Shown here in pieces: positions 1 to 64,000 of a stretch of 64,000 bases of DNA. A program made the translations under genes and the position numbers. The DNA comes from Lobosporangium transversale. Its lineage: Eukaryota; Mortierellomycota; Mortierellomycetes; Mortierellales; Mortierellaceae. The notes below the pieces were generated by a model that was not told where the DNA came from, searched no databases, and saw only the letters and a list, made by a program, of their open reading frames with translations. The DNA lies in contig NW_019028989.1 in the NCBI RefSeq assembly GCF_002105155.1, forward strand, positions 620,001-684,000, read 5' to 3'. Each line of letters opens with the position of its first letter. Within the stretch, counting starts at the first letter, position 1.

Positions 1-239
1 GGCGCATCACAATATACAAGAGACACAAAAACAGCAACGGCGAGGCATCAACATCTATTGAGTACAACCATGGTGACAGTGATCTAGTGTACCCTTCATA
101 AAGAAAACATGGATGTGGCAACAAATCAGCTTCAATGCATTTTTTATTTCTTTCCCGCTTTCCTTATTCTGAGCTCTTATCTGCATTTGAGACTGTTCCG
201 ACAAAAGGGTTTGAAAAGCACCTAACCTTCTTCTCTTTC

Positions 240-1562
240 TAACAGCAACCTCTAGTGCGATTCCATCTGCCTACGTCTATGCCTACAATGTCTCGCCAAT
301 GGATTGCATTGACGCCTTGCGCGCCCAGAAAGACTTTTGATCATACAGTTCTTCATTTGGCTGCCTCTGCTATCCTCTTCTATCCAACTTTGGGAGTCAG
401 TTGCAAGGATGAACCGATCGCTTCTCAAGACCATTCCGCTTCGCTTTTTACCTTGGATCATGATGCAGCTGAGTAACTTATCATGCTGCTTGATAACCAA
501 ATCTACGGAGCTCAAGCCATGGTGACATTCACAGGGCTGGCAACAATTCAGGCGTCAGCTTTAGCAAAGTCCGAAATGACAACCATTAATGGTGCTCGAG
601 ATCGCCTCTTGCACCAGGACTTCGACATGTCACATGCTCAACAGCTGCACGGACAACAAAGTCCAATGATCACCATCAAGCGGCCTTGTGCTAGAAGTAA
701 ATTGCTACTAAACATCGCATTCACAATGGAATTTAGAGCCGTGGTGCAGCTGAAATATATCTTCATCAACCTTAGACTAACCACCCTTCAGGATGAGCCG
801 CAAAAGGATAAAGAGACGCTAGAGGGAGCCATTAGCTTGGAGGATGTTGTGCCTTTAATAACTTATCGCTATACTCCGAGGTCAACAGCATAATCCAAAC
901 AGAATTGGATCCACCGGATGTTTTGTGAAGCAGATCTCTGTGGCCATGTTGAAAAGGACAGCGACAACAGTTTGAGTATGATGACAACCAGCTTGAACCT
1001 GCAGTTGCGGCAAGAAGAATTGCTTGCAGCAGCTTATGAAATCGCTTCTGCTACTGAAAGCCCCGCGATTGTGGATCGGAACACTCCCAACACTAGGGTA
1101 CGTCCTAACCGTCCGGTATATTCCCATCTAACTCTTCCTTCTCAGGCATTAGAGAAGGTTAAGCCATTTAGTCTCCAAAATAAGCATTCGTATTGCTCCA
1201 GCGGTTTAAGCAGTTTATGGCGTGTTAGCTGCAATCAATTCTACAATTTTAGTAACAGCATCAGCAACAATAACAATGGAGCTACCAGTATCTCTGGGAA
1301 AATAGCCATGATTCCAATGAGCACCATTTGCGGCGTAGGTGTGAGTATGTTCGTGGCATTGCTGTTTGTCATTTGCGAAATTGAGCGCTCAGACAATATG
1401 TGCGATCTGCATAACAGAATATGAAATTGGGGACCATGTGCGTATATTGCCATGTTCGATCAATATCATACTGGATGCATCGACCCTTGGCTGCTGCATG
1501 TAGCTTCGTTGTGTCCGATCTGCAAACGGGATCATTGGCCAGCGTCGATTATAAAAGACTGA
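240..1562 (+). pseudogene. Decayed PA-TM-RING-H2 E3 ubiquitin ligase
   Basis: The coding signal is spread over three frames. Near 249-335 a frame reads AYVYAYNVSP, followed at 486-520 by LLDNQIYGAQAMV, which resembles a protease-associated domain (inferred). A hydrophobic helix around CGVGVSMFVALLFVI (about 1330-1375) would be the membrane segment. Directly after it, 1401-1456 encodes ICAICITEYEIGD...LPC in a second frame, and 1455-1562 continues in a third frame with HTGCIDPWLL and LCPICKRD, so the C3H2C3 RING-H2 ligands are split by a one-base loss near 1457 and another indel near 1397. Proteins of this architecture are membrane-bound ubiquitin ligases of endosomes and vacuoles. The upstream half is badly degraded, so the exon limits there are guesses. 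It is probably non-functional, although a sequencing error at one of the breaks cannot be excluded. Confidence 0.55.
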
Positions 1563-1803
1563 TGACGGAAGGCTTCTGTTGGCGATTCTTAGTCTATATT
1601 TTACTATGGTGTTTTGTCAAGAAAGATGTTGCACAGATCTCAATAGACTAAAAAAAGTTTCGTAATAACACAAATTTTCATTATTACTGAACCATGTGGT
1701 AAAGCATAGAATCCATAAGCTTTTATTATGTTGCACCGCAACAAAAGAATCATCTTGCGGCCTTTTTTGATTCATCGCCCTTTTACTCTTTCATCCTCAT
1801 TCT

Positions 1804-1846
1804 CATTTTCATTTTCATTTTCATTTTCATTTTCATTTTCATTTTC
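1804..1846. repeat. (CATTTT)n hexanucleotide microsatellite
   Basis: About seven tandem copies of CATTTT lie in the presumed 5' UTR, roughly 50 bases upstream of the first ATG of the next gene. The tract is pyrimidine-rich on the sense strand and nothing else is recognisable in it. Confidence 0.9.
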
Positions 1847-1896
1847 TCATTCGAAATCAAGGATCAGCTACTGCTTTCTTTCTCTCTCTGATACTC

Positions 1897-3765
1897 ATGA
1901 CACAGCACAACCTTCTTCGTCCTACCAATGTTTTGCCCTTTTCAGAAATGCCCGTAATCCCTCCTCGATTGCAGCTACAGGAGCAACAGCGGACGCTAGA
2001 GAAACATCGACGACAACAGCTGCGTCATAAGCAATCCCAACCCATCCTGCGCACACAGCGTTCGTTTCAACACGACCACCAACAAGCACGCCATAGCAGA
2101 AGTTATAGCAATGGTAGTAATACTCTAACAAAACCAAGATTATTCGAATGCACAGCAACTTCTCCCACCTCACCCACTGCTCACTCAGGACATTCCAACT
2201 ACAATGTCAGCAATAATAGCATTGACAATATTAGCAAAAATCATAGTAAAAACGACTATGGTCACAATCATAACCATGATCATACCTGTGTCGATAACAA
2301 TGGCAGTAGCAATAGCAATAGAAATCTCGGCATGGCTAAAGGTAGGATGCGTTCAGGATCCAACCCTGCCCCTAGCAGTAACAGCAGACATTATAGGAAT
2401 AATTCAAATGCGAACAATCTTCAAGAAGACTGGGCTTCGAGTTTATCCACTCGATCCAACACCACAGGATCATCCTTTCAGGATCGATTAAGAGAACGTG
2501 ATCGAGAGAGGCAACAGAAGGAGAGAGAAGAACGTGAGATGGCTGTAAAAGCGCTCCGTGAGGGTAATGGAGGGGCAACTTTTGAATGATACGCATAGCA
2601 AGCTGAACTTCAGATGCTCAATTCAACTCCCATTTTAACATCTGTATTAAATAGATACCAATCAAAGTGCGTTCAACACAACATCAGATCTTTTCGCTGC
2701 AACTACACCAGCTGTACAAAGCACAGGAACAACGCTCTTGAATAAACTACGAGCAACTAAAGACGTTATCAATGACGCTATCGCAGGTGAGGAGCGCTGG
2801 CCAGGTATGTTACAAATAACGCAAACAAATCTACACAAACAACAATGAGTGTCATGTTAATAATGTAATTTATTTGGTTGGCTCTCATATTTCATCGATT
2901 TTATTAAACACGTGCATATTTATAAAACTGAATATACTTTTAATAATTTCATTTGTCTACAGATTCTGATGACTCGGAATATGGAGGCGAATCTCATGTT
3001 CGTCGTGTGCTCCGAGAATATGCAGATAAGAAAGAAACTACACAAGCGGCTGCCAAGATTGCAGAACTTGAGGCGATCCCAATTATACCCACAAAGTCCG
3101 GATCAAGGTCTCAAAACACTAGGCGTATGGTTCGAAAGGAGAACATCATCAATAACGTTCGCGCTATCAACACAACGAACATAATCAATTACTCTATCTC
3201 GCCACAGGCCTCGCCCTCAGCAACATCTGGTCTCCCCACACCGCCCTCCCCTCTAGATATGAATTCTTATTCACAACACCAGAGAGCAAGAGGCGGTAAT
3301 AATGTGTCATCACGACCAGAAGATAGCACAAAAGGACGCGAAAATAGCGACAGGAGTTTGATCAATGATCACCAAAATAACCCCATCAATAGCAACACCA
3401 CGCTGCATCCGCCAGTGCGGATAAACAGATTCCGTACTAGTAGTGATGCTAGTCTGAGTGAAGCCCTAGGTCGACTGGAAGGTAAACGGAATCAGGATGC
3501 ATTGATAGCACAAGTCAGTCATTTGGGAAGCACAAGAGCTAGATCTCCTCATCGTAGTAACCGCACATTCAAAGAAAACATCGACACCTCGCCTCCTCCG
3601 CCATTACCTACACCCAAGAATAACTTCCGTCAACATCAGCAGACGACACCACGGTCGTTATCCCCGCCATCTTCTGCTACAACACCGTCGCCGCTGACGT
3701 CGTCCTCTTCTCAACGACTGAATAACCTTGGTGCATATGGCCAATGGAAACAACAGCAGGAATAG
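1897..3765 (+). CDS. Unrecognised low-complexity protein, three exons
   Basis: I do not recognise this protein. Proposed exons are 1897-2563, 2655-2804 and 2963-3765; the junctions are phase 1 at both introns and give an uninterrupted product of about 539 residues. The first exon is rich in Gln, Asn, His and Ser, ending in a highly charged Arg/Glu segment (about residues 195-222) likely to form a coiled coil. The second exon and start of the third (LLNKLRATKDVINDAIAGEE, then VRRVLREYADKK) look like the most ordered and conserved part. The C-terminal half is Ser/Pro/Thr-rich with polyproline (PPPPLPTP), as in scaffold or cell-polarity proteins, but no domain supports a function. A second in-frame ATG at 1948 is an alternative start. 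Confidence 0.7.
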
Positions 3766-3943
3766 CAATAGCTTTGTGTGATCATTAAAAATGTGCGGTG
3801 TCATGTGTGTATGTATCCAACCAAATGTGAATTGTTTCATCTACGCGTTTCATTTTGTAAGCTACTAGAAAAAAATTTCGCTATTTTGCTCTACATCCTT
3901 TACCTCTTTCTTCATTATCTCCTAAAAAAAAAAAAAAAAAGAT

Positions 3944-6128
3944 ATGCAACGAAGCAACGAACAAAACAAACACGGTGCCCGCAATATTGCCAATCAGTAT
4001 GATGCCAATCATCATAATACCAATATTGATCAGTCTGCACGAGATCTCAACGCCACTTCTTCCAACAATTCTGACAGGCAGCAATCCGGTGCCACCGCCA
4101 TGAATGCCCAGCTTCACAATCCTCAGCATAGATCTGAGTACGAAGTCGCTGGCCCTCATATTGGGGGTACACCTCAGCCCTATGACAGCGTCAAGATCGA
4201 ACATGCCAAGGATCATCTCGTCGAGTCAATGAACAAGTTGGCCATGGACTCCAAAGACAACACCAATACCGCCGGTTCTGTTAGCACTACTGGGGCCCAA
4301 ACAGACCAATTTGTCAAAAACTCTACTCAGGATGTAGCTGGTATTGGCAGCGTTCATTCTAACTCTACAACTACTCCCAAGACATCAACGTCGCCTACAA
4401 ATATGCACTCAGTGCACCAGCCACAGACAACCTCGCACATCGACCATAGCAGCCAGGTAAGAGCTAGTTCACAATACCTAAATGTAGCCCCTCATTACGT
4501 ATTCCATAACCCTGTGATAATTTATCGGACTCGGATCTGTTTCGATTGTACAAGCATAGTCTGCCCACATCAGCCCTTCAAGCAAAACCAATGGTGCTTC
4601 AAGAGTTAATGCAGCTGATAGGAGGACAGGTGACGTCATGCCGACCACTTCAGTTACGCCATTGGCCCCTAGTCACTCATCGTCTACCAGTGACAATAAC
4701 CAATACCATCAGCGTCATCATGGCCAGACTCAACAGCAACACCTTGACCATAACCAGCAGCAACACCCACCTGTGTCGATGAAACATAATCAGGTTCCTA
4801 CAGCTGCTGTCATGGGTGCTGCTTCTGCCATATCCTCTGCCCCACCTTTGAACGACAACGTGACCTCAACCACCGATACTCCTGTGACTCCAGGACAGGC
4901 AGCAGATCGTAATTTATCTTTGGAGGCTTCACCTCACCATAACTCAGGTCAGTACCACTCAACCCATCCAGGTGGTATGAAATCGGAGCGTACGGCTGAG
5001 AATAAGTACAGAATGAACGATCCTAATGCGAGCCATCATCAGCAGGAACAGCGTCATCAAAGCATCACTGATAAGGTCAAAAGCCTTTTTCACCATCACG
5101 ACTCGGCCACAACATCCGAAAATGAGCTCGCTGCTAATGATCGCAGCAACGTGCATTCAGGTGGCAACGTAGCCGATGCTCCTACAGCTAATGCAAGAAC
5201 CGCAGAAACAGCTGCAGCTGCCAAGCTAGCGTATATGGATAAGGCTTCAACCCCTGGCCATCATTCGCTCACCCACAGTACTTTCAAGTCAGATCACCAT
5301 GGCACTTCTGACAACAAGGCCGATGCACAGTTGTTAAGGACCAAGCATGAAGGGCATCAAAGCCCCAATAATACCTCTACTTCTGCCACTACTTTCTCTT
5401 CTAACGCCAAGGATTCGAGCTCTTTAGGCAGAAATCCAATGACTTCCCGGGCTGATGGCTCTGAAGTAAGAACAGCGGCTGGAGCAGCGGGCTCCTACCT
5501 TGGCAACAAGAATACTCTTGCCACAGATGCGCCCAAAGATCCCCATCTCCACAACGATAAGCTTGACAAAATGAAAATCTCGTCCCATTCGCCCGTAGTG
5601 AACACGCATGTGAATGCTAACACTGGTGCGGACATGGACTCCTCTGCTACGACGTACACACCCTCGGCCAATAGTGCTCATATGCCTACGCCTGGAAGCA
5701 ACCCTGCTACAATGGCAAAGATGACTGCCACCGAGAGGACCTCTGTTTCTGCGGGACATCATGCGAATGATAATATCAAATCCCCCACTGACGCTGCTGC
5801 CGCTGGCGGCGCTACTTCTGCTCATACAAGCCATAAACCAGCAACAGCAGCAAGTAAGGACTCGGTCTACATGAAGGCCACTCCTCATTCAGCGAATACC
5901 GCCAGCAGAACAAACATCTCATCTTCGGGCAACAATGCCGGTTATTCAATGGGCAGTCATGTTCCGCCAACCAATGACAGAGCGATACCGACGATGCCGG
6001 GGGCTTATAAAAGTGCTGCTCCACAGGTTGGACCTGGAGAAGAAGTTGTTTGGGTGAAGACTACGACAATCACAGACCCCGAAGGAAACGTGGTGGAGTC
6101 TCGCCAGAACATCATTGACCCACGTTAG
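3944..6128 (+). CDS. Unrecognised hydrophilic, disordered protein
   Basis: Two exons, 3944-4456 and 4560-6128, are joined in phase 0 by an intron with a GTAAGA donor and a CATAG acceptor, giving about 693 residues. The product is dominated by Ser, Thr, Asn, His and Gln and has essentially no hydrophobic segment, so it is probably a soluble, intrinsically disordered protein. Three islands look less random: VKIEHAKDHLVESMNKLAMD (about residues 85-105), ITDKVKSLFHHHDS in the middle, and a C-terminal stretch containing GEEVVWVKTTTITDPEGN. The islands could be short interaction motifs. No family is recognisable. The ATG follows an A-rich tract at 3917-3932. A poly(A) signal lies at 6288. Confidence 0.75.
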
Positions 6129-6287
6129 CAAAACACTGTCAAAAAAGAAGCTACGCTGTGAGCTAACAAGGAGAGAATACTCTATCCAGATGCATGTCAC
6201 TTGTAAATATCATTGCAGTCTTTAGCTTAATGCTGACTATGTCACTTGAAAACATCAAGGACGCTATTTCAACGATTAAGGTCCAAT

Positions 6288-6293
6288 AATAAA
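6288..6293 (+). terminator. AATAAA polyadenylation signal
   Basis: Canonical AATAAA located about 160 bases after the stop codon at 6128; it is the only such hexamer close to that gene's end. Confidence 0.4.
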
Positions 6294-6323
6294 TTGATTG
6301 AATTAACTGAGCTAATCATTTAA

Positions 6324-7720
6324 TCATGGACATTGCGATGCGCTCCGTCAAGAAGTTCGAAAGAGCGTCGTTGACGGCCTCAGGGTTCCCTGTAATGACA
6401 TTGTATCCGCTCTAATAAAAATTGTCCCCTGCGCCAACTCCGTAAACAAAGCTGTTGGGTACGATGTAACTAATGCTGGGATAATAGCGATGTCATTTTT
6501 GTCTAATAACTGTAATGAAGGAGCCATTTATAGCTTGTTGATAATGGCTAAAAAAAAAAAAGATCGTGTGAGCTTGGGATATGAACATATTTTATTTCTT
6601 TGATGTGTATGAGCGCATGAGTGCGCCTGTTATATTTGAACTGAACTGATGTCGCTCATTCGATAATTGAGTGACTCAACTTGATAGTAGTTTTAGCCTC
6701 CGTGAAAAGTAGCGTGAGAGAAGGTATCATAGTAGTATTGTTTCCCTTCAACGTCAATACCATTTCAGACACCATTGGGTGTGTTGAAGTAAGTTAAGAC
6801 TTGTTCGTGGGCCTGATACACCCACATGAAGCAAAAGACATGTCCGTTAGCCTTCATGTCCGCATGCATCATTATTCTACAAGAAAATATAAATATACAT
6901 AGGTGGGTCTCGTTACATTGCCATTGAAGCGATTAGTCTCTTGGATATCCCTCTTATAGGCTACATGTTACCTGAGATACGGATAATAACTAAGGATCAT
7001 TTCAACGGACAGTGATAAGCTCCTCTTATGGTTACGTATATGGAATATCAACACTGAAAAGGATAGTATATACATTTGCGTTTTTTCCCCTCTTCTTTGC
7101 TCTTCTAGGTCCTGTGATTGAAACAATATCGGAAATAGACATCATATTTAAGCTATTATGATGCATGACGAGGGACTCTGGATGATCAATTTTCTATTAT
7201 TATTAAAAGGTTGTTTTTCTTTTTTCATAATGAAAAGAATGATCTTTACTTAGACACTTCAAAACCTGAGGCATTTAGCTCAGAATGAACGGTATAGTAT
7301 CTCTCAACCAGGTATAATTTGCTGCGAACCTTCTGGAGGGGTTCATACAAGCATAGGTTCTTGTCACCAATGATTTCTTGGCGAACGTCAGCTGTGGTAC
7401 CAAGGTGAATAAGAAGAGTAGTAGGGAAGGAGAGTTGGGGAACCAAGCTGAGCTTTTTCTCCAAAACGGACTCAGATATGGAAAAAGATATGCATAGCAA
7501 GACCCATTCACTTTGTTCTAATGGCTGTCAGTCAGCAAACTGAACGCCATTGCCACCTTGCGTCTCAGTTTTAGTCTGATCTGCAAGGACCTATCAATAG
7601 GGAGGTTTCTTTCTAGTTAGCGAAAGGATAGGCGCCCATAAGATGATTGTTTGGACGGCATTCAGAATAACTTTTAATTTTTGCTATAGGCAACACTCGT
7701 CATTCTTCATATAATTTCTC
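6324..7720 (-). pseudogene. Decayed minus-strand gene of unknown family
   Basis: Three blocks on the minus strand read like protein but are broken by stops. Block a (about 7570-7246) encodes a run including EWVLLCISFSISES and LNASGFEVSK, interrupted once by TGA, and ends at a possible GTAAAG donor. Block b (about 7025-6690) has an exon ending YYPYLR, an intron with a GTAACA donor and a TTGTAG acceptor, then MMHADMKANGHVFCFMWVYQ and, after an internal TGA, DVEGKQYYYDTFSHATFHGG. Block c (about 6490-6324) reads VPNSFVYGVGAGDNFY, a stop, then SGYNVITGNPEAVNDALSNF to a terminal TGA-type stop. A spliced join between the two parts of block b closes in phase, which argues that this was once a gene. 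I do not recognise the family, and the three blocks may not all belong to one gene. Confidence 0.5.
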
Positions 7721-10028
7721 TGTGGCATCCGTAAATTGGCACTAAACTGTAAAGCCTGTCATGAATATTAAATAACGCCTTTCTTTACTTGAGATGAAAA
7801 ACTATTGCTGAGGCCAGAGCGCTGAAGGTTTTTATAAGGCTGAAAGCAGAAGGTCAACGTCGGACGCAAATAGTGGGTGGCTCCACCGACTTTAGGCTCG
7901 CTAATTATTGCGAAATTATGTACTTTACTTGTAGATAGCATCCTATTTCTCAATTGCTTGGTACTCACTGTTTACTTTTGTGAGCTGTTCATCTACACGA
8001 AACTAGATAAACTGTGGCTCATAGAGTCTTGCGAGGTGTTTTGCTCTGGGCGCAATGGGGTCTTGGGCTACTTGATCTAATTAACAGTCAACTCTTCACT
8101 AAACTTTATCATGCTCTGCCGAACCCTAATTGTTTTTGTGCTACAATTAATCTTAACCCTTCACGAGTGTATGGATCAAAGGAATTAAAGAGGCGTCCCT
8201 TTGTCGTCTTTAACCACTTCGAACGGGAGGCAGGATAGACAAGAAGTAGCGAGTATAATTGAAAAACCATGATGCGTGAAGGAGATGCAAAATGAATCAT
8301 GCGCTGACTGAACAGACATGGTCATAGGAGCGAATACCTATTCACTAAGAGGAAATGGGGCTAGGCCCAAGACAAGAAGGCTATAGCCGATATAAGAAAG
8401 CTCGTTGCATTGCTTAACATCTTCGCTTTGGTTACTCTATTGGTCCAGTTATCAAAGTAGGTTTATTCCATCTCCTCTTTGTGCAACAGTGTTGCTTTGT
8501 TGCTTACATTTACGATATTTTCATTCTTGTTCTATATCTTATTCCCTACACTGGCCTGGCACTTTTTTTGGTTTTATATTCCATGAATCAGTTGACCGCC
8601 ATGTATCTTTTGAAAGTGCGTTAAACTTTTTGATCATAAGCTAATACATGCATTTATAACATGCGTCTTTGCCTTACATACCGTGTGCGATTTACCTTAT
8701 TCGTACTTGCAATTGGATCTTTTTTATTACTACTATTATGGTTGTATTGATTAAAATAAAAACATTTGGAAACAAGAAACCAAGCATCTAGAAGAGTCTG
8801 ACTTCCTCCTTTGTTTCTAGACAGAACTATATAAAACTTTATACAATTCTGCAGCCTATGGATGAGAATGATGGAGCAGTTCTTTTGTGAGCTTACGACG
8901 CAACAGGCAGAGGTACCCTCGATGATACGTTGACGCGTAGCACCTACAAGGAGGATGAATGGTCATACTGACGAGAAAATACATTGCTGAAGAAGAGGTT
9001 GATCGAAGCTTCTGCATGTTCGTACCCTCGCTCATCCTCTTCTATTTGTGAGGAAACAATCAGCTAATGTGGTTTGGAAGGAATCTATTCCCTATTCTAC
9101 CCTTCTTTCGATTCTTTGATCTCTCCTCCTTAAAACGCTCACTCCAAGACTTATTATTCAGGGAATTTGAGAGCAAAGTAAAAAAAAAAAAAAGCCGTAA
9201 GTGGACTGTTTTAACCATATCCTAAAGAAGGATGGGAGTACCAACCTTAACCTTCCAGAGAGACGCACAATGGTGCGCGTGTTGTGCACGTTGCGGTGAT
9301 CTCACGTGCTGATTGGCCAGAGTATCTCCAACATTCACCAGTCATTCGTTGCGTGTTGAGATGGAGATCAAGATAGAGAAAGGGAAACGATCATCCCGAT
9401 TTCAAACAAAAAAAAAAGCTGCACTAGACTCTGTTTACTCTTTATTGCCACTTTTTTTAACGGTTGTTCTAATTTCAATTTTATTAGAAGTAGCTCAAAT
9501 ATCATAATCCGTAACAGGAGTGAAGGAAAGAGGCCATTTGGTATGGAAGTCCAGTCTCTTGAACTCAGTAAAAACTTGAATGGAAAGGAAGGAATTTCTG
9601 ATATTTTTGAACTACAATGAACGTACGATCAGAGTGTACACGGACAGACATTTAGACCATTCATTGAAAAAAGATCGCGACGCCACAAAGCCAAACAATT
9701 GACTCCGATACCGTTCTTTTCGTCCCTTTCTTCTTTCCCTTCCTTTTCTGCTTCTTGATCACTGAACTCTCTTTTTCAACCCTTATTCTCGTCCTTGCAC
9801 ACACTTTAATATCCAACTATTACTTTTGCATTCGCTCTTTTTCGTCCACCTTGTTACACCCTTTCATATACTCCTCCGCCTTCACTTGGAATAACTAAGA
9901 AATTTTTTCTTTTTATTCTCTGCGAAACCTATGCACATATTCAAATCGATCCGTCAGTTAACACTCTGTACACTTCCAGCTCAACTGCGCTGATCTCTTC
10001 ATATACAAACATATACACATTTAATAAA
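7721..10028. other. Gene-poor interval, mostly featureless
   Basis: No gene model could be supported here. The only coding-like signal is a minus-strand fragment at 8109-8300, listed separately. Short poly(A) runs occur at 9180-9193 and near 9408. The last 350 bases are pyrimidine-rich and are probably the promoter and 5' UTR of the PH-LRR gene that starts at 10029. Confidence 0.6.
8109..8300 (-). pseudogene. Possible gene fragment
   Basis: A minus-strand open stretch reads SKWLKTTKGRLFNSFDPYTR followed by EGLRLIVAQKQLGFG. The composition is balanced and protein-like, unlike the surrounding noise, but no start, splice pattern or family can be assigned. It may be a leftover of a transposon or of a dead gene. 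Confidence 0.25.
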
Positions 10029-13000
10029 ATGTCATCAACAGGTCCTCGTTCGCCTCACGCTTTCAGGAGTGGTGGAAGCAATCAGAGCTCAGATGAGATC
10101 GCGACCAACAATGGGGTTCCTCAGCGACCTCCTCGCCAGAATAGACAGAGGTCAGGGTCGTCTTCATCCCCAGTCATGAATGGTACACAATACTATCAGC
10201 ACTTTCAGCAGCATCAATATCAACAAGATCCGTATTACACACCATCGCTTCACTCTAATCAATCTCCTCGACCTTCGCCTCGAACTACACCGAATACATA
10301 CAGTGCAAACTACCAATCTGTGCCAGCTTCTCCCATGACGTTCCAACTTCCTCCTTCTACCATATCGACTCGTGATGATTCATTGAGATCTGGATCTATC
10401 CCACTCCACTCACACCAGCAACATCAGCAACACCAACAATATCCACAGTCATCATCATCTTCTTATCGATCACCGCACATGTCACCTGGATACCCTAGTA
10501 ATGGACAGTTGCCAAACATGCTACCACCGCCTTTGTCACTACCGGATTCTTTTTTAGAAGATCAATCAGATTATGCTGGGTACTACTCGTCTGATGTTGG
10601 GATCTTTTCCAGCCCTCCACTTCCAGGGACTCCACAGATACAGATTCCCTCAAGCAACAGCTCTCTTCACCCGCGACCTTATTATGGACATAGTCCAGAT
10701 CTTCCGCCTAGCCCATCCAGGCCAGGAGCCAGAAGTGGAGGCAGTGGGTTTTTGCCATCGCCACACATGACACCAGCAACTTCTCCTCTCCAAATCGATT
10801 TTCCATCGCTATCCCTTAATGGTTAGTAAAAAGGATTCTTCTGGGAAAAGGAGTGGTTTAAAATTATATATTTTGGTTTACTCCCTAAAATTGCTGCATG
10901 TGTTTGTTCTCTGGAATGGTGTGAGAAAAGCTTTTATTTGTTTACTTTTACTTTTATGGTTGATTCGACGTTTAGACACCGACAATCGAAACAGAGGTGA
11001 AAAAGAGAGTGCGAGGGAAAAAATGGAATGCAAGAGTAAATTGAGAGCCATGTTTTTCACTACTATCCTGTCAAATGGACAGTTACAGCAACGTGGGTCA
11101 GGCGATTTGCAGTCACACAACCAAAAAAACTATCATGGCCCTCAGAGTAGCACCCTGATAGCCATGTTGGGTGCCATGTGTTTCATGCTCACATCAATAT
11201 TTATTTACTACTCTAATAATTAAGATGGTAAAAAGATAATTCATGACATGGTCTGGCCTCAATCCGAGAATATCAGAAAAAATAGATAAAATAGATCTTT
11301 GCACATAATAGATGAATTATGTATGTGGAGGATGGATACAGGGGTCATGGTGCTTTACAACAGTATGATCTATGCTCCTCAAATGTATTCGTAATAAAGC
11401 TGACTTGACTACCATTCAAACTCAATCTAGATGCTTGTCGTCCTAGTCATGCTAACTCTGGGCCATCCTCAAGCACAGGAGGGCGCGATCGTTCCTATTC
11501 AACTTCGCTCTCAACTGTGTCGACAGATGAGTCGGTTGCGAGCCGTAACTCGCTCATGCCTCGAGCTAATGGTGATTCGTCTACTCAGCCTGAAGGGTTC
11601 TATCGAGGCCATCCTATAGTGCCAACAGAATCTTTCGTGATACCCACACATGATCAGTACCCTCCTGACTCGCTTATTCTGTTTGGTGGAACGGCGACAC
11701 ATTCAGAGGGAGGACTCTTCCGAAAGGATGCAAAAGAGTACTTGATGCTTACCAACTCAAGCTTGCTCAAGTACAAGACAATGGAGAAGGCTTCCAAGGT
11801 CTTTGGTAACCACTCTGTCTGGTCTTCCTCTTCGGGACACCAAATCTTAACCCCTCAACAGATCAGCCAGATCACGAAAGACCATCGTATCTTATCGCTT
11901 AACTCCATTGTCGGTGTTTACGCTCACCAGTCACCAGGCAATGACGTTCAAATCATTATCGAGTACTTAGTTTCAATCTCAGCCCAACCAGCAACAATGC
12001 ATTTTACTCCATCTCCAGAGCAGGCCGAGCCATGGCTCAGGGAGCTGCGTCAAGGATGCAATTATTATGCATCTCAGGCAGGATTAGTCTCCAAAGGCAC
12101 TCGTCAGCGGCAATGGGTGGTAGAAAAGATGCAGGATGACTTTATCGCTCTTCCCACTAGCGTTGCAGAGAATCATCCCACAGCGTTGGCAGCTGGAGGT
12201 ATGTGGCGAGCCTACTTCAGAAGCCAGAATATCAAAGGCGTACCTGTACAGGAAAGCGGCACCACACCAGATACTAAAGTTGCATTAGAGGGCAAAGTAG
12301 TGGTGGTTGCCGTTGGAAACTCTTATATCCACATAATGCCTCACAATCTCGGGAACGGGAGCACAAAAGATGATATGAAAGATGAGCGCACGATCCTACA
12401 ATACCCACTGCTGACCGTCAGATCCATCCATTACAAAGAAAAAGACGACACTTTCACAATCTGCTTTGGAACAACTCTTCGTCAACGGACAGTTGTTATC
12501 ACGTTTGCTTCAGCTAGAGCACGTGAAATCATTATTGCCATCCGCGCTAGAATTGAAAGTCTTCGATGGCTGTATCCCTTGCAGAGAAAAGGCGTTGACT
12601 TGTCCATGTCTGAAGAACTCTCTCGACCCATTCCTGTACCCTCAAAAGAATATATGGTTGATCTCGGATTCGATGATCTATTGAGAGCCGAATGTTACGC
12701 CATGGGTGTCGATCGGAAGGTTTTTAATAACGTAAAGGTAGATGGCTTTATCCTCACAGTGGGCAAGGCTGGTGATACATCAGAGACCAAGCGCGATTAC
12801 AGCGTGGATGAAATGAAGTGTCTCTTTAGAGCTCTTCGATTCAACACTACATTCAAGGAGATTAGTTTCCGTGATATTTCCTTTGCAGCACTCCACAAAT
12901 CCAAAGTCCTACGAGATGGCACTACCCGATATGGACTTCGCCTTGATCAAGAGTTTTACGAATTAATCATGGGAAATCCCCATATCCGTGCATTGGACCT

Positions 13001-14627
13001 ACACAACTGCCACTTAGATACCAATACAATCGGTAGCATTGGGCGTGCCATCCGAGATGGGTACACTGCTGGCTTGCGTTTGGAGCTCTTGGACCTCAAC
13101 GGCAATATTGCTTCAGATGGTGCTGATGTCATGACTCTTGCCAAAGGGATCGTCAAACACGCTGGCACACTTCAATGTCTCGATGTTGGTAACTGTCAGG
13201 TTACAGGCGATGGTATCAATCAAATCATGCATGCATTCGTTGCTAACCCAGATGTAGCGTCACATCTGCTGGAGACATTTAGCATCCATAATAATGCAGA
13301 GAGCAAAGTTAATTCCTTCATCTTGGATATGTTCTTGAAACATTCGATGCGCCTTGAGTCACTGAACCTTTCGGACTTGACCTCTTGGAGTAAGTCCCCA
13401 ATTTTAATGGCTGAGACTCTGACTAGCTGTGGTGGTAGTCTCAAGTCCTTGGATTTAAGTGGCATGGCATTGCACCCTTCTACACTGGATCAGGTCCTTA
13501 CTTGGCTCTCAAGCAGCGGTTGCAAGTCTCTGGAGCAGATCAAAGTCGAAGGATGCGGATTGGATGGCAACCAGCTTGCCAGTATCCTAGAGGCGATTGG
13601 TCAAAGCGGGAACCGTAAAATTGAGGTCCTCGCTGGACGGAACTTGCTTTCAGATGGACAAGATTTGCCCGACAACTTACTTGGTATCTTGGCTACTGGA
13701 GAGACAGCGACCTCTTTGGGCCTTCGAAGGACCTGCTGGAGTGAGTCGGCATTGCGCCAGCTGTTCGTTAGCTTGAGCCAGAGTTACACGCTCAAGAAGC
13801 TAGACTTGAGCGCTGTTTCGTTGGCGTCGAGCCGCGATCCTGATGTGGAAACATGTAAACTTTTAGGCCAAATGCTTGCTTCATCCGCAGGTCGCTTAGA
13901 GGAATTGTATATTCAGGGCGAGGAGACTCCAGAGTTGACATCTCGCATGGGCAGAAACTTATGGAGATCATTTGAGGGGCTAGGCCATAGTCGATACTTG
14001 GCTAGGCTCGATGTACGACGTAATCGATTCAAGGACGAAGGAGCCATGGCTCTTGCGGAAGCCCTTCGTGTCAACCAGAGCTTGGTTTGGTTGGATATGG
14101 ATGAGAATGATGTAAGTCTTCAGTTTGAATCCACATTAGACATCAAGGTGCAATAGCTTGGAAGGAAACTCATTGTTTATCTTCAATGCATCTTATAGGT
14201 GACAACGGACGGATTTAACGCAATCTTGTCTGCATTCTACCAGGGCGGTACTGAGCAGGTACCCACCAGCAGTCGGTATTACAACAGCACATTGTGCTAC
14301 TTTGAGCCTCCGGTGAGGGATGTAAATAAACAGACTCAGATGCTCAAGGATGCCATGTTGGAGACTTACAAGACCGAACAAGAAACACGGTTCTTGTTGA
14401 GCAACTCTACAGGTAAAGATGCGCGCGAGTGGAAGGAGCGTTTAGCACAAATCATTCGACAGCGCAGCCAGAGTTCTGAAGCGATCGCACGTCTTGAACG
14501 TGCAATTCAGGGTATTACAGCTATTGTGGACCGTAACAAGGCAGCCATGGATGCTGTGATTCGTGATCGAGAGCGCCGACGTGAACGAGATCACGGCTAC
14601 GATCAGACCAATGATCATCGGCACTAA
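10029..14627 (+). CDS. PH domain and leucine-rich-repeat protein (CARMIL-like layout)
   Basis: Three exons, 10029-10821, 11431-14111 and 14199-14627, splice in phase (1, then 0) to about 1,300 residues. The first 350 residues are Pro/Ser/Gln-rich and disordered. Next come two segments with the look of pleckstrin-homology folds: one around 11,660-12,050 (LILFGGTA...EYLMLTNSSLLKYK) and one around 12,280-12,590 (ALEGKVVVVAVGNSYIHIMP to a closing helix). From about 12,800 to 14,110 there is a ribonuclease-inhibitor-type leucine-rich-repeat array (for example LELLDLNGN, LKSLDLSGMAL, LARLDVRRNRF). The C-terminus is a charged coiled coil ending in an Arg-rich tail. PH followed by LRRs is the layout of CARMIL-type actin-regulating scaffolds; a role at the membrane or cytoskeleton is inferred. 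Intron 1 is unusually long (609 bases) and contains an alternative terminal exon. Confidence 0.8.
10976..11223 (+). CDS. Candidate alternative terminal exon encoding a tail anchor
   Basis: Inside intron 1 of the PH-LRR gene an acceptor (GTTTAG, ending 10975) can receive the exon-1 donor at 10821 in the correct phase (1). The resulting frame stays open for 82 codons: a charged linker beginning DTDNRNRGEKES, then a C-terminal hydrophobic helix (about STLIAMLGAMCFMLTSIFIY) ending only four residues before the stop. An AATAAA follows at 11393, just before the exon-2 acceptor. This would give a second product of about 346 residues with the same disordered N-terminus but a tail anchor instead of PH and LRR domains. 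It is predicted only from splice phase and hydrophobicity. Confidence 0.4.
11393..11398 (+). terminator. AATAAA inside intron 1 of the PH-LRR gene
   Basis: A canonical poly(A) signal sits 170 bases after the alternative stop (11223) and about 32 bases before the exon-2 acceptor, where it could end a short transcript. Confidence 0.35.
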
Positions 14628-14801
14628 GTACTAGAAAAAATAGAGAGCAAAGGAGATCAATCCAGGCAAAGAAACGAACAAGCTATTATTACTATGACTA
14701 TTTATGTTCACGTTTATACCCACGCATTCTCACGCCATTGCAAATATGATTTTTAGATTACATATATCACATGCATTTTAAATTAGTAAATATATCTCCT
14801 T

Positions 14802-14807
14802 AATAAA
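14802..14807 (+). terminator. AATAAA polyadenylation signal
   Basis: AATAAA lies about 175 bases after the PH-LRR stop and 43 bases before the next ATG (14850), so the two tandem genes are very closely packed. Confidence 0.45.
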
Positions 14808-14849
14808 TAATTTAATTCTGTTAATGTCTATTATTTGTTTGTTTTCCAC

Positions 14850-17729
14850 ATGCACAGACATGGCTGCCAGTTCATCGCACTTGCGAACCACAGTCGTAAA
14901 TTCCTCACTTGTGCATCTGCTGAATACATTATTCTCAGAACACGAACACGGATCAGTCTAGTTGGATCAAGGGCTCAATTCAGCACAAGGGTGTCACTAC
15001 GACTGTTTCAAGATCAAAGCACAGTAGCTATCACCGATTCTCATTCTTCAACAACAACCGCAGCAATAGCAGTGAAAGCCGCTGGTTTGACTTATAGGCC
15101 TGCTCTTGCTTCAAAGAGCAAATTTGTTATCAAACCATTGGCTACTGTCCGTACTCCACATCAACAAACAGAGCATCCATGGACATCACAGGAGGATGAC
15201 CTATTATTTGATCTTCGACAGCAAGGCAAAACATGGAGAGCTGTTAGTACTCAGCTCCAACGACCGATAGGATCGTGCTATTCTCGCTACTATCGCTTTC
15301 TGGACCCATTTCTAGCAGATGCAATCGAAGAGGATGATATGGACGAAGGTAGAGAACCAGATTATCAAGAATTTATGAAGAGCGCTATCGAAGCTAGTCA
15401 ACGAAATCTGGAAGCCAATGTCCCTCCAGCACGGTTAAGAAGAGCTAAGAAAGAAAAGTCGAGTGAGGCACCATTGCCATTGCCGTATTCAGTTCAAGGC
15501 CCATGGACGACTAAAGATCGAGAACGACTCGAGATGTTGGTCGTAGCTAAAACACCTTGGTCAGTCATTGCTCGGGATCTTGAACGAAACCAAGAGAGCT
15601 GCAAGGAGAAATGGCTCCGGATCCAAAAGACTCGTTTGGAGGAGAGGCGTATATCGAGACGAATTAGGGGCGATCGGTGGATGCAACTTTACAAGGAAGG
15701 ATTTACACCTTATCATCGGGATCAACTTGTTCAGGCGGTTGAGAAACAACTAAACGCCAAAAGAATTAATATAGAAGTAGGAAGAGGAGGAGGAGGCCGT
15801 TTCGACGATTATTATCCGTTATCCAGCTTACATGATCAGCAAAACAATGGCGAACCTTTTGCTATAGCGACACCGAACCAGATAGCACATTCCGGCGATT
15901 TTAATACCGGTACTTGTAACGGCCAAGTAATAACAGGAGGAGGGGGTGGGATGATAATAATCAATTGGGAAGCGGTTGCGTCTTCTCTGCACAACAAGTT
16001 TCCAGCAGATCGTCTGCAATCTATCTATCACGAGCTTGCTGCTGCAAAGCTGATATGGACTCCTGAAGAGGATGAACGACTTATGCGAGCTGTTATTCGA
16101 TTAGGGCCTCCCGAATTCCAGCCAAAAATTTGGACTATGATCAAAGATGCATTCGGAGATGTGGTCAGAACCTCTGAGGATTACAAGGCTCGATGGAGAA
16201 TCCTTGATCAGCCTCCGTTGGAGCGCGAGTGGGATGATTCTGAAAAGGTAAAATTTTGGCGACGATGGATGGAGTTACAACGCGGAGAAGAATCCTTATT
16301 GGCCACAGCGCCCTTCTCGAATACGAGCAGAAATCCTTCACTTCTTTCTCAGGCTGAGGCAATCGAAACTAAAACAGGCGAACAAAGTGAAGGAGCAGTG
16401 GTGGGGACTCCGTGGAAAGACTGGGCAATTTTGAAGGAGTCCATGTGGGACATCATTGCCGAAGGGCTAGAGTACAGACATGGGCGAGACTGTGAGCTTT
16501 ATTTTAAGCAGACCACTCTTAGGTTTCCAAAAGACCCAGAGCTGTTTCGATATTTGACACATGAAGTCGCTAAAGTTTATTTAGAACCACGCAAAGTTCA
16601 TTGGACGCCTGAGACGTCTAGGTTGCTAGTAGCTACGGTGAATACGTATCGGCAGGCCAATAAGACCATTAACTGGCGATCAGTGGCACAAATCCTTGGT
16701 GACAGATTCACCATGAAGCAATGTGAATATCGATGGGATTATTGGTCACAAAAGCAAAAACAAGTAATTGATCAACAGAACTCAGCAACACTGGACTCAA
16801 ATGGGACTGAAGGAGCAACAGAAACAGCTATGTTGAGTGCTAAGCAAGATGGTATTGATATTCAGCCCAATGAAAGCCATAATACATTAGCTGTCATAGA
16901 GGATATTGAACGGGCTAAACCTCGTTTATGGACAGATCGGGAATTGGAGCTGCTGAATCAAGGTGTGCAAGAATATGGGCACAGTTGGGCGCAGATTCGG
17001 AATACTCTCTTACCACATCGGACGACTAAAGCGCTTTATGAACGTTACTGGCGTAGTCAAGCTAAAAAGCATGGCCGGTTTACAGAACGGGAAAGAAGCC
17101 TACTGGAGACTGCAATCCAAACACTGGGAGAAGACGCAGATTGGGCTTTGATTGCAAGCCAAGTTCCAGGCAGAACCGCCAGTCAATGTCGAAAAAATTG
17201 GAAATATAGTCGGACACACCATGTTGCAAAATTGGGTGAACCTTGGACTGACCAGGATGTCGCAAGGCTTAAAGAGGCAGTACATCGGTTTGGAACTAAG
17301 AAATGGACATTGGTTTCTGAATATGTCGTAGGCAAGACGGTGAGTCAGTGTCGATATTATTGGCGCGACAAATTGGATCCGAGCGTTAACCGCAAGCCAT
17401 GGTCTGGAATGGAGCTAGATAAGCTGATGGAGCGGGTTGAAAAGATTATGGCGCGTAAGGACGAGGAGGAAAGGCTTCGGAACCAGGAATATCAGACGCG
17501 GGAGATGGAGAAGACCGATGGTAGTCTTGGTTCAAAAGATGTGAAACAGATAAACAAAAAGAAAGCGAACGAACTAGTTCATTTGGACCTTACACCGCGG
17601 TTTAAGGGCAAAAGAAAAATTGACTGGAAAGAAGTAGCTGAAGGAATGGATGGTCGCACGCCTGAACAATGCAGAGCACGCTTCAAAGCCAACCGTGAAC
17701 TCTATCGTATTCAAGAGGAAGACTATTAA
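14850..17729 (+). CDS. Multi-Myb/SANT repeat protein
   Basis: A single exon of 960 codons starts at the first ATG. At least eight Myb/SANT-like helix-turn-helix repeats are visible by their spaced tryptophans, including HPWTSQEDDLLFDLR, GPWTTKDRERLEML, IWTPEEDERLMRAV, VHWTPETSRLLVAT, RLWTDRELELLNQG, GRFTERERSLLETA and EPWTDQDVARLKEA, plus a degenerate one near the C-terminus (KIDWKEVAEGMDGRTPEQCR). Arrays like this occur in SNAPc4/SNAP190 and in fungal Myb regulators that bind DNA. The first 60 residues are unusual: rich in Arg, Ser, His and hydrophobics with almost no acidic residues, resembling a mitochondrial presequence. Whether it acts in the nucleus or mitochondrion cannot be settled from the sequence. 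The EFG1 gene begins about 200 bases downstream on the same strand. Confidence 0.8.
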   Translation: MHRHGCQFIALANHSRKFLTCASAEYIILRTRTRISLVGSRAQFSTRVSLRLFQDQSTVAITDSHSSTTTAAIAVKAAGLTYRPALASKSKFVIKPLATVRTPHQQTEHPWTSQEDDLLFDLRQQGKTWRAVSTQLQRPIGSCYSRYYRFLDPFLADAIEEDDMDEGREPDYQEFMKSAIEASQRNLEANVPPARLRRAKKEKSSEAPLPLPYSVQGPWTTKDRERLEMLVVAKTPWSVIARDLERNQESCKEKWLRIQKTRLEERRISRRIRGDRWMQLYKEGFTPYHRDQLVQAVEKQLNAKRINIEVGRGGGGRFDDYYPLSSLHDQQNNGEPFAIATPNQIAHSGDFNTGTCNGQVITGGGGGMIIINWEAVASSLHNKFPADRLQSIYHELAAAKLIWTPEEDERLMRAVIRLGPPEFQPKIWTMIKDAFGDVVRTSEDYKARWRILDQPPLEREWDDSEKVKFWRRWMELQRGEESLLATAPFSNTSRNPSLLSQAEAIETKTGEQSEGAVVGTPWKDWAILKESMWDIIAEGLEYRHGRDCELYFKQTTLRFPKDPELFRYLTHEVAKVYLEPRKVHWTPETSRLLVATVNTYRQANKTINWRSVAQILGDRFTMKQCEYRWDYWSQKQKQVIDQQNSATLDSNGTEGATETAMLSAKQDGIDIQPNESHNTLAVIEDIERAKPRLWTDRELELLNQGVQEYGHSWAQIRNTLLPHRTTKALYERYWRSQAKKHGRFTERERSLLETAIQTLGEDADWALIASQVPGRTASQCRKNWKYSRTHHVAKLGEPWTDQDVARLKEAVHRFGTKKWTLVSEYVVGKTVSQCRYYWRDKLDPSVNRKPWSGMELDKLMERVEKIMARKDEEERLRNQEYQTREMEKTDGSLGSKDVKQINKKKANELVHLDLTPRFKGKRKIDWKEVAEGMDGRTPEQCRARFKANRELYRIQEEDY

Positions 17730-17746
17730 AAGTATCAATAACAAAT

Positions 17747-17770
17747 AAAAAAAAAAAAAAAAAAAAAAAA
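17747..17770. repeat. Poly(A) tract, followed by two poly(T) tracts
   Basis: The 200-base gap between the Myb gene and EFG1 holds a 24-nt A run here and T runs at about 17797-17814 and 17872-17895. Together they make up much of the EFG1 upstream region, which ends with a TATATATATA stretch at 17896-17906. Confidence 0.9.
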
Positions 17771-17926
17771 GTGACTTTACTGTGGCTTTTGTATTTTTTT
17801 TTTTTTTTTTTTTTCCATGCTTGGTCAAAAAGTATTACTTCCAACAATCGCATTCTCCATCCCACCATCCTCTTTTTTTTTTTTTTTTTTTTTTTATATA
17901 TATATATCAACAAAAATATAGAGACG

Positions 17927-19713
17927 ATGCCAGCCGCCAAAAAAATTGTAAATCCAGAAAAGGAGCTTCGAGGAAAGAAGCCCTATAACCGTCATGGATA
18001 TGGTGGACAAAAGAAGACATACCAAGCAAAGCCCAAAAAATTGGATGAGGGCGAAGTATTTGAGAGTGCAGCGGCTTTGAAGAAAAAGCTTCGCGACACT
18101 TTGAGACTATTGAGTAAAAACCCTAAGATGCCCGCAGATATCCGACAGGAGCATGAGCGACGTGTTGAAGCCTTGAAACTGCAGATTGCAGAGAAACAAG
18201 TCAATCAAACGGAACAAAAGATGGCTACTAAGTACCGCATGCTAAAATTTTTTGGTAAGTTTAATAACAATATATATATGACTATAAAAGACAGATATTC
18301 AATGTTAATTTCTTTCTTCTATTTTTTTTTTTTTTTTTTTTTTTTTTTTGTCTTGCAGAGTCCAAGAAAGCAGACCGCAAGATCAAGGTGTTTATGCGGC
18401 AACATCCCAACTGGGAGTCAAATGAAGATGAGAAAAAGGAATTGGAATCGTTGAAACTGGATTTGGCTTATATTCAGCATTTTCCGAAAACACAGAAATA
18501 TATCTCACTTTATCCTCATGAGAATGCGGACGATCCAAAAGTGGCTAGAACCCGAGATGAGATTCGAGAGAAGATTCGCGTCGGTTTAGAATCAGGTCAT
18601 ATCCAACAGTTTATAAAGGAGGCGAGGGACGAAGCTAAGGCCAAAATCATTAACACCAAAAAAGATATGAAGATGACAACCGAAGAAGCCATTCGATTAA
18701 CGGCTGAAAAGATTAACAGCAGCAAGCAGAAGAAGCTTAGATATGATGATCATGATAGCCAGGACCCGCTTGCTGCTCGTGCGAAGGCAACTGCCGAGCG
18801 TGATGCTGCCAAATCAAAGCCACAACAACAGCAAGCCGTAGAGACGGAAGAAGAGACATTCTTTGAGACTGTACCACTCAAAGTTGTTCCTGCAGCAGAA
18901 GTGAAGACCGTAGGAACACCAACAACACCCAAAAGCAATAAGCAGCAACAGGATAATAACAATGAGCCTGCCAAGAAGAAGGCCAAGGTAGAAAAGAAGG
19001 CCAGCGCTCCAGCACATCCAAGCCAAGAGCTGTCAAGGAATGGGCAGCAATCCACGGTGAAGCACCTCGGAAAGGAGCAGCAGCAGCAGCAGAAACAGAA
19101 AGAGCAGGCTGGAAAGGAGCAACTTAAAGCGGACACAAAGAAAGAGGCTGCTGCAGGAGTTACTGCTAGTGGAGACTCACAGCCTGCTGGAGACAGTGAA
19201 GTCAAAAAATTGGGCAAGTGGGCAAGGAAAGCCATGCGTGCTCATTCTGCAGCTGCAGCAAAGGAAATTAATTCTGCTGCTGTCGAGACAACGACTACAG
19301 GACTAGAGCCTACGTTAGATGACAAAAATGTGCCCGAGAAGAAAGAGATATCTGATACAGGAAAGGCTACAGTTACAAAGGAAAGCTCATCCGAGGAGAA
19401 CATGAAGCCTACTGAGAAGAGCAAGGACAAGGAGAAGCATTTGGAGTCAGAAAAGATGACCAAAGTGAAACAAATGATGGAGGAGAAGAAAGGTAAAGAG
19501 CCAAACAATGCTGACACACCCAAGATCACAACATTGAAGATCGACCCTACTGATGACAGGGACAATGATCTATCAGAAGACAGTAGCAGTGATAATGAAC
19601 AACCTATAGCACCAATTCGGAAAGTTGTCAAGGTGGATGAGTCGTTGTTAAAGGAGTTACCTGAGGTCCCTAAACGACGTGGTGGTCGCAATTTGAACAA
19701 ATTTAAAAAGTAG
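17927..19713 (+). CDS. EFG1: rRNA-processing protein EFG1
   Basis: Exons 17927-18254 and 18359-19713 join in phase 1; the intron carries a 28-nt poly(T) run before its TTGCAG acceptor. The product is 560 residues. The N-terminal 200 residues match the Efg1 family: a basic start (MPAAKKIVNPEKELRGKKP), then a helical coiled-coil region with LRDTLRLLSKNPKMPADIR, RRVEALKLQIAEK, KYRMLKFFESKKADRKI and the conserved HFPKTQKYISLYP. Efg1 is a nucleolar factor of the small-subunit processome needed for 18S rRNA maturation. The yeast protein is only about 230 residues; the remaining 340 residues here are a lysine/glutamate/glutamine-rich disordered extension ending in a basic tail (KRRGGRNLNKFKK), which could act as a nucleolar localisation signal. 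The family call is confident; the role of the extension is unknown. Confidence 0.88.
18321..18349. repeat. Poly(T) tract in the EFG1 intron
   Basis: A T run of about 28 nt directly precedes the TCTTGCAG acceptor and serves as an extreme polypyrimidine tract. Confidence 0.9.
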
Positions 19714-19746
19714 GATATCACAAATCTAGCATATCACCTGAATTAT

Positions 19747-19752
19747 AATAAA
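19747..19752 (+). terminator. AATAAA polyadenylation signal of EFG1
   Basis: AATAAA lies 34 bases after the EFG1 stop codon. The convergent protease gene has its own signal at 19811, so the two 3' ends are separated by less than 150 bases. Confidence 0.55.
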
Positions 19753-19810
19753 GACCTTTCGAAAATATAAAAATAAAAGGCCTTACTTACTATAAGCAAA
19801 AAGTTTCCGG

Positions 19811-19816
19811 TTTATT
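19811..19816 (-). terminator. AATAAA polyadenylation signal of the protease gene (minus strand)
   Basis: TTTATT on the plus strand reads AATAAA on the minus strand, 43 bases past the protease stop codon at 19859. Confidence 0.5.
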
Positions 19817-19858
19817 ATTAAGAATAATGTTGCAAGGAGAAAAAAGATAGAAAATAAA

Positions 19859-22800
19859 TCATGGCTGTTTCCCCCGTTTGATAGTTATAATGGGGCTAGA
19901 CCAACGTTCAACGTTATTAGGTCGGCCGCGGACACCCCATGGCTTAAGCGCTTTGATCACAAGACGGTATCGACCATTAGGCAAGGCTCTAGTCACATCG
20001 TTTTTCTTTTTCTTCTTGTGCTTCTTATGTCCTTTTCTTTCGCCCTTTCCTTTGCCTTTGTCTGCAATCCCATCACTTCCATGACCACTATTCTCTCTAT
20101 TCTCTCTAGCAACAGCATCATGATTTTGTAAAAGTAAGTCACCCATCCATGAGAACATCTGGATGGCGTCCTCTGAAGAGCCACTTCGTGTGACCCATGG
20201 ATTGAAGCCATTAGGAATTAGTCCCAGTATTCTGGGTAAACATCGTGGCCGCCGTCGTAGGCCCTTCCCACCATCAGCACCACGCCTTCTATCCACAACC
20301 GGTCGTGCAGAGTTAGCTTGTTCCTTTTTATTGACCTTGTATCGCCTTCGCCTGCTTTTGTATTTGTTCCTCTGCGTCTTCTCCCGGTTAAGACGCATCA
20401 CCTTCTCGACAGCAGAAGGTTGTAGCATTACACGTGAGTAGCCTTCATAAGGCATGTACAGACCACTCGGCATAAATGCCAGCTCTTGTGATCGAGCCAA
20501 GCGTTCTTTCATCAGCGCCAGCCTTATTGGATCTAAATCCAGATCAAAATTCACACTTTTATCTGAACCCCCTTTCTCTCTTGTCACATTCTTCACTCCT
20601 CCAGCATCCTTACCCAGTTTTGATATTCGACTCTTAGCTAAGACTTGGGCTTGTGCCTGAGCTACCACCTGCTCAGCTTCTCGGAGTCTCTCATCAGTCT
20701 CGATTTGGAAGGAGCCCTGTTCAGAGCCTCCAATTTCCAGTCGAATCCTGTCACCTCCACCACCAGGACCATGATCATCATCACAAACTGACTCAGCTTC
20801 GATGGTTAAGAGGGCTGTAGGGAAATTGATGGAGATTAAGATCTGGACCCAGTCTTGATTATGCTTCCCCACGACTACGCGTTCAAAGCTGTCGCGATAA
20901 AGATCTTTGATGGTATCCTTCTTAATTTTACCTTTCCCCTTGTGCTTCCCTCCAACTCCCTTTCCAAGTGGTGCAAAAGCTGCTTGATCATATCCTGACC
21001 TAAACTCAAATATGGGACCAGTTTGGCTCACAAGACTTTGAGGCTTGGTGAGGGCATGTGAGAATGTATATCGATCGAGCTTCAACGCAGGATATTTTAG
21101 TCCAGGATTTAAAATGGGGATTCCAGCCAGATAGCCATGCATTCCACCATATGAGACCATACTTGAGCCACAGATCTCACCCTTGTCTGTCCAGCATTTA
21201 AATTCTAGGAACCCACTGTAAAGCCATCGCTCCTGAATATCAAGATCATTGGGTGGTTGAATGTGGACACGGATCTTCCCGTTTGTGCCTGGGTGGAGAA
21301 CAAGCTCTTTTGGTGACATGCTCACTCCACTTGAACTGATCTCTGAGGTCCGAAGGCGTGATTGGTTCACAGGGATGTAGTTATTGCCGTCCCTTTCAAA
21401 GCCATTGATTGAAAGTGCAGGGCGATGGACCAATCGCCAAATCCTAGTTGAACTGGATAAAGCTGGGTTGGTAAATGTGATTTCATGGTCCAATTTTTGG
21501 AATTGGGTGTCATTCAGGTACAATGCAGTAGGTGTGACAATCGTTGGGGGGTCGGTTGCAAAGAGCTTTTTTAGCGACACTAGTCCTCCGCCTTGCTGGT
21601 AGACCGAAGCTAGGCCAATTGCAGAACTGGGCCGGGCTGTTGGAACGGCAGTAGACTGAAGGAGATTCAATAGGGTCAATGCATCTGTTTTACCAAATTT
21701 AGACAGGTATAGTGCTTGAATGCCTGCCATATAGGGTGACGCCATGGAAGTGCCTTGCAACGTTGCAAGTCCACCTTTGGCAAGAGGGAATGTCGAATGG
21801 ATCATGCCTCCTGGGGCTACGATATCTGGTTTATATCTCAATCGTGCATCAGGTCCCCATGATGAGAAATCTGAGACTTTGCCGCCACTAGCCAACTGTA
21901 AAATCTGATCCGTACCCGAAAAATTTACTGTAAGCTTTTTGCCCTGGCTTTTATACTTTGAACATCTCGGAGATGTCATTGCATCAAGGATTATGGTGGC
22001 ATCTTCAAATGACAATCCCGCGGCAGAGACGTTATTGCTATTCACAGTCATACTCAATGGTTGCTGCTGAGGAACAGTGTCATATACGAGCATTCCCCCT
22101 AACTTAGCTGCAACTACTAGCTTCGCTTTTTCATCAAAAGTGCAATCGCCACGGCGCAGAAGTACTACGATATGTGACATGGGTGTTTGGAGGCTTTTGG
22201 AAATCAGTGTTGGATCATAGGCATGACAGCCTTTTAGATTAGACATTGGGATATAGACCATATAGTCGATATCATTCCTGAAAGAAGTCACAGGGATATC
22301 CAAATCATTGGCAGCCATGATTATAGCAATCCTTCCCACAGAACTGCTCTCCTTGTGAGCTGAGTCTTCCGATAGCCCTGTTGTTCCATAGCCTTGTTGA
22401 TTCGTTGTTTTCCAGTAGAGATCGCCTGCGATTCCAAGGAACTGTGTATTATCGACACTTCCTACCGCAATAGCGCCCACAGCCGTGGCTGGTGCAGCGT
22501 CTTCGAAGAGCCCTAGTTCTCCATCATTACCATTTGCAATAGCTATATGTAGCCCCTTGTCAATATATGCGCTACATGCAATTGCAAAAGGTTCATCGGG
22601 CCACCCTGATGATCCACCCAGCGATAAATTCACGACGTCCATACCATCCCTATAAGCTGCCTTGAGCGCTGCAAGCAGAACATCATCGCTTACGTCTCCA
22701 CCGCACCCGAAAACCCGGTATGCGCCAAGTGTAACTAAATTATTAAAAAAAAAAAATTTACTTCATGCCCTATTTTAAACTTTTTCACAATATGCAGTGC

Positions 22801-24259
22801 ATTTTTTTTTTTTTTTTTTTTAATTACCATCTGGTGCAACGCCTACAAAACCTTGCGGCCCCAATGTGTCAGGGCCCTCATTTCGAGCAGCGACGATCCC
22901 AGCTACATGAGTCCCATGCCCTCCACAGTCCATTGGATCGTTATCAGGTTTGGGTATATCCTTTTCGGGATTACCACTATCATAGTCATCTCCTACGAAA
23001 TCGTGTCCGTACGCAACTTTGCATCCTGGACCAAAACATCCTCCTAGAGCTGGGTGTGTGTAGTCGATACCTGTATCTATGGTATTAAAGGTGCGAAGTA
23101 AGGAAGAAATGAGTTTTTTTTTTTTTTTTTTTTTTTTTTTCGTATGTGTATTCAAAGCACGCTATAGTATAAACTTAATTGTTATTATACCAATAATCCC
23201 AACTTTGATGCCTTTTCCTGTCAGGTTCAATTTTTGATGAACTGCGGTTACCCCTGTCAAAATATGGGCTGATTGCAGATGGGGCCTAACCGCCTTGAGT
23301 GGGCCTAATGGCAGTTCTCTGGGCCTCTTTCGTGTTCTCTGATAAGGAGTGCATATAAAACAAACACCAATAAAACAACGACATAGATTGAAACGGATCA
23401 ATTAAAGTGTGAATGCTTAAATGTAACGGCAATAAGAGGAGGTTTAGGCTGCTGGTGATTTACTTACCACAGGATAGATTCCAATTACTCCATCTAGCGC
23501 TGCAACATCCTCCAGCTTATCAGCCCCTCCTTCCAATCTAAACGAGATCACGTTCAACACATCATCTTCATCAATGCCAAACTCGTGCCGGATGACTACT
23601 CGGCCAGGAAGGGTTTCAAGTGCATTTAGTACTGCCGCATGCTGTGCTTTAGCTTCCTTTGTTCCTGGTGGCGCTGAAAGTCGCGCATAGTAGGTCTGGG
23701 CCGATCGTTGTTCCGATAGTGTTGCAATGTGGCTATCGTCACCTTGCTCTGGACTGAGCTCAGATGATGGCGGTGATGGTGTAGAAAGAGAGGGAGGGGA
23801 AGGATATGGTGTGAAGGCTAGAGAAGCCTTTTGCCTACTTTGCCGCTGTTCCTTCTTATCATAGCCATATGCCGCCTCACAGTTTTTATTATTCCTATTG
23901 CAGCCATTGGTGCCAATATAGGCGCCGCTTTTGTAATCTTCAAAATCATCCCCAGCAGACATGCTTTCAAGAAACGAAGGCTTGGGATTATCAGAAGACA
24001 ATGCGAGAGAATTTTGTCGATGGATTTGCTGTTGGCGCTGTCCTAATGTTTCAGTCATGGAGCTATATGGTGGCACATGGTTGGAATGTAAAGATGCCAA
24101 TCCTTCTACTGATGGGTTTGCTCCTTGCTCTTTGGCTTCCAAGGCGCAGACTGATGCGATTGAAGTGCTCTTGAATGTGTGCCAGGGTGGGACGCTGATA
24201 GTGCCTAGAATAAACATTAATGCTATATGGATACAGACTGACACAATTACGCGTCTCAT
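19859..24259 (-). CDS. Secreted subtilisin-like serine protease (S8A, PA insert)
   Basis: Four exons in transcript order (23468-24259, 23191-23293, 22828-23076, 19859-22734) have closing phases and give 1,339 residues. The start [20 protein letters not shown] is a signal peptide, followed by a Ser/Pro-rich propeptide and an inhibitor_I9-like segment. The catalytic triad is present: Asp in DTGIDYTHP (about residue 299), His in GHGTHVAG (about 352) and Ser in GTSMASP (about 710), with the oxyanion Asn in [10 protein letters not shown] protease-associated insert lies between His and Ser, as in minor extracellular protease Vpr and other large fungal subtilases, which degrade extracellular protein. 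An Fn3-like region follows the catalytic domain. The last 200 residues are strikingly Lys/Arg-rich ([19 protein letters not shown]), which is odd for a secreted enzyme. Introns 2 and 3 contain poly(A) tracts on the sense strand. Confidence 0.88.
23114..23140. repeat. Homopolymer tract in a protease intron
   Basis: A 27-nt T run on the plus strand (A on the sense strand) lies in intron 2 of the protease gene. A similar run occupies 22802-22821 in intron 3, immediately after the donor. Confidence 0.9.
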
Positions 24260-24653
24260 CTTGACCTTCTTGAAAATAAAAAAATAAAACTGTTTGTGTT
24301 ATTACGATGGAAAAGGGAAATGAAAGAGTAAGCTGGAAAAAATAAGAGAACGAGAGATAAGAGTCAGTGATCCGTCTGAAAGGAGCAGTATGGGTTAATT
24401 TAGCAAACAGGAAACACGTGGGGAGAAAGGAATAAAGGAGCCTTGAGAGATATGGGAATGGAAGGGGTCAAAGAATGAACGACTGAACATGTCTATCGCA
24501 TTACTTAAGGATATGGTAGGATAAATAACGCGCATTAGAGTGGCCCATACGGTCATACAATGCAAAGTATATTAAAGTATATTGTACATGTATAAAATCT
24601 GACAAAAGCTACAAAACAATAGTGTATAGTACACCTTTCAGCACTAATAATCT
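24260..24653. promoter_or_regulatory. Intergenic spacer: protease promoter and CDC7 3' end
   Basis: Both neighbours are on the minus strand, so this 394-base gap must hold the 3' UTR of the CDC7 gene and the promoter of the protease. It is purine-rich near the protease start. No specific element can be identified. Confidence 0.5.
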
Positions 24654-27600
24654 TCACTCTTTTTTTTTCTCTGCCAAAAAGGGATGCTTTAGCGCGTTTG
24701 CGGCTGTGATCCTCCGTCTTGGATCAAGCGTCAACATCTGCTCCAGGAGATCTACTGCCAGAATAAGATCCTCTTGTGAATCAGTTCCAATAACGGGGGG
24801 TTTCTTAGATCGTGCTTTCCTCCGGAATTCTTCTGTTGCATTTTTGCCTACACTCTTGCTTTCAGTTGCAGTACATTCTGCAGCTGCAGCAAACTCATCA
24901 ATATCGACGTGGCGATCATCTTTTTCATTCTCATAGTCATCCCCATCCCCATGCTTCATATTTTGTAGTAATGCTGACGTTGAACTGCCATTATCCGCTT
25001 TCTTGTTTTTATCGCTAGCATCATTATTAGCTACATGTGGGTGAGCCATGGACGGGTTGTAGGGAGGCTGAATGGTGCTAGCGGAGCCTGTTTTAGTTCC
25101 GCGCGTAATCGTTGTAGAATGAGTGGTGCGGTTTTTAAGTCCATCATTCGGATTTAACTTGCCATTTGACACTATGCTCGATGGTTGTTGTGAATGAGCT
25201 GTATGAGTGAGTTGTCTATCATCCTTAGTGTAAGATACAGTAGGCGCCTGTTGGTGCTTTAATCCTCTAGGATCATTTGAGGTGAACATAGGGCGCTGTT
25301 GACTCTGCTGCACAAGGCTTGTTTGTGACGCTGTTATACCACTCAGAGATAGCTGTTGTGCTCTAGCAGCTCTAAGAGCTCTAGCAGCTCTAGCGGCTGA
25401 TATAGCTGCAATTTTCCGATGCGAAAATTGGGTGACATACCCCGGAGGCGGATTGAATCGAGTTGGATTCAAAACCCGGCATATTTTAAGAAGGCAAATA
25501 GGTTCATCTTTAACAGTGGGCACATTGGTAACGAAAGATCGGTCTAAAATAGGAGACCAGATAGAAGACATACTTAGCGAGATGTCTAAAGCCTCATAAA
25601 AGGTGGCCATTAAGATCACAAATGAAAAGCATACCAAATGTCGCTGCGGCTTTTTCCATTTCATGTCTTCCAAAAAGAATGGCGATTTCGAGCACAGCTT
25701 CAACATCGTCGATTGAATTGAAAAATGGGAACCTTCCTGTCAAGAAGGCTATCAGAATACATCCCACCGACCATATATCCAACGCTGTCAATAGAAACAG
25801 AAGGTTAGCTTTCGGACATTGTCCAACGGATCTGACCTAATGTATAATATCAAATAACCCTTGCATTAATTTACCAATTGTCTGATGTAAATGTCTAAAT
25901 AGCACCTCAGGTGCACGGAACCCTCTTGTCCCGGCTCGATTGACCCTTACTACTGGCCTAGAAGGAAAGTCAATGACATAAACCTTGTCTAAGTCAAGCC
26001 TTGCTTGATATGAGTTTTCATGCAGTCAGGATGGTTTGAGAGCAAAAAAATCCAGTACCTTGGGTCTTTTCGAAGTACTCCAGGCTCACGGTTCGTAGCA
26101 AGGATTGAATTCTGTGAGTTGATTGGCCCTGGCATGGGAACAGAGGTTGGTATTTTTTGCTTTGTACTGTTGATAGATGTTAACGTTTGGAATGCTGATG
26201 ACGGTGCAGAGACTGAGACATTAGACAACTCAGTGCCGGATACTTGATTGCCTGATTGGTTTGCTGGATTACTAGTAGCAACAGATGTATTTTTGACGCC
26301 TGAACCCGTTCGAATTGCTGTATCTTCAGTTTTAACATTGGAGGTTGCTAGAGAATGAGCCACATTAGTTTTCTCAGCATTGACGTCTGAGGTCCCTGTC
26401 ATAATGTTTCTTGCAACGGCTACCTGTGGTTGGATATTCGTATTTATTCTATTGTCAACTGAAACTCGGCTATCCCTGGCCGCCTTAGACTCAGGGGTAG
26501 TAGATGTATCGTTTTCCCTGGTGGGTGGATCTTCCTGCCGATGAGCCAACCCAAAATCCACGATTAAACCCGTCCTTGCCTCTGTGTCGTAAAGGAAGTT
26601 GCTTGGCTTAATATCTCTATGAATGATCCCAAATGAATGTACATGCTCAAGTCCTCTCAAGAGGGCTCGAAAATAGCAGCGAATATCATCCATTGGCAAA
26701 GTCTTGTAGTAGTCCTGGGTTTGAAGCGAGGCAAATAAAAGATGAATTTGCTGTGCATCCAAAAATGACGATATAGCCATGAATACAGAGACGAGTATTA
26801 GACATACCCGAAAATCGCGGTGTTCAAAGTAAGGTAATACTACAATGACTTGGTCCATGGAACGGAAGGCTGTGATGAGTGGTACTACATTCTTATGGCC
26901 GCTATTATCATGGAACACATAGACATTTTTTTTTAAATAAAAAAAAAAAAAAAAAAAAAAAAAGCCCTCTCCTGGCCGTTGAAAATACAAAGTCTCAGAA
27001 TTGCAGGCAATACCTGAGCTGGCGCAAAATAGATATTTCATTTTCAATCCTCCGCGGACTACTTGTGACATAGATACGCTTAATTGCAACAACTTTGCCT
27101 TCTTTGGCATTATTCGATTTTACAGCGACCTCTGGTATATCTTTGGTTTCTTCTTTCTGCTCCTCGGCCTCACCAGAGCTCCTTTGGGGATGTCTATCTA
27201 GACCATAATCCCATCCCGAGTTGTCGTACTGATCATACTCCAAGTCAATTGCTTTGTACACAGAACTGAATGTGCCTATAAGGATAAATGATAAATTGAA
27301 TTAAGCTTAAAACTAGCACCTCAAAGGGAATAAAGAATGCAGTAAAAGTTTCAGCTTTTCTGATATGCATGGTTGACCTACCCTCTCCTATCTTGTTCAG
27401 AAGTTTGAATTTTCCTTGTAAACCATTGAAGCCTCTCTCAAACTCCTCCATTTCTTTCCGAGCAAAGTCCGAAATTGCTGGACGACCATGGCCTTCCTCA
27501 CCATCTGATTCAATATCATGCACATCACCCTGATCATCCTCAGAATGGGGTCTAGCATCTTCTGAATAATGAAGCTCCGTCTCCTGATATGTGGTTCCTC

Positions 27601-28399
27601 CTTTTCTTTCTAGCTGAACTCCATCTATTTTCGCCCGTTGTTCAGCGTCTGTCTCAGTACCGTCCAATTTCGTCCACCCTACCTTGCTTTGCAAGGCATC
27701 ACTAATATTTGTTGTACTCGCACTAGCATGGTTCCATGGAGGATTTCGCGTCTTATTTGGTCGCTCAGATGTGCCTGATCCTATTGGGTCCTCAAGGACT
27801 GACTTTGGTCGCTTCTCGACTAATGGCTTCTGGAAATGAAGGTTTCTCTCCATAGAGACTCGGACGGATGGGCTACCCATGATCGGATCTCTGTTTGAAT
27901 TATTGGCTTGAGCACATTCATATCGTCGCTGTTTTTGACTAGTATCATTGGAGTGTATAGAGTTGTTGGCATGCGGTCGCTTTTTGCTGCTGAGAGGTAT
28001 TGTTACAAGTAGCCGAGGTTGGGTGTGCAATCCGTTTTCTGCACCGGATGATAAACGAGTTTCCAGCTCTACATCACCCTCCTCAAGGATCCCAACGCCG
28101 TTTGCTGCGCTCGCATGACTGGGACTTTGCGATTGAGGATCAGATAGATCCCCCATGATAGCTCGTGCAAGCGGGGGTAAATTTGATGTACTTCGCCTAA
28201 CACGTCTCATATTCATAGGTGTTGGGGAGGTCGGGTCTTGCCAGGCAGGCATTATTTTAGGGGTCCTTGGCGCTCCTGGAGCGTTTATCTGATCATCTCT
28301 TCCTGCTCTGCTTCCTCGATAAGCACCCAAAGGCCTGGACGGCGGCGTTCGAGGTGCAGGAGGGGTTCGAGGTGTCAGTGGTGGTGGTTCTCCAGTCAT
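24654..28399 (-). CDS. CDC7: CDC7-family (DDK) serine/threonine kinase
   Basis: Seven exons in transcript order (27382-28399, 27014-27275, 26808-26901, 26059-26714, 25875-25957, 25635-25784, 24654-25585) close in phase to 1,064 residues. After a disordered N-terminus of about 330 residues the kinase begins: glycine loop IGEGTFSSVYKA, Lys in VVAIKRIY, catalytic loop HRDIKPSNFLYD, VDFGLA, activation segment AGTRGFRAPEVLF, and ALDIWSVGCIL. Two long inserts, after DFG (about 150 residues) and before the last subdomain RRRITAANALKHPFL (about 200 residues, His/Asp/Asn-rich), are the hallmark of Cdc7. Cdc7 with its partner Dbf4 phosphorylates MCM helicase to fire replication origins. The yeast enzyme is about 500 residues; the inserts and N-terminal tail explain the size. 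One intron holds a 25-nt homopolymer. Confidence 0.92.
26939..26963. repeat. Homopolymer tract in CDC7 intron 2
   Basis: A 25-nt A run on the plus strand (T on the sense strand of CDC7) sits in the middle of the intron between 26902 and 27013. Confidence 0.9.
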
Positions 28400-30643
28400 A
28401 TACCTGAATTATTGATGAATAGTCTTTTCTGTAGTCAGTCGTATGCCTTTTTTGAAGTGAATGAATAAATGAAATAAATCAATAAATGAACGAACAGAAA
28501 TGCTAAGCAATAGCGTAGAATGGCACGTTGCACCTGCTAGAGCAGACAATGGCCTTAATTCCTGTTGTCGCGATGATGTTGTTGATGCAATGAATGAAGA
28601 ATGAATGAAGCACATTTGACTCTCTGTGTGACCTTGTGTTCTTGTTGTAGTGCATGAATATTTATGACCTACCAGCCTAAAATGGACAGAGCAAGCCACT
28701 TCAGAGCTTGCCATGATTGTGCTGCTTAGAATGTTGGAGCTTTTTGAGGGCCACATGGCTGTAAATATGATATTGTACAATTTAATTCTTCTTGATCATT
28801 CTTTCCAGACTTGGATACTCATGTTGTTATAATAAGGATGAGTATTGAGAAGAGGCACGGTTCATTGTTGGATAAGAAAAGATGTAAATAAATTCGTTTT
28901 GTATATATACTCTTTAGCAGCTGCTAATATCGCTAATGTATGCGAATGAAAACGATCTACTGGGCGTCTTGTCCAGAGGCGTTACTCGGCGAATAGAGCT
29001 GATAAGCAACTGACTCAATTGTCTATAAGCACAAGGCATTATATCGACCTAATTATATGGACCACCTAAGAAACGATTTTCATCAAGCTCGCGATCTGAG
29101 ATTATAGTTGCCATTGCAGTTGATATATTAATCACGAAGAAAGCTTACTTTCTCAAATCATACCTGGCTGGCTTTAAATTCATGCGACGATGATGCACTG
29201 TTTAGACCGAAAGTGATCTGCATATCTCGGTTACTTTCCCAAAATGTTCGCAATCTCTTCACTATTGTTAACAATGTTATTCCTGTCTACGATCCTTAAC
29301 GCATCAGAGACATGTAATAATTGTTGATCCAAATACCAACATGCCGTTATTAGATGCAGCTGCTATCGACTTCGCTTGATCCAGTACTAGCTCTTTGTCA
29401 ACGCCCCTAACGCTCCAAACCCCTTGTAGTGATACTTTGATTCTGCAGCTATCCGTGTTTATTCGCGCATGAGATATACTTATGCGAAAACAGAACATCT
29501 AAAATCATCTGTCTACCTTCGATTCGAAGCAATTCTTACTAATGCACTTGACAAAAAGGGTCAGTCATTATTGCCTAGCCATGGTCGCTTTCTCAAAACG
29601 TATTTTGGCTGAGAGCAAAGGATACAGGAAAATAGTAATCACTCACGGCACTGACGTATATTATGTTGAAACTAATGGTTTTCTGGCGCCATTGCAGTTA
29701 ATTTTCAAAGTAAATCACCATGTGGCCTTGAGGCGGAGAACTACATGATTTTCTCCAAGAATTTTACGATGTAGGGATCAGAAACTGGATATTTTGATGA
29801 ATGCTTGATCTGCTGACATCAATTGTATGGCCAAGGCGGATATGAAAAATATAGATCGTCTCCTTAATTGATATCTTGTCCGTCATCCTCTTTTTTTCCG
29901 CCTCTTGATACTCTTCTTCGTTTTGTTCTTCCGATGGGAAGACTGAACCGCTGTGCTAGGCTGATAGCTGCTACGATCTTTAGTATCCTTCACAGCAGCT
30001 TTCCTTCCATGCGAACTTAAGGACATGTCAGTTATAACCTGATGGTAAAGGAAAAGTCGGACGAAACTGGCTCGCAGTGTTCGATTGGTTCATGACATGA
30101 TGTTGAGCGTATATGGAGAGGGTCGCTGTTACTGAAGGGATAAATTTGGGTTTCCTTGAAACATCATTGATTTGAAGCTTACAAAGTATTCTTCGGACGA
30201 TTAGTACAAATGAGTGTCTGCAACTAAGAAAAATCTGGCCATGTGGAATGCTATGCTTGTCAAAGGCAAAGATAGACGACCTATCCGTCCTCTTTTTTTC
30301 TCTTTTTCTTTCTCTTCCTTCTTTCCTGTCCTTGGCACTTGTCCGCATTCCTCTCCTCTTCTTCCCTTCCCTCTTTCTTCTTCCTCTTCTCCACGGACCA
30401 TCTTCTCTCTCTTTTTCTCTTCTCTTTCTCTCCTCACCCTATTGCAAAACAGACCAGGTGTGATTTTTTTTTTTTTTTTTTTTTTTTCCTTCTTTCTCTC
30501 TCACACACTCTCATTACTGTCTGTTCAACAAGAGATCAATAGTCTTCAGATGGTCACATCGATTATCAGCTCAAATTCACTAATTCATTCATCATCTTTT
30601 TTTTTTTTTTTTTTTTTTTTCTGTACTCCATGTTTAGGAAATA
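28400..30643. promoter_or_regulatory. Long divergent intergenic region between CDC7 and the eIF4E-like gene
   Basis: This 2.2 kb gap separates divergently transcribed genes and must contain both promoters. The segment 30290-30600 is almost pure pyrimidine on the plus strand, ending with T runs at about 30463-30487 and 30598-30620 just before the eIF4E-like ATG. Between 28760 and 29880 I see no coding signal. A small lysine-rich minus-strand frame at 29883-30026 is listed separately. Confidence 0.55.
29883..30026 (-). CDS. Possible small lysine-rich protein or gene end
   Basis: A 47-codon minus-strand frame begins MSLSSHGRKAAVKDTKDRSS and ends in a strongly basic tail (KNKTKKSIKRRKKRG). The codon use and terminal basic cluster look like the C-terminus of a nuclear or nucleolar protein. 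An upstream minus-strand frame (to about 30348) could supply more sequence, but no clear splice join exists. It may be a real small gene, an end exon, or chance. Confidence 0.22.
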   Translation of the reverse strand: MSLSSHGRKAAVKDTKDRSSYQPSTAVQSSHRKNKTKKSIKRRKKRG

Positions 30644-32185
30644 ATGCCTTCATCATCCATGCTCTTTCAGCAGGGCGGCGTCGGAGCCATGGCCCCTGCT
30701 TCACCTCGAGGAGGAGCTGACAATGGAGAGGCCAAGAGCCCTGCAGTAGACAGCAACATTGTTGCAGCCGCTGCCACTCCCATTCCCTTAAGACATGAAT
30801 GGGTCTTCTGGCATGACAAGTATGTATCTCTCTATTAGCAACTGCGCTGAAAGAAGGAAAAATATAAATACAAATACAAATACAAATACACACTTTAGCA
30901 CCTCGTCATATTTGACTTAATAGGTTTTTTTCCCTCTGCTTTTTGTGCCTTCCTTTTATGGCACTTTAGGTTTGTTGCCAATGCAACTCCTGCAGAGTAC
31001 ACAGAGAACCTTCGAGAGATCGCTGATGTCAACACTGTTCAGGTACAAAGAGTGGACACATGTTCACAGCATAGTTTTCTGTCCTACATCTCTTGGTTAT
31101 GACAAAAAAATACATTGAAAAACCTCGTTTTGCCCCACTCATACTTGCATGGACCCTGCGTCTTTATTCCTGACTTTCATAGACTTTCTGGTCAGTATAC
31201 AACAATATCACAGGTCCCGAGCGTCTAACGATGAGATGCTCACTGCATTTCATTCACAAGGGTATCAAGCCATTGTGGGAAGATCCCAAGAACGAGCACG
31301 GAGGCGCATGGAACTTTAGGACAGCCAAGGCCGACACCGCCTTTGTGTGGCGTGAATTGCTAATGGCCTTGATTGGAGAGCAATTCGAGGATACTATTGC
31401 AAAGGGTAAGGTGTTGGCAGAATAAGAGAAAAAATATATATATATATAAAAGAAATTGGCAGGATGTTGTCCTCTAGCTATTGCGAGATTCTCGACGATG
31501 CTTCGTCCATTACATTCATGGCTTGCAATCAGAGAAGCCTAGAATTGGGCTGTATACTTTACAGTGGCAGGATGAAAAAATAGCTCAAGTCATGGCGAAA
31601 GCGCAAATATCCCTTACTTTCATTAGCGCGCAATGCCTCAATATCTGAGCCTTCATTCCAGGAACAAGGCTCTTCACCCCTTGAGTATTTTGATCCTTGA
31701 TTTTCAGTCGATGTCATCAATTCCGTTGTCATATTCCAAATTTATGCAAGAAGGGCAACAACAACAAATACGCAATCAATCAACTTCAAAGGGCAACGAT
31801 ATAAGAAAACCATAAAACACAATGCTGATCGATTTTTTATCATTGTTATTACTACCATTGTCGTTGCATTTTTCTGGCTTACGACTGACTTCTCTAGGTG
31901 ATCAGATCTTTGGACTGTCCGTGTCAGCGCGTTGGAACTCAGACATCTTCCAAATCTGGAATATGGATTCCTCGTTGAAGGATAATGCTACAGTTATGGA
32001 TAAGGTAGCTGAAATCCTCAAAGACATTCAGATTCAATCGCCATTTTACAAAGGTAAGGACTATCCACTTGCTTATACATTATCTATAATTATATTTAAT
32101 GGTACACTTACATACATCGTCTTCATCATTTCTCTCATTCTTCACGACTGTAGCGCACAAGGACCATGATCATTTCAAGATGTAA
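30644..32185 (+). CDS. eIF4E-family cap-binding protein, 4EHP-like
   Basis: Five exons (30644-30819, 30970-31042, 31183-31405, 31898-32053, 32154-32185) close in phase to 219 residues, the normal size for eIF4E. Recognisable are IPLRHEWVFWHDK, TVQTFWSVYNNI, GIKPLWEDPKNEHGGAW and the Trp of FQIWNMDSSL. Aligned to animal eIF4E, the second cap-stacking tryptophan (WED motif) is kept, but the first (mouse Trp56) is tyrosine, in AEYTENLREI, as in the class II protein 4EHP/eIF4E2; Trp43 is retained. Class II proteins bind the mRNA cap more weakly and usually repress translation. The product ends in a short His/Asp/Lys tail. A canonical eIF4E would be expected elsewhere in the genome. The alignment was done by eye. 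Confidence 0.88.
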
Positions 32186-32212
32186 AGCAAACCAAATTGC
32201 TGTCACTTGTGC

Positions 32213-32241
32213 TTTTTTTTTTTTTTTTTTTTTTTTTTTTT
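32213..32241. repeat. Poly(T) tract in the 3' UTR of the eIF4E-like gene
   Basis: A T run of about 29 nt starts 28 bases after the stop codon, between two convergent genes. Confidence 0.9.
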
Positions 32242-32363
32242 GTCGAAGCAACTGGCCTTTTGTAGATCTTACGCCCCGTAGTTTCAATTTCCTTCTTCAC
32301 TTATACTCCTACAAGTGCTTGGAAGTAAAGCGCGTGACATCGTCTTGATTTCTGTTTTAGTTA

Positions 32364-32369
32364 TTTATT
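32364..32369 (-). terminator. AATAAA polyadenylation signal of MGS1 (minus strand)
   Basis: TTTATT on the plus strand gives AATAAA on the minus strand, 22 bases after the MGS1 stop codon. Confidence 0.5.
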
Positions 32370-32390
32370 ATTTATAAAAGACTAAAAGCG

Positions 32391-33857
32391 TCAAAGCTGC
32401 CATTCCCCATCATCGCCCAGCCTCATTACGGGCACTTTACCCAAAAAATTTCGTGTTTTGAGACCCCTTGGAAGGTACTCTTGATCAATCTTCACACCTT
32501 CAGGATAATTAGGCGGATACTTATAATCGTGGCCATATCCTAAATCTTTCATTAGACTTGTAGGAGCATTTCGAAGATGAATCGGTACAGGATAAGCAAA
32601 CTCTTCTGCGATTGTTTGCTTGACAAGGCCATAGGCGTGGTAGACATCTACAGATTTCTTGGCGTTGGCCATATGGACTACACAATGCGCCAGGTTCACA
32701 TCACATTCTGGCATGCCAATCATCTGACAGGCTTGATAAGTCGCTATTGCCAAAGGCAGAGCGGAAGAATCTGCTACTCCAATATCCTCTGATGCCAATC
32801 GAATCAACCGACGCGCAATATAAAGAGGCTCCTCTCCAGCAACTAACATTCGACCTAGCCAGTACAGTGCTGCGTTCGCATCCCTATATAATTGATAGAG
32901 AATGCCTCAATGAACATGATACAGCAGGATCAAAATGGTAAAAACACGCATGTAGAACGGAAAGGAAGGTGAGGGACAAGAGCAAGAAAGCACATACCCT
33001 CCTCGGATCGATTTATGTAGAGCACTGATTAAGTTGTAATGCTCATCACCTTGCCGGTCGTATTGAAGGTGCGTCTTCTGGAATGCTGCTCTAACCATAT
33101 CAGCTGTCAACCTTGTTAACATCAGCTTTTCAAGAACACCTGAAACAGTACTAAGTGGACTTGTGTTGTTTGATGTAAATGGGTCTTTTGTTCGAGGAAC
33201 AGTATCATCTGCTGAAAGAATAAGAGTCGACTGTGCCTGAATCGCTATCTCGAGTGTGTTGATGGCAGCTCGACCTTATATCAAAGCAAGATACACTAGT
33301 GTTAATACAGGAAACAGAAGTATAGCATGGTAAAAAGACAAAGTAATGTTTATCTCACCATCTCCATCACTCAAGTCAATAAGCCATTTGACAGCGTCTT
33401 CTTCAATGGCTCCATCAATCCATTCATTCATCGAACACTCATCCTTGCCTATCGTAGCTTGATACTGCTCCAATTCAGTTTGCGACATTTGTTCCTGAGC
33501 CATGTCCAAAATATCATGCCATTTTATCCGCGCGGCGCGCCGGATCATCCGATCCATTCCATCGCTCAATGACAGTTTCTCAAGTGTCAGAACACGACAC
33601 CTTGACAGTAGTGCATTGTTGATCCGAAAACTAGGGTTTTCAGTTGTTGCCCCGATTAATGTGATGGTCCCTTTTTCAACAAACGGGAGAAATATATCCT
33701 GTTGGGCCTTGGTGAAGCGATGTATTTCATCCAAGAAAATAATGGTTCGTTGGCGGGTAAGCTGAAAAAGATTTTTGGCGTCCTCGAACGCTTTCCTGTT
33801 GCGAAGGGCCGAGAGGTTGATCATAAGTACGAGATCTTCATGAATAGTTCCTTTATC

Positions 33858-33892
<35 letters not shown>

Positions 33893-35140
33893 CATATATA
33901 AGCACCATATTACATTACCTAAGATCTCCAACCCCATGTGCTGTGGCGCTCATTTCTTTAAATTGCGCCTTCGTAGTATTGGCAATGATTCTAGCCAGAG
34001 TGGTCTTGCCGACTCCACATGGCCCCCACAAAATGATTGATCTGCCAAAAAAAAAAAAAACAAAAAAAAAACCGATATTAAAATTTCTGCATCGGATAGA
34101 GCTCTTTCTTGGCTTAAAGCATGAAAACTTTACGGAACGGTATCTTGAAGGACTAGGGCTCTCAGTATCCCTCCTGGACCGATCAGCTCTTTTTGACCAA
34201 TGTAATCATCAAGGGTAGTTGGTCTTGCTATAATTAGTTGAATATACAAAACGTGCGACTTAGAACTCTCCTTGACTTCAATCCTATCCTTGTTTTCTCT
34301 GTTCATAGATATACCTCGTTCTGCAAGTGGTTTAGACCGTTGTATTGCCACATTGGCCTTTTGCCTTTCGTTTCGACTGTTAGAGGAGAATGATTGGTGC
34401 TGTTGAAGCTGAGCTGGATTTTGCTGCAATTTCTGCAGCCATTGCCGCTGCCGTTGCTGCTGTTGCTGTTGATGCATTTTTTGCAAATCCCGCAATTCAT
34501 GCTCTGGATCTGGGGATTGTGAAACGGATGGTTGCTCTTTATCCTTATCATCTGTCTCTGACATATCTCGAAAAATAGCCTCGTCAATGTCATCAAAGTC
34601 TTCCATTTCGCTTAACCTCCGTTTTGTACTTGAGCTCTGTTTTGTCTAAAAAAATAAAATAAAAATGTAGCATTCATTATATTTTCTGTCTAGAATCCTT
34701 CCCGATTACTTGTTTCTCCTTCATCTTCCCTTCACTTACCAAAGACTCGACAACACTATCCATACCCTTGCAGTCATTGTCAAGGTGGTTGTTTATGAAC
34801 CTAAGCGGATCACATTAAAAATGAATGCCAGCGACTATTAGTGACTATATCACGATGGCTGAATACCTTATAGATACTGCATCATCATGGCTACCGTACC
34901 ATTCCGGTATCGATTTCTGGCAAATGGGACATGGAACTAAGCCGAGATAATGATCAAGGTCGAAGAAAGTGTTAACCAAAAAAGGTTATTGACAGGAGTG
35001 TCAACGAACATGTTTAAGAGAGTTTCTGTTCTACCTAGACTCGATGCAGCAGAGAAAACGGATGGACTTTGTTGTAGTGCTGATGGCGATGAGGATGTTG
35101 ATGTGAACTTTTTAGATTTCGGTGTATTGAATGGGTTCAT
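32391..35140 (-). CDS. MGS1: AAA+ ATPase MGS1/WRNIP1 (clamp-loader-like genome maintenance)
   Basis: Eight exons in transcript order: 34867-35140, 34740-34800, 34315-34645, 34134-34227, 33919-34041, 33359-33795, 32998-33274 and 32391-32883, for about 696 residues. The N-terminal half has a UBZ4-type zinc finger ([13 protein letters not shown] to INNHLDNDC), which binds ubiquitin on stalled forks. The AAA+ core shows [11 protein letters not shown], Walker [10 protein letters not shown], Walker [11 protein letters not shown], sensor ATTENPSF and the C-terminal MgsA/WRNIP1 domain ([20 protein letters not shown]). All junctions close in phase except within exon 1: the frame shifts once at a T6 run (34978-34983, sense strand) between [12 protein letters not shown] and [10 protein letters not shown]. 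One base more in that run would restore it, so a sequencing error or a true lesion is possible. The family call is secure. Confidence 0.88.
33859..33892. repeat. 34-nt homopolymer in an MGS1 intron
   Basis: This T run on the plus strand (A on the sense strand) is the longest in the window and lies in the intron between the Walker A and Walker B exons. Confidence 0.9.
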
Positions 35141-38100
35141 GTTGAGATAGCAATAACAACAAACGACAACAAACCAAGAAAAAATTAAATGCTAAGATTA
35201 GTTCTGCGCTACACAACTGAAGATCTTATTCAAATTACCTTGGAGAAATACCATACTTTATGCTCTCCTCTTTTGATAGTCCATCATCGCCTGCCCCTCT
35301 AGTTTTGCCGTTGATTATGAGGTCTTAGGCTAAGGACAAAGGAAACTCAGCTCTTACAGCTATAAACATCGCATCGGTCCCCGATGCAATTCTGGCCTGC
35401 AATCGAAGAAGGGCAGTAAGAATGGTAATAATCCGTCAATGTTGGATTTCGGCAACAGCGCCTTGACTGTCGGTCAGTACATCAAAAGTGGCGAGAGTTT
35501 TGCTGACGATCGCTCTTCTATCAGTTCCTCCTCAACATTTGCCTTACGGAACCTGTGCCTCCTCTCACAGTCTCAACATGCCAGATTTTTACTTCGAGTC
35601 AGCAAGATGCATAATCTGTAGGTTCTTTCATTCACGTTTCCAAATACAAATGCAGACCTTGGACTTCAACTTAAATAGCATGTGTTAATCCATACCTAAC
35701 GCCACCACCGTACTGGTGGCGAGAACTCTGCTATGCGTTTCCTACACAGCAAAGCAACATCCTATTCCGAAAGTAATATTTTTGAATATCTTTTCACAAA
35801 TCAATCAGAATGAGACCCATAGTTCTTTCTAAAGTCTCTTGTGATGTGGCCACCCTCGTTTGGGGCATCCACCTACAGTTGGACCTTTGTCTGACTTGAT
35901 GGGAGTTTTGATGTACTAAGCTTCCTACACTCAACCAACACTAATTTTCAGTTCTATTAATTGTTTAAGCATTGCTCCAGATGTAGTGATGAAGCATACA
36001 TGCACAGCAGTATAAAATATAGACATGGGCGCTCGTGTGGCGCCTTATTGAGTATGGACATCGTAAGTATATATTTATACAACTATCATGTGCAACACAA
36101 ACAAAATAACCAGGCTCCGTATCATTTACAGAAACCATATTCATCCTTACTCCCAAAACAAATATGAACCTGATCTTGTATACAGGCTTATCAATTAATC
36201 TAAACTCATGTATCCAGTGGAAACTGTATAAGCTAGCGTTAATGGCATTCATATGCAGATTCAACTGTGTATACATGGTCCCTAGACTTTGTCGATGTGT
36301 TTTTTATTAGAGAGGTAGCAAAAGAGAGGATCAATTGTGGAGAAAGAAAGGAGTTGCCTCTAGACGACATGTAAGATCGGCGGTCTACAAATTCGGCTCA
36401 GTCAAAAACTCCGCCACTATAGTGCTTCTCTTTACTCCCATTAATCTTCTACTCATTGCATAAAATGATCTGAGAGGACAAAAGTAAATATCTGCGAGCC
36501 GAAGTGTAATAGGCGCGTGAGAGACGTGAAGTCTCTAGTTCGTAATAGAAGACAGTAACATTGATACAGCAGGCAACTCTTCATGATGGATTGAAGGAGC
36601 AGTTTGATGATTCGTGATACCAACACGCCTAAAGGGATTTTCCCATGTGTTGACAAGGATCTTCCAACAATCAAAAAGTCTGCTTCATTTATTAATAATA
36701 AGTGCTGTTTATCAAGATTTTTTTTCACACGCCTCTGTCAGACAAGTTGGCAATTGGCCTGATCCGAACTTGGACCACCGAACTCAAAAAAAACAAAAAG
36801 GAGGGTAGACATTTGACATTTGGCATATCACGAACAACATCAGTGCGTAAATGAATGTATAATTTTATTGTGTATGAACTTTTAGCTAATTGCCAAAGGC
36901 TTGTTTTCACCAATCAACGCCTCAATGTCCAAACAAAAATGGCCGAAAAAATAAATGTCCTCTTTTATTCATCTGCATTGTTGCTGCTGTCAGCAAATGC
37001 CTCCAATATCGAACAAAGAAGGGGTCAAGTTCATATCCTCATTTTACATACTACGGCACAACCTCATCGATTCGTAGGATACATATTATGAAGTGATCGA
37101 GTCATACAATAAGTGGATCAAAAATGCCTTCGCATGCAACCAACCATGTTCGCTTTTTTTTTTTTTTTTTTTTTTCTGCTCCTGTGTTCCTGCTAAAGTG
37201 ATTGTCTCGGTGGATGATTACGAAGAGTTCACAGAAAGTACTTCTGCTCTCAAAAAAAAAAACCTTGTTTTATTGCTCTCATTCACATTGCCATTCTACA
37301 GCAGGATTTCACATCACATCATTCTGGTTTAGTATACATCAGCTTAGTTTTTGGAGCTGAATGGGGATAAAAAAAGAGCCTGCAATAAGCGCCAGGATAT
37401 TCAGTATGCTGGTCTTTACGCAGCACTCCTGCACTCACAAGATAGCCACTGGCTCATGCTTCCTGGTAAGTGAGAGTGTGCGTTGCATGTGCTTTGCTTT
37501 GCTATTACTTTTGCTCATATTCTTCTGGTTTCTTGCTTTCCTTTCTTTTCTTTGTCCTTTCTTCTCCGACCATCATCTTTTCATTTTCTCCTCCTTCTTC
37601 TCGCCCTACCCTTCCCTCCTTTAACAGGCGCACCATAGTTCTTCTCCCATCGCTTTGTCACTCCTCTGATTTTAATCAAAGGCAAGTAACGCTCGCCTTC
37701 ACATCGTTCGATAACTCCTCACCTCCACATCCTTTGACAATTACTCTATTCCTTGCAAAGCCGCGCTGTACTGTTGCATCCTTACAAACATCTTTGCAAC
37801 CTTCCCTCTTGTCGTATATTTTTTTATGTTCTTTCATCACCAGAGTGGTTTCTCCTCGAATTATCGTATTGCCATTAGCATGTTACATGACACTAGCATC
37901 CCCGTTCATTAATTCATTAATACCCCTTTTATTCCATCAGCATACACACTTGCATTTTTTGTTTATAATCCTTGTTGCACTGTACCTGAAAATCAGCCCA
38001 TTTCTTGATCACATGTCCAACGGGCAAGGATTCAATTTGTTTCCTAATAATCCCAATTAATACCTTAAATTGTTCAACTTAATTAATGTGTTCATTGTTG

Positions 38101-38731
38101 GGAAAGTGCTTTCATTTTCTGCTTCTCAGTACCATGTGAGGGTTTCAGCTGGGTGTTTGGTATGGGGTTGTATGCATGATGAATGTGCATAAAATAACCC
38201 TTTTACTCATTCATACACTTGGTTTTCGCTGCCTCTAATTTCAATTTTTGGTGGCATATCATATGAAAGCATGCAGGTAGACGCGCGAATATGGGGATAT
38301 GAGCACTCAGTAACCAGATTTGACTCCGCTACACCCACATTTGTCGTTCACCTTTCGTTCACATACTGTACACTTTTTTTGAACATTCTCCGGTATCGAG
38401 CGGACTTGAAATATTCCCCACGTCTTCTCCACCCGAATGCTCATACCTCTTTTGTGGGTTGAAAATTTAGTAAGGTGTCCATTGGCACATATTCAAACAG
38501 TCTCTAATTTTTTTTTTTTTCGTATTAATATATCAATTCGGTCACTTAGGATTTACAAGGACGTCCCAGCTAGGAGCTTAGGACTTCAAGCACATATTAT
38601 CTGAAAAAAAAAGAAAGAAAAGAGCGAGATCGCCGTTAGTCTAATCCCAGGAGAAAGACTTTCAGGCTTGATCAATAGAATTATTTCCTCTTACCCCAAT
38701 TACACGCCTTCCCCCCGTCTATCATTTATAC
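35141..38731. other. Long intergenic region, no supported gene
   Basis: No gene model is convincing across this 3.6 kb. A plus-strand open stretch around 35340-35620 (SKNGNNPSMLDFGNSALTVG) is weakly protein-like but lacks support. A perfect 8-bp stem hairpin lies at 35700-35721. T runs occur at 37154-37175 and 38508-38520. From about 37460 to 38000 the plus strand is strongly pyrimidine-rich. The last few hundred bases should include the promoter of the DUF3712 gene. Confidence 0.55.
35700..35721. other. Perfect 8-bp inverted repeat
   Basis: CGCCACCA and TGGTGGCG flank the six-base loop CCGTAC. It is an isolated GC-rich hairpin in AT-rich intergenic DNA, with no T run after it and no known role. 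Confidence 0.6.
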
Positions 38732-41700
38732 ATGTCATCATCATCTCAGAGTAAGGTCGCCAAGATGGGCTCCTTCTTAGCTGTTGCTGGTATTGCAAGC
38801 TTGGCTGCCTTTGGCACCTCAATGGCGCCTTCTGCAGACGCTGCAGTCACGTTTGGTGCTAATAGTTCGCCTGGATCGATCATTCAAGGAGGACTTGCCT
38901 CCATGGTACCTAAACCCGTCAGTATGATGGATAAATACCTTGTTCCTGGTCTCCTCAACATGACATACATTGGTGTGGCCATCACCAAACCCACCCAGAT
39001 TGTTGTCAGTGCTAATGCATCGCTTATGAACCCCTTTGGTTCTATGGCATTGCCTTTGGGTGTAGTCGGTTTAAATGTCCTCCTTGACGATGTAACTTTA
39101 GCGACTGTAACAACTACACCCTTGACCATCGCTGCTGGTATTGGCCCACTCTCCGTGAATGCCACTGTCGACGTTGCAGACGGCGAGACTAACCCTGCTT
39201 TGAAGAACTCGATCAAGAATTTGGTAACTGGATTCTTCGGTGGTGTCACACCTAATGGTCCTCCTCCCAAGCTCGTTATCAGTGGTATTAACCTAGCTGG
39301 TACACCCTTGGGATTGGATCCTATCGTTATCCCCACCCAGATTAAACCATCTGGCCCCATCAAGCCTACAGATGTAACCGCAGGAGCGGGAAAGCCTCCA
39401 GTCATTGGCCTGGCTGGTCTGATCAACCCTGCTATTAATTTTACTATGCCGACGCTTAACAAGGTCACACTCAAAGCCGTTACTGGTGCTCAGCTGACAG
39501 GGGGTGTTGGCTTCTCTTGGAACAACCCTCTGAACGTTGGTTTGGACATCCCTTATGTAACAATTGATGTTGCTTTAAATGGCACGCGTCTATTGACTGT
39601 AGGAGTCGATAGCCTGCACCTCGCTCCCGGTAACATGACTGCTGAGACATTTGTCGATCTCAAGTTCAATAACGACCCCGCAGCTTCTGCTCAGTTGGCT
39701 GCTCTTGTGAATGATTTCCTTGCAGGTATGAAGCATTCTTTTTATTTTTTTATTTTTATTTTTATTTTTTTTTAATTACTATTACTATTTACTATTTTAT
39801 AGTATTTGGTTAACATTCAATCGCGTTTTTTTTTTTTCTCTGTATAAAAAAGGCAATGTAAATCACATATTGAGTATTGGCAACTTTACTTTTGGAACAA
39901 AGGATAACACCACTGCCACAGGCGTGCTCCTTAACACATTGTTCAGCGGAATTGAGATCAACTTGCCACTGCTGAATATCAACACCATTGCTATTCAGCA
40001 AATGATTGCTAGTTATCTCCAACCCTATATTCCTATCGATATCAGCAAACTCGGTTCGGGCACTGGTCCTTCATTGACGACCTACCTTCAAGCTTTGGCT
40101 ATCTCCACTGCCCCAGGACACACTCTGTTGATCGAGCCCAAGATTCAGCTACCTTTGCCATTCGAATTGGACTTGAATATCCCTTACTTCGCCTTGGACA
40201 TCAACCTCGACAACTCAATGCTTGGTCAGTTCTTTTTGGCTAACCTAGTTGGTACAGGCTCTGGACAGGTCGGCATCTCAGTCGGGATTGGTTTGGTCTT
40301 CAGAGAACCCGCTCCAGAGATCCCACCTACTGTTGCCAAGTTGGTGACTGGATTGACGACAGGTTCAAGTCTTGACATCTTGGCTGGAGTCTCCAACATT
40401 GCTATTGGTATCTCACCTGCAGATGCTGTAAATACTTTAAATAATCTGAATATTGCTGTACCTATCTCAAGTCTTATCACCGGCTCCATCAGTACTGGCA
40501 ATTTACTTCAAGATATCATGGCTCAAACCAATGTTACTATTGCTCCCAACGCTGTCAATATCAAGGTTGGCTCCCTGGCTCAGTTCACGATCCATGAGGC
40601 TTCAATTGCCGTGTTGCCTAGTAACATGGTCACTGCTGGTATCAACCTGGACATGTTCCTTGGTCTGCCTGTAATTGCAAACATTGGCTACTTTGGCCTT
40701 CAGGTTTCCCTGGATGATGCCAACCTTGCTGGCGTTGGCTTAACTACAGGCCTCAATTATGGTGGCGGCATGGTCCAAATGAATGCTGGCGTGGCCATTT
40801 CTGTTGGCACTGGTCCAGAGATCAGTGGCAAGGTTGCCAGCCTTGTTAATGCCATTATTGCTCATCAACCTGTCTCGAGCTCTGTTGGTGTCGGTGGTAT
40901 TGTCATTGGCCAGAGTGCCGACGATTTGATAAATGCTCTCTCGCAGGTCAAGGTCTCTATTCCTCTCGGCGGTTTCTTGGGTGGCAATGGTAAGCTAAGC
41001 GCGCATTACTGTTGATAGTAAAGTATTCTGGTGCATTTTTGCCTTTTCTTTTTAAACTTAGTAATATTTAATCATATTCCTTTAATGGTTATAGCACCTG
41101 CTCTTTCGTCAGGTTTCCTGGACAGCATTCTAGCTCAGCTTGGTTTATCTCTCACTGACTTGTCGTTGTCTACAATCCCTAATGCTGGACTCCAAGTCGG
41201 CGCAAAGGCTTCTTTCTCCAACCCTATCCCTATTTCGGTGTCAGTTCCCTTCATTGGAATTAGTGGAGGTCTTGATCGTATTGATGTCGTCGATGTGGGG
41301 CTCAACAATTTGGCTTTGTCGCCTGGACCCAACGCTCTTCAGGCCCAGGTTGCGCTCAACTTCAATAATGCTGCAGAGGCTCAGAGCAAAGTTGCTACCT
41401 TTGTTGGAGAGATTCTGGGTGGTCAGCTCGGTAATACTCCTGAAGCTCTGACCGTCCACAACTTGCGCATTGGTGCTTCCCCTTCGGACTACTTCGATCT
41501 TCTCTCACAAATTGATATCTCGATTCCATCCAAGGACATTCTTAATAAGCCTAACATGGATCTTCTGCTGGCTCACCTTGGCTTGAATCCCGCTGACATG
41601 ACCAACAATCTCTTGAACAACTTGCAGATCGGTGCCATCTCTGCCAACTTGAACAGGGCCCCTGTGATGGAGCTCGGTACTTCACTCACTGTCAGCAACG

Positions 41701-44700
41701 TTTCCTTAAATGCCGCCGTCAACATTGGGTACTTCGGTATCGATCTTGCTTTGGACACCCATGCTTTGGCTCGAGTGGATGTACCTTCGATTACTATTTC
41801 GACTGCTAATAACCAACTTACTCTTGCTATCAAGGCCTCAGTCACTATCCAAGACACTCCTGAAATCCAGACTGATATTGCCAACTTGGTTGACTTCTTC
41901 ATGGCCAACAGCACTACGTCTCCTGTCAACAGTCTGGTTATCTCCAGACCTCTGCTTGGTGTTTCAGCCTCAGATAGCATTCAAACTTTTGCTCTCATCA
42001 AGGTTCCAGTTGGCTTGTCTGACTTGCTTCTGAAGGCTAGGGTCTATGTCAGCCAGCTGCTTGCCGGTCTTGGTGGACTGAACACGGACAATTTGGCCAT
42101 ATCTGGACTTGCCCTTGACTTGAACAGCCCTTCAGTCATTGGTATTCAGGGTGGTGTTCAAGTCAAAAACTTGACGTTACCGATTGATGTCAGCATCAGC
42201 TATGTTGGTGTCTCTTTGGGGTTGGATTCGACTCCATTAGCTGATGTTACTGTTCCTTCATTCACCTTGAGCTCAGCCAACAATGCTCTCAGCGTCAACT
42301 TCCAAGCCTTAGTTGATGTTAAGCAGGGTCAAGAGCTGAGCGGTCAGATCGCTAAGTTGGTTGGGTCTCTCTTATATCCTGGTCAAGTTACCCCACCTAC
42401 CAATGTTGTCATCTATGATCCCGTCTTTGGTGGTGATAAGGATCATTTGTTCCATATACTATCTAAGATCAGAATTAATATTGCCCTTGCTCCTTACTTG
42501 CAAAAAATCGGTGCCATTATCAATGGAGGCTTGGCTGGCGGCAGCAACTTGTTGGCTGGTCTCGACATTGGCTCTTTGATTATTGATCTCAACTCTCCTC
42601 AGACCATTGGCATTGATGCAGATATCTCACTAAAGAATATCACTATCCCTGCTGAGATCAAGCTGAACTATGTGGGTGTCAACGTTGCGATTGATACTGT
42701 CGGTCTGGCTCAGATCGCCGTCCCCTCATTCTCACTCAAGCCCTCAAATGGTGCCCTCGCGATTTCCGCTCATGTTGATATCGAAATTCTGCCCAGTGAC
42801 CAATTGACTGCTGCGATCACAAATCTGATCAGTGGTGTCCTTAAGAATCAGACCACGCCTGCCACTAACCTTGTCATTTCTGGTGCTGTCTTTGGTGGTT
42901 CGCCCACTAACGTCTTCACGATCCTTCAGAGCATTGCCATTCCCATCAATGTTGCTCCATTCATCAATCAGATCCCCGCTCTGATTGCTGGCCAGGGCTC
43001 GCTCTTGGACCGCGTCGCCATTGGTGAACTCATCGTTGACCTGAACTCACCCCAGACCATTGGCGTTGATACCTCGGTCTCAATCAAGAATGTCAATCTT
43101 CCTGCTCAGATCAAGTTGAATTATGTCGGTGCTAATATTGGAATAGGAGAGGTCCCTTTGGTTAAACTTGGTATCCCGAAATTCGCCATGAACCCTAACA
43201 ATGGCAACTTGGATATCTCGCTCCATCTCGACTTGGCTCTCCAGGAGAGCCAGGCTTTGACTCAAACGATTAACGGCCTCGCTCAAGTGATTCTCGCTGG
43301 CAAGCCTATCCCTACCACCACCTTGTTGATCTCAGGGGCTGCTTTCGGAGGCTCACCTTCCGATGTCTTCACATTCCTTCAGGGCGTCAAGATCCCACTA
43401 GATATCACTGCTTACTTGAACCAGGCTCTCACTTCGATCAACAGTCCTGGAGCTCCTTCATTATTGGGTAGAATTGGTATCTCAGATTTGGTTGTCGATC
43501 TGAACTCCCCTCAGGTTATTGGTATTGATGCCTCAGTCCTTGTCAAGAATATTACCCTGCCAGCTCAGATCAAACTCAACTACGTTGGTGCCAACGTTGC
43601 CATTAACTCAATCCCATTAGCTCAGGTTTCTGTACCTCAATTTTCGTTGGCGCCTCAAAATGGTGACTTGCTCTTAAAGGTCCATGTCAATCTGGCACTT
43701 CTAAGCAGCCCCGAGTTGTCCAAGACTATCTCTGGAATGGTTGGTGCTATCCTTGGTAATCAGACATTGCCTCAGACTGATTTGATCATCTCTGGAGCTA
43801 CGTTCGGCGCCTCGCCCACCAACTATTTCACGATTATCCAAGGCGTTATTATCCCCATTGATATCTCACCATACATTGCCAAGATCGGTGGCATGCTTGG
43901 CGGCGCTGGTTCATCGCTCAACGGTCTGAGCCTCTCGGGCTTAACAGTCAACTTGAACCAGGCTCCTACAATCGGAATTGATGTCAATGTCGTCATTCGC
44001 AATCTTGTTCTGCCTGCTAAGCTCAATGTGGGTTACGTTGGCTTTGACATTGGTATCAACAGTGTTCCATTGGTTGAGGTCGCTATCCCCAAAATCGAGC
44101 TTGGCTCCAGTGGCACTGATCTTACAATTTCTACTCATATTGATCTTACCTTGTCTGAAACGGATGCTTCTCAATCCCTTGTGGCCGCGCTCGTGAATGC
44201 CATTGTAGCTGGTCAACTTCCTCAAGGCACAATTATGATTTCTGATATTGCTTTTGGTCCTAGCAAAAATAATGTTTACACAATCTTGCAAGGGGTTCAA
44301 ATCCCTATCCCGATCTCGAAAATCCTCTCGTTCGTCCCTGCTCTTCCTGGTACCACTCCCGGTTCAATTCTCGACAAGCTGTCACTTCAGAGCGCAGATA
44401 TTAACATGAAGAACCCACCTAGGATTGGTGCAGATGTGGACATTGCTCTCCTTGGCTTCCAGTTCGATGCCAAGCTCTTGCTCAATTATGTAAGCATCAG
44501 TGCCTTCTTAGATCAGACTCCCTTGGCAACCGTCTCTGTTCCTGGCATCTCATTGGCTTCCGGCAACAACCAAGTTGAGCTCAAGATCCGCTCGCTTGTC
44601 GACTTAGCTAGTGGTGGTGAGATCCAATCCAAGATTGCTGCCATTGCTGCTCAGTTGATGGGTAATGGCGGTGCTCAAAATGTGAACTTGGTAGTCTCGA

Positions 44701-46073
44701 AGATTGCATTTGGAAGCAGCGCTGGTAACGTTTTCCATATCTTGGATAAGGTCCAGGTCTCAGTTCCGCTTGCTCCTTACCTTCAACAGCTGGCTGGTAT
44801 CATTGGTGGTGTTGCTGGTGGCAACGGTGCAGTTCCTCCATTCAACATCAACAAGCTGGATATCAGCGCTCCCGGTGCCAACGATCTCTCTATTGCAGTT
44901 GGTGCTTCCATTGGTGGCATTGGTTCTAAGATCTCCGTCCAGATGCCCTACGTTGGTCTTAAGGTATCCGCCGGTGGAGCTGGATTTGTATATCCAGCCA
45001 TCAACAACTTCCAACTTTCGAATGGTAATATTGCACTCACCCTTGATTTGCCGTTCCAGCCTGCAGCTCGTCAGATCGTTGCTTCGCTCTCGACTCCTGT
45101 TTCGCAACTGCTATTCTCAACTGTGGGTCAGGTCCCTGGCTCTGTAGTTGTGAACAGCATTGAGTTTGGTGCCTCTCCAAGCCAGGCTTTTGATATTGCT
45201 GCCAAGATTGGGCTTGAAATTCAACTAAACTCTATTTTCCAGAAGGCTCAGGCCTATATTAATGCCCACAACCCACTTCACGTAAACGTAATGAACACAG
45301 TCCTGACGACCACCGGCATCCAGGCTACGATCACTGTCCCCGGTGCTCCTCTATCAGTGCCACTCAAGATGAATTTCCCTATCTCACTCTCCGCTTACTA
45401 CAAGGGTGGTAGCCCTTTTATCGGTATCCAGGCTACATCTATATCCTTGGATCAGTCTCCATGGTCTCTCGGTGCTAACATCCAGACCATCCAACCTGCT
45501 TTTAGTCAAGCCATGGACGGTATCCTTCCCAATGCTCTCCAGTGGAAGAATGCTCTTCAGGATGTAACCATTGGAGGCTTGTCCTTGGGCGAATTTACCG
45601 CATTAGGTGAATTGAGGATTACTCCTCCTGCAGTCACGCTCTGGTCACCAATCACTATACCATTGGATCGATTGAAACTCCATCTAGTTCCTCTGGGCAT
45701 GGACTTTTCGGCCGTATTTGACAATCTCGGCCCACTACTAGTGGATTTAGGCACGATTAACGTTTTGATCAAGGATCGTTTCAACTCTGATGTAATCGAG
45801 ATTCAGAACTTGGGCGGACCTATCCGTCTCACCAATGGCAGAAATGATCTCGCTCTCAATGGATCACTCAAGTTCAATATCCTGCAGTTGCCTGGGATCA
45901 TTATCTCACTTCTGAACCCATCCGGCTTCAAGTTTATCTTCAATATGAGAACTTCGAGTGGCCAGCCCATGCCCTGGTTACAGGATGCACTCAATGGTGT
46001 CCCTGCCACTATCTTCAACAACCTGTTACCTATCCTCGCCAAGGCCTTGAGTAACATCAGGTTTACCATTTAA
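38732..46073 (+). CDS. Giant secreted DUF3712-type repeat protein
   Basis: Three exons (38732-39725, 39853-40989, 41095-46073) splice in phase 1 at both introns to 2,369 residues. A signal peptide is likely (FLAVAGIASLAAFGTSMAPS). The body is a tandem array of roughly ten to twelve beta-rich units of 130-150 residues, each with a version of LDLNSPQTIGIDA, a KNITLPAQIKLNYVG segment, and a VFGGSPTNVFTIL segment. This is the pattern of fungal DUF3712 proteins, whose fold is thought to relate to LEA-type 2 and BPI-like domains. The protein has essentially no Cys and few charged residues. No transmembrane segment is evident after the signal peptide, so a vacuolar-lumen, cell-wall or secreted location is inferred. 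Function is unknown; lipid transfer or structural roles are guesses. ATGs at 38732 and 38765 are both possible starts. Confidence 0.82.
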
Positions 46074-46290
46074 ATAGTAAAAGCATACGGAGTATAAGAT
46101 AGAAATGGATGATCTCTTGGACAACACTATAGTTGCGAAAAGAAAAAAAAAGTCAAGTAATATCAAACGCATTTCTAGCTAAAGTCCAACTTATACATAG
46201 TACTAAATATCTTGATGCACACATTATTAAATTCCATTCTAATGAGAGAAGTAAATATTATTGCTATTATGTTTGTTGTCATTGTAATTA

Positions 46291-48968
46291 TTATGATGCG
46301 GTTGTTTCTTGATATTTCCATACAAGGACGCGATTGGACCAATCGACTGTAACAATTGTGCTCAGATCTTGTGACACTGCTGTATCTCGAAACAATTCGT
46401 TGGAATCAGGATGGGAGAGTGTCTACGTTTGTTGATAAAAATAAAAAAAAAGTTACTGAATCAGATCTTTCATATTATCATAATATAGCTTTGAGCGTCT
46501 AGGCCCATAAGTTAGACTTACACCGGATGGCTTCTCTGCAATAATATTGCCATCACGAGCGCGTTTAGGCTTACGGGCCAAATCGTACACTAGAACTTTC
46601 CCATCTGTGGAGCCTGCCACAAGAATGTTTTGCCTCATCTCTGTGAGGTTGTTGCTTTTCGCTCTCTTTTTTTTGGATGATGTTGTTGCTACTGTTGATG
46701 GCACCGCAATCATATTCTCTGCCAATGTGAACTTTGTCCAGCTCTCGGTGATAGACCACTCAAGAATTGTCTTGAGCTCTGCATCTGTTGCTGTACTCTT
46801 TGTAGCCTCCCAAATAAGGATCTCGCCTTGCGAATTCTCCCTCGATGCAAACACGAATTCTCCATCATTTTCATCTTGTTCAGATTCATCCTGAGTCTTA
46901 TCTTTCTCATCGTTTTTGCCTTCAATTCCTTCGTTACCGCTAGGTTTTGTGCGGCCTTGATTACGGATACGTCCTCGGGCACGACCTTGTCCATGTGAAC
47001 TGCTACTTCCATTGTGCGATTTCTTATTTGCCATTGCGCTCTTATTATTGATTTCTATAGCGCCTAAGTCTGCTTTGAGGGCATATGACTCTGAGGAGAA
47101 ATGTGGGATGTAGATGATTTCATCCACGGACGACTCATGCCACTCCTGCGATGGTGGGTATATCTTTTGAGGCGTGGCATTATACAGCGATTTTTTCCCT
47201 GACTCCAAATTCTTGTTGACTTCTTTTGCAAGTTTGAAAAGATTGTACTGGGCCATAAGTCCCTTCTCAGTTCCAAAAATCAGATACTTTTCTGAGACCC
47301 CAATCGCTGTCACTGATGAGCCGTCCATTCCATCAAACTTTGCAAGACAGCTAAAGTAAGCGTAAGTGGAAGTAACAAAGGTAGACCAGGCAAATTTGTT
47401 AGATTGGTTCATTATGATTCTCTGCTATCTTGGTAGTTGTTGACAAACACATACCGGGCTTCCTTCTCAAAGTTATGAGGCGACCCAATGTCCCAAAGTC
47501 GTGCAGTTCCATCCACGGAAGCACCTCCAAAAAAAAAAAAAAAAAAAAAAAAAAGGTAGGATACAGGAGACATGGTGAGAGGGCGCGATACGACCATTAA
47601 AGTTGTTGTCGTTCACAAAGTAATATAGTGCACCTTACTGAAAAGCCAACGCGGGTTGGTGAGCGAAAATTTTAGTCGAAGAATTGATGCTGTGTGTCCA
47701 TGTAAGTACTTGTAGCAAATCCCCTGTAATGGATTAATCAGTTTGATACTACCCATGCGGCCTAATCCAAAATAGACAAAGAGATATTAGAGGAAGGGAA
47801 GAGGGATAGACATATGATGGTATTGGGATGGCCCAAAGCACCAAAGTATGCTGTTCTCCTTCTTACCTGCCACTGCCAGAATATTGGTTACATCATGGCG
47901 ATCCGACAATCCTGACCTATACTCTTGCGTAAAAGTGCTCCAGTCTAAACCACCTTCACCTCCGCCCTCATCAAATGAGGATGCTAAAGTCGTCCATGCT
48001 AAACACATAAATTCTTCTTCCTCCAAATGGCTATACTTGGCTATGATCCTTCCAAGGCTACAATCAATTAAGCAAACAGTGTTACCGCCGCAAGTTGCAA
48101 CCAAGCTACTGCTCTTTTTCAGGTAACTGGCTCCGTCCTTTGAGATATGTTGTTTCTGCTCCAGTTTCCTCCTTCTCTGGATGCCTCCATCGTCATGCTT
48201 ATACTCATCCTCGGCTCCTTTATTACACTCCTTTTGCCCTTTCCCAGCACTACGTTCAACTTGGTTCAGATCCTGCACGTGAGTTCGAATACTTGATAAC
48301 GTTGGTTCAAATGCCACTGCCCAAATATCAACGCTATCATCTTCGTGCCCATCGTGGGTGCTTCTGGAATGCGCTCTAAGCATGTGCTTTAAAACGTACT
48401 CATTTGAGGATTCGGTATGAGTGCCTTTCAATTTACCCTTTTTGGAACTCAATACATCTAAAGGCAATGAAAATCATAATCAGTCCTGACTTATTAAAGA
48501 AAGCCAACAAATAAAAAAAGAAGGTACAGCGTATTCTTTTACCATGATCTTACCCAGGAGGTTGGGATAAGCCCACAGCGAATATCTGTTACCTTCGCTC
48601 TGGCCTTGGTTTTGATCCTCATCCTTAGTTTCAGTAATTTCCCTGGGTTCGCTTCGATATTGATCGATACTTTCAGTAAATCTATTTGAGGTTGCTTTCT
48701 TATCTTTTAAATTAGATGATTTGGAGTTTCCTTTCGAGTTATGTTTCGGCTGCTTAGCAACAGAGTTTGCTGTAACATCCTTCGCATTGCTGAGCTTAGG
48801 GATTTTCTTAGCACGTCGCGGTGTTGCTGTCAATGTTTCTGAGCTATCGAAACGTTCCACAAGGCCGAGTCGCTTTATTGACGCTTGGGAAGTCCCATCC
48901 TGAATGCTTCTGGAGGATCTCTGGACAGAAGATCCCATCTTTGACACGGCAGATCTTTTGGGCGGCAT
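46291..48968 (-). CDS. LRWD1/ORCA-like WD40 protein
   Basis: Six exons in transcript order (48554-48968, 47867-48457, 47639-47761, 47455-47524, 46522-47419, 46291-46422) close in phase to 742 residues. The N-terminal 150 residues are Lys/Ser-rich and disordered. WD40 blades follow: DIWAVAFEP, VATCGGNTVCLIDC, FMCLAWTTL, ILAVAGRMGSIKLINP, HGHTASILRLKFS, SASVDGTARLWDIG, ILVAGSTDGKVLVYDL, and a last blade STIVTVDWSNRVLVWKY in the small terminal exon. The CGGNTVCLIDC and AWTTL blades resemble human LRWD1 (ORCA), which binds the origin recognition complex and repressive histone marks. The leucine-rich repeats of LRWD1 are absent, so the basic N-terminus differs. The related Polycomb protein EED is the main alternative. 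An acidic insert interrupts one blade. The exon 4/5 junction is the least certain. Confidence 0.7.
47529..47554. repeat. Homopolymer tract in an intron of the LRWD1-like gene
   Basis: A 26-nt A run on the plus strand (T on the sense strand) lies just upstream of the GGAG acceptor of exon 4. Confidence 0.9.
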
Positions 48969-49098
48969 TCTTAAAAGATCATTAATTTAATCGTGTTCTG
49001 AAAATCGTTTTAAAGAGTACAGCACAATCTTGGCCCTATTACATCACTGAAAACAGTCACGTAAATGGTCCTCGACGCCTGCACTCCGAACTAGACTA

Positions 49099-49116
49099 GC
49101 GTGTTTGCTGACACGC
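49099..49116 (-). ncRNA. Hairpin just downstream of the Fanzor stop, candidate guide-RNA scaffold region
   Basis: GCGTGT and ACACGC form a perfect 6-bp stem around TTGCTG, 33 bases past the Fanzor stop codon. In Fanzor and TnpB systems the omega RNA is transcribed from the nuclease 3' end through the adjoining element end, so this is the expected place for it. A single short hairpin is weak evidence. Confidence 0.2.
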
Positions 49117-49149
49117 AGATATTGTCTATACTATGTAAAACTATGTGAG

Positions 49150-51807
49150 CTACATATGCTCAATGTGAATTCTCTTGCTACCTCTAGGCTCCTCTCCTTG
49201 CTCGGTCGGCGTCTGTCGCTTGATCGCTCTCTTTTCTCCACTCTCCATGGAAATATTCTTATTTTTGTTTGGCACAAGGTAGGATGGTCGTTCTTGATAA
49301 AGAAGATGACCTTGGACAATGTTGGCTATGTTATGCCCTGCCATGATGTCTCTGTGCATAAATGCCTTGCAGCTGCTGCAATACAGTCGACAGATCTCAA
49401 CCTGACCAACAAATTCTTGACAGATAGGACATTTTTTTGAGGTGTAGTATTCGTTTACGCCAACAACGATGTACCCAAGAGATCGGGCCTAATGAGGTAG
49501 GAGAGCAAGATAAGTTACATTGTGACAACAACGGCAATATAAAGCAATGACCAACAGTTTTCCCATGGCTAGCTTGGCCGGCCACTGTTTCAACTACTAC
49601 TTGAAACAGTATAGCCACCGGCCAAGTTTATTTTGTAATATTGAGCGAGTCCTTACCTTATTCACAAAATACGATTGGAATGATTCGTGTAACGAAGACA
49701 GCCTGGTATTAGACGAAAACTTGCCAAGACCCACTCCGATCACCACCTTATCTCCTTCATTTACCTTCGTTCCAATTGACCCGCCAACCATCTTGAGCAG
49801 ACTGTTGGCAATCTTCTTGTATTCTTCAACCCGGGCCCTTTTCGCATCCCACCTATGTTTCTTGATGACATTGTTGCTGCTATAGAAGGAATCTAGGTCT
49901 TTCTCCACGTCTCTAAGCTTCTCAATGTAGTTTTTTATGCTTGAATCATTTCCACGAAGAGAAGGTAGGCTACCCCCAATGTCACTAATGGACTGTGAAC
50001 CGTAGACCGCTGCTGCCTTCCGCCGCTCCATCCAATGTCGGTATTTGAGAGTGGGCTAGTACGCTGCCTTCTGCTTGACGGCCAAGTTGTAAAATCTGGA
50101 TGTCTGGGTCGCCGTGTTGGTGAGCTCAGTACTTGGTAACAACGCGCTTGCTTCGACGATGAAAGACTGCCCTAAATCTAGACCTAAAATCTTGATTTCT
50201 TCTAGCTTGCAGCCCCAAAGGTCGGTGATATCTTGCTTAGTACTCACTACATTCCTTATCTCGGTCAAGAAATAGTCTGTGCCGCCAAGAGTGGAATTGA
50301 TTCTACAAGGTAATCTTTCCTCGGGAAGTCGCCGATATTTTACCGCATTGAGTTCGTTCAATTTGAATGCTAGCAATTGGAGACGAAACCCATCAGTTCG
50401 AATTGACCCTCGTAAAATATAACCGCGCTTGTCGTAAGTCTGAGGCCCGGGCACGAAGTCATCCTCTCGAATGTATCGAATGTGCTCTCTCATCATGCTG
50501 AGTGGCATTATGGAAGTTGTAGCCTTAAATCCCTTGTATTTCTTGCGCTCTTCCTCTTCAAAGCCACCAATGTCAGTTAGCAGACTTGTAATGAGATACC
50601 CAGGGTCCCTGCCCGAGAGCCACACTCTAAGGTCGGCTTTCGAGGGTGTGCAAGTGAAGTCACCTCTGGCATAACCTTGAAGTTCAGCTTTGAGCTCATT
50701 GTCTTGCCAAAAGATCTCAATCAGTTCTAACTCTGAGAGATTTATAAAGCCATCTTCAAAAGTGGACAACGGAGCAAGTTTTCGACTGTTATTGCAGATT
50801 TTGTTCAGGCGAACAAAGTTCTCTACTGCGGATATGCTAGGGTGCTTGTTATGTCTACAGGTAGCAGACCCTTGTTCTTGAGAGCTTCGATCTGTTATAA
50901 AAGGAATGAAGATATTAGAATATCATTCGCCGTTATCTTACTCAATGATAAAATTTGAGTGGGGATGATAGCACTCATTAGAGCTAGGCGCGCATACCTT
51001 TTCACAAAGTGCTTGTGCGCCCTCCTTGTAATGCTTCCTTAACTCAGCCTTGAGTTGCGTGGCAGTTGATCTCAGGATAACTGACCCTGGATAACGCATT
51101 CTTGTATTGATCGAGCCAGCATCTGCCATAGCTGGCAAAAAGTCCTTGGCCTTATGGATGAAGTTGAGCACATGAGGATCCTTTACGTTGCCAGTTGGGG
51201 GCCTCTTGTTATAGATACACACGAGAAGTGATAGCAGGAAGGTCGTGTTGGCATCATTCGTTTCGTTCTCATCATTCTCATCATTATCCTTCTCAGCTCC
51301 ATTGGGGCCTTCATTGCCGGCCACGCTCTTGCTAAATATACGTGGGCAGATAAGATCGAGCAGTTTTCTGTCTGTGTTGCTGACATCGGTAGCTGAAGCT
51401 GCTCAATGTACTGGCCAATAGCTCTCTGGCAAGTGCGTTTGGTCTTCGAAGCATGGCGAACGACTTCTTGGAGGCAGGCTTTAATCTTGGATCTCAATTG
51501 GGGCTTATCAGTCAATATTCTATTTAGGTTGCCGTTGACCGTCCCAATGTCAAGAGTCCTAGTTGGGTGTTCATACTGCATAGCCCTAACTAAGTCTGTT
51601 TTATCCATTTCGTCCACCGCTTTTTGTGGCTTTTTCGACTTTTCCTTCTCTTTCTTTTTCTTCTGCTTGTTAGAGTCAAGGGCATTCGTATTGGGATTGT
51701 CTTTGTATTTTCTCCCTGAAGAGTGAGAAGGAGGCCATTGGGCAGGAGCTCGGTCAACAGAGCGAAAGATATTGAATGTATCTGAGTGATTGTTCGACTG
51801 GGATGAA
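49150..51807 (-). pseudogene. Fanzor (eukaryotic TnpB-like RNA-guided nuclease), broken
   Basis: Three exons (50998-51807, 49657-50891, 49150-49488) form the C-terminal two thirds of a gene that starts with the XPG nuclease exons. After a Lys-rich linker and helical region comes the Fanzor signature: RGSIRTDGFRLQLL, RuvC-I ILGLDLGQSF (Asp codon 50176), KYRHWMERRK, VGLGKF and SLHESFQSYF, then GVNEYYTSKKCPIC (Glu codon 49450, the relocated RuvC-II residue of Fanzor/TnpB2), a CPIC/CSSC zinc ribbon and HRDIMAGHNI (Asp codon 49348). TnpB and Fanzor are RNA-guided DNA endonucleases spread by transposons. Lesions: a TAG stop at 50056 where neighbours suggest Gln, a one-base deletion near 51410 and another near 50845. 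Phases otherwise close exactly. The catalytic residues remain, so the decay is probably recent. The intron at 49489-49656 contains an inverted repeat. Confidence 0.82.
49573..49626. repeat. Imperfect inverted repeat in the Fanzor intron
   Basis: The arms CTTGGCCGG and CCGGCCAAG enclose an inner perfect 10-bp stem, ACTGTTTCAA/TTGAAACAGT, around a 7-base loop; an asymmetric bulge (CC versus ATAGCCA) separates the two stems. The whole is 54 bp. No target-site duplication is evident. It could be a tiny MITE or a structured RNA element of the transposon. Confidence 0.65.
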
Positions 51808-51910
51808 CTATTGACGGAACCAATGTCCATGTGAAGGTTGTAAAGGCGGATTAGTTCGATGAAAATGTAGGGAAAAGGGATAAAAAGTAAGGCTAATGTC
51901 AGTGCATTAC

Positions 51911-52146
51911 CTCTTGTCTATTCTCCCATTCACTTTTAATTGCTCGCGGATTGGCGCCAGTCTCTGTAGTAGGCTTTCATGAGTCGCGGGAACATGTATG
52001 GAAGTCTGAAATGCAACAGGAAGAGATTTTCTCTGTTGCAGATCCACGAAAACCCTTATAGAGTCTTCAAAATATCCGTCAGCTACCTCCTTTCCCCTCA
52101 CCTCATTGTGTCTCAAGTAATCCTGGATCATGTTCCTGGGATCTTT

Positions 52147-52183
<37 letters not shown>

Positions 52184-53038
52184 AGAGAGAGTTTGATGTG
52201 AAATTCAGTCTTTTAGAAGCGTGCAATCCTGTGGTATACCATTACCTTCTCCAACCTGCTCCTTGACAATTCTGTAGTTGGTGACACTTCCAAGCCGGGA
52301 AATGTTGCTTGTGTAGTCGTTCTTGCTCACGATACACAGCACCGTCAATTGCGATCGTGTAATGTTTAGGGTGGTGAGTACGTCTGCAAGCTTGTACACT
52401 AAAATGCGATCTCTTGAGATAGGGCGCCAAACCGTTGAGATATTCTTGTATGCGAGCATGTCACTGTCTCGGGAGACAACTACATCCTCGAGCTGGCAAT
52501 CAGTCGCAATAGCAACGTCTGCCTCGAATTGACATTCTTGAACAAGCCAGCTCTTGTTCCGCATGTATTTCGCGAATGATTCTCGTGCTTCTTTTGACCA
52601 ATGAAAGGCCTTATCCAACGCCTTTATTACGGCAACGAACTGTTTCTTTCGGACTCGACTCTTGCTTTGCACGCGTTAGTATAGTTCATCGAGCCCTTGT
52701 TGGGCGTCCATCAATGCCTTGGCTCGTACTTCCTCTCGATATATATGAGTATGTTTTTTTTCCTCACAGGCGTCACCGTCAAGATACAGGATAAGGTTTT
52801 CTGGTGTTCCATACTTCCCCAGCTCTCTTTCCATGATCTTGTGGGCTGTATCGAGGGAATGATTGGAATATGCGTTTTGAATTATGGGATGTAAGGTTCC
52901 TAGGACATCGAACCTTATGTAGGCGTTGCAATTGAAGGGATTGAAAGGATTAGAGGTGGCGCAGATTAACGAATGGTAGTGGAGAGTTGCCTCGTAGCCT
53001 GTCTTTAGAAGAAAAGACCAGAGGCCCTCGATTCCCAT
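51911..53038 (-). pseudogene. FEN1/XPG-family 5' nuclease, N-terminal part of the Fanzor gene
   Basis: Exons 52246-53038 and 51911-52142 encode an XPG-type nuclease. Motifs in order: MGIEGLWSFLLKTGY at the start, FDVLGTLHP, YLDGDACEEKKHTHIYREE (metal-binding Asp), then the I-domain EADVAIATDCQLEDVVVSRD followed by SDML, and the helix-two-turn-helix VSKNDYTSNISRLG. These carry the acidic metal ligands of flap endonucleases, which cut 5' flaps and branched DNA. One TAA stop (52676) interrupts the frame where Gln would fit. The second exon ends in phase 2 at a GTAATG donor, and the next exon begins at 51807 in the matching phase, so the simplest reading is one fused gene running into the Fanzor (about 1,136 codons if unbroken). 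A separate XPG gene ending at the TAA overlapping that donor (51907) is the alternative. Confidence 0.75.
52144..52180. repeat. Adjacent poly(T) and poly(A) tracts in the XPG intron
   Basis: T10 followed directly by A27 (plus strand) lies at the acceptor side of the intron at 52143-52245. It is the only mixed T/A homopolymer junction in the window. Confidence 0.9.
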
Positions 53039-53405
53039 TGCTAAGAAGTGATATCAATATGGATATGGGAATATCGATGGAGCTGTTAGAGAGAAAGAGG
53101 TGTTGAAAAAAAATCGTGTGAATTTTTGCATGGTGTTTCACGTGGCATCTTTCCAAAAAAAAAAAAAATTGACTGGTGTGAACGGGCATGGTGTTTTTTA
53201 ACATAAAAATTGGCAAATACACTAGCGAGTCAGTGAAGCATCACACAAGGAACCGTCGGCGGCACTTGATGGCATTATCATTGTCAATATGAATATATAT
53301 AGATATATATATATGCCTAGCGCGCTGCCGCACCGAAGCAAAACTTACCAGTGCTTGCTGCGTGTTCTTCTCTGCTCTGTTTGAAATCTTGATCATAACC
53401 TAGGC
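53039..53405. promoter_or_regulatory. Divergent promoter region of the transposon
   Basis: This 367-base gap separates the two divergent start codons. It includes an A-run near 53156, and an alternating TA tract (53293-53314) lies about 95 bases upstream of the transposase ATG as a TATA-like element. Nothing else is recognisable. Confidence 0.5.
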
Positions 53406-56195
53406 ATGGACCCCTTGACGATAAAATACATCTTACCATACTCGCTAAATTTTAATCCACATCAGTCGGTAGCCCCCTATCCCATTCCTAAGGAGATACC
53501 CGACCCTTTTACTACGGCTTTCACATTCAACGCGTTCCGTGAATTTTGGAGCCAAGAAAGACTTGCGTACCAATGGGCAGAGTGTTCGGAAAAGAACTCT
53601 CGATTCATTCTTGCCCACAAAGAGAATCTGGATAAACCACTTCCTACGCACAGTAAGGCATATCCTGGCCGCGGTCGTCCACGTGAATTCGATTGGACAA
53701 TCAAGTACGTCTGTTGGCGCCAAGGTCCGAAAGAAGAGTTGACCATTCACCGGGAATCAGTTGGTAATAAATGTCCGGTCTATATCAGGATTTAAAAACC
53801 TGTTGAGCAAGACCAGGTCATGGTGGAGTATTATAGACATCACAACCATGAAACTTCAACAAAGTCTAGGGTCGCTCTTCCTCTGAGCCCTAACGAGCGC
53901 AACTGGATGAAGCCAATGGTCTCCAGCAGCCATGACTGGAAATATATCAAGAATGAATTGAGGCCAAGTGAAGAAGCTCTTCAGGTAATGGTCGTCCAAG
54001 CATGTATTAAATATTTTTGCATTTACTTAGGCAATGACTAATATCCCATGACTTACAGGTTGAGGCAGAGACGAAAAGTGTCCCTCCAAGCTTCCTTATC
54101 ACTTACAACGATGCACGCGCAACGATTTATCGTAAACAGATAAAGGAATTTACAAGAGGTGATAGCATTGTTACCAGTGTTGAGGGATGGATGAAGGAAA
54201 TTCAAGCAAACGGGGGTAAAGGATGGTTTGCTAATGAAATTGGTGTCAACGACCCACAAAGCTATTTGATTGCCTGGTGTACGAAGTTCCAATTGGAGGT
54301 AAGGATTGCTCAGATCCGATATGATCCAACTGGCGTTAACGTTACTTACCGTCCTCGTTTCTGTCTTCAACAGGTCGCAAAGGACAATAGCTTGATAGCC
54401 TGCATGGACTCTACACGGAGAGTCGCTATGTCTCTGAGAGAAGATAAGGATAAAAAGAGCAATAAGGGAAAGGGCAAAAAGGTAGGCTCGTTCCCATCCC
54501 TCTTCACTTTATAAAGGTGACAGGAAATTCCATTTCCTTTTTGAGTCACCTAAAGTGAAGGGGCTGGGAACGAGCCTAGCAAAAAGGATAGAAGTTCTTC
54601 AGCCTGCCTGTTTACGATCCTTGTCAAGGATCGAGTTTTGAGAAAATGCGTTCCAGTTGCCCATATGCTATGCAGCTCAGAGTCATCGTATGTTTGAGCA
54701 TAGTCTAGCAACGATGTGAAGATGGTGCTTATCAAACTGAGACCATTGTATTATGTTCAACAACAGGTTCCTCATAAAGAGATGGTTATCATGGCTCAGA
54801 ACCGAGTGCGGTTTCAAGATGTCAAAGTTCATGGTAGACTGTTCTGTGACACAGAGTGAGGCCATTCAAGAGGTATTCCCTTCCGCATCAGTTTACTTCT
54901 GCCACTTTCATGTGTAGAAGTTATGGGAAGACCGCATGAGGGATGTGTTCAAGGTAAGATATATCATGTTAATGCTCAATCAAGATACCTTTGGCGATAA
55001 TAACATTTTAATGCGACTCCATACTCTTTAGGAGCGATACTGGGTTTGCTTAAAGAAATGCGCATTACAGGGTCTGACGAAAAGTTAATGACATCTGGAA
55101 AGGTATCAAGGACCAATTTTATGATCCGAGCAATGACAAAACAAGCCTCTTCTTTAACTATATGGAAAAGAACTGGATCGCGAAAGAGAAGAGACCAAGA
55201 TGGGTGCTTTTCGTGAGAGAGGTAAGATAAAGCACCAGTAAACGGCGGTATTAAATGACTTCTTCGACGAATTTCAATATCCGACATCCTAATACACCTA
55301 ATAGGACTACCAGCACGTAAATACAAACAACCTTCTGGAGTCTTGGTTCAACGCTTTGGAGACACATGCACTGGAAGGGAAGCGCGGTTTACGAATTGAT
55401 TTACTCATATATAAATTGCAGGGACCCATTGACCAGGACTTCAGGACACAGTATTTCAAGGTCAAAAATGGAATACAACTCGCAACGCTTTCACAGTACG
55501 ACCAAGAAAGACTGGCGAGAGCAATGGCAGTAAGTACCGTGGAGGCAAGGGCCATGGTATGCGAGAAGTTAGTCGAGAAAGAAGTATGTGTCGAAAATCG
55601 ATAATATCAAAAGTTTGATTGTATATGGATAGGCTCTAATCTCTTTCGTTCTTCAAAGTTCGCGGTAAAGTCGTCCGAAGAATCTGGAGTAGAGTATTCC
55701 GTTGCCGCGGATGTAGAGAGGGGCCTCCTTCAGTCATGTTCAAGCCCCGACTATGTCCGACAGAAGATCCCTTGCAAACACATGTGTTTAGTGTCAAGGA
55801 TTTACGACGGCTTCGATGTTCAATATGCCGCTGCTCCTTCGCACTTTGAACATCAGAACAGGCACTTAGAGTTCGACTTAGGGCCTCCTCTCGAGAGCTT
55901 TATCTCACCAGTTTTACTGCGTGAAGAAAAGAAGAGAAAAAGAGAAGAAGTCACCACCCAAGCGTTTGAAGAGTGTGAAGAAGAGCTTATGGTCCAGTGG
56001 AAGGAGCTGGGCCGTATAGTATATAATAGGCAGAAAAGAAAGTGCACATTGAAGGATATGCAAGACTCAATAGCAGAGCTGAGGAATGTAATCCGTACAA
56101 TGACAGCGGGTGTTCAAGCACCTGAACAAATTGACGATCCCTTTGTTTTGGGCCAAGATTGCGCTACACCCGTTTTAAAGAGTGACGTCACGTGA
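53406..56195 (+). pseudogene. Mutator-like (MULE) transposase with SWIM finger, broken
   Basis: Seven exons (53406-53984, 54059-54298, 54374-54687, 54767-54953, 55032-55221, 55305-55583, 55659-56195) read as a MULE transposase. After a FAR1/FLYWCH-like N-terminus (WTIKYVCWRQG) the DDE core shows the first Asp in IACMDSTRRV, the second in KFMVDCSVTQSEAIQEVFP followed by CHFHV, and the Glu in NTNNLLESWFNALE. A C-terminal SWIM zinc finger (CSSPDYVRQKIPCKHM) precedes a coiled coil. MULE transposases cut and paste DNA with 9-11-bp target duplications. Lesions: TAA at 53793, a 96-bp MITE plus duplicated 9 bp inside exon 3, TAG at 54915, at least one frameshift in exon 5 (its length is not compatible with the flanking phases), and Ser replacing the second SWIM Cys. 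All other exon phases match. Confidence 0.82.
54474..54587. mobile_element. 96-bp MITE with 9-bp target-site duplication
   Basis: The direct repeats GCAAAAAGG (54474-54482 and 54579-54587) flank a 96-bp palindromic insert (54483-54578). Its ends are perfect 14-bp inverted repeats, TAGGCTCGTTCCCA, and the complementarity continues through TTCACTTTA and GGTGAC, with a four-base insertion in the left arm; an inner AGGAAA/TTTCCT stem closes the loop. Removing the insert and one copy of the repeat rejoins the transposase frame. A 9-bp duplication fits mobilisation by a MULE-type transposase. Confidence 0.85.
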
Positions 56196-56666
56196 ACCGC
56201 GATCAAAGTCCTCAGCAAACTTGACAGCCGGCCCACATCCAATCATTCTGGCTTTCTTTCCCCTTACTGACAACTGATTTTATGTCCATAAGAGGCGGGA
56301 GCAGGATCCCTATTAGACAAATTGAAGAAAAGTGGCTGAACTTTGTGATGTAGTCATGTATTACTACCCACTACGCCCAGTTGGTTCAAACACTGTGGAT
56401 CTATATTATCTTGCCACCAATTTGGTTTATCAATCAAACATCTTTATATGCTCAATGCGATCCAGGAACAACCGTCCTCAACTTCAACTTCGGGTGCTTA
56501 ATTACTTCACACAGCACATTCATTTCATTTCTTGGCTACTGAAGATTTTTTTAAACTCCTATTTATTTCTTTAATGTATTTCCTTTTACTAACATACTTT
56601 ACAAAACTAATCAAGACCGTACACAAACATCTTTTCCCTCCGAGTTCTTTGCTTGCAGAATCAGAT
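56196..56666. other. Spacer between transposase and RPB1 3' ends
   Basis: Two convergent 3' ends meet here. The right end of the transposon must lie in this stretch, and the RPB1 poly(A) signal is at 56562. No open frame or terminal repeat is convincing. Confidence 0.5.
56562..56567 (-). terminator. AATAAA polyadenylation signal of RPB1 (minus strand)
   Basis: TTTATT on the plus strand reads AATAAA on the minus strand, 100 bases past the RPB1 stop codon. Confidence 0.5.
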
Positions 56667-59600
56667 TTACTCTTCATCATCAGAGTACTTGGCATTTGAG
56701 GATTTACCTTGGCCAGAAGAACTAGAGCTGTTGCTGCCTCCCACAGGGTTGTATCCAGGTCGTCCTGGTGTCGCTGAACCACTGCCTTGTCCACCAGATG
56801 AGTAATCCATCGGCGAGAATGACGTCGCGCTAGGAGAGTAACTTGGAGAATAACTTGGACTCGCTGGTGAATAGCTCGGGCTCGTAGGTGAGTAGCTAGG
56901 ACTTGTTGGCGAATACGAAGGCGACGTTGGGGAATAGCTCGGGCTCGTGGGCGAGTAGCTTGGTGACGTGGGTGAATACGAAGGTGATGTAGGAGAATAC
57001 GAAGGCGACGTAGGAGAATACGAGGGCGAAGTAGGAGAATACGAAGGCGATGTAGGAGAATACGAAGGTGATGTAGGAGAGTATGAAGGTGATGTGGGTG
57101 AATACGATGGCGACGTAGGCGAATATGATGGCGATGTAGGTGAGTACGATGGCGATGTTGGAGAGTATGAAGGTGATGTAGGAGAGTAAGCCGGCGATGT
57201 CGCTCCATAGCCGTGGCTCGTAGGGGAGTAGCTCGGGCTCGTAGGCGAATAGCTTGGAGATGTGGGTGAGTAACTTGGTGATGTTGGCGAATAAGACGGC
57301 GATGTAGGTGAGTAAGATGGCGACGTAGGAGAATATGAGGGTGATGTCGGCGAGTAAGAAGGCGAGGTAGGTGAGTACGATGGGGACGTAGGGGAATATG
57401 ATGGGGATGTAGGGGAATAGTTGGGTGATGTAGGGCTATAGCTGGGTGATGTGGGGCTATACCCAGGACTTGTTGCATACATTGGCGAACTGGGTGAATA
57501 GCCAGGCGAAGCTGGGGAGTATCCAGGACTGGTCGCGCCAAACGGGCTTGCTGCATCCCATGTACCTGCTCCCATCGGAGAACTTGCTCCAGAATTGCCC
57601 ATTGGCGAGAACACCGCATCCATTGGCGATCCTGGGTGTGAAAAGTCCACATACTGCGGTGACCGTCCATCGTATGGTGTCATCTGTGATGCTAAATTAT
57701 CACTGTTCATACCCATGCCCATATTCACACCCATCATGCCTGGACGTGGTCCTTCAACAACAGTACTGAGCATCTTCTCATCCAGCATTAGATCAAATTC
57801 ACCCGTGCCCAAAGGTGCCAACTGACCTAACATGATATTTTCAGCAACACCACGGCAGTCATCCAGCTCTCCTACTGCTGCAGCCTCCATCAAAATTTCA
57901 ACAGTCTCCTCAAAAGAACAGCGCATCAGTGCACCCGTCTCAGCACGATTGATACCATGACGTGTGATGGCCATCAAGTGGCCACGGTGCGTCATCACAT
58001 CACACAGCAACGACAAGTGGCGATAGTTGACATAAGAACCATCAAACTCGATAACTCCGCGCAACTCTTTCAACAATGCCTGACGTGCCGCCTCGATACC
58101 TAGTACGGCCATCACTTCTCCACAGTTGTTCGAGTATGTACGTGTGGCATCGACGTCCTCCTCGCACATGACCGCCTTCAGATTCGATCCACTTGTTTCT
58201 AGGTACCATTCCTTCTGAGAGTCGAACGTTCCATCTGATTTGATGTATGTCTTCTTCTTCTCCACCATGTAAACGCGTGCAATATTCTTGATGCCACGCA
58301 GGCTGATTGAACTAAGCAAACTGTTCTCAATCTTCTTTAAAAACACATCTTCCTCGTCTTGTACGTCGGGCTGCTTGTCCGCTGCTTCCTCATTGATAAT
58401 ACGGCAGCGAATGATCAACCTCTCAGCGTTGTCATCTGAACAAATACACATCAAATCACGTTGAAAGTCCTCTGATATCTTGTTCGAGACATCCGCCATT
58501 GTCAGCTTCTTATCAAGCATCATCTTACGGTCCAACTCAATACGAAGCAACCAAGGTGATGTCCTGGATAAATTCAGATCCTCATCGGGCATCGCATAGT
58601 ATGCAGATACAAAGTCCTGATCCTCTTCAATATTAGTGTTCTCGGGATCAGGATCATAATGAATCTCAGTCGCCGACGTAACTTTCTTCAAGTTAGTGTA
58701 CTCCAAAGCAACCTGCACCTGCTTAGCACGCTCCATGTTACGAGCACATTCTGGTGTCAGATAGACGTTCAGCGAAGGCGTCTTGATGTTCGTCGCCACA
58801 TTGATAATCTCTTTCAAACGAGGAACACCAAGTGTCACATTCTTCGACGACACTCCAGCATAATGGAACGTGTTGAGCGTCATCTGCGTTGCAGGCTCTC
58901 CAATCGATTGTGCTGCAACCGTTCCAACCATCTCACCAGGATTGACAATTGCATGTGCAAAACGCGAACCAATCTCACCTACAACCCAATCAAATGCTTC
59001 ACGAGTCAAATGGAACTCTTCAATCACCCTACGCACCGCCAATGTCGATCGGATCAACATACGGAACAACAATGTTGCGTTATCTTGAGCCTCTACACTG
59101 ATACGGTCCGTGCCGCGTACCACTATAAGCTGCTTCTCCAAATTCTTAACACTCTCCAAAATGTGGCGGGGATCAAGGTCACTTGGTCGCTTATGATCTA
59201 CGTGAAACATTTGTTTCGAGTTCCAAATGTATCGCTTGATGTTAGTGGGAAGGGGCCACGAGTCATCGCCTTCGGTGAAGATGTAGTTGCGCAGAAGATG
59301 GCGGTCGGCCTCAAGCTGCCTGAATTCCTGCTCCAATAGTGTCTGCATGTCAGGTTCACCACGCTTCACTGACTCTATATCTGCCTCCTCCATTGCCTTG
59401 ATCACAGAGTAATCTAAAGCACCCGGCTTGAAGCCTTTAGCTTTATCTGTAAGATCAATCTGAAACTTCTTCTCAAACTGTGCGTTCGACATCTTCACGG
59501 TGTCAATGCGCTGCTTCTCAACGTGGCAAGCATCCATACCGTCCTCGCCGTAACAGAATTGAACCACGTGCCCGAGAGAGTTTCTCACAGTGCCATCATA

Positions 59601-62600
59601 CTTGACCATCACATCCTCCAAAGCTTTGACGAGACGACGCTGGATATAGCCAGTCTCGGCAGTCTTAACAGCGGTATCAATTAAACCTTTAAATTGCAAG
59701 AGAAATAAAGCAATCGAAATGTATCATAACGTTGATTATTACGCTCACTAACATTAGTACCGTTTATATAATATATGTGATCCGGTCTTTGATCCTTACC
59801 TTCACGACCTCCCATGGCATGGAAAAAGAATTCCTGAGGAGTAAGACCTCGGAGATATGAATTCTCGACAAATCCACGGCTCTCAGGTGAGTGGTCGTCT
59901 TTTGTAAAATGAGGTAATGTGCGGTACTTGAAACCGAAAGGAATACGCTTTCCTTCCACGTTTTGTTGACCCACACAGGCTGTCATTTGCGAAACGTTGA
60001 TGAACGAACCCTTCGATCCTGAGATAACCATCTGTTTGACATTGTTATCCTCGCGCAAACTCTGTTGCGCCATCTTACCAGCATCATCACGGGCTGTGTT
60101 CAATGCTCTGTTGACATTTGACTCGAATGTCTCACGCAGTGTCATACCAGGTTTGCACTCTAGCTTATCCTGTTGTGCTTGAATAATCAAATCACTCACA
60201 TTCGTAGTTGCATTGTTGATAATTGAAGTAATTGTCATGACAGTGTTACGATCAGCGACTGTATCTCCAATACCAATGCTGAATCCGTGATGAAGAAGCC
60301 AGTAATTTACAACTGTTTGGCATCCATTGAAAAATGTTTTCGCAATTTCAGGCCCATGCTGATTCATAATAACATGGATCAGTCCACCTCCAGATGTACC
60401 AACGGTCTTCTTGCAAATAATACCACAGATCAGCTCGCCATTCTCGACAATTACTTTGGTATCCCCAGGTGAAATATCGCTTTCCTCATTATCAGGGTGG
60501 GTCGAATGAAATGTAATACAATTGATACCCTTAGGGATAATCATGCTCACTAATTGTTTTCCAGTCCATAGCGGCTTAGGTTTCAGGATAGCAGGCGTCG
60601 GCAAAAAGCCCTCCCAGCCAGGAACCCACATCACCAGATTCATCACCATCTCCTTGGTCAGAAAACAATCGCGCTTTGTAAACTTGCGGATACCGCACAA
60701 AGTATCTTGTACGATACCCATGACTGGTTTGTTGGATTGTGGTGATACAATTTGGCGAGGGACCATGCAAATCTCTGTGATCTCAGCTCGAGTCTCTACT
60801 GACTGGGGCACATGCAAATTCATCTCGTCTCCGTCGAAATCGGCATTATATGGAGATGTAACAGACAAATTCAAGCGAAATGTCGAGTAAGGCATAACAC
60901 GAATCCTGTGGCCCATCATAGACATTTTGTGCAACGAAGGCTGTCGGTTGAAAATGACCACATCGCCGTCATTGATATGGCGCTCAACCTTCCATCCAAG
61001 CTGGAGAGGTACTTCGCGCTTGTTCCACCGCAAATCAATACGTTGCCCATCGTCGCGAATCACATATACTGCGCCAGGATGTTCCGTCGGACCATTTCTC
61101 ACCAACTCCTGCAATTTGTCAATGTTGTAAGGCGTGACCAGCTCTGGAAATGTGAGCGTTCGGGCAATACTGCGCGGAACACCAACCTCATCAATCGATA
61201 GGTTAGGATCTCCTGTAATGACCGTACGTGCCGAGAAATCCACACGTTTACCCATCAAATTCCCACGCAAACGACCTTCTTTGCCCTTCAGACGTGCACG
61301 GATTGATTTCAACTATGTATAATCAACCAGAAGAAGAGAAAAAAAAAAAAAAAAAAAAAAAAAGATGTCAGTTATGGATATGCCCGCAATATTCGGACTT
61401 AATAATCTTGAGATAACGTCATAAGTTATCCTTACAGGTCGTCCATTTTTATGCGCGGCTGCTGGCTGGCCAGCAATATCATTGTCCATGTATGTTGCCA
61501 CATGATATTGAAGCAGTTGTTCGTGCTGCTGAATCAAATGAGCCGGTGTTCCATCTTGCGCACATCGATAAACATCAGCATTAGTCTTAATAATGGCGAA
61601 CAGTTTGTGAGTCAGATCATCCTCTCCTGTACTTGATCCATCCATCTGAATACTAGGACGAACTGCTAGAGGAGGAATGGGCAGGACCGTCATGATCATC
61701 CACTCTGGCCGAGCAAATTCTGGTGACAATCCCATCGCCTCAATATCCTCGTCAGAGATACGTTTGAGAATATGATAAGCATCGCTGGGTGATAATGTGC
61801 GCTTGCCTTCGGGTTGTGAGTCATCGTTGGCATTGGCCTTAAAATTAACGCTCAGTCCCAGACCTTCTTTGCGGAAGATGGGCTGACGATGCCCACATCC
61901 TCCATGTGACTTTTTCTTTGGCTGTGGGTTTCCATGCTCATCAATTTCCATTTCGTTGCCCATCTCACCGTCAATTTCATCGCCGCCCTCGCAGACCATT
62001 TTTGTTTTAGCCAACTCCCACACAGCTTTCAATCGGACCTTAGGATCTCTGATTCGACGTGCGCGAACAAACTTGCTATTGTTCTATAAAGATGATGCAA
62101 TTATCCAGTAGATGCGATTGGCACTTTGTCATTGAGTGTCTTTTTTTTTTTTTTTTTTTTTTTTTTGTTTTTGTTTTTCTCTGTAGAGAGTTTATGTGGA
62201 AAAAAAAAAAAAAAAAAAAAAAATACTAAACGACCAAATCCTTACATCGTCCACTTTGAGTTTTGAGCAGGAGTAGCATACACACTCAAGGATCTTTTTG
62301 ACTTTTGTGAGGAAGCCTAGAAAGTTTAAACAGATATAGATCAGATTATAGATAATAAATGGATAATAAAGATTAACAATAGTAATTAAAAATAATAAAT
62401 AATAAATTACAGTAACAAATAGTAAATAAATAAATGATAATAGTAGAAATGCTGTTTGATTAGAGCCAATTAAGTGTACCGTTGAGATAGACAGGCTTAG
62501 CAAGCTCAATGTGCCCAAAGTGGCCAGGACACTCAGCCATGCCTTCAGAGCAAGTTTGGCACTTGAAGTTTCGGTTAATAGTTCCCATTCTAGGGTCATG

Positions 62601-62880
62601 CAGGCCACCAATCTTAGGTCTCTTAGTGGCTTCGTCGATCAGTTCTGCATGCTCAATCTTGGCCACTGACATATTTTTCTATATTAAAAGAAAAAAAGAA
62701 ATGTGAGAAACCGATAAGCATTTATTAATATTGCTTTACTTTACGGGAAGCAGCGATAATACATCTTGTTTCTCTTTTCATCATGAAACGTACAATTTCC
62801 TCAGGTGAAAGGATGCCAAACTGTACGCAGTCCACACGCCGCAGCGGTGCTGATGAATATGCGAAACGTGTATTACTCAT
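56667..62880 (-). CDS. RPB1: RNA polymerase II largest subunit RPB1
   Basis: Six exons in transcript order (62794-62880, 62480-62678, 62246-62316, 61436-62083, 59800-61312, 56667-59686) close in phase to 1,845 residues, close to the normal RPB1 length. Landmarks: [20 protein letters not shown] at the start, the zinc-binding [17 protein letters not shown] and CVCYSC, the clamp segment [20 protein letters not shown], the catalytic metal-binding loop [12 protein letters not shown], the funnel/bridge segment ending [34 protein letters not shown] near the trigger loop, and a C-terminal domain of about 30 YSPTSPS heptads. The protein forms the active site of the nuclear enzyme that transcribes all mRNA, and its tail recruits processing factors by phosphorylation. 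It ends in an acidic SDDEE motif. Three of the five introns are very short, and introns 3 and 4 hold homopolymer tracts. Confidence 0.97.
56830..57500 (-). repeat. RPB1 C-terminal heptad-repeat coding array
   Basis: About thirty 21-bp units encode YSPTSPS and variants. Consensus heptads dominate; a divergent spacer ([13 protein letters not shown], near 57190-57225) splits the array into two blocks, and the promoter-proximal side starts with degenerate units such as YSPASPG and YATSPG. Third codon positions vary between units, so the array is not a recent simple-repeat expansion. Confidence 0.95.
61339..61363. repeat. Homopolymer tract in RPB1 intron 4
   Basis: An A run of about 25 nt on the plus strand (T on the sense strand) lies before the acceptor at 61313. 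Confidence 0.9.
62142..62222. repeat. Two opposite homopolymer tracts in RPB1 intron 3
   Basis: T25 (62142-62166) and A23 (62200-62222) face each other across 33 bases within one intron and could pair as a long A-U stem in the pre-mRNA. Confidence 0.85.
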
Positions 62881-64000
62881 GATAGAGAAGGACAGATGAC
62901 AGATGACAGAGCAAAGAGAGAATCAGATGGGAAAACTCCTGTCTTTATAGCTATTCTCCACTTTCTGCTGCGCATACGTAAAAATAAATCTTGGTGACGT
63001 ACGTAGCTGCGTGTCTAGAGCTTGAGCGCTAGCTAACACCTCAGCTAACACTTTTTTTTTGTTAAATGCACCTCAGCTAATACTTTTTTTTTTTTTTAAC
63101 ACTTTGTACCCTCACTCACGTTTCCAGCAGACGCCTAACGTTCTCACCCAATGCACCTCTTTTCCTCATTTTCCGATTACATGTCTAACGACCTAATTCA
63201 ATTCTATTGAAGTCCTCTCTTTTTTCTAGTCATTAAACCTTACAGCAGTAGACAAGTTTGTGAGTGATCCTTTCCCAAGCTTGTATTCATCACTAGGCTC
63301 AGAACCTTAAGAGGCTTCACCACCTTTACACGCATTACATGAGTCCTACATTGTCATAAAAAATTTACATTATATAACACATAAAAAATAATAAATAATT
63401 AAAGGATCTTTATTTTTCAGTGGGTGTCCATGAATTTGTACCTTGACCGCCCTTCAAACCTAGTCTTTAGGCAATTTGGCTGACTTAGTAGGATAGGTAG
63501 TTGATTTTCTGCTGCACTCAAGCCGAGGCTGTCTGAGTCTTTATCTCTTTCTTGCTCTCTCTTCATAGGCAGTATACAATCGACTCACCATGTTGACTAT
63601 GGCCGATCAGAATCTAGGAGAATAACAGGAAGATATTGGTACTAATATTTATTGACTCTCCTTGCTGCAATAGACATTTCATTTTATCTCGCACATTTGA
63701 ACTTCTTTTCACTCTGTCGTTGCTATCGTCCATAATTTCACCTGCTTTGTGCCTCCTTTCCCCTTCACGGCGGCCTTCCTCTGCCTCCTCCTCTCCTGCT
63801 TCGCTCTCTTCTCATTCTCTTCTTCTCTCTTTTTCTCCACTTCTTCCTTCCTAGCCAATATTTATCTTAAATGATCAAAATCATTTGATATGTAAACGGA
63901 TTATTCAGTAGGCGGCGGTCGTGTCCATTTTCTATAGTTTAGTTCCTTATGAAACTTGTAAGACTTCACTTCATTTATCCCTGGCCTTTCTGATTCCACG
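62881..64000. promoter_or_regulatory. RPB1 upstream region to window edge
   Basis: TTTATA on the plus strand at 62944-62949 is a TATAAA on the minus strand, 64 bases upstream of the RPB1 start codon, and may be its TATA box. T runs occur at 63053-63060 and 63085-63098. The stretch 63700-63855 is strongly pyrimidine-rich on the plus strand and could be the leader of a gene starting beyond the window. No coding region is supported. Confidence 0.45.

Follow-up and report, generated by a model that had tools for sequence, protein, structure and literature searches.

Organization of the locus

The window, the whole 64,000-nt stretch of Lobosporangium transversale DNA analysed here, contains an XPG/FEN1/EXO1-type nuclease sequence immediately upstream of a Fanzor sequence on the same strand. 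The pair is spread over five exons, from 53038 to 49150, separated by GT...AG introns, and lies within a MULE-like transposon. The features of the element are as follows.

49015..56170, no strand: MULE-like transposon with both genes, about 7.16 kb; limits given by the flanking direct repeat and the inverted ends
49006..49014, no strand: left target-site duplication CGTTTTAAA, 9 bp
56171..56179, no strand: right target-site duplication CGTTTTAAA, 9 bp
49015..49036, plus strand: left terminal inverted repeat (inverted pair I1)
56150..56170, minus strand: right terminal inverted repeat (inverted pair I1)
53385..56170, plus strand: degenerate putative MULE-type transposase gene, divergent from XPG/Fanzor, assigned by Pfam on pieces of sister copy L009
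54483..54578, plus strand: MITE-like insertion of 96 bp within the transposase gene
52246..53038, minus strand: exon 1, XPG/FEN1-type nuclease (MGIEGL, FDVLGT, LDGD, FEAD, RDSD, KNDY)
51911..52142, minus strand: exon 2, helical region at the XPG C-terminus
51808..51910, minus strand: junction intron GTAATG...CAATAG, 103 nt, phase 2
50998..51807, minus strand: exon 3, Fanzor N-terminal region
49657..50891, minus strand: exon 4, central Fanzor and RuvC portion, with the RuvC Asp at 50178-50176
49150..49488, minus strand: exon 5, relocated Glu (NEYYT, 49452-49450), zinc ribbon (TNB) and HRD

The direct repeat flanking the element measures 13 nt (CGTTTTAAAGAGT, at 49006 and 56171), and the duplication was set at 9 bp on the model of L009, in which CCACACATG was read by eye. 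Terminal inverted repeats and target duplications were found in two copies, the window and L009, each with a different duplication. The arms of pair I1 (49005-49036 and 56150-56181) are 75% complementary, their outer parts being the target duplication. A further copy, on C59, aligns to the window element over 49015 to 56138. Pfam searches with the degenerate transposase pieces of L009 returned SWIM over its cut-off (2.7e-7), the MULE domain at 1.8e-4 (22.3 bits vs a cut-off of 27.6) and FAR1 under its cut-off (0.0016); the window's own SWIM piece reached only 0.16. The MULE-like setting of the pair was absent from the preliminary description of this DNA. The diverged family A elements discussed below have a common right end and a subterminal inverted repeat; as neither a left end nor a duplication was identified, they are not called MULEs here.

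The window copy is a fossil, a dead copy of the putative fusion gene. It carries an in-frame TAA in exon 1 (52678-52676), an in-frame TAG in exon 4 (50058-50056) and at least two frameshifts, near 51400 (exon 3) and 50870, and it has lost about 90 nt of exon 3 near 51712/51711 relative to 6/6 relatives. With these lesions, it is unable to make the protein as sequenced. The codon equivalent to the exon 1 stop is not a stop in L009, L010 and L011, and is TGA in the degenerate copies L012, L013 and L014. The preliminary description had closed the five exons by allowing two single-base deletions; the five exons do fit, but the damage comprises two stops, frameshifts and the deletion of about 90 nt. 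Likewise, the phase of the GTAATG...CAATAG join at 51911/51807 was confirmed as 2, but the joined frame is not the only open one in the window copy (69, 69 and 17 codons for the three phases). In L009, the joined frame is the longest of the three (83, 57 and 17 codons).

Sequence and structure of the two halves

The N-terminal half, of about 340 residues, is a putative XPG/FEN1/EXO1-type 5' nuclease. In profile searches, the window sequence scored 25.3 bits against XPG_I (cut-off 24.9), and the families A and B scored under the cut-off. Seven acidic residues (D36, D85, E171, D173, D190, D192 and D243) are invariant in the four aligned rows and presumably correspond to the known active site of XPG/FEN1/EXO1 nucleases; the EAD and DSD motifs are of the DNA flap nuclease type, as in EXO1. 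Structural comparison revealed that the fold matches EXO1/FEN1. The XPG half thus has both fold and seven acidic residues in common with the EXO1/FEN1/XPG 5' nucleases, at about 10-18% identity in structural alignments; unlike them, it would be part of a transposon-borne fusion. Four stronger XPG_I matches in the same genome, on C76, C1, C95 and C55, are probably the host's own repair genes.

Fanzors are eukaryotic RNA-guided nucleases related to TnpB. The window zinc ribbon matches Cas12f1-like_TNB (PF07282) at 1.3e-10, over the cut-off, and the RuvC and C-terminal motifs are GLDLG, GVNEYYT, a C4 ribbon and HRD. The corresponding motifs are GIDPG, GCHEYYT and DRD in family A, and GCDPG, GAHEFYT and DRD in family B. 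The relocated Glu of RuvC is, we assume, a Fanzor trait; a text search for it in the literature did not bring this up. The published Fanzor motif reads D-X(125,275)-[TS][TS]XX-[C4 zinc finger]-X(5,50)-RD (PMC3627910). The spliced window row, with X placed at the in-frame TAG, fits this motif: the RuvC Asp is followed after 188 residues by TS-KK, and then by C4 and KAFMH-RD. Profile similarity of the Fanzor half was found to the TnpB-like L79 (1.4e-4), to SpuFz1 (0.013) and to guided_TnpB (7.7e-6, under the curated cut-off). The AlphaFold model of exon 3 was poor (pLDDT 45.5). The arrangement first described, with XPG upstream of Fanzor on one strand, was borne out by the XPG_I and TNB scores and by the RuvC Asp, Glu and HRD.

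Signs of a guide (omega) RNA from the end of the element were looked for, and no Rfam matches were found in the window (0). The 3' regions of the window, L010, L043 and L044 show no significant RNA fold (z of -1.11, 0.81, -1.00 and 1.18, respectively), and one compensatory pair was seen in the folded 3' region. The 3' region is conserved among the window copy, L009, L010 and L015.

Related copies in the same genome

Zinc-ribbon matches in the same genome number 69, and 39 of them have an XPG match upstream on the same strand, where about 0.4 would be expected. The remaining 30, with no nearby XPG match, may be truncated copies or XPG-less Fanzors. Each of the six copies that were inspected along the full Fanzor part (L043, L044, L046, L052, L053 and the C1 copy) carries a lesion, and no intact full-length gene was found among them.

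Support for the joint is clearest in the diverged families A and B, where the XPG exon breaks off at GTAAG, in phase 2. The joined frame is open as far as the retrieved DNA reaches in 7/15 copies of family A and 7/10 copies of family B, and the other phases of the post-junction exon are closed within 30 codons. Breaks occur 30-91 codons past the junction in the other eight family A copies, and at 27, 84 and 131 codons in three family B copies. A joined-frame ATG is present in five of the 15 family A copies, at codon 29 or 60; no ATG early enough for a Fanzor start was found in the post-junction exon of either family. This exon is conserved between the two families in the joined frame only. Since the phase-2 joint is shared, an early ATG is missing and conservation follows the joined frame, fusion is well supported in families A and B, where the coding sequences very probably form one in-frame XPG-Fanzor gene.

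Among degenerate copies, L051 retains phase 2 at the junction, and L047, judged by eye, reads through from the XPG C-terminus to the beginning of Fanzor with no change of frame and no intron. In L048, which belongs to the window's lineage, the acceptor is lost. Two candidates were set aside. In L045, an ORF of 827 aa clearly matches XPG (1.8e-13) and continues for about 500 residues more, but a signal for Fanzor-N in it is marginal (0.0029 by hmmsearch among 501 sequences; probability of 3.2% by HHalign). The in-frame 512-aa XPG-Fanzor ORF of L046 arose by a junction deletion, one event with a chance of 1 in 3. Pattern matches on viral contigs (42 and 23) yielded no confirmed relative by Fanzor or XPG profile.

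In the window's lineage, an in-frame fusion is also probable. An alternative, which we consider improbable, is that two separate genes are neighbours here, XPG ending at an in-frame TAA that overlaps the junction donor, and would end XPG if unspliced, and Fanzor starting at its own ATG (51830). This ATG, which would allow a Fanzor-only start, is part of ATGGACATTG (51830-51821), located within the junction intron, starting 23 nt before exon 3 and invariant in 7/7 copies of the lineage (among these, L009 and the window copy form one near-twin pair, L012 and L013 another). ATGGACATTG is also kept in L018, where little of XPG is left, and in L017, the upstream DNA of which fails to align; moreover, L048 and L051 have an in-frame ATG near the Fanzor exon start. 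Against separate genes, the first codons of the Fanzor exon in families A and B are conserved in the XPG frame, yet this exon has no early ATG, and family A carries an ATG-less CTTGACATTG at nearly equal distance from the acceptor; this may be a branch-site region and not a start codon. Families A and B weaken ATGGACATTG as proof of a separate Fanzor gene, without removing the argument altogether. Codon-position tests at the junction were uninformative or weak, and uninformative for the ATGGACATTG stretch. A conserved stop with a separate Fanzor start in relatives, held in the preliminary description to speak against its in-frame fusion, is thus not the pattern of families A and B, which have no early ATG, but it has a counterpart in the window's lineage in the donor TAA and the ATG of 7/7 copies. 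The fusion itself is supported by the phase-2 joint of families A and B and of L051, and by the intron-less reading frame of L047; the window's lineage may also make separate products.

Comparison with known Fanzor systems

Fanzor1 proteins carried by MuDr-type transposons have been described in Mucoromycota (ROr-4, PBl-3 and MCi-4; Bao and Jurka 2013, PMC3627910). According to the available part of that text, these elements resemble the window element in having a RuvC and zinc-ribbon Fanzor, a MuDr/MULE-like character, terminal inverted repeats and 9-bp duplications; in contrast to the window element, which has a putative transposase gene, they reportedly lack one for a MuDR transposase. The window gene also differs in its N-terminal XPG domain, and the word "flap" is absent from the Mucoromycota Fanzor1 text (PMC3627910). 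Like SpuFz1, GtFz1 and PpFz1 (PMC10432273 and PMC11423790), the window gene has RuvC acids and, at its C-terminus, a CCCC zinc ribbon; its profile similarity to SpuFz1 is weak (E 0.013). Most Fz1 proteins are 600-700 aa long and relatively conserved in domain organization, as stated in the accessible part of PMC11423790, in which the exception, PpFz1, has a RuvC insertion; the window gene is distinguished by an N-terminal nuclease.

Searches combining Fanzor with XPG found no XPG-Fanzor fusion in the literature searched. For Fanzor with FEN1, flap endonuclease or PIN domain, Fanzor figured among the matches listed, as far as their excerpts go, only in large-cargo integration (PMC12719977). The only match for TnpB with XPG, in the excerpt available, concerned Cas12a R-loops, and the matches listed for Fanzor with mucoromycote names had no Fanzor content in their excerpts. 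No paper joining Mortierella, transposable elements and Mutator was found in the literature searched.

Possible role of the proposed fusion protein

The window copy is probably the dead remnant of a transposon gene for a spliced XPG-Fanzor, a gene with numerous relatives in the same genome. This gene would join an N-terminal XPG/FEN1/EXO1-type 5' nuclease to a Fanzor by splicing of the phase-2 intron, and the summed exons of different copies give a protein of roughly 1,050-1,250 aa. We infer that cells produce and translate the spliced mRNA. The guide RNA would choose the site to be cut by the Fanzor half (probably an emptied or allelic one), and the XPG half would trim or resect the 5' ends at the break. 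Repair would then copy the element back, instead of simply rejoining the ends. One polypeptide may thus couple guided cutting with flap trimming; that the XPG half steers repair in this way is a tentative proposal.

A fused XPG half might instead serve transposition or the element ends, where it would remove flaps left by excision or strand transfer, with no functional link to guided cutting. This is a rather doubtful reading, in line with the window's family, in which the transposon that carries XPG also has a putative transposase gene; on the other hand, the recurrence of the joint in diverged families, the retention of the XPG acids and the 39/69 zinc-ribbon matches hint at joint use, although they do not prove it. 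PIN-like nucleases can act on RNA, and this general point is the sole one in favour of an XPG half that processes RNA, for instance by maturing the guide RNA from the mRNA 3' end. We regard such a role as very unlikely, given XPG motifs of the DNA flap nuclease type, the EXO1/FEN1-like fold and the lack of significant RNA structure in the four 3' regions folded.

The spliced fusion could also be one of two products. If splicing of the junction intron were optional, the unspliced message would terminate immediately and give an XPG/EXO1-like nuclease, and the spliced one an XPG-Fanzor "cut-and-resect" enzyme that breaks the guide-chosen site, prepares the 5' ends itself and forces homology-directed copying of the element. 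This scheme is speculative; if true, an RNA-guided nuclease would exist in nature that brings its own repair-steering nuclease with it. A recurrent fusion of Fanzor with an EXO1/FEN1-type nuclease raises the testable idea that the element controls the repair of its guided break and, if this is true, the fusion would offer a template, evolved in nature, for editors favouring homology-directed repair.

An XPG-type nuclease adjoins a Fanzor in the window

On the minus strand of the window, an XPG-type nuclease and, downstream of it, a Fanzor together span five exons, with GT...AG introns of 103, 103, 106 and 168 nt between them. The second XPG piece matches Pfam XPG_I (25.3 bits, cut-off 24.9) and exon 5 scores 1.3e-10 against the Cas12f1-like_TNB zinc ribbon, confirming the earlier observation that the two nucleases adjoin on one strand.

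Exons and in-frame stops of the window copy
53038-52246, minus strand, exon 1 of the XPG-Fanzor gene model
52678-52676, minus strand, in-frame TAA
52142-51911, minus strand, exon 2
51807-50998, minus strand, exon 3
50891-49657, minus strand, exon 4
50058-50056, minus strand, in-frame TAG
49488-49150, minus strand, exon 5

The preliminary description closed the five exons by allowing two single-base deletions. The exons and introns hold, but the damage is greater: reading frames place frameshifts near 51400 and 50870, TAA and TAG stops interrupt the frame, and approximately 90 nt are absent near 51712/51711 compared with 6/6 relatives. The window copy is dead, a fossil of the XPG-Fanzor arrangement. 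Stops recur at the codon occupied by TAA, which is TGA in three degenerate copies elsewhere in the genome (L012, L013 and L014) and not a stop in three others (L009, L010 and L011).

The carrying transposon

The gene pair is enclosed in a transposon of approximately 7.16 kb (49015-56170), the ends of which are inverted repeats with a 13-nt direct repeat on either side. The latter is read as a 9-bp duplication, CGTTTTAAA, because L009, the sister copy on contig 59 (97-98% identical for the most part and 94% in one section), carries CCACACATG, a repeat of 9 bp, in the corresponding positions. A divergent plus-strand gene is predicted to encode a MULE-type transposase; its pieces in L009 match SWIM above the cut-off (2.7e-7), and MULE (1.8e-4) and FAR1 (0.0016) below theirs. 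In the window, a MITE-like repeat of 96 bp (54483-54578) interrupts this gene; its inverted ends are 18 bp long (94%), and it has 93-100% matches at 16 other places among the matches listed.

At L028:5071-5301 part of the element's 3' end recurs, 97% identical, and the 8 kb of DNA examined there contain no other match of at least 60 bp. Pieces of a WD-repeat gene, one of them LRWD1-like (PF23215, 1.3e-11), map to the minus strand at 46453-48986, and the transposon is located just upstream of its likely start. The 2.1-kb stretch 56382-58500 has an inverted counterpart, with 100% identity, approximately 17 kb further on (G000:C13:695384-697502), reflecting either an inverted duplication of recent date or an effect of the assembly. 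Region 56860-57455 contains direct repeats that overlap, are 69-79% alike and mostly measure 190-430 bp.

Copies across the genome

Window DNA has 56 matching stretches in the genome, including the window itself; the zinc-ribbon family has at least 69 matches and the XPG protein at least 110. An XPG match lies upstream, on the same strand and within 5 kb, in 39 of the 69 zinc-ribbon matches listed (approximately 0.4 expected), and 30 have no paired XPG match. XPG beside Fanzor is not a chance neighbourhood.

One well-scoring zinc-ribbon match (G000:C106:394247-394387, 1.1e-10), with no XPG match within 5 kb among those listed, is possibly a Fanzor without XPG. An uninterrupted 827-aa frame (L045:344-2824), featuring a diverged XPG domain and approximately 500 residues of unclear origin, has no zinc-ribbon match nearby and is possibly a domesticated relative.

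The XPG-Fanzor junction

The arrangement is real and recurrent, and an in-frame fusion, as first proposed, is its best reading, based on splice and frame evidence from one genome. Families A and B, which are diverged and better preserved, argue for it; the window's lineage is less clear. XPG identity to the window copy is 36-39% in family A and 25-30% in most rows of family B.

The family A XPG frame (341 aa, unbroken in 14 rows of the XPG search) ends in ...CCCAG/GTAAGC, the slash marking the splice site. This donor and the acceptor CTAATTAG are kept in all 15 copies examined. Joined in phase 2, the frame is open to the end of the DNA examined in 7 copies and broken 30-91 codons past the junction in the remaining 8; neither of the alternative phases stays open beyond 30 codons. 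In family B (XPG frame of 349 aa), both splice sites are present in 10/11 copies; in seven of these the joined frame runs without a break for 151-160 codons, as far as the DNA examined extends, and in three it breaks at 27, 84 and 131 codons. The alternative phases end after 7 and 12 codons. In the eleventh copy, L046, a deletion spans the junction and leaves a single 512-aa frame. The joined Fanzor exon contains no ATG in the 7 open family A copies and none before codon 113, upstream of which the exon is conserved, in the 7 open family B copies. Over the first 40 or so codons past the acceptor, the families are alike only in the joined frame (L055 versus L068: score 99, 0/1000 shuffles; eight other frame pairs, 12-20). 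Such conservation without an early ATG is expected of a protein fused over an intron, not of a separate Fanzor gene.

The phase-2 junction described for the window also occurs in L009 and L051, but two of the three phases are equally open in the window copy itself. A separate, Fanzor-only product is possible in this lineage: ATGGACATTG stands directly before the acceptor, invariant in 7/7 copies (two pairs among them near twins), and in L048 the acceptor is missing. However, L047, otherwise degenerate, runs in a single intronless frame from the apparent XPG C-terminal helix (identified by eye) into the Fanzor start. Since the family A equivalent, CTTGACATTG, lies at nearly the same distance from the acceptor and lacks an ATG, the conserved block may be a branch-site region; a codon test did not discriminate between this and a start codon.

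Known Fanzors and a proposed function

Bao and Jurka (2013, PMC3627910) describe Fanzor1 carried by MuDr-like elements in Rhizopus, Phycomyces and Mucor. These elements are reported to have 9-bp duplications, as read for the window element, but to lack a MuDR transposase, whereas a transposase gene is predicted in the window element; the paper's text does not contain the word "flap". According to PMC11423790, most Fz1 proteins are 600-700 aa long, a RuvC insertion domain being a notable exception. Term searches of PMC10711439 and PMC10432273 found no mention of flap nucleases; "fused" occurs three times in the former, in one place and of expression tags, and is absent from the latter. In the non-subscription literature searched, no account of a Fanzor combined with XPG was found, and the one paper found for TnpB with XPG is unrelated. 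Rfam searches and RNA folding of 3' regions found no guide RNA for the window element.

TnpB-like nucleases cut DNA at sites selected by an RNA from the end of the element; FEN1/EXO1 enzymes trim off 5' flaps or carry out 5' resection. The junction intron may act as a switch between products. Unspliced readings stop immediately past XPG in the window, L009, L048, L051 and families A and B, which by itself is no evidence for a switch because a GTAA donor in phase 2 gives a stop automatically. On the function proposed here, the fused protein would break the emptied or allelic site and leave 3' strands exposed at it, so that repair would copy the element.
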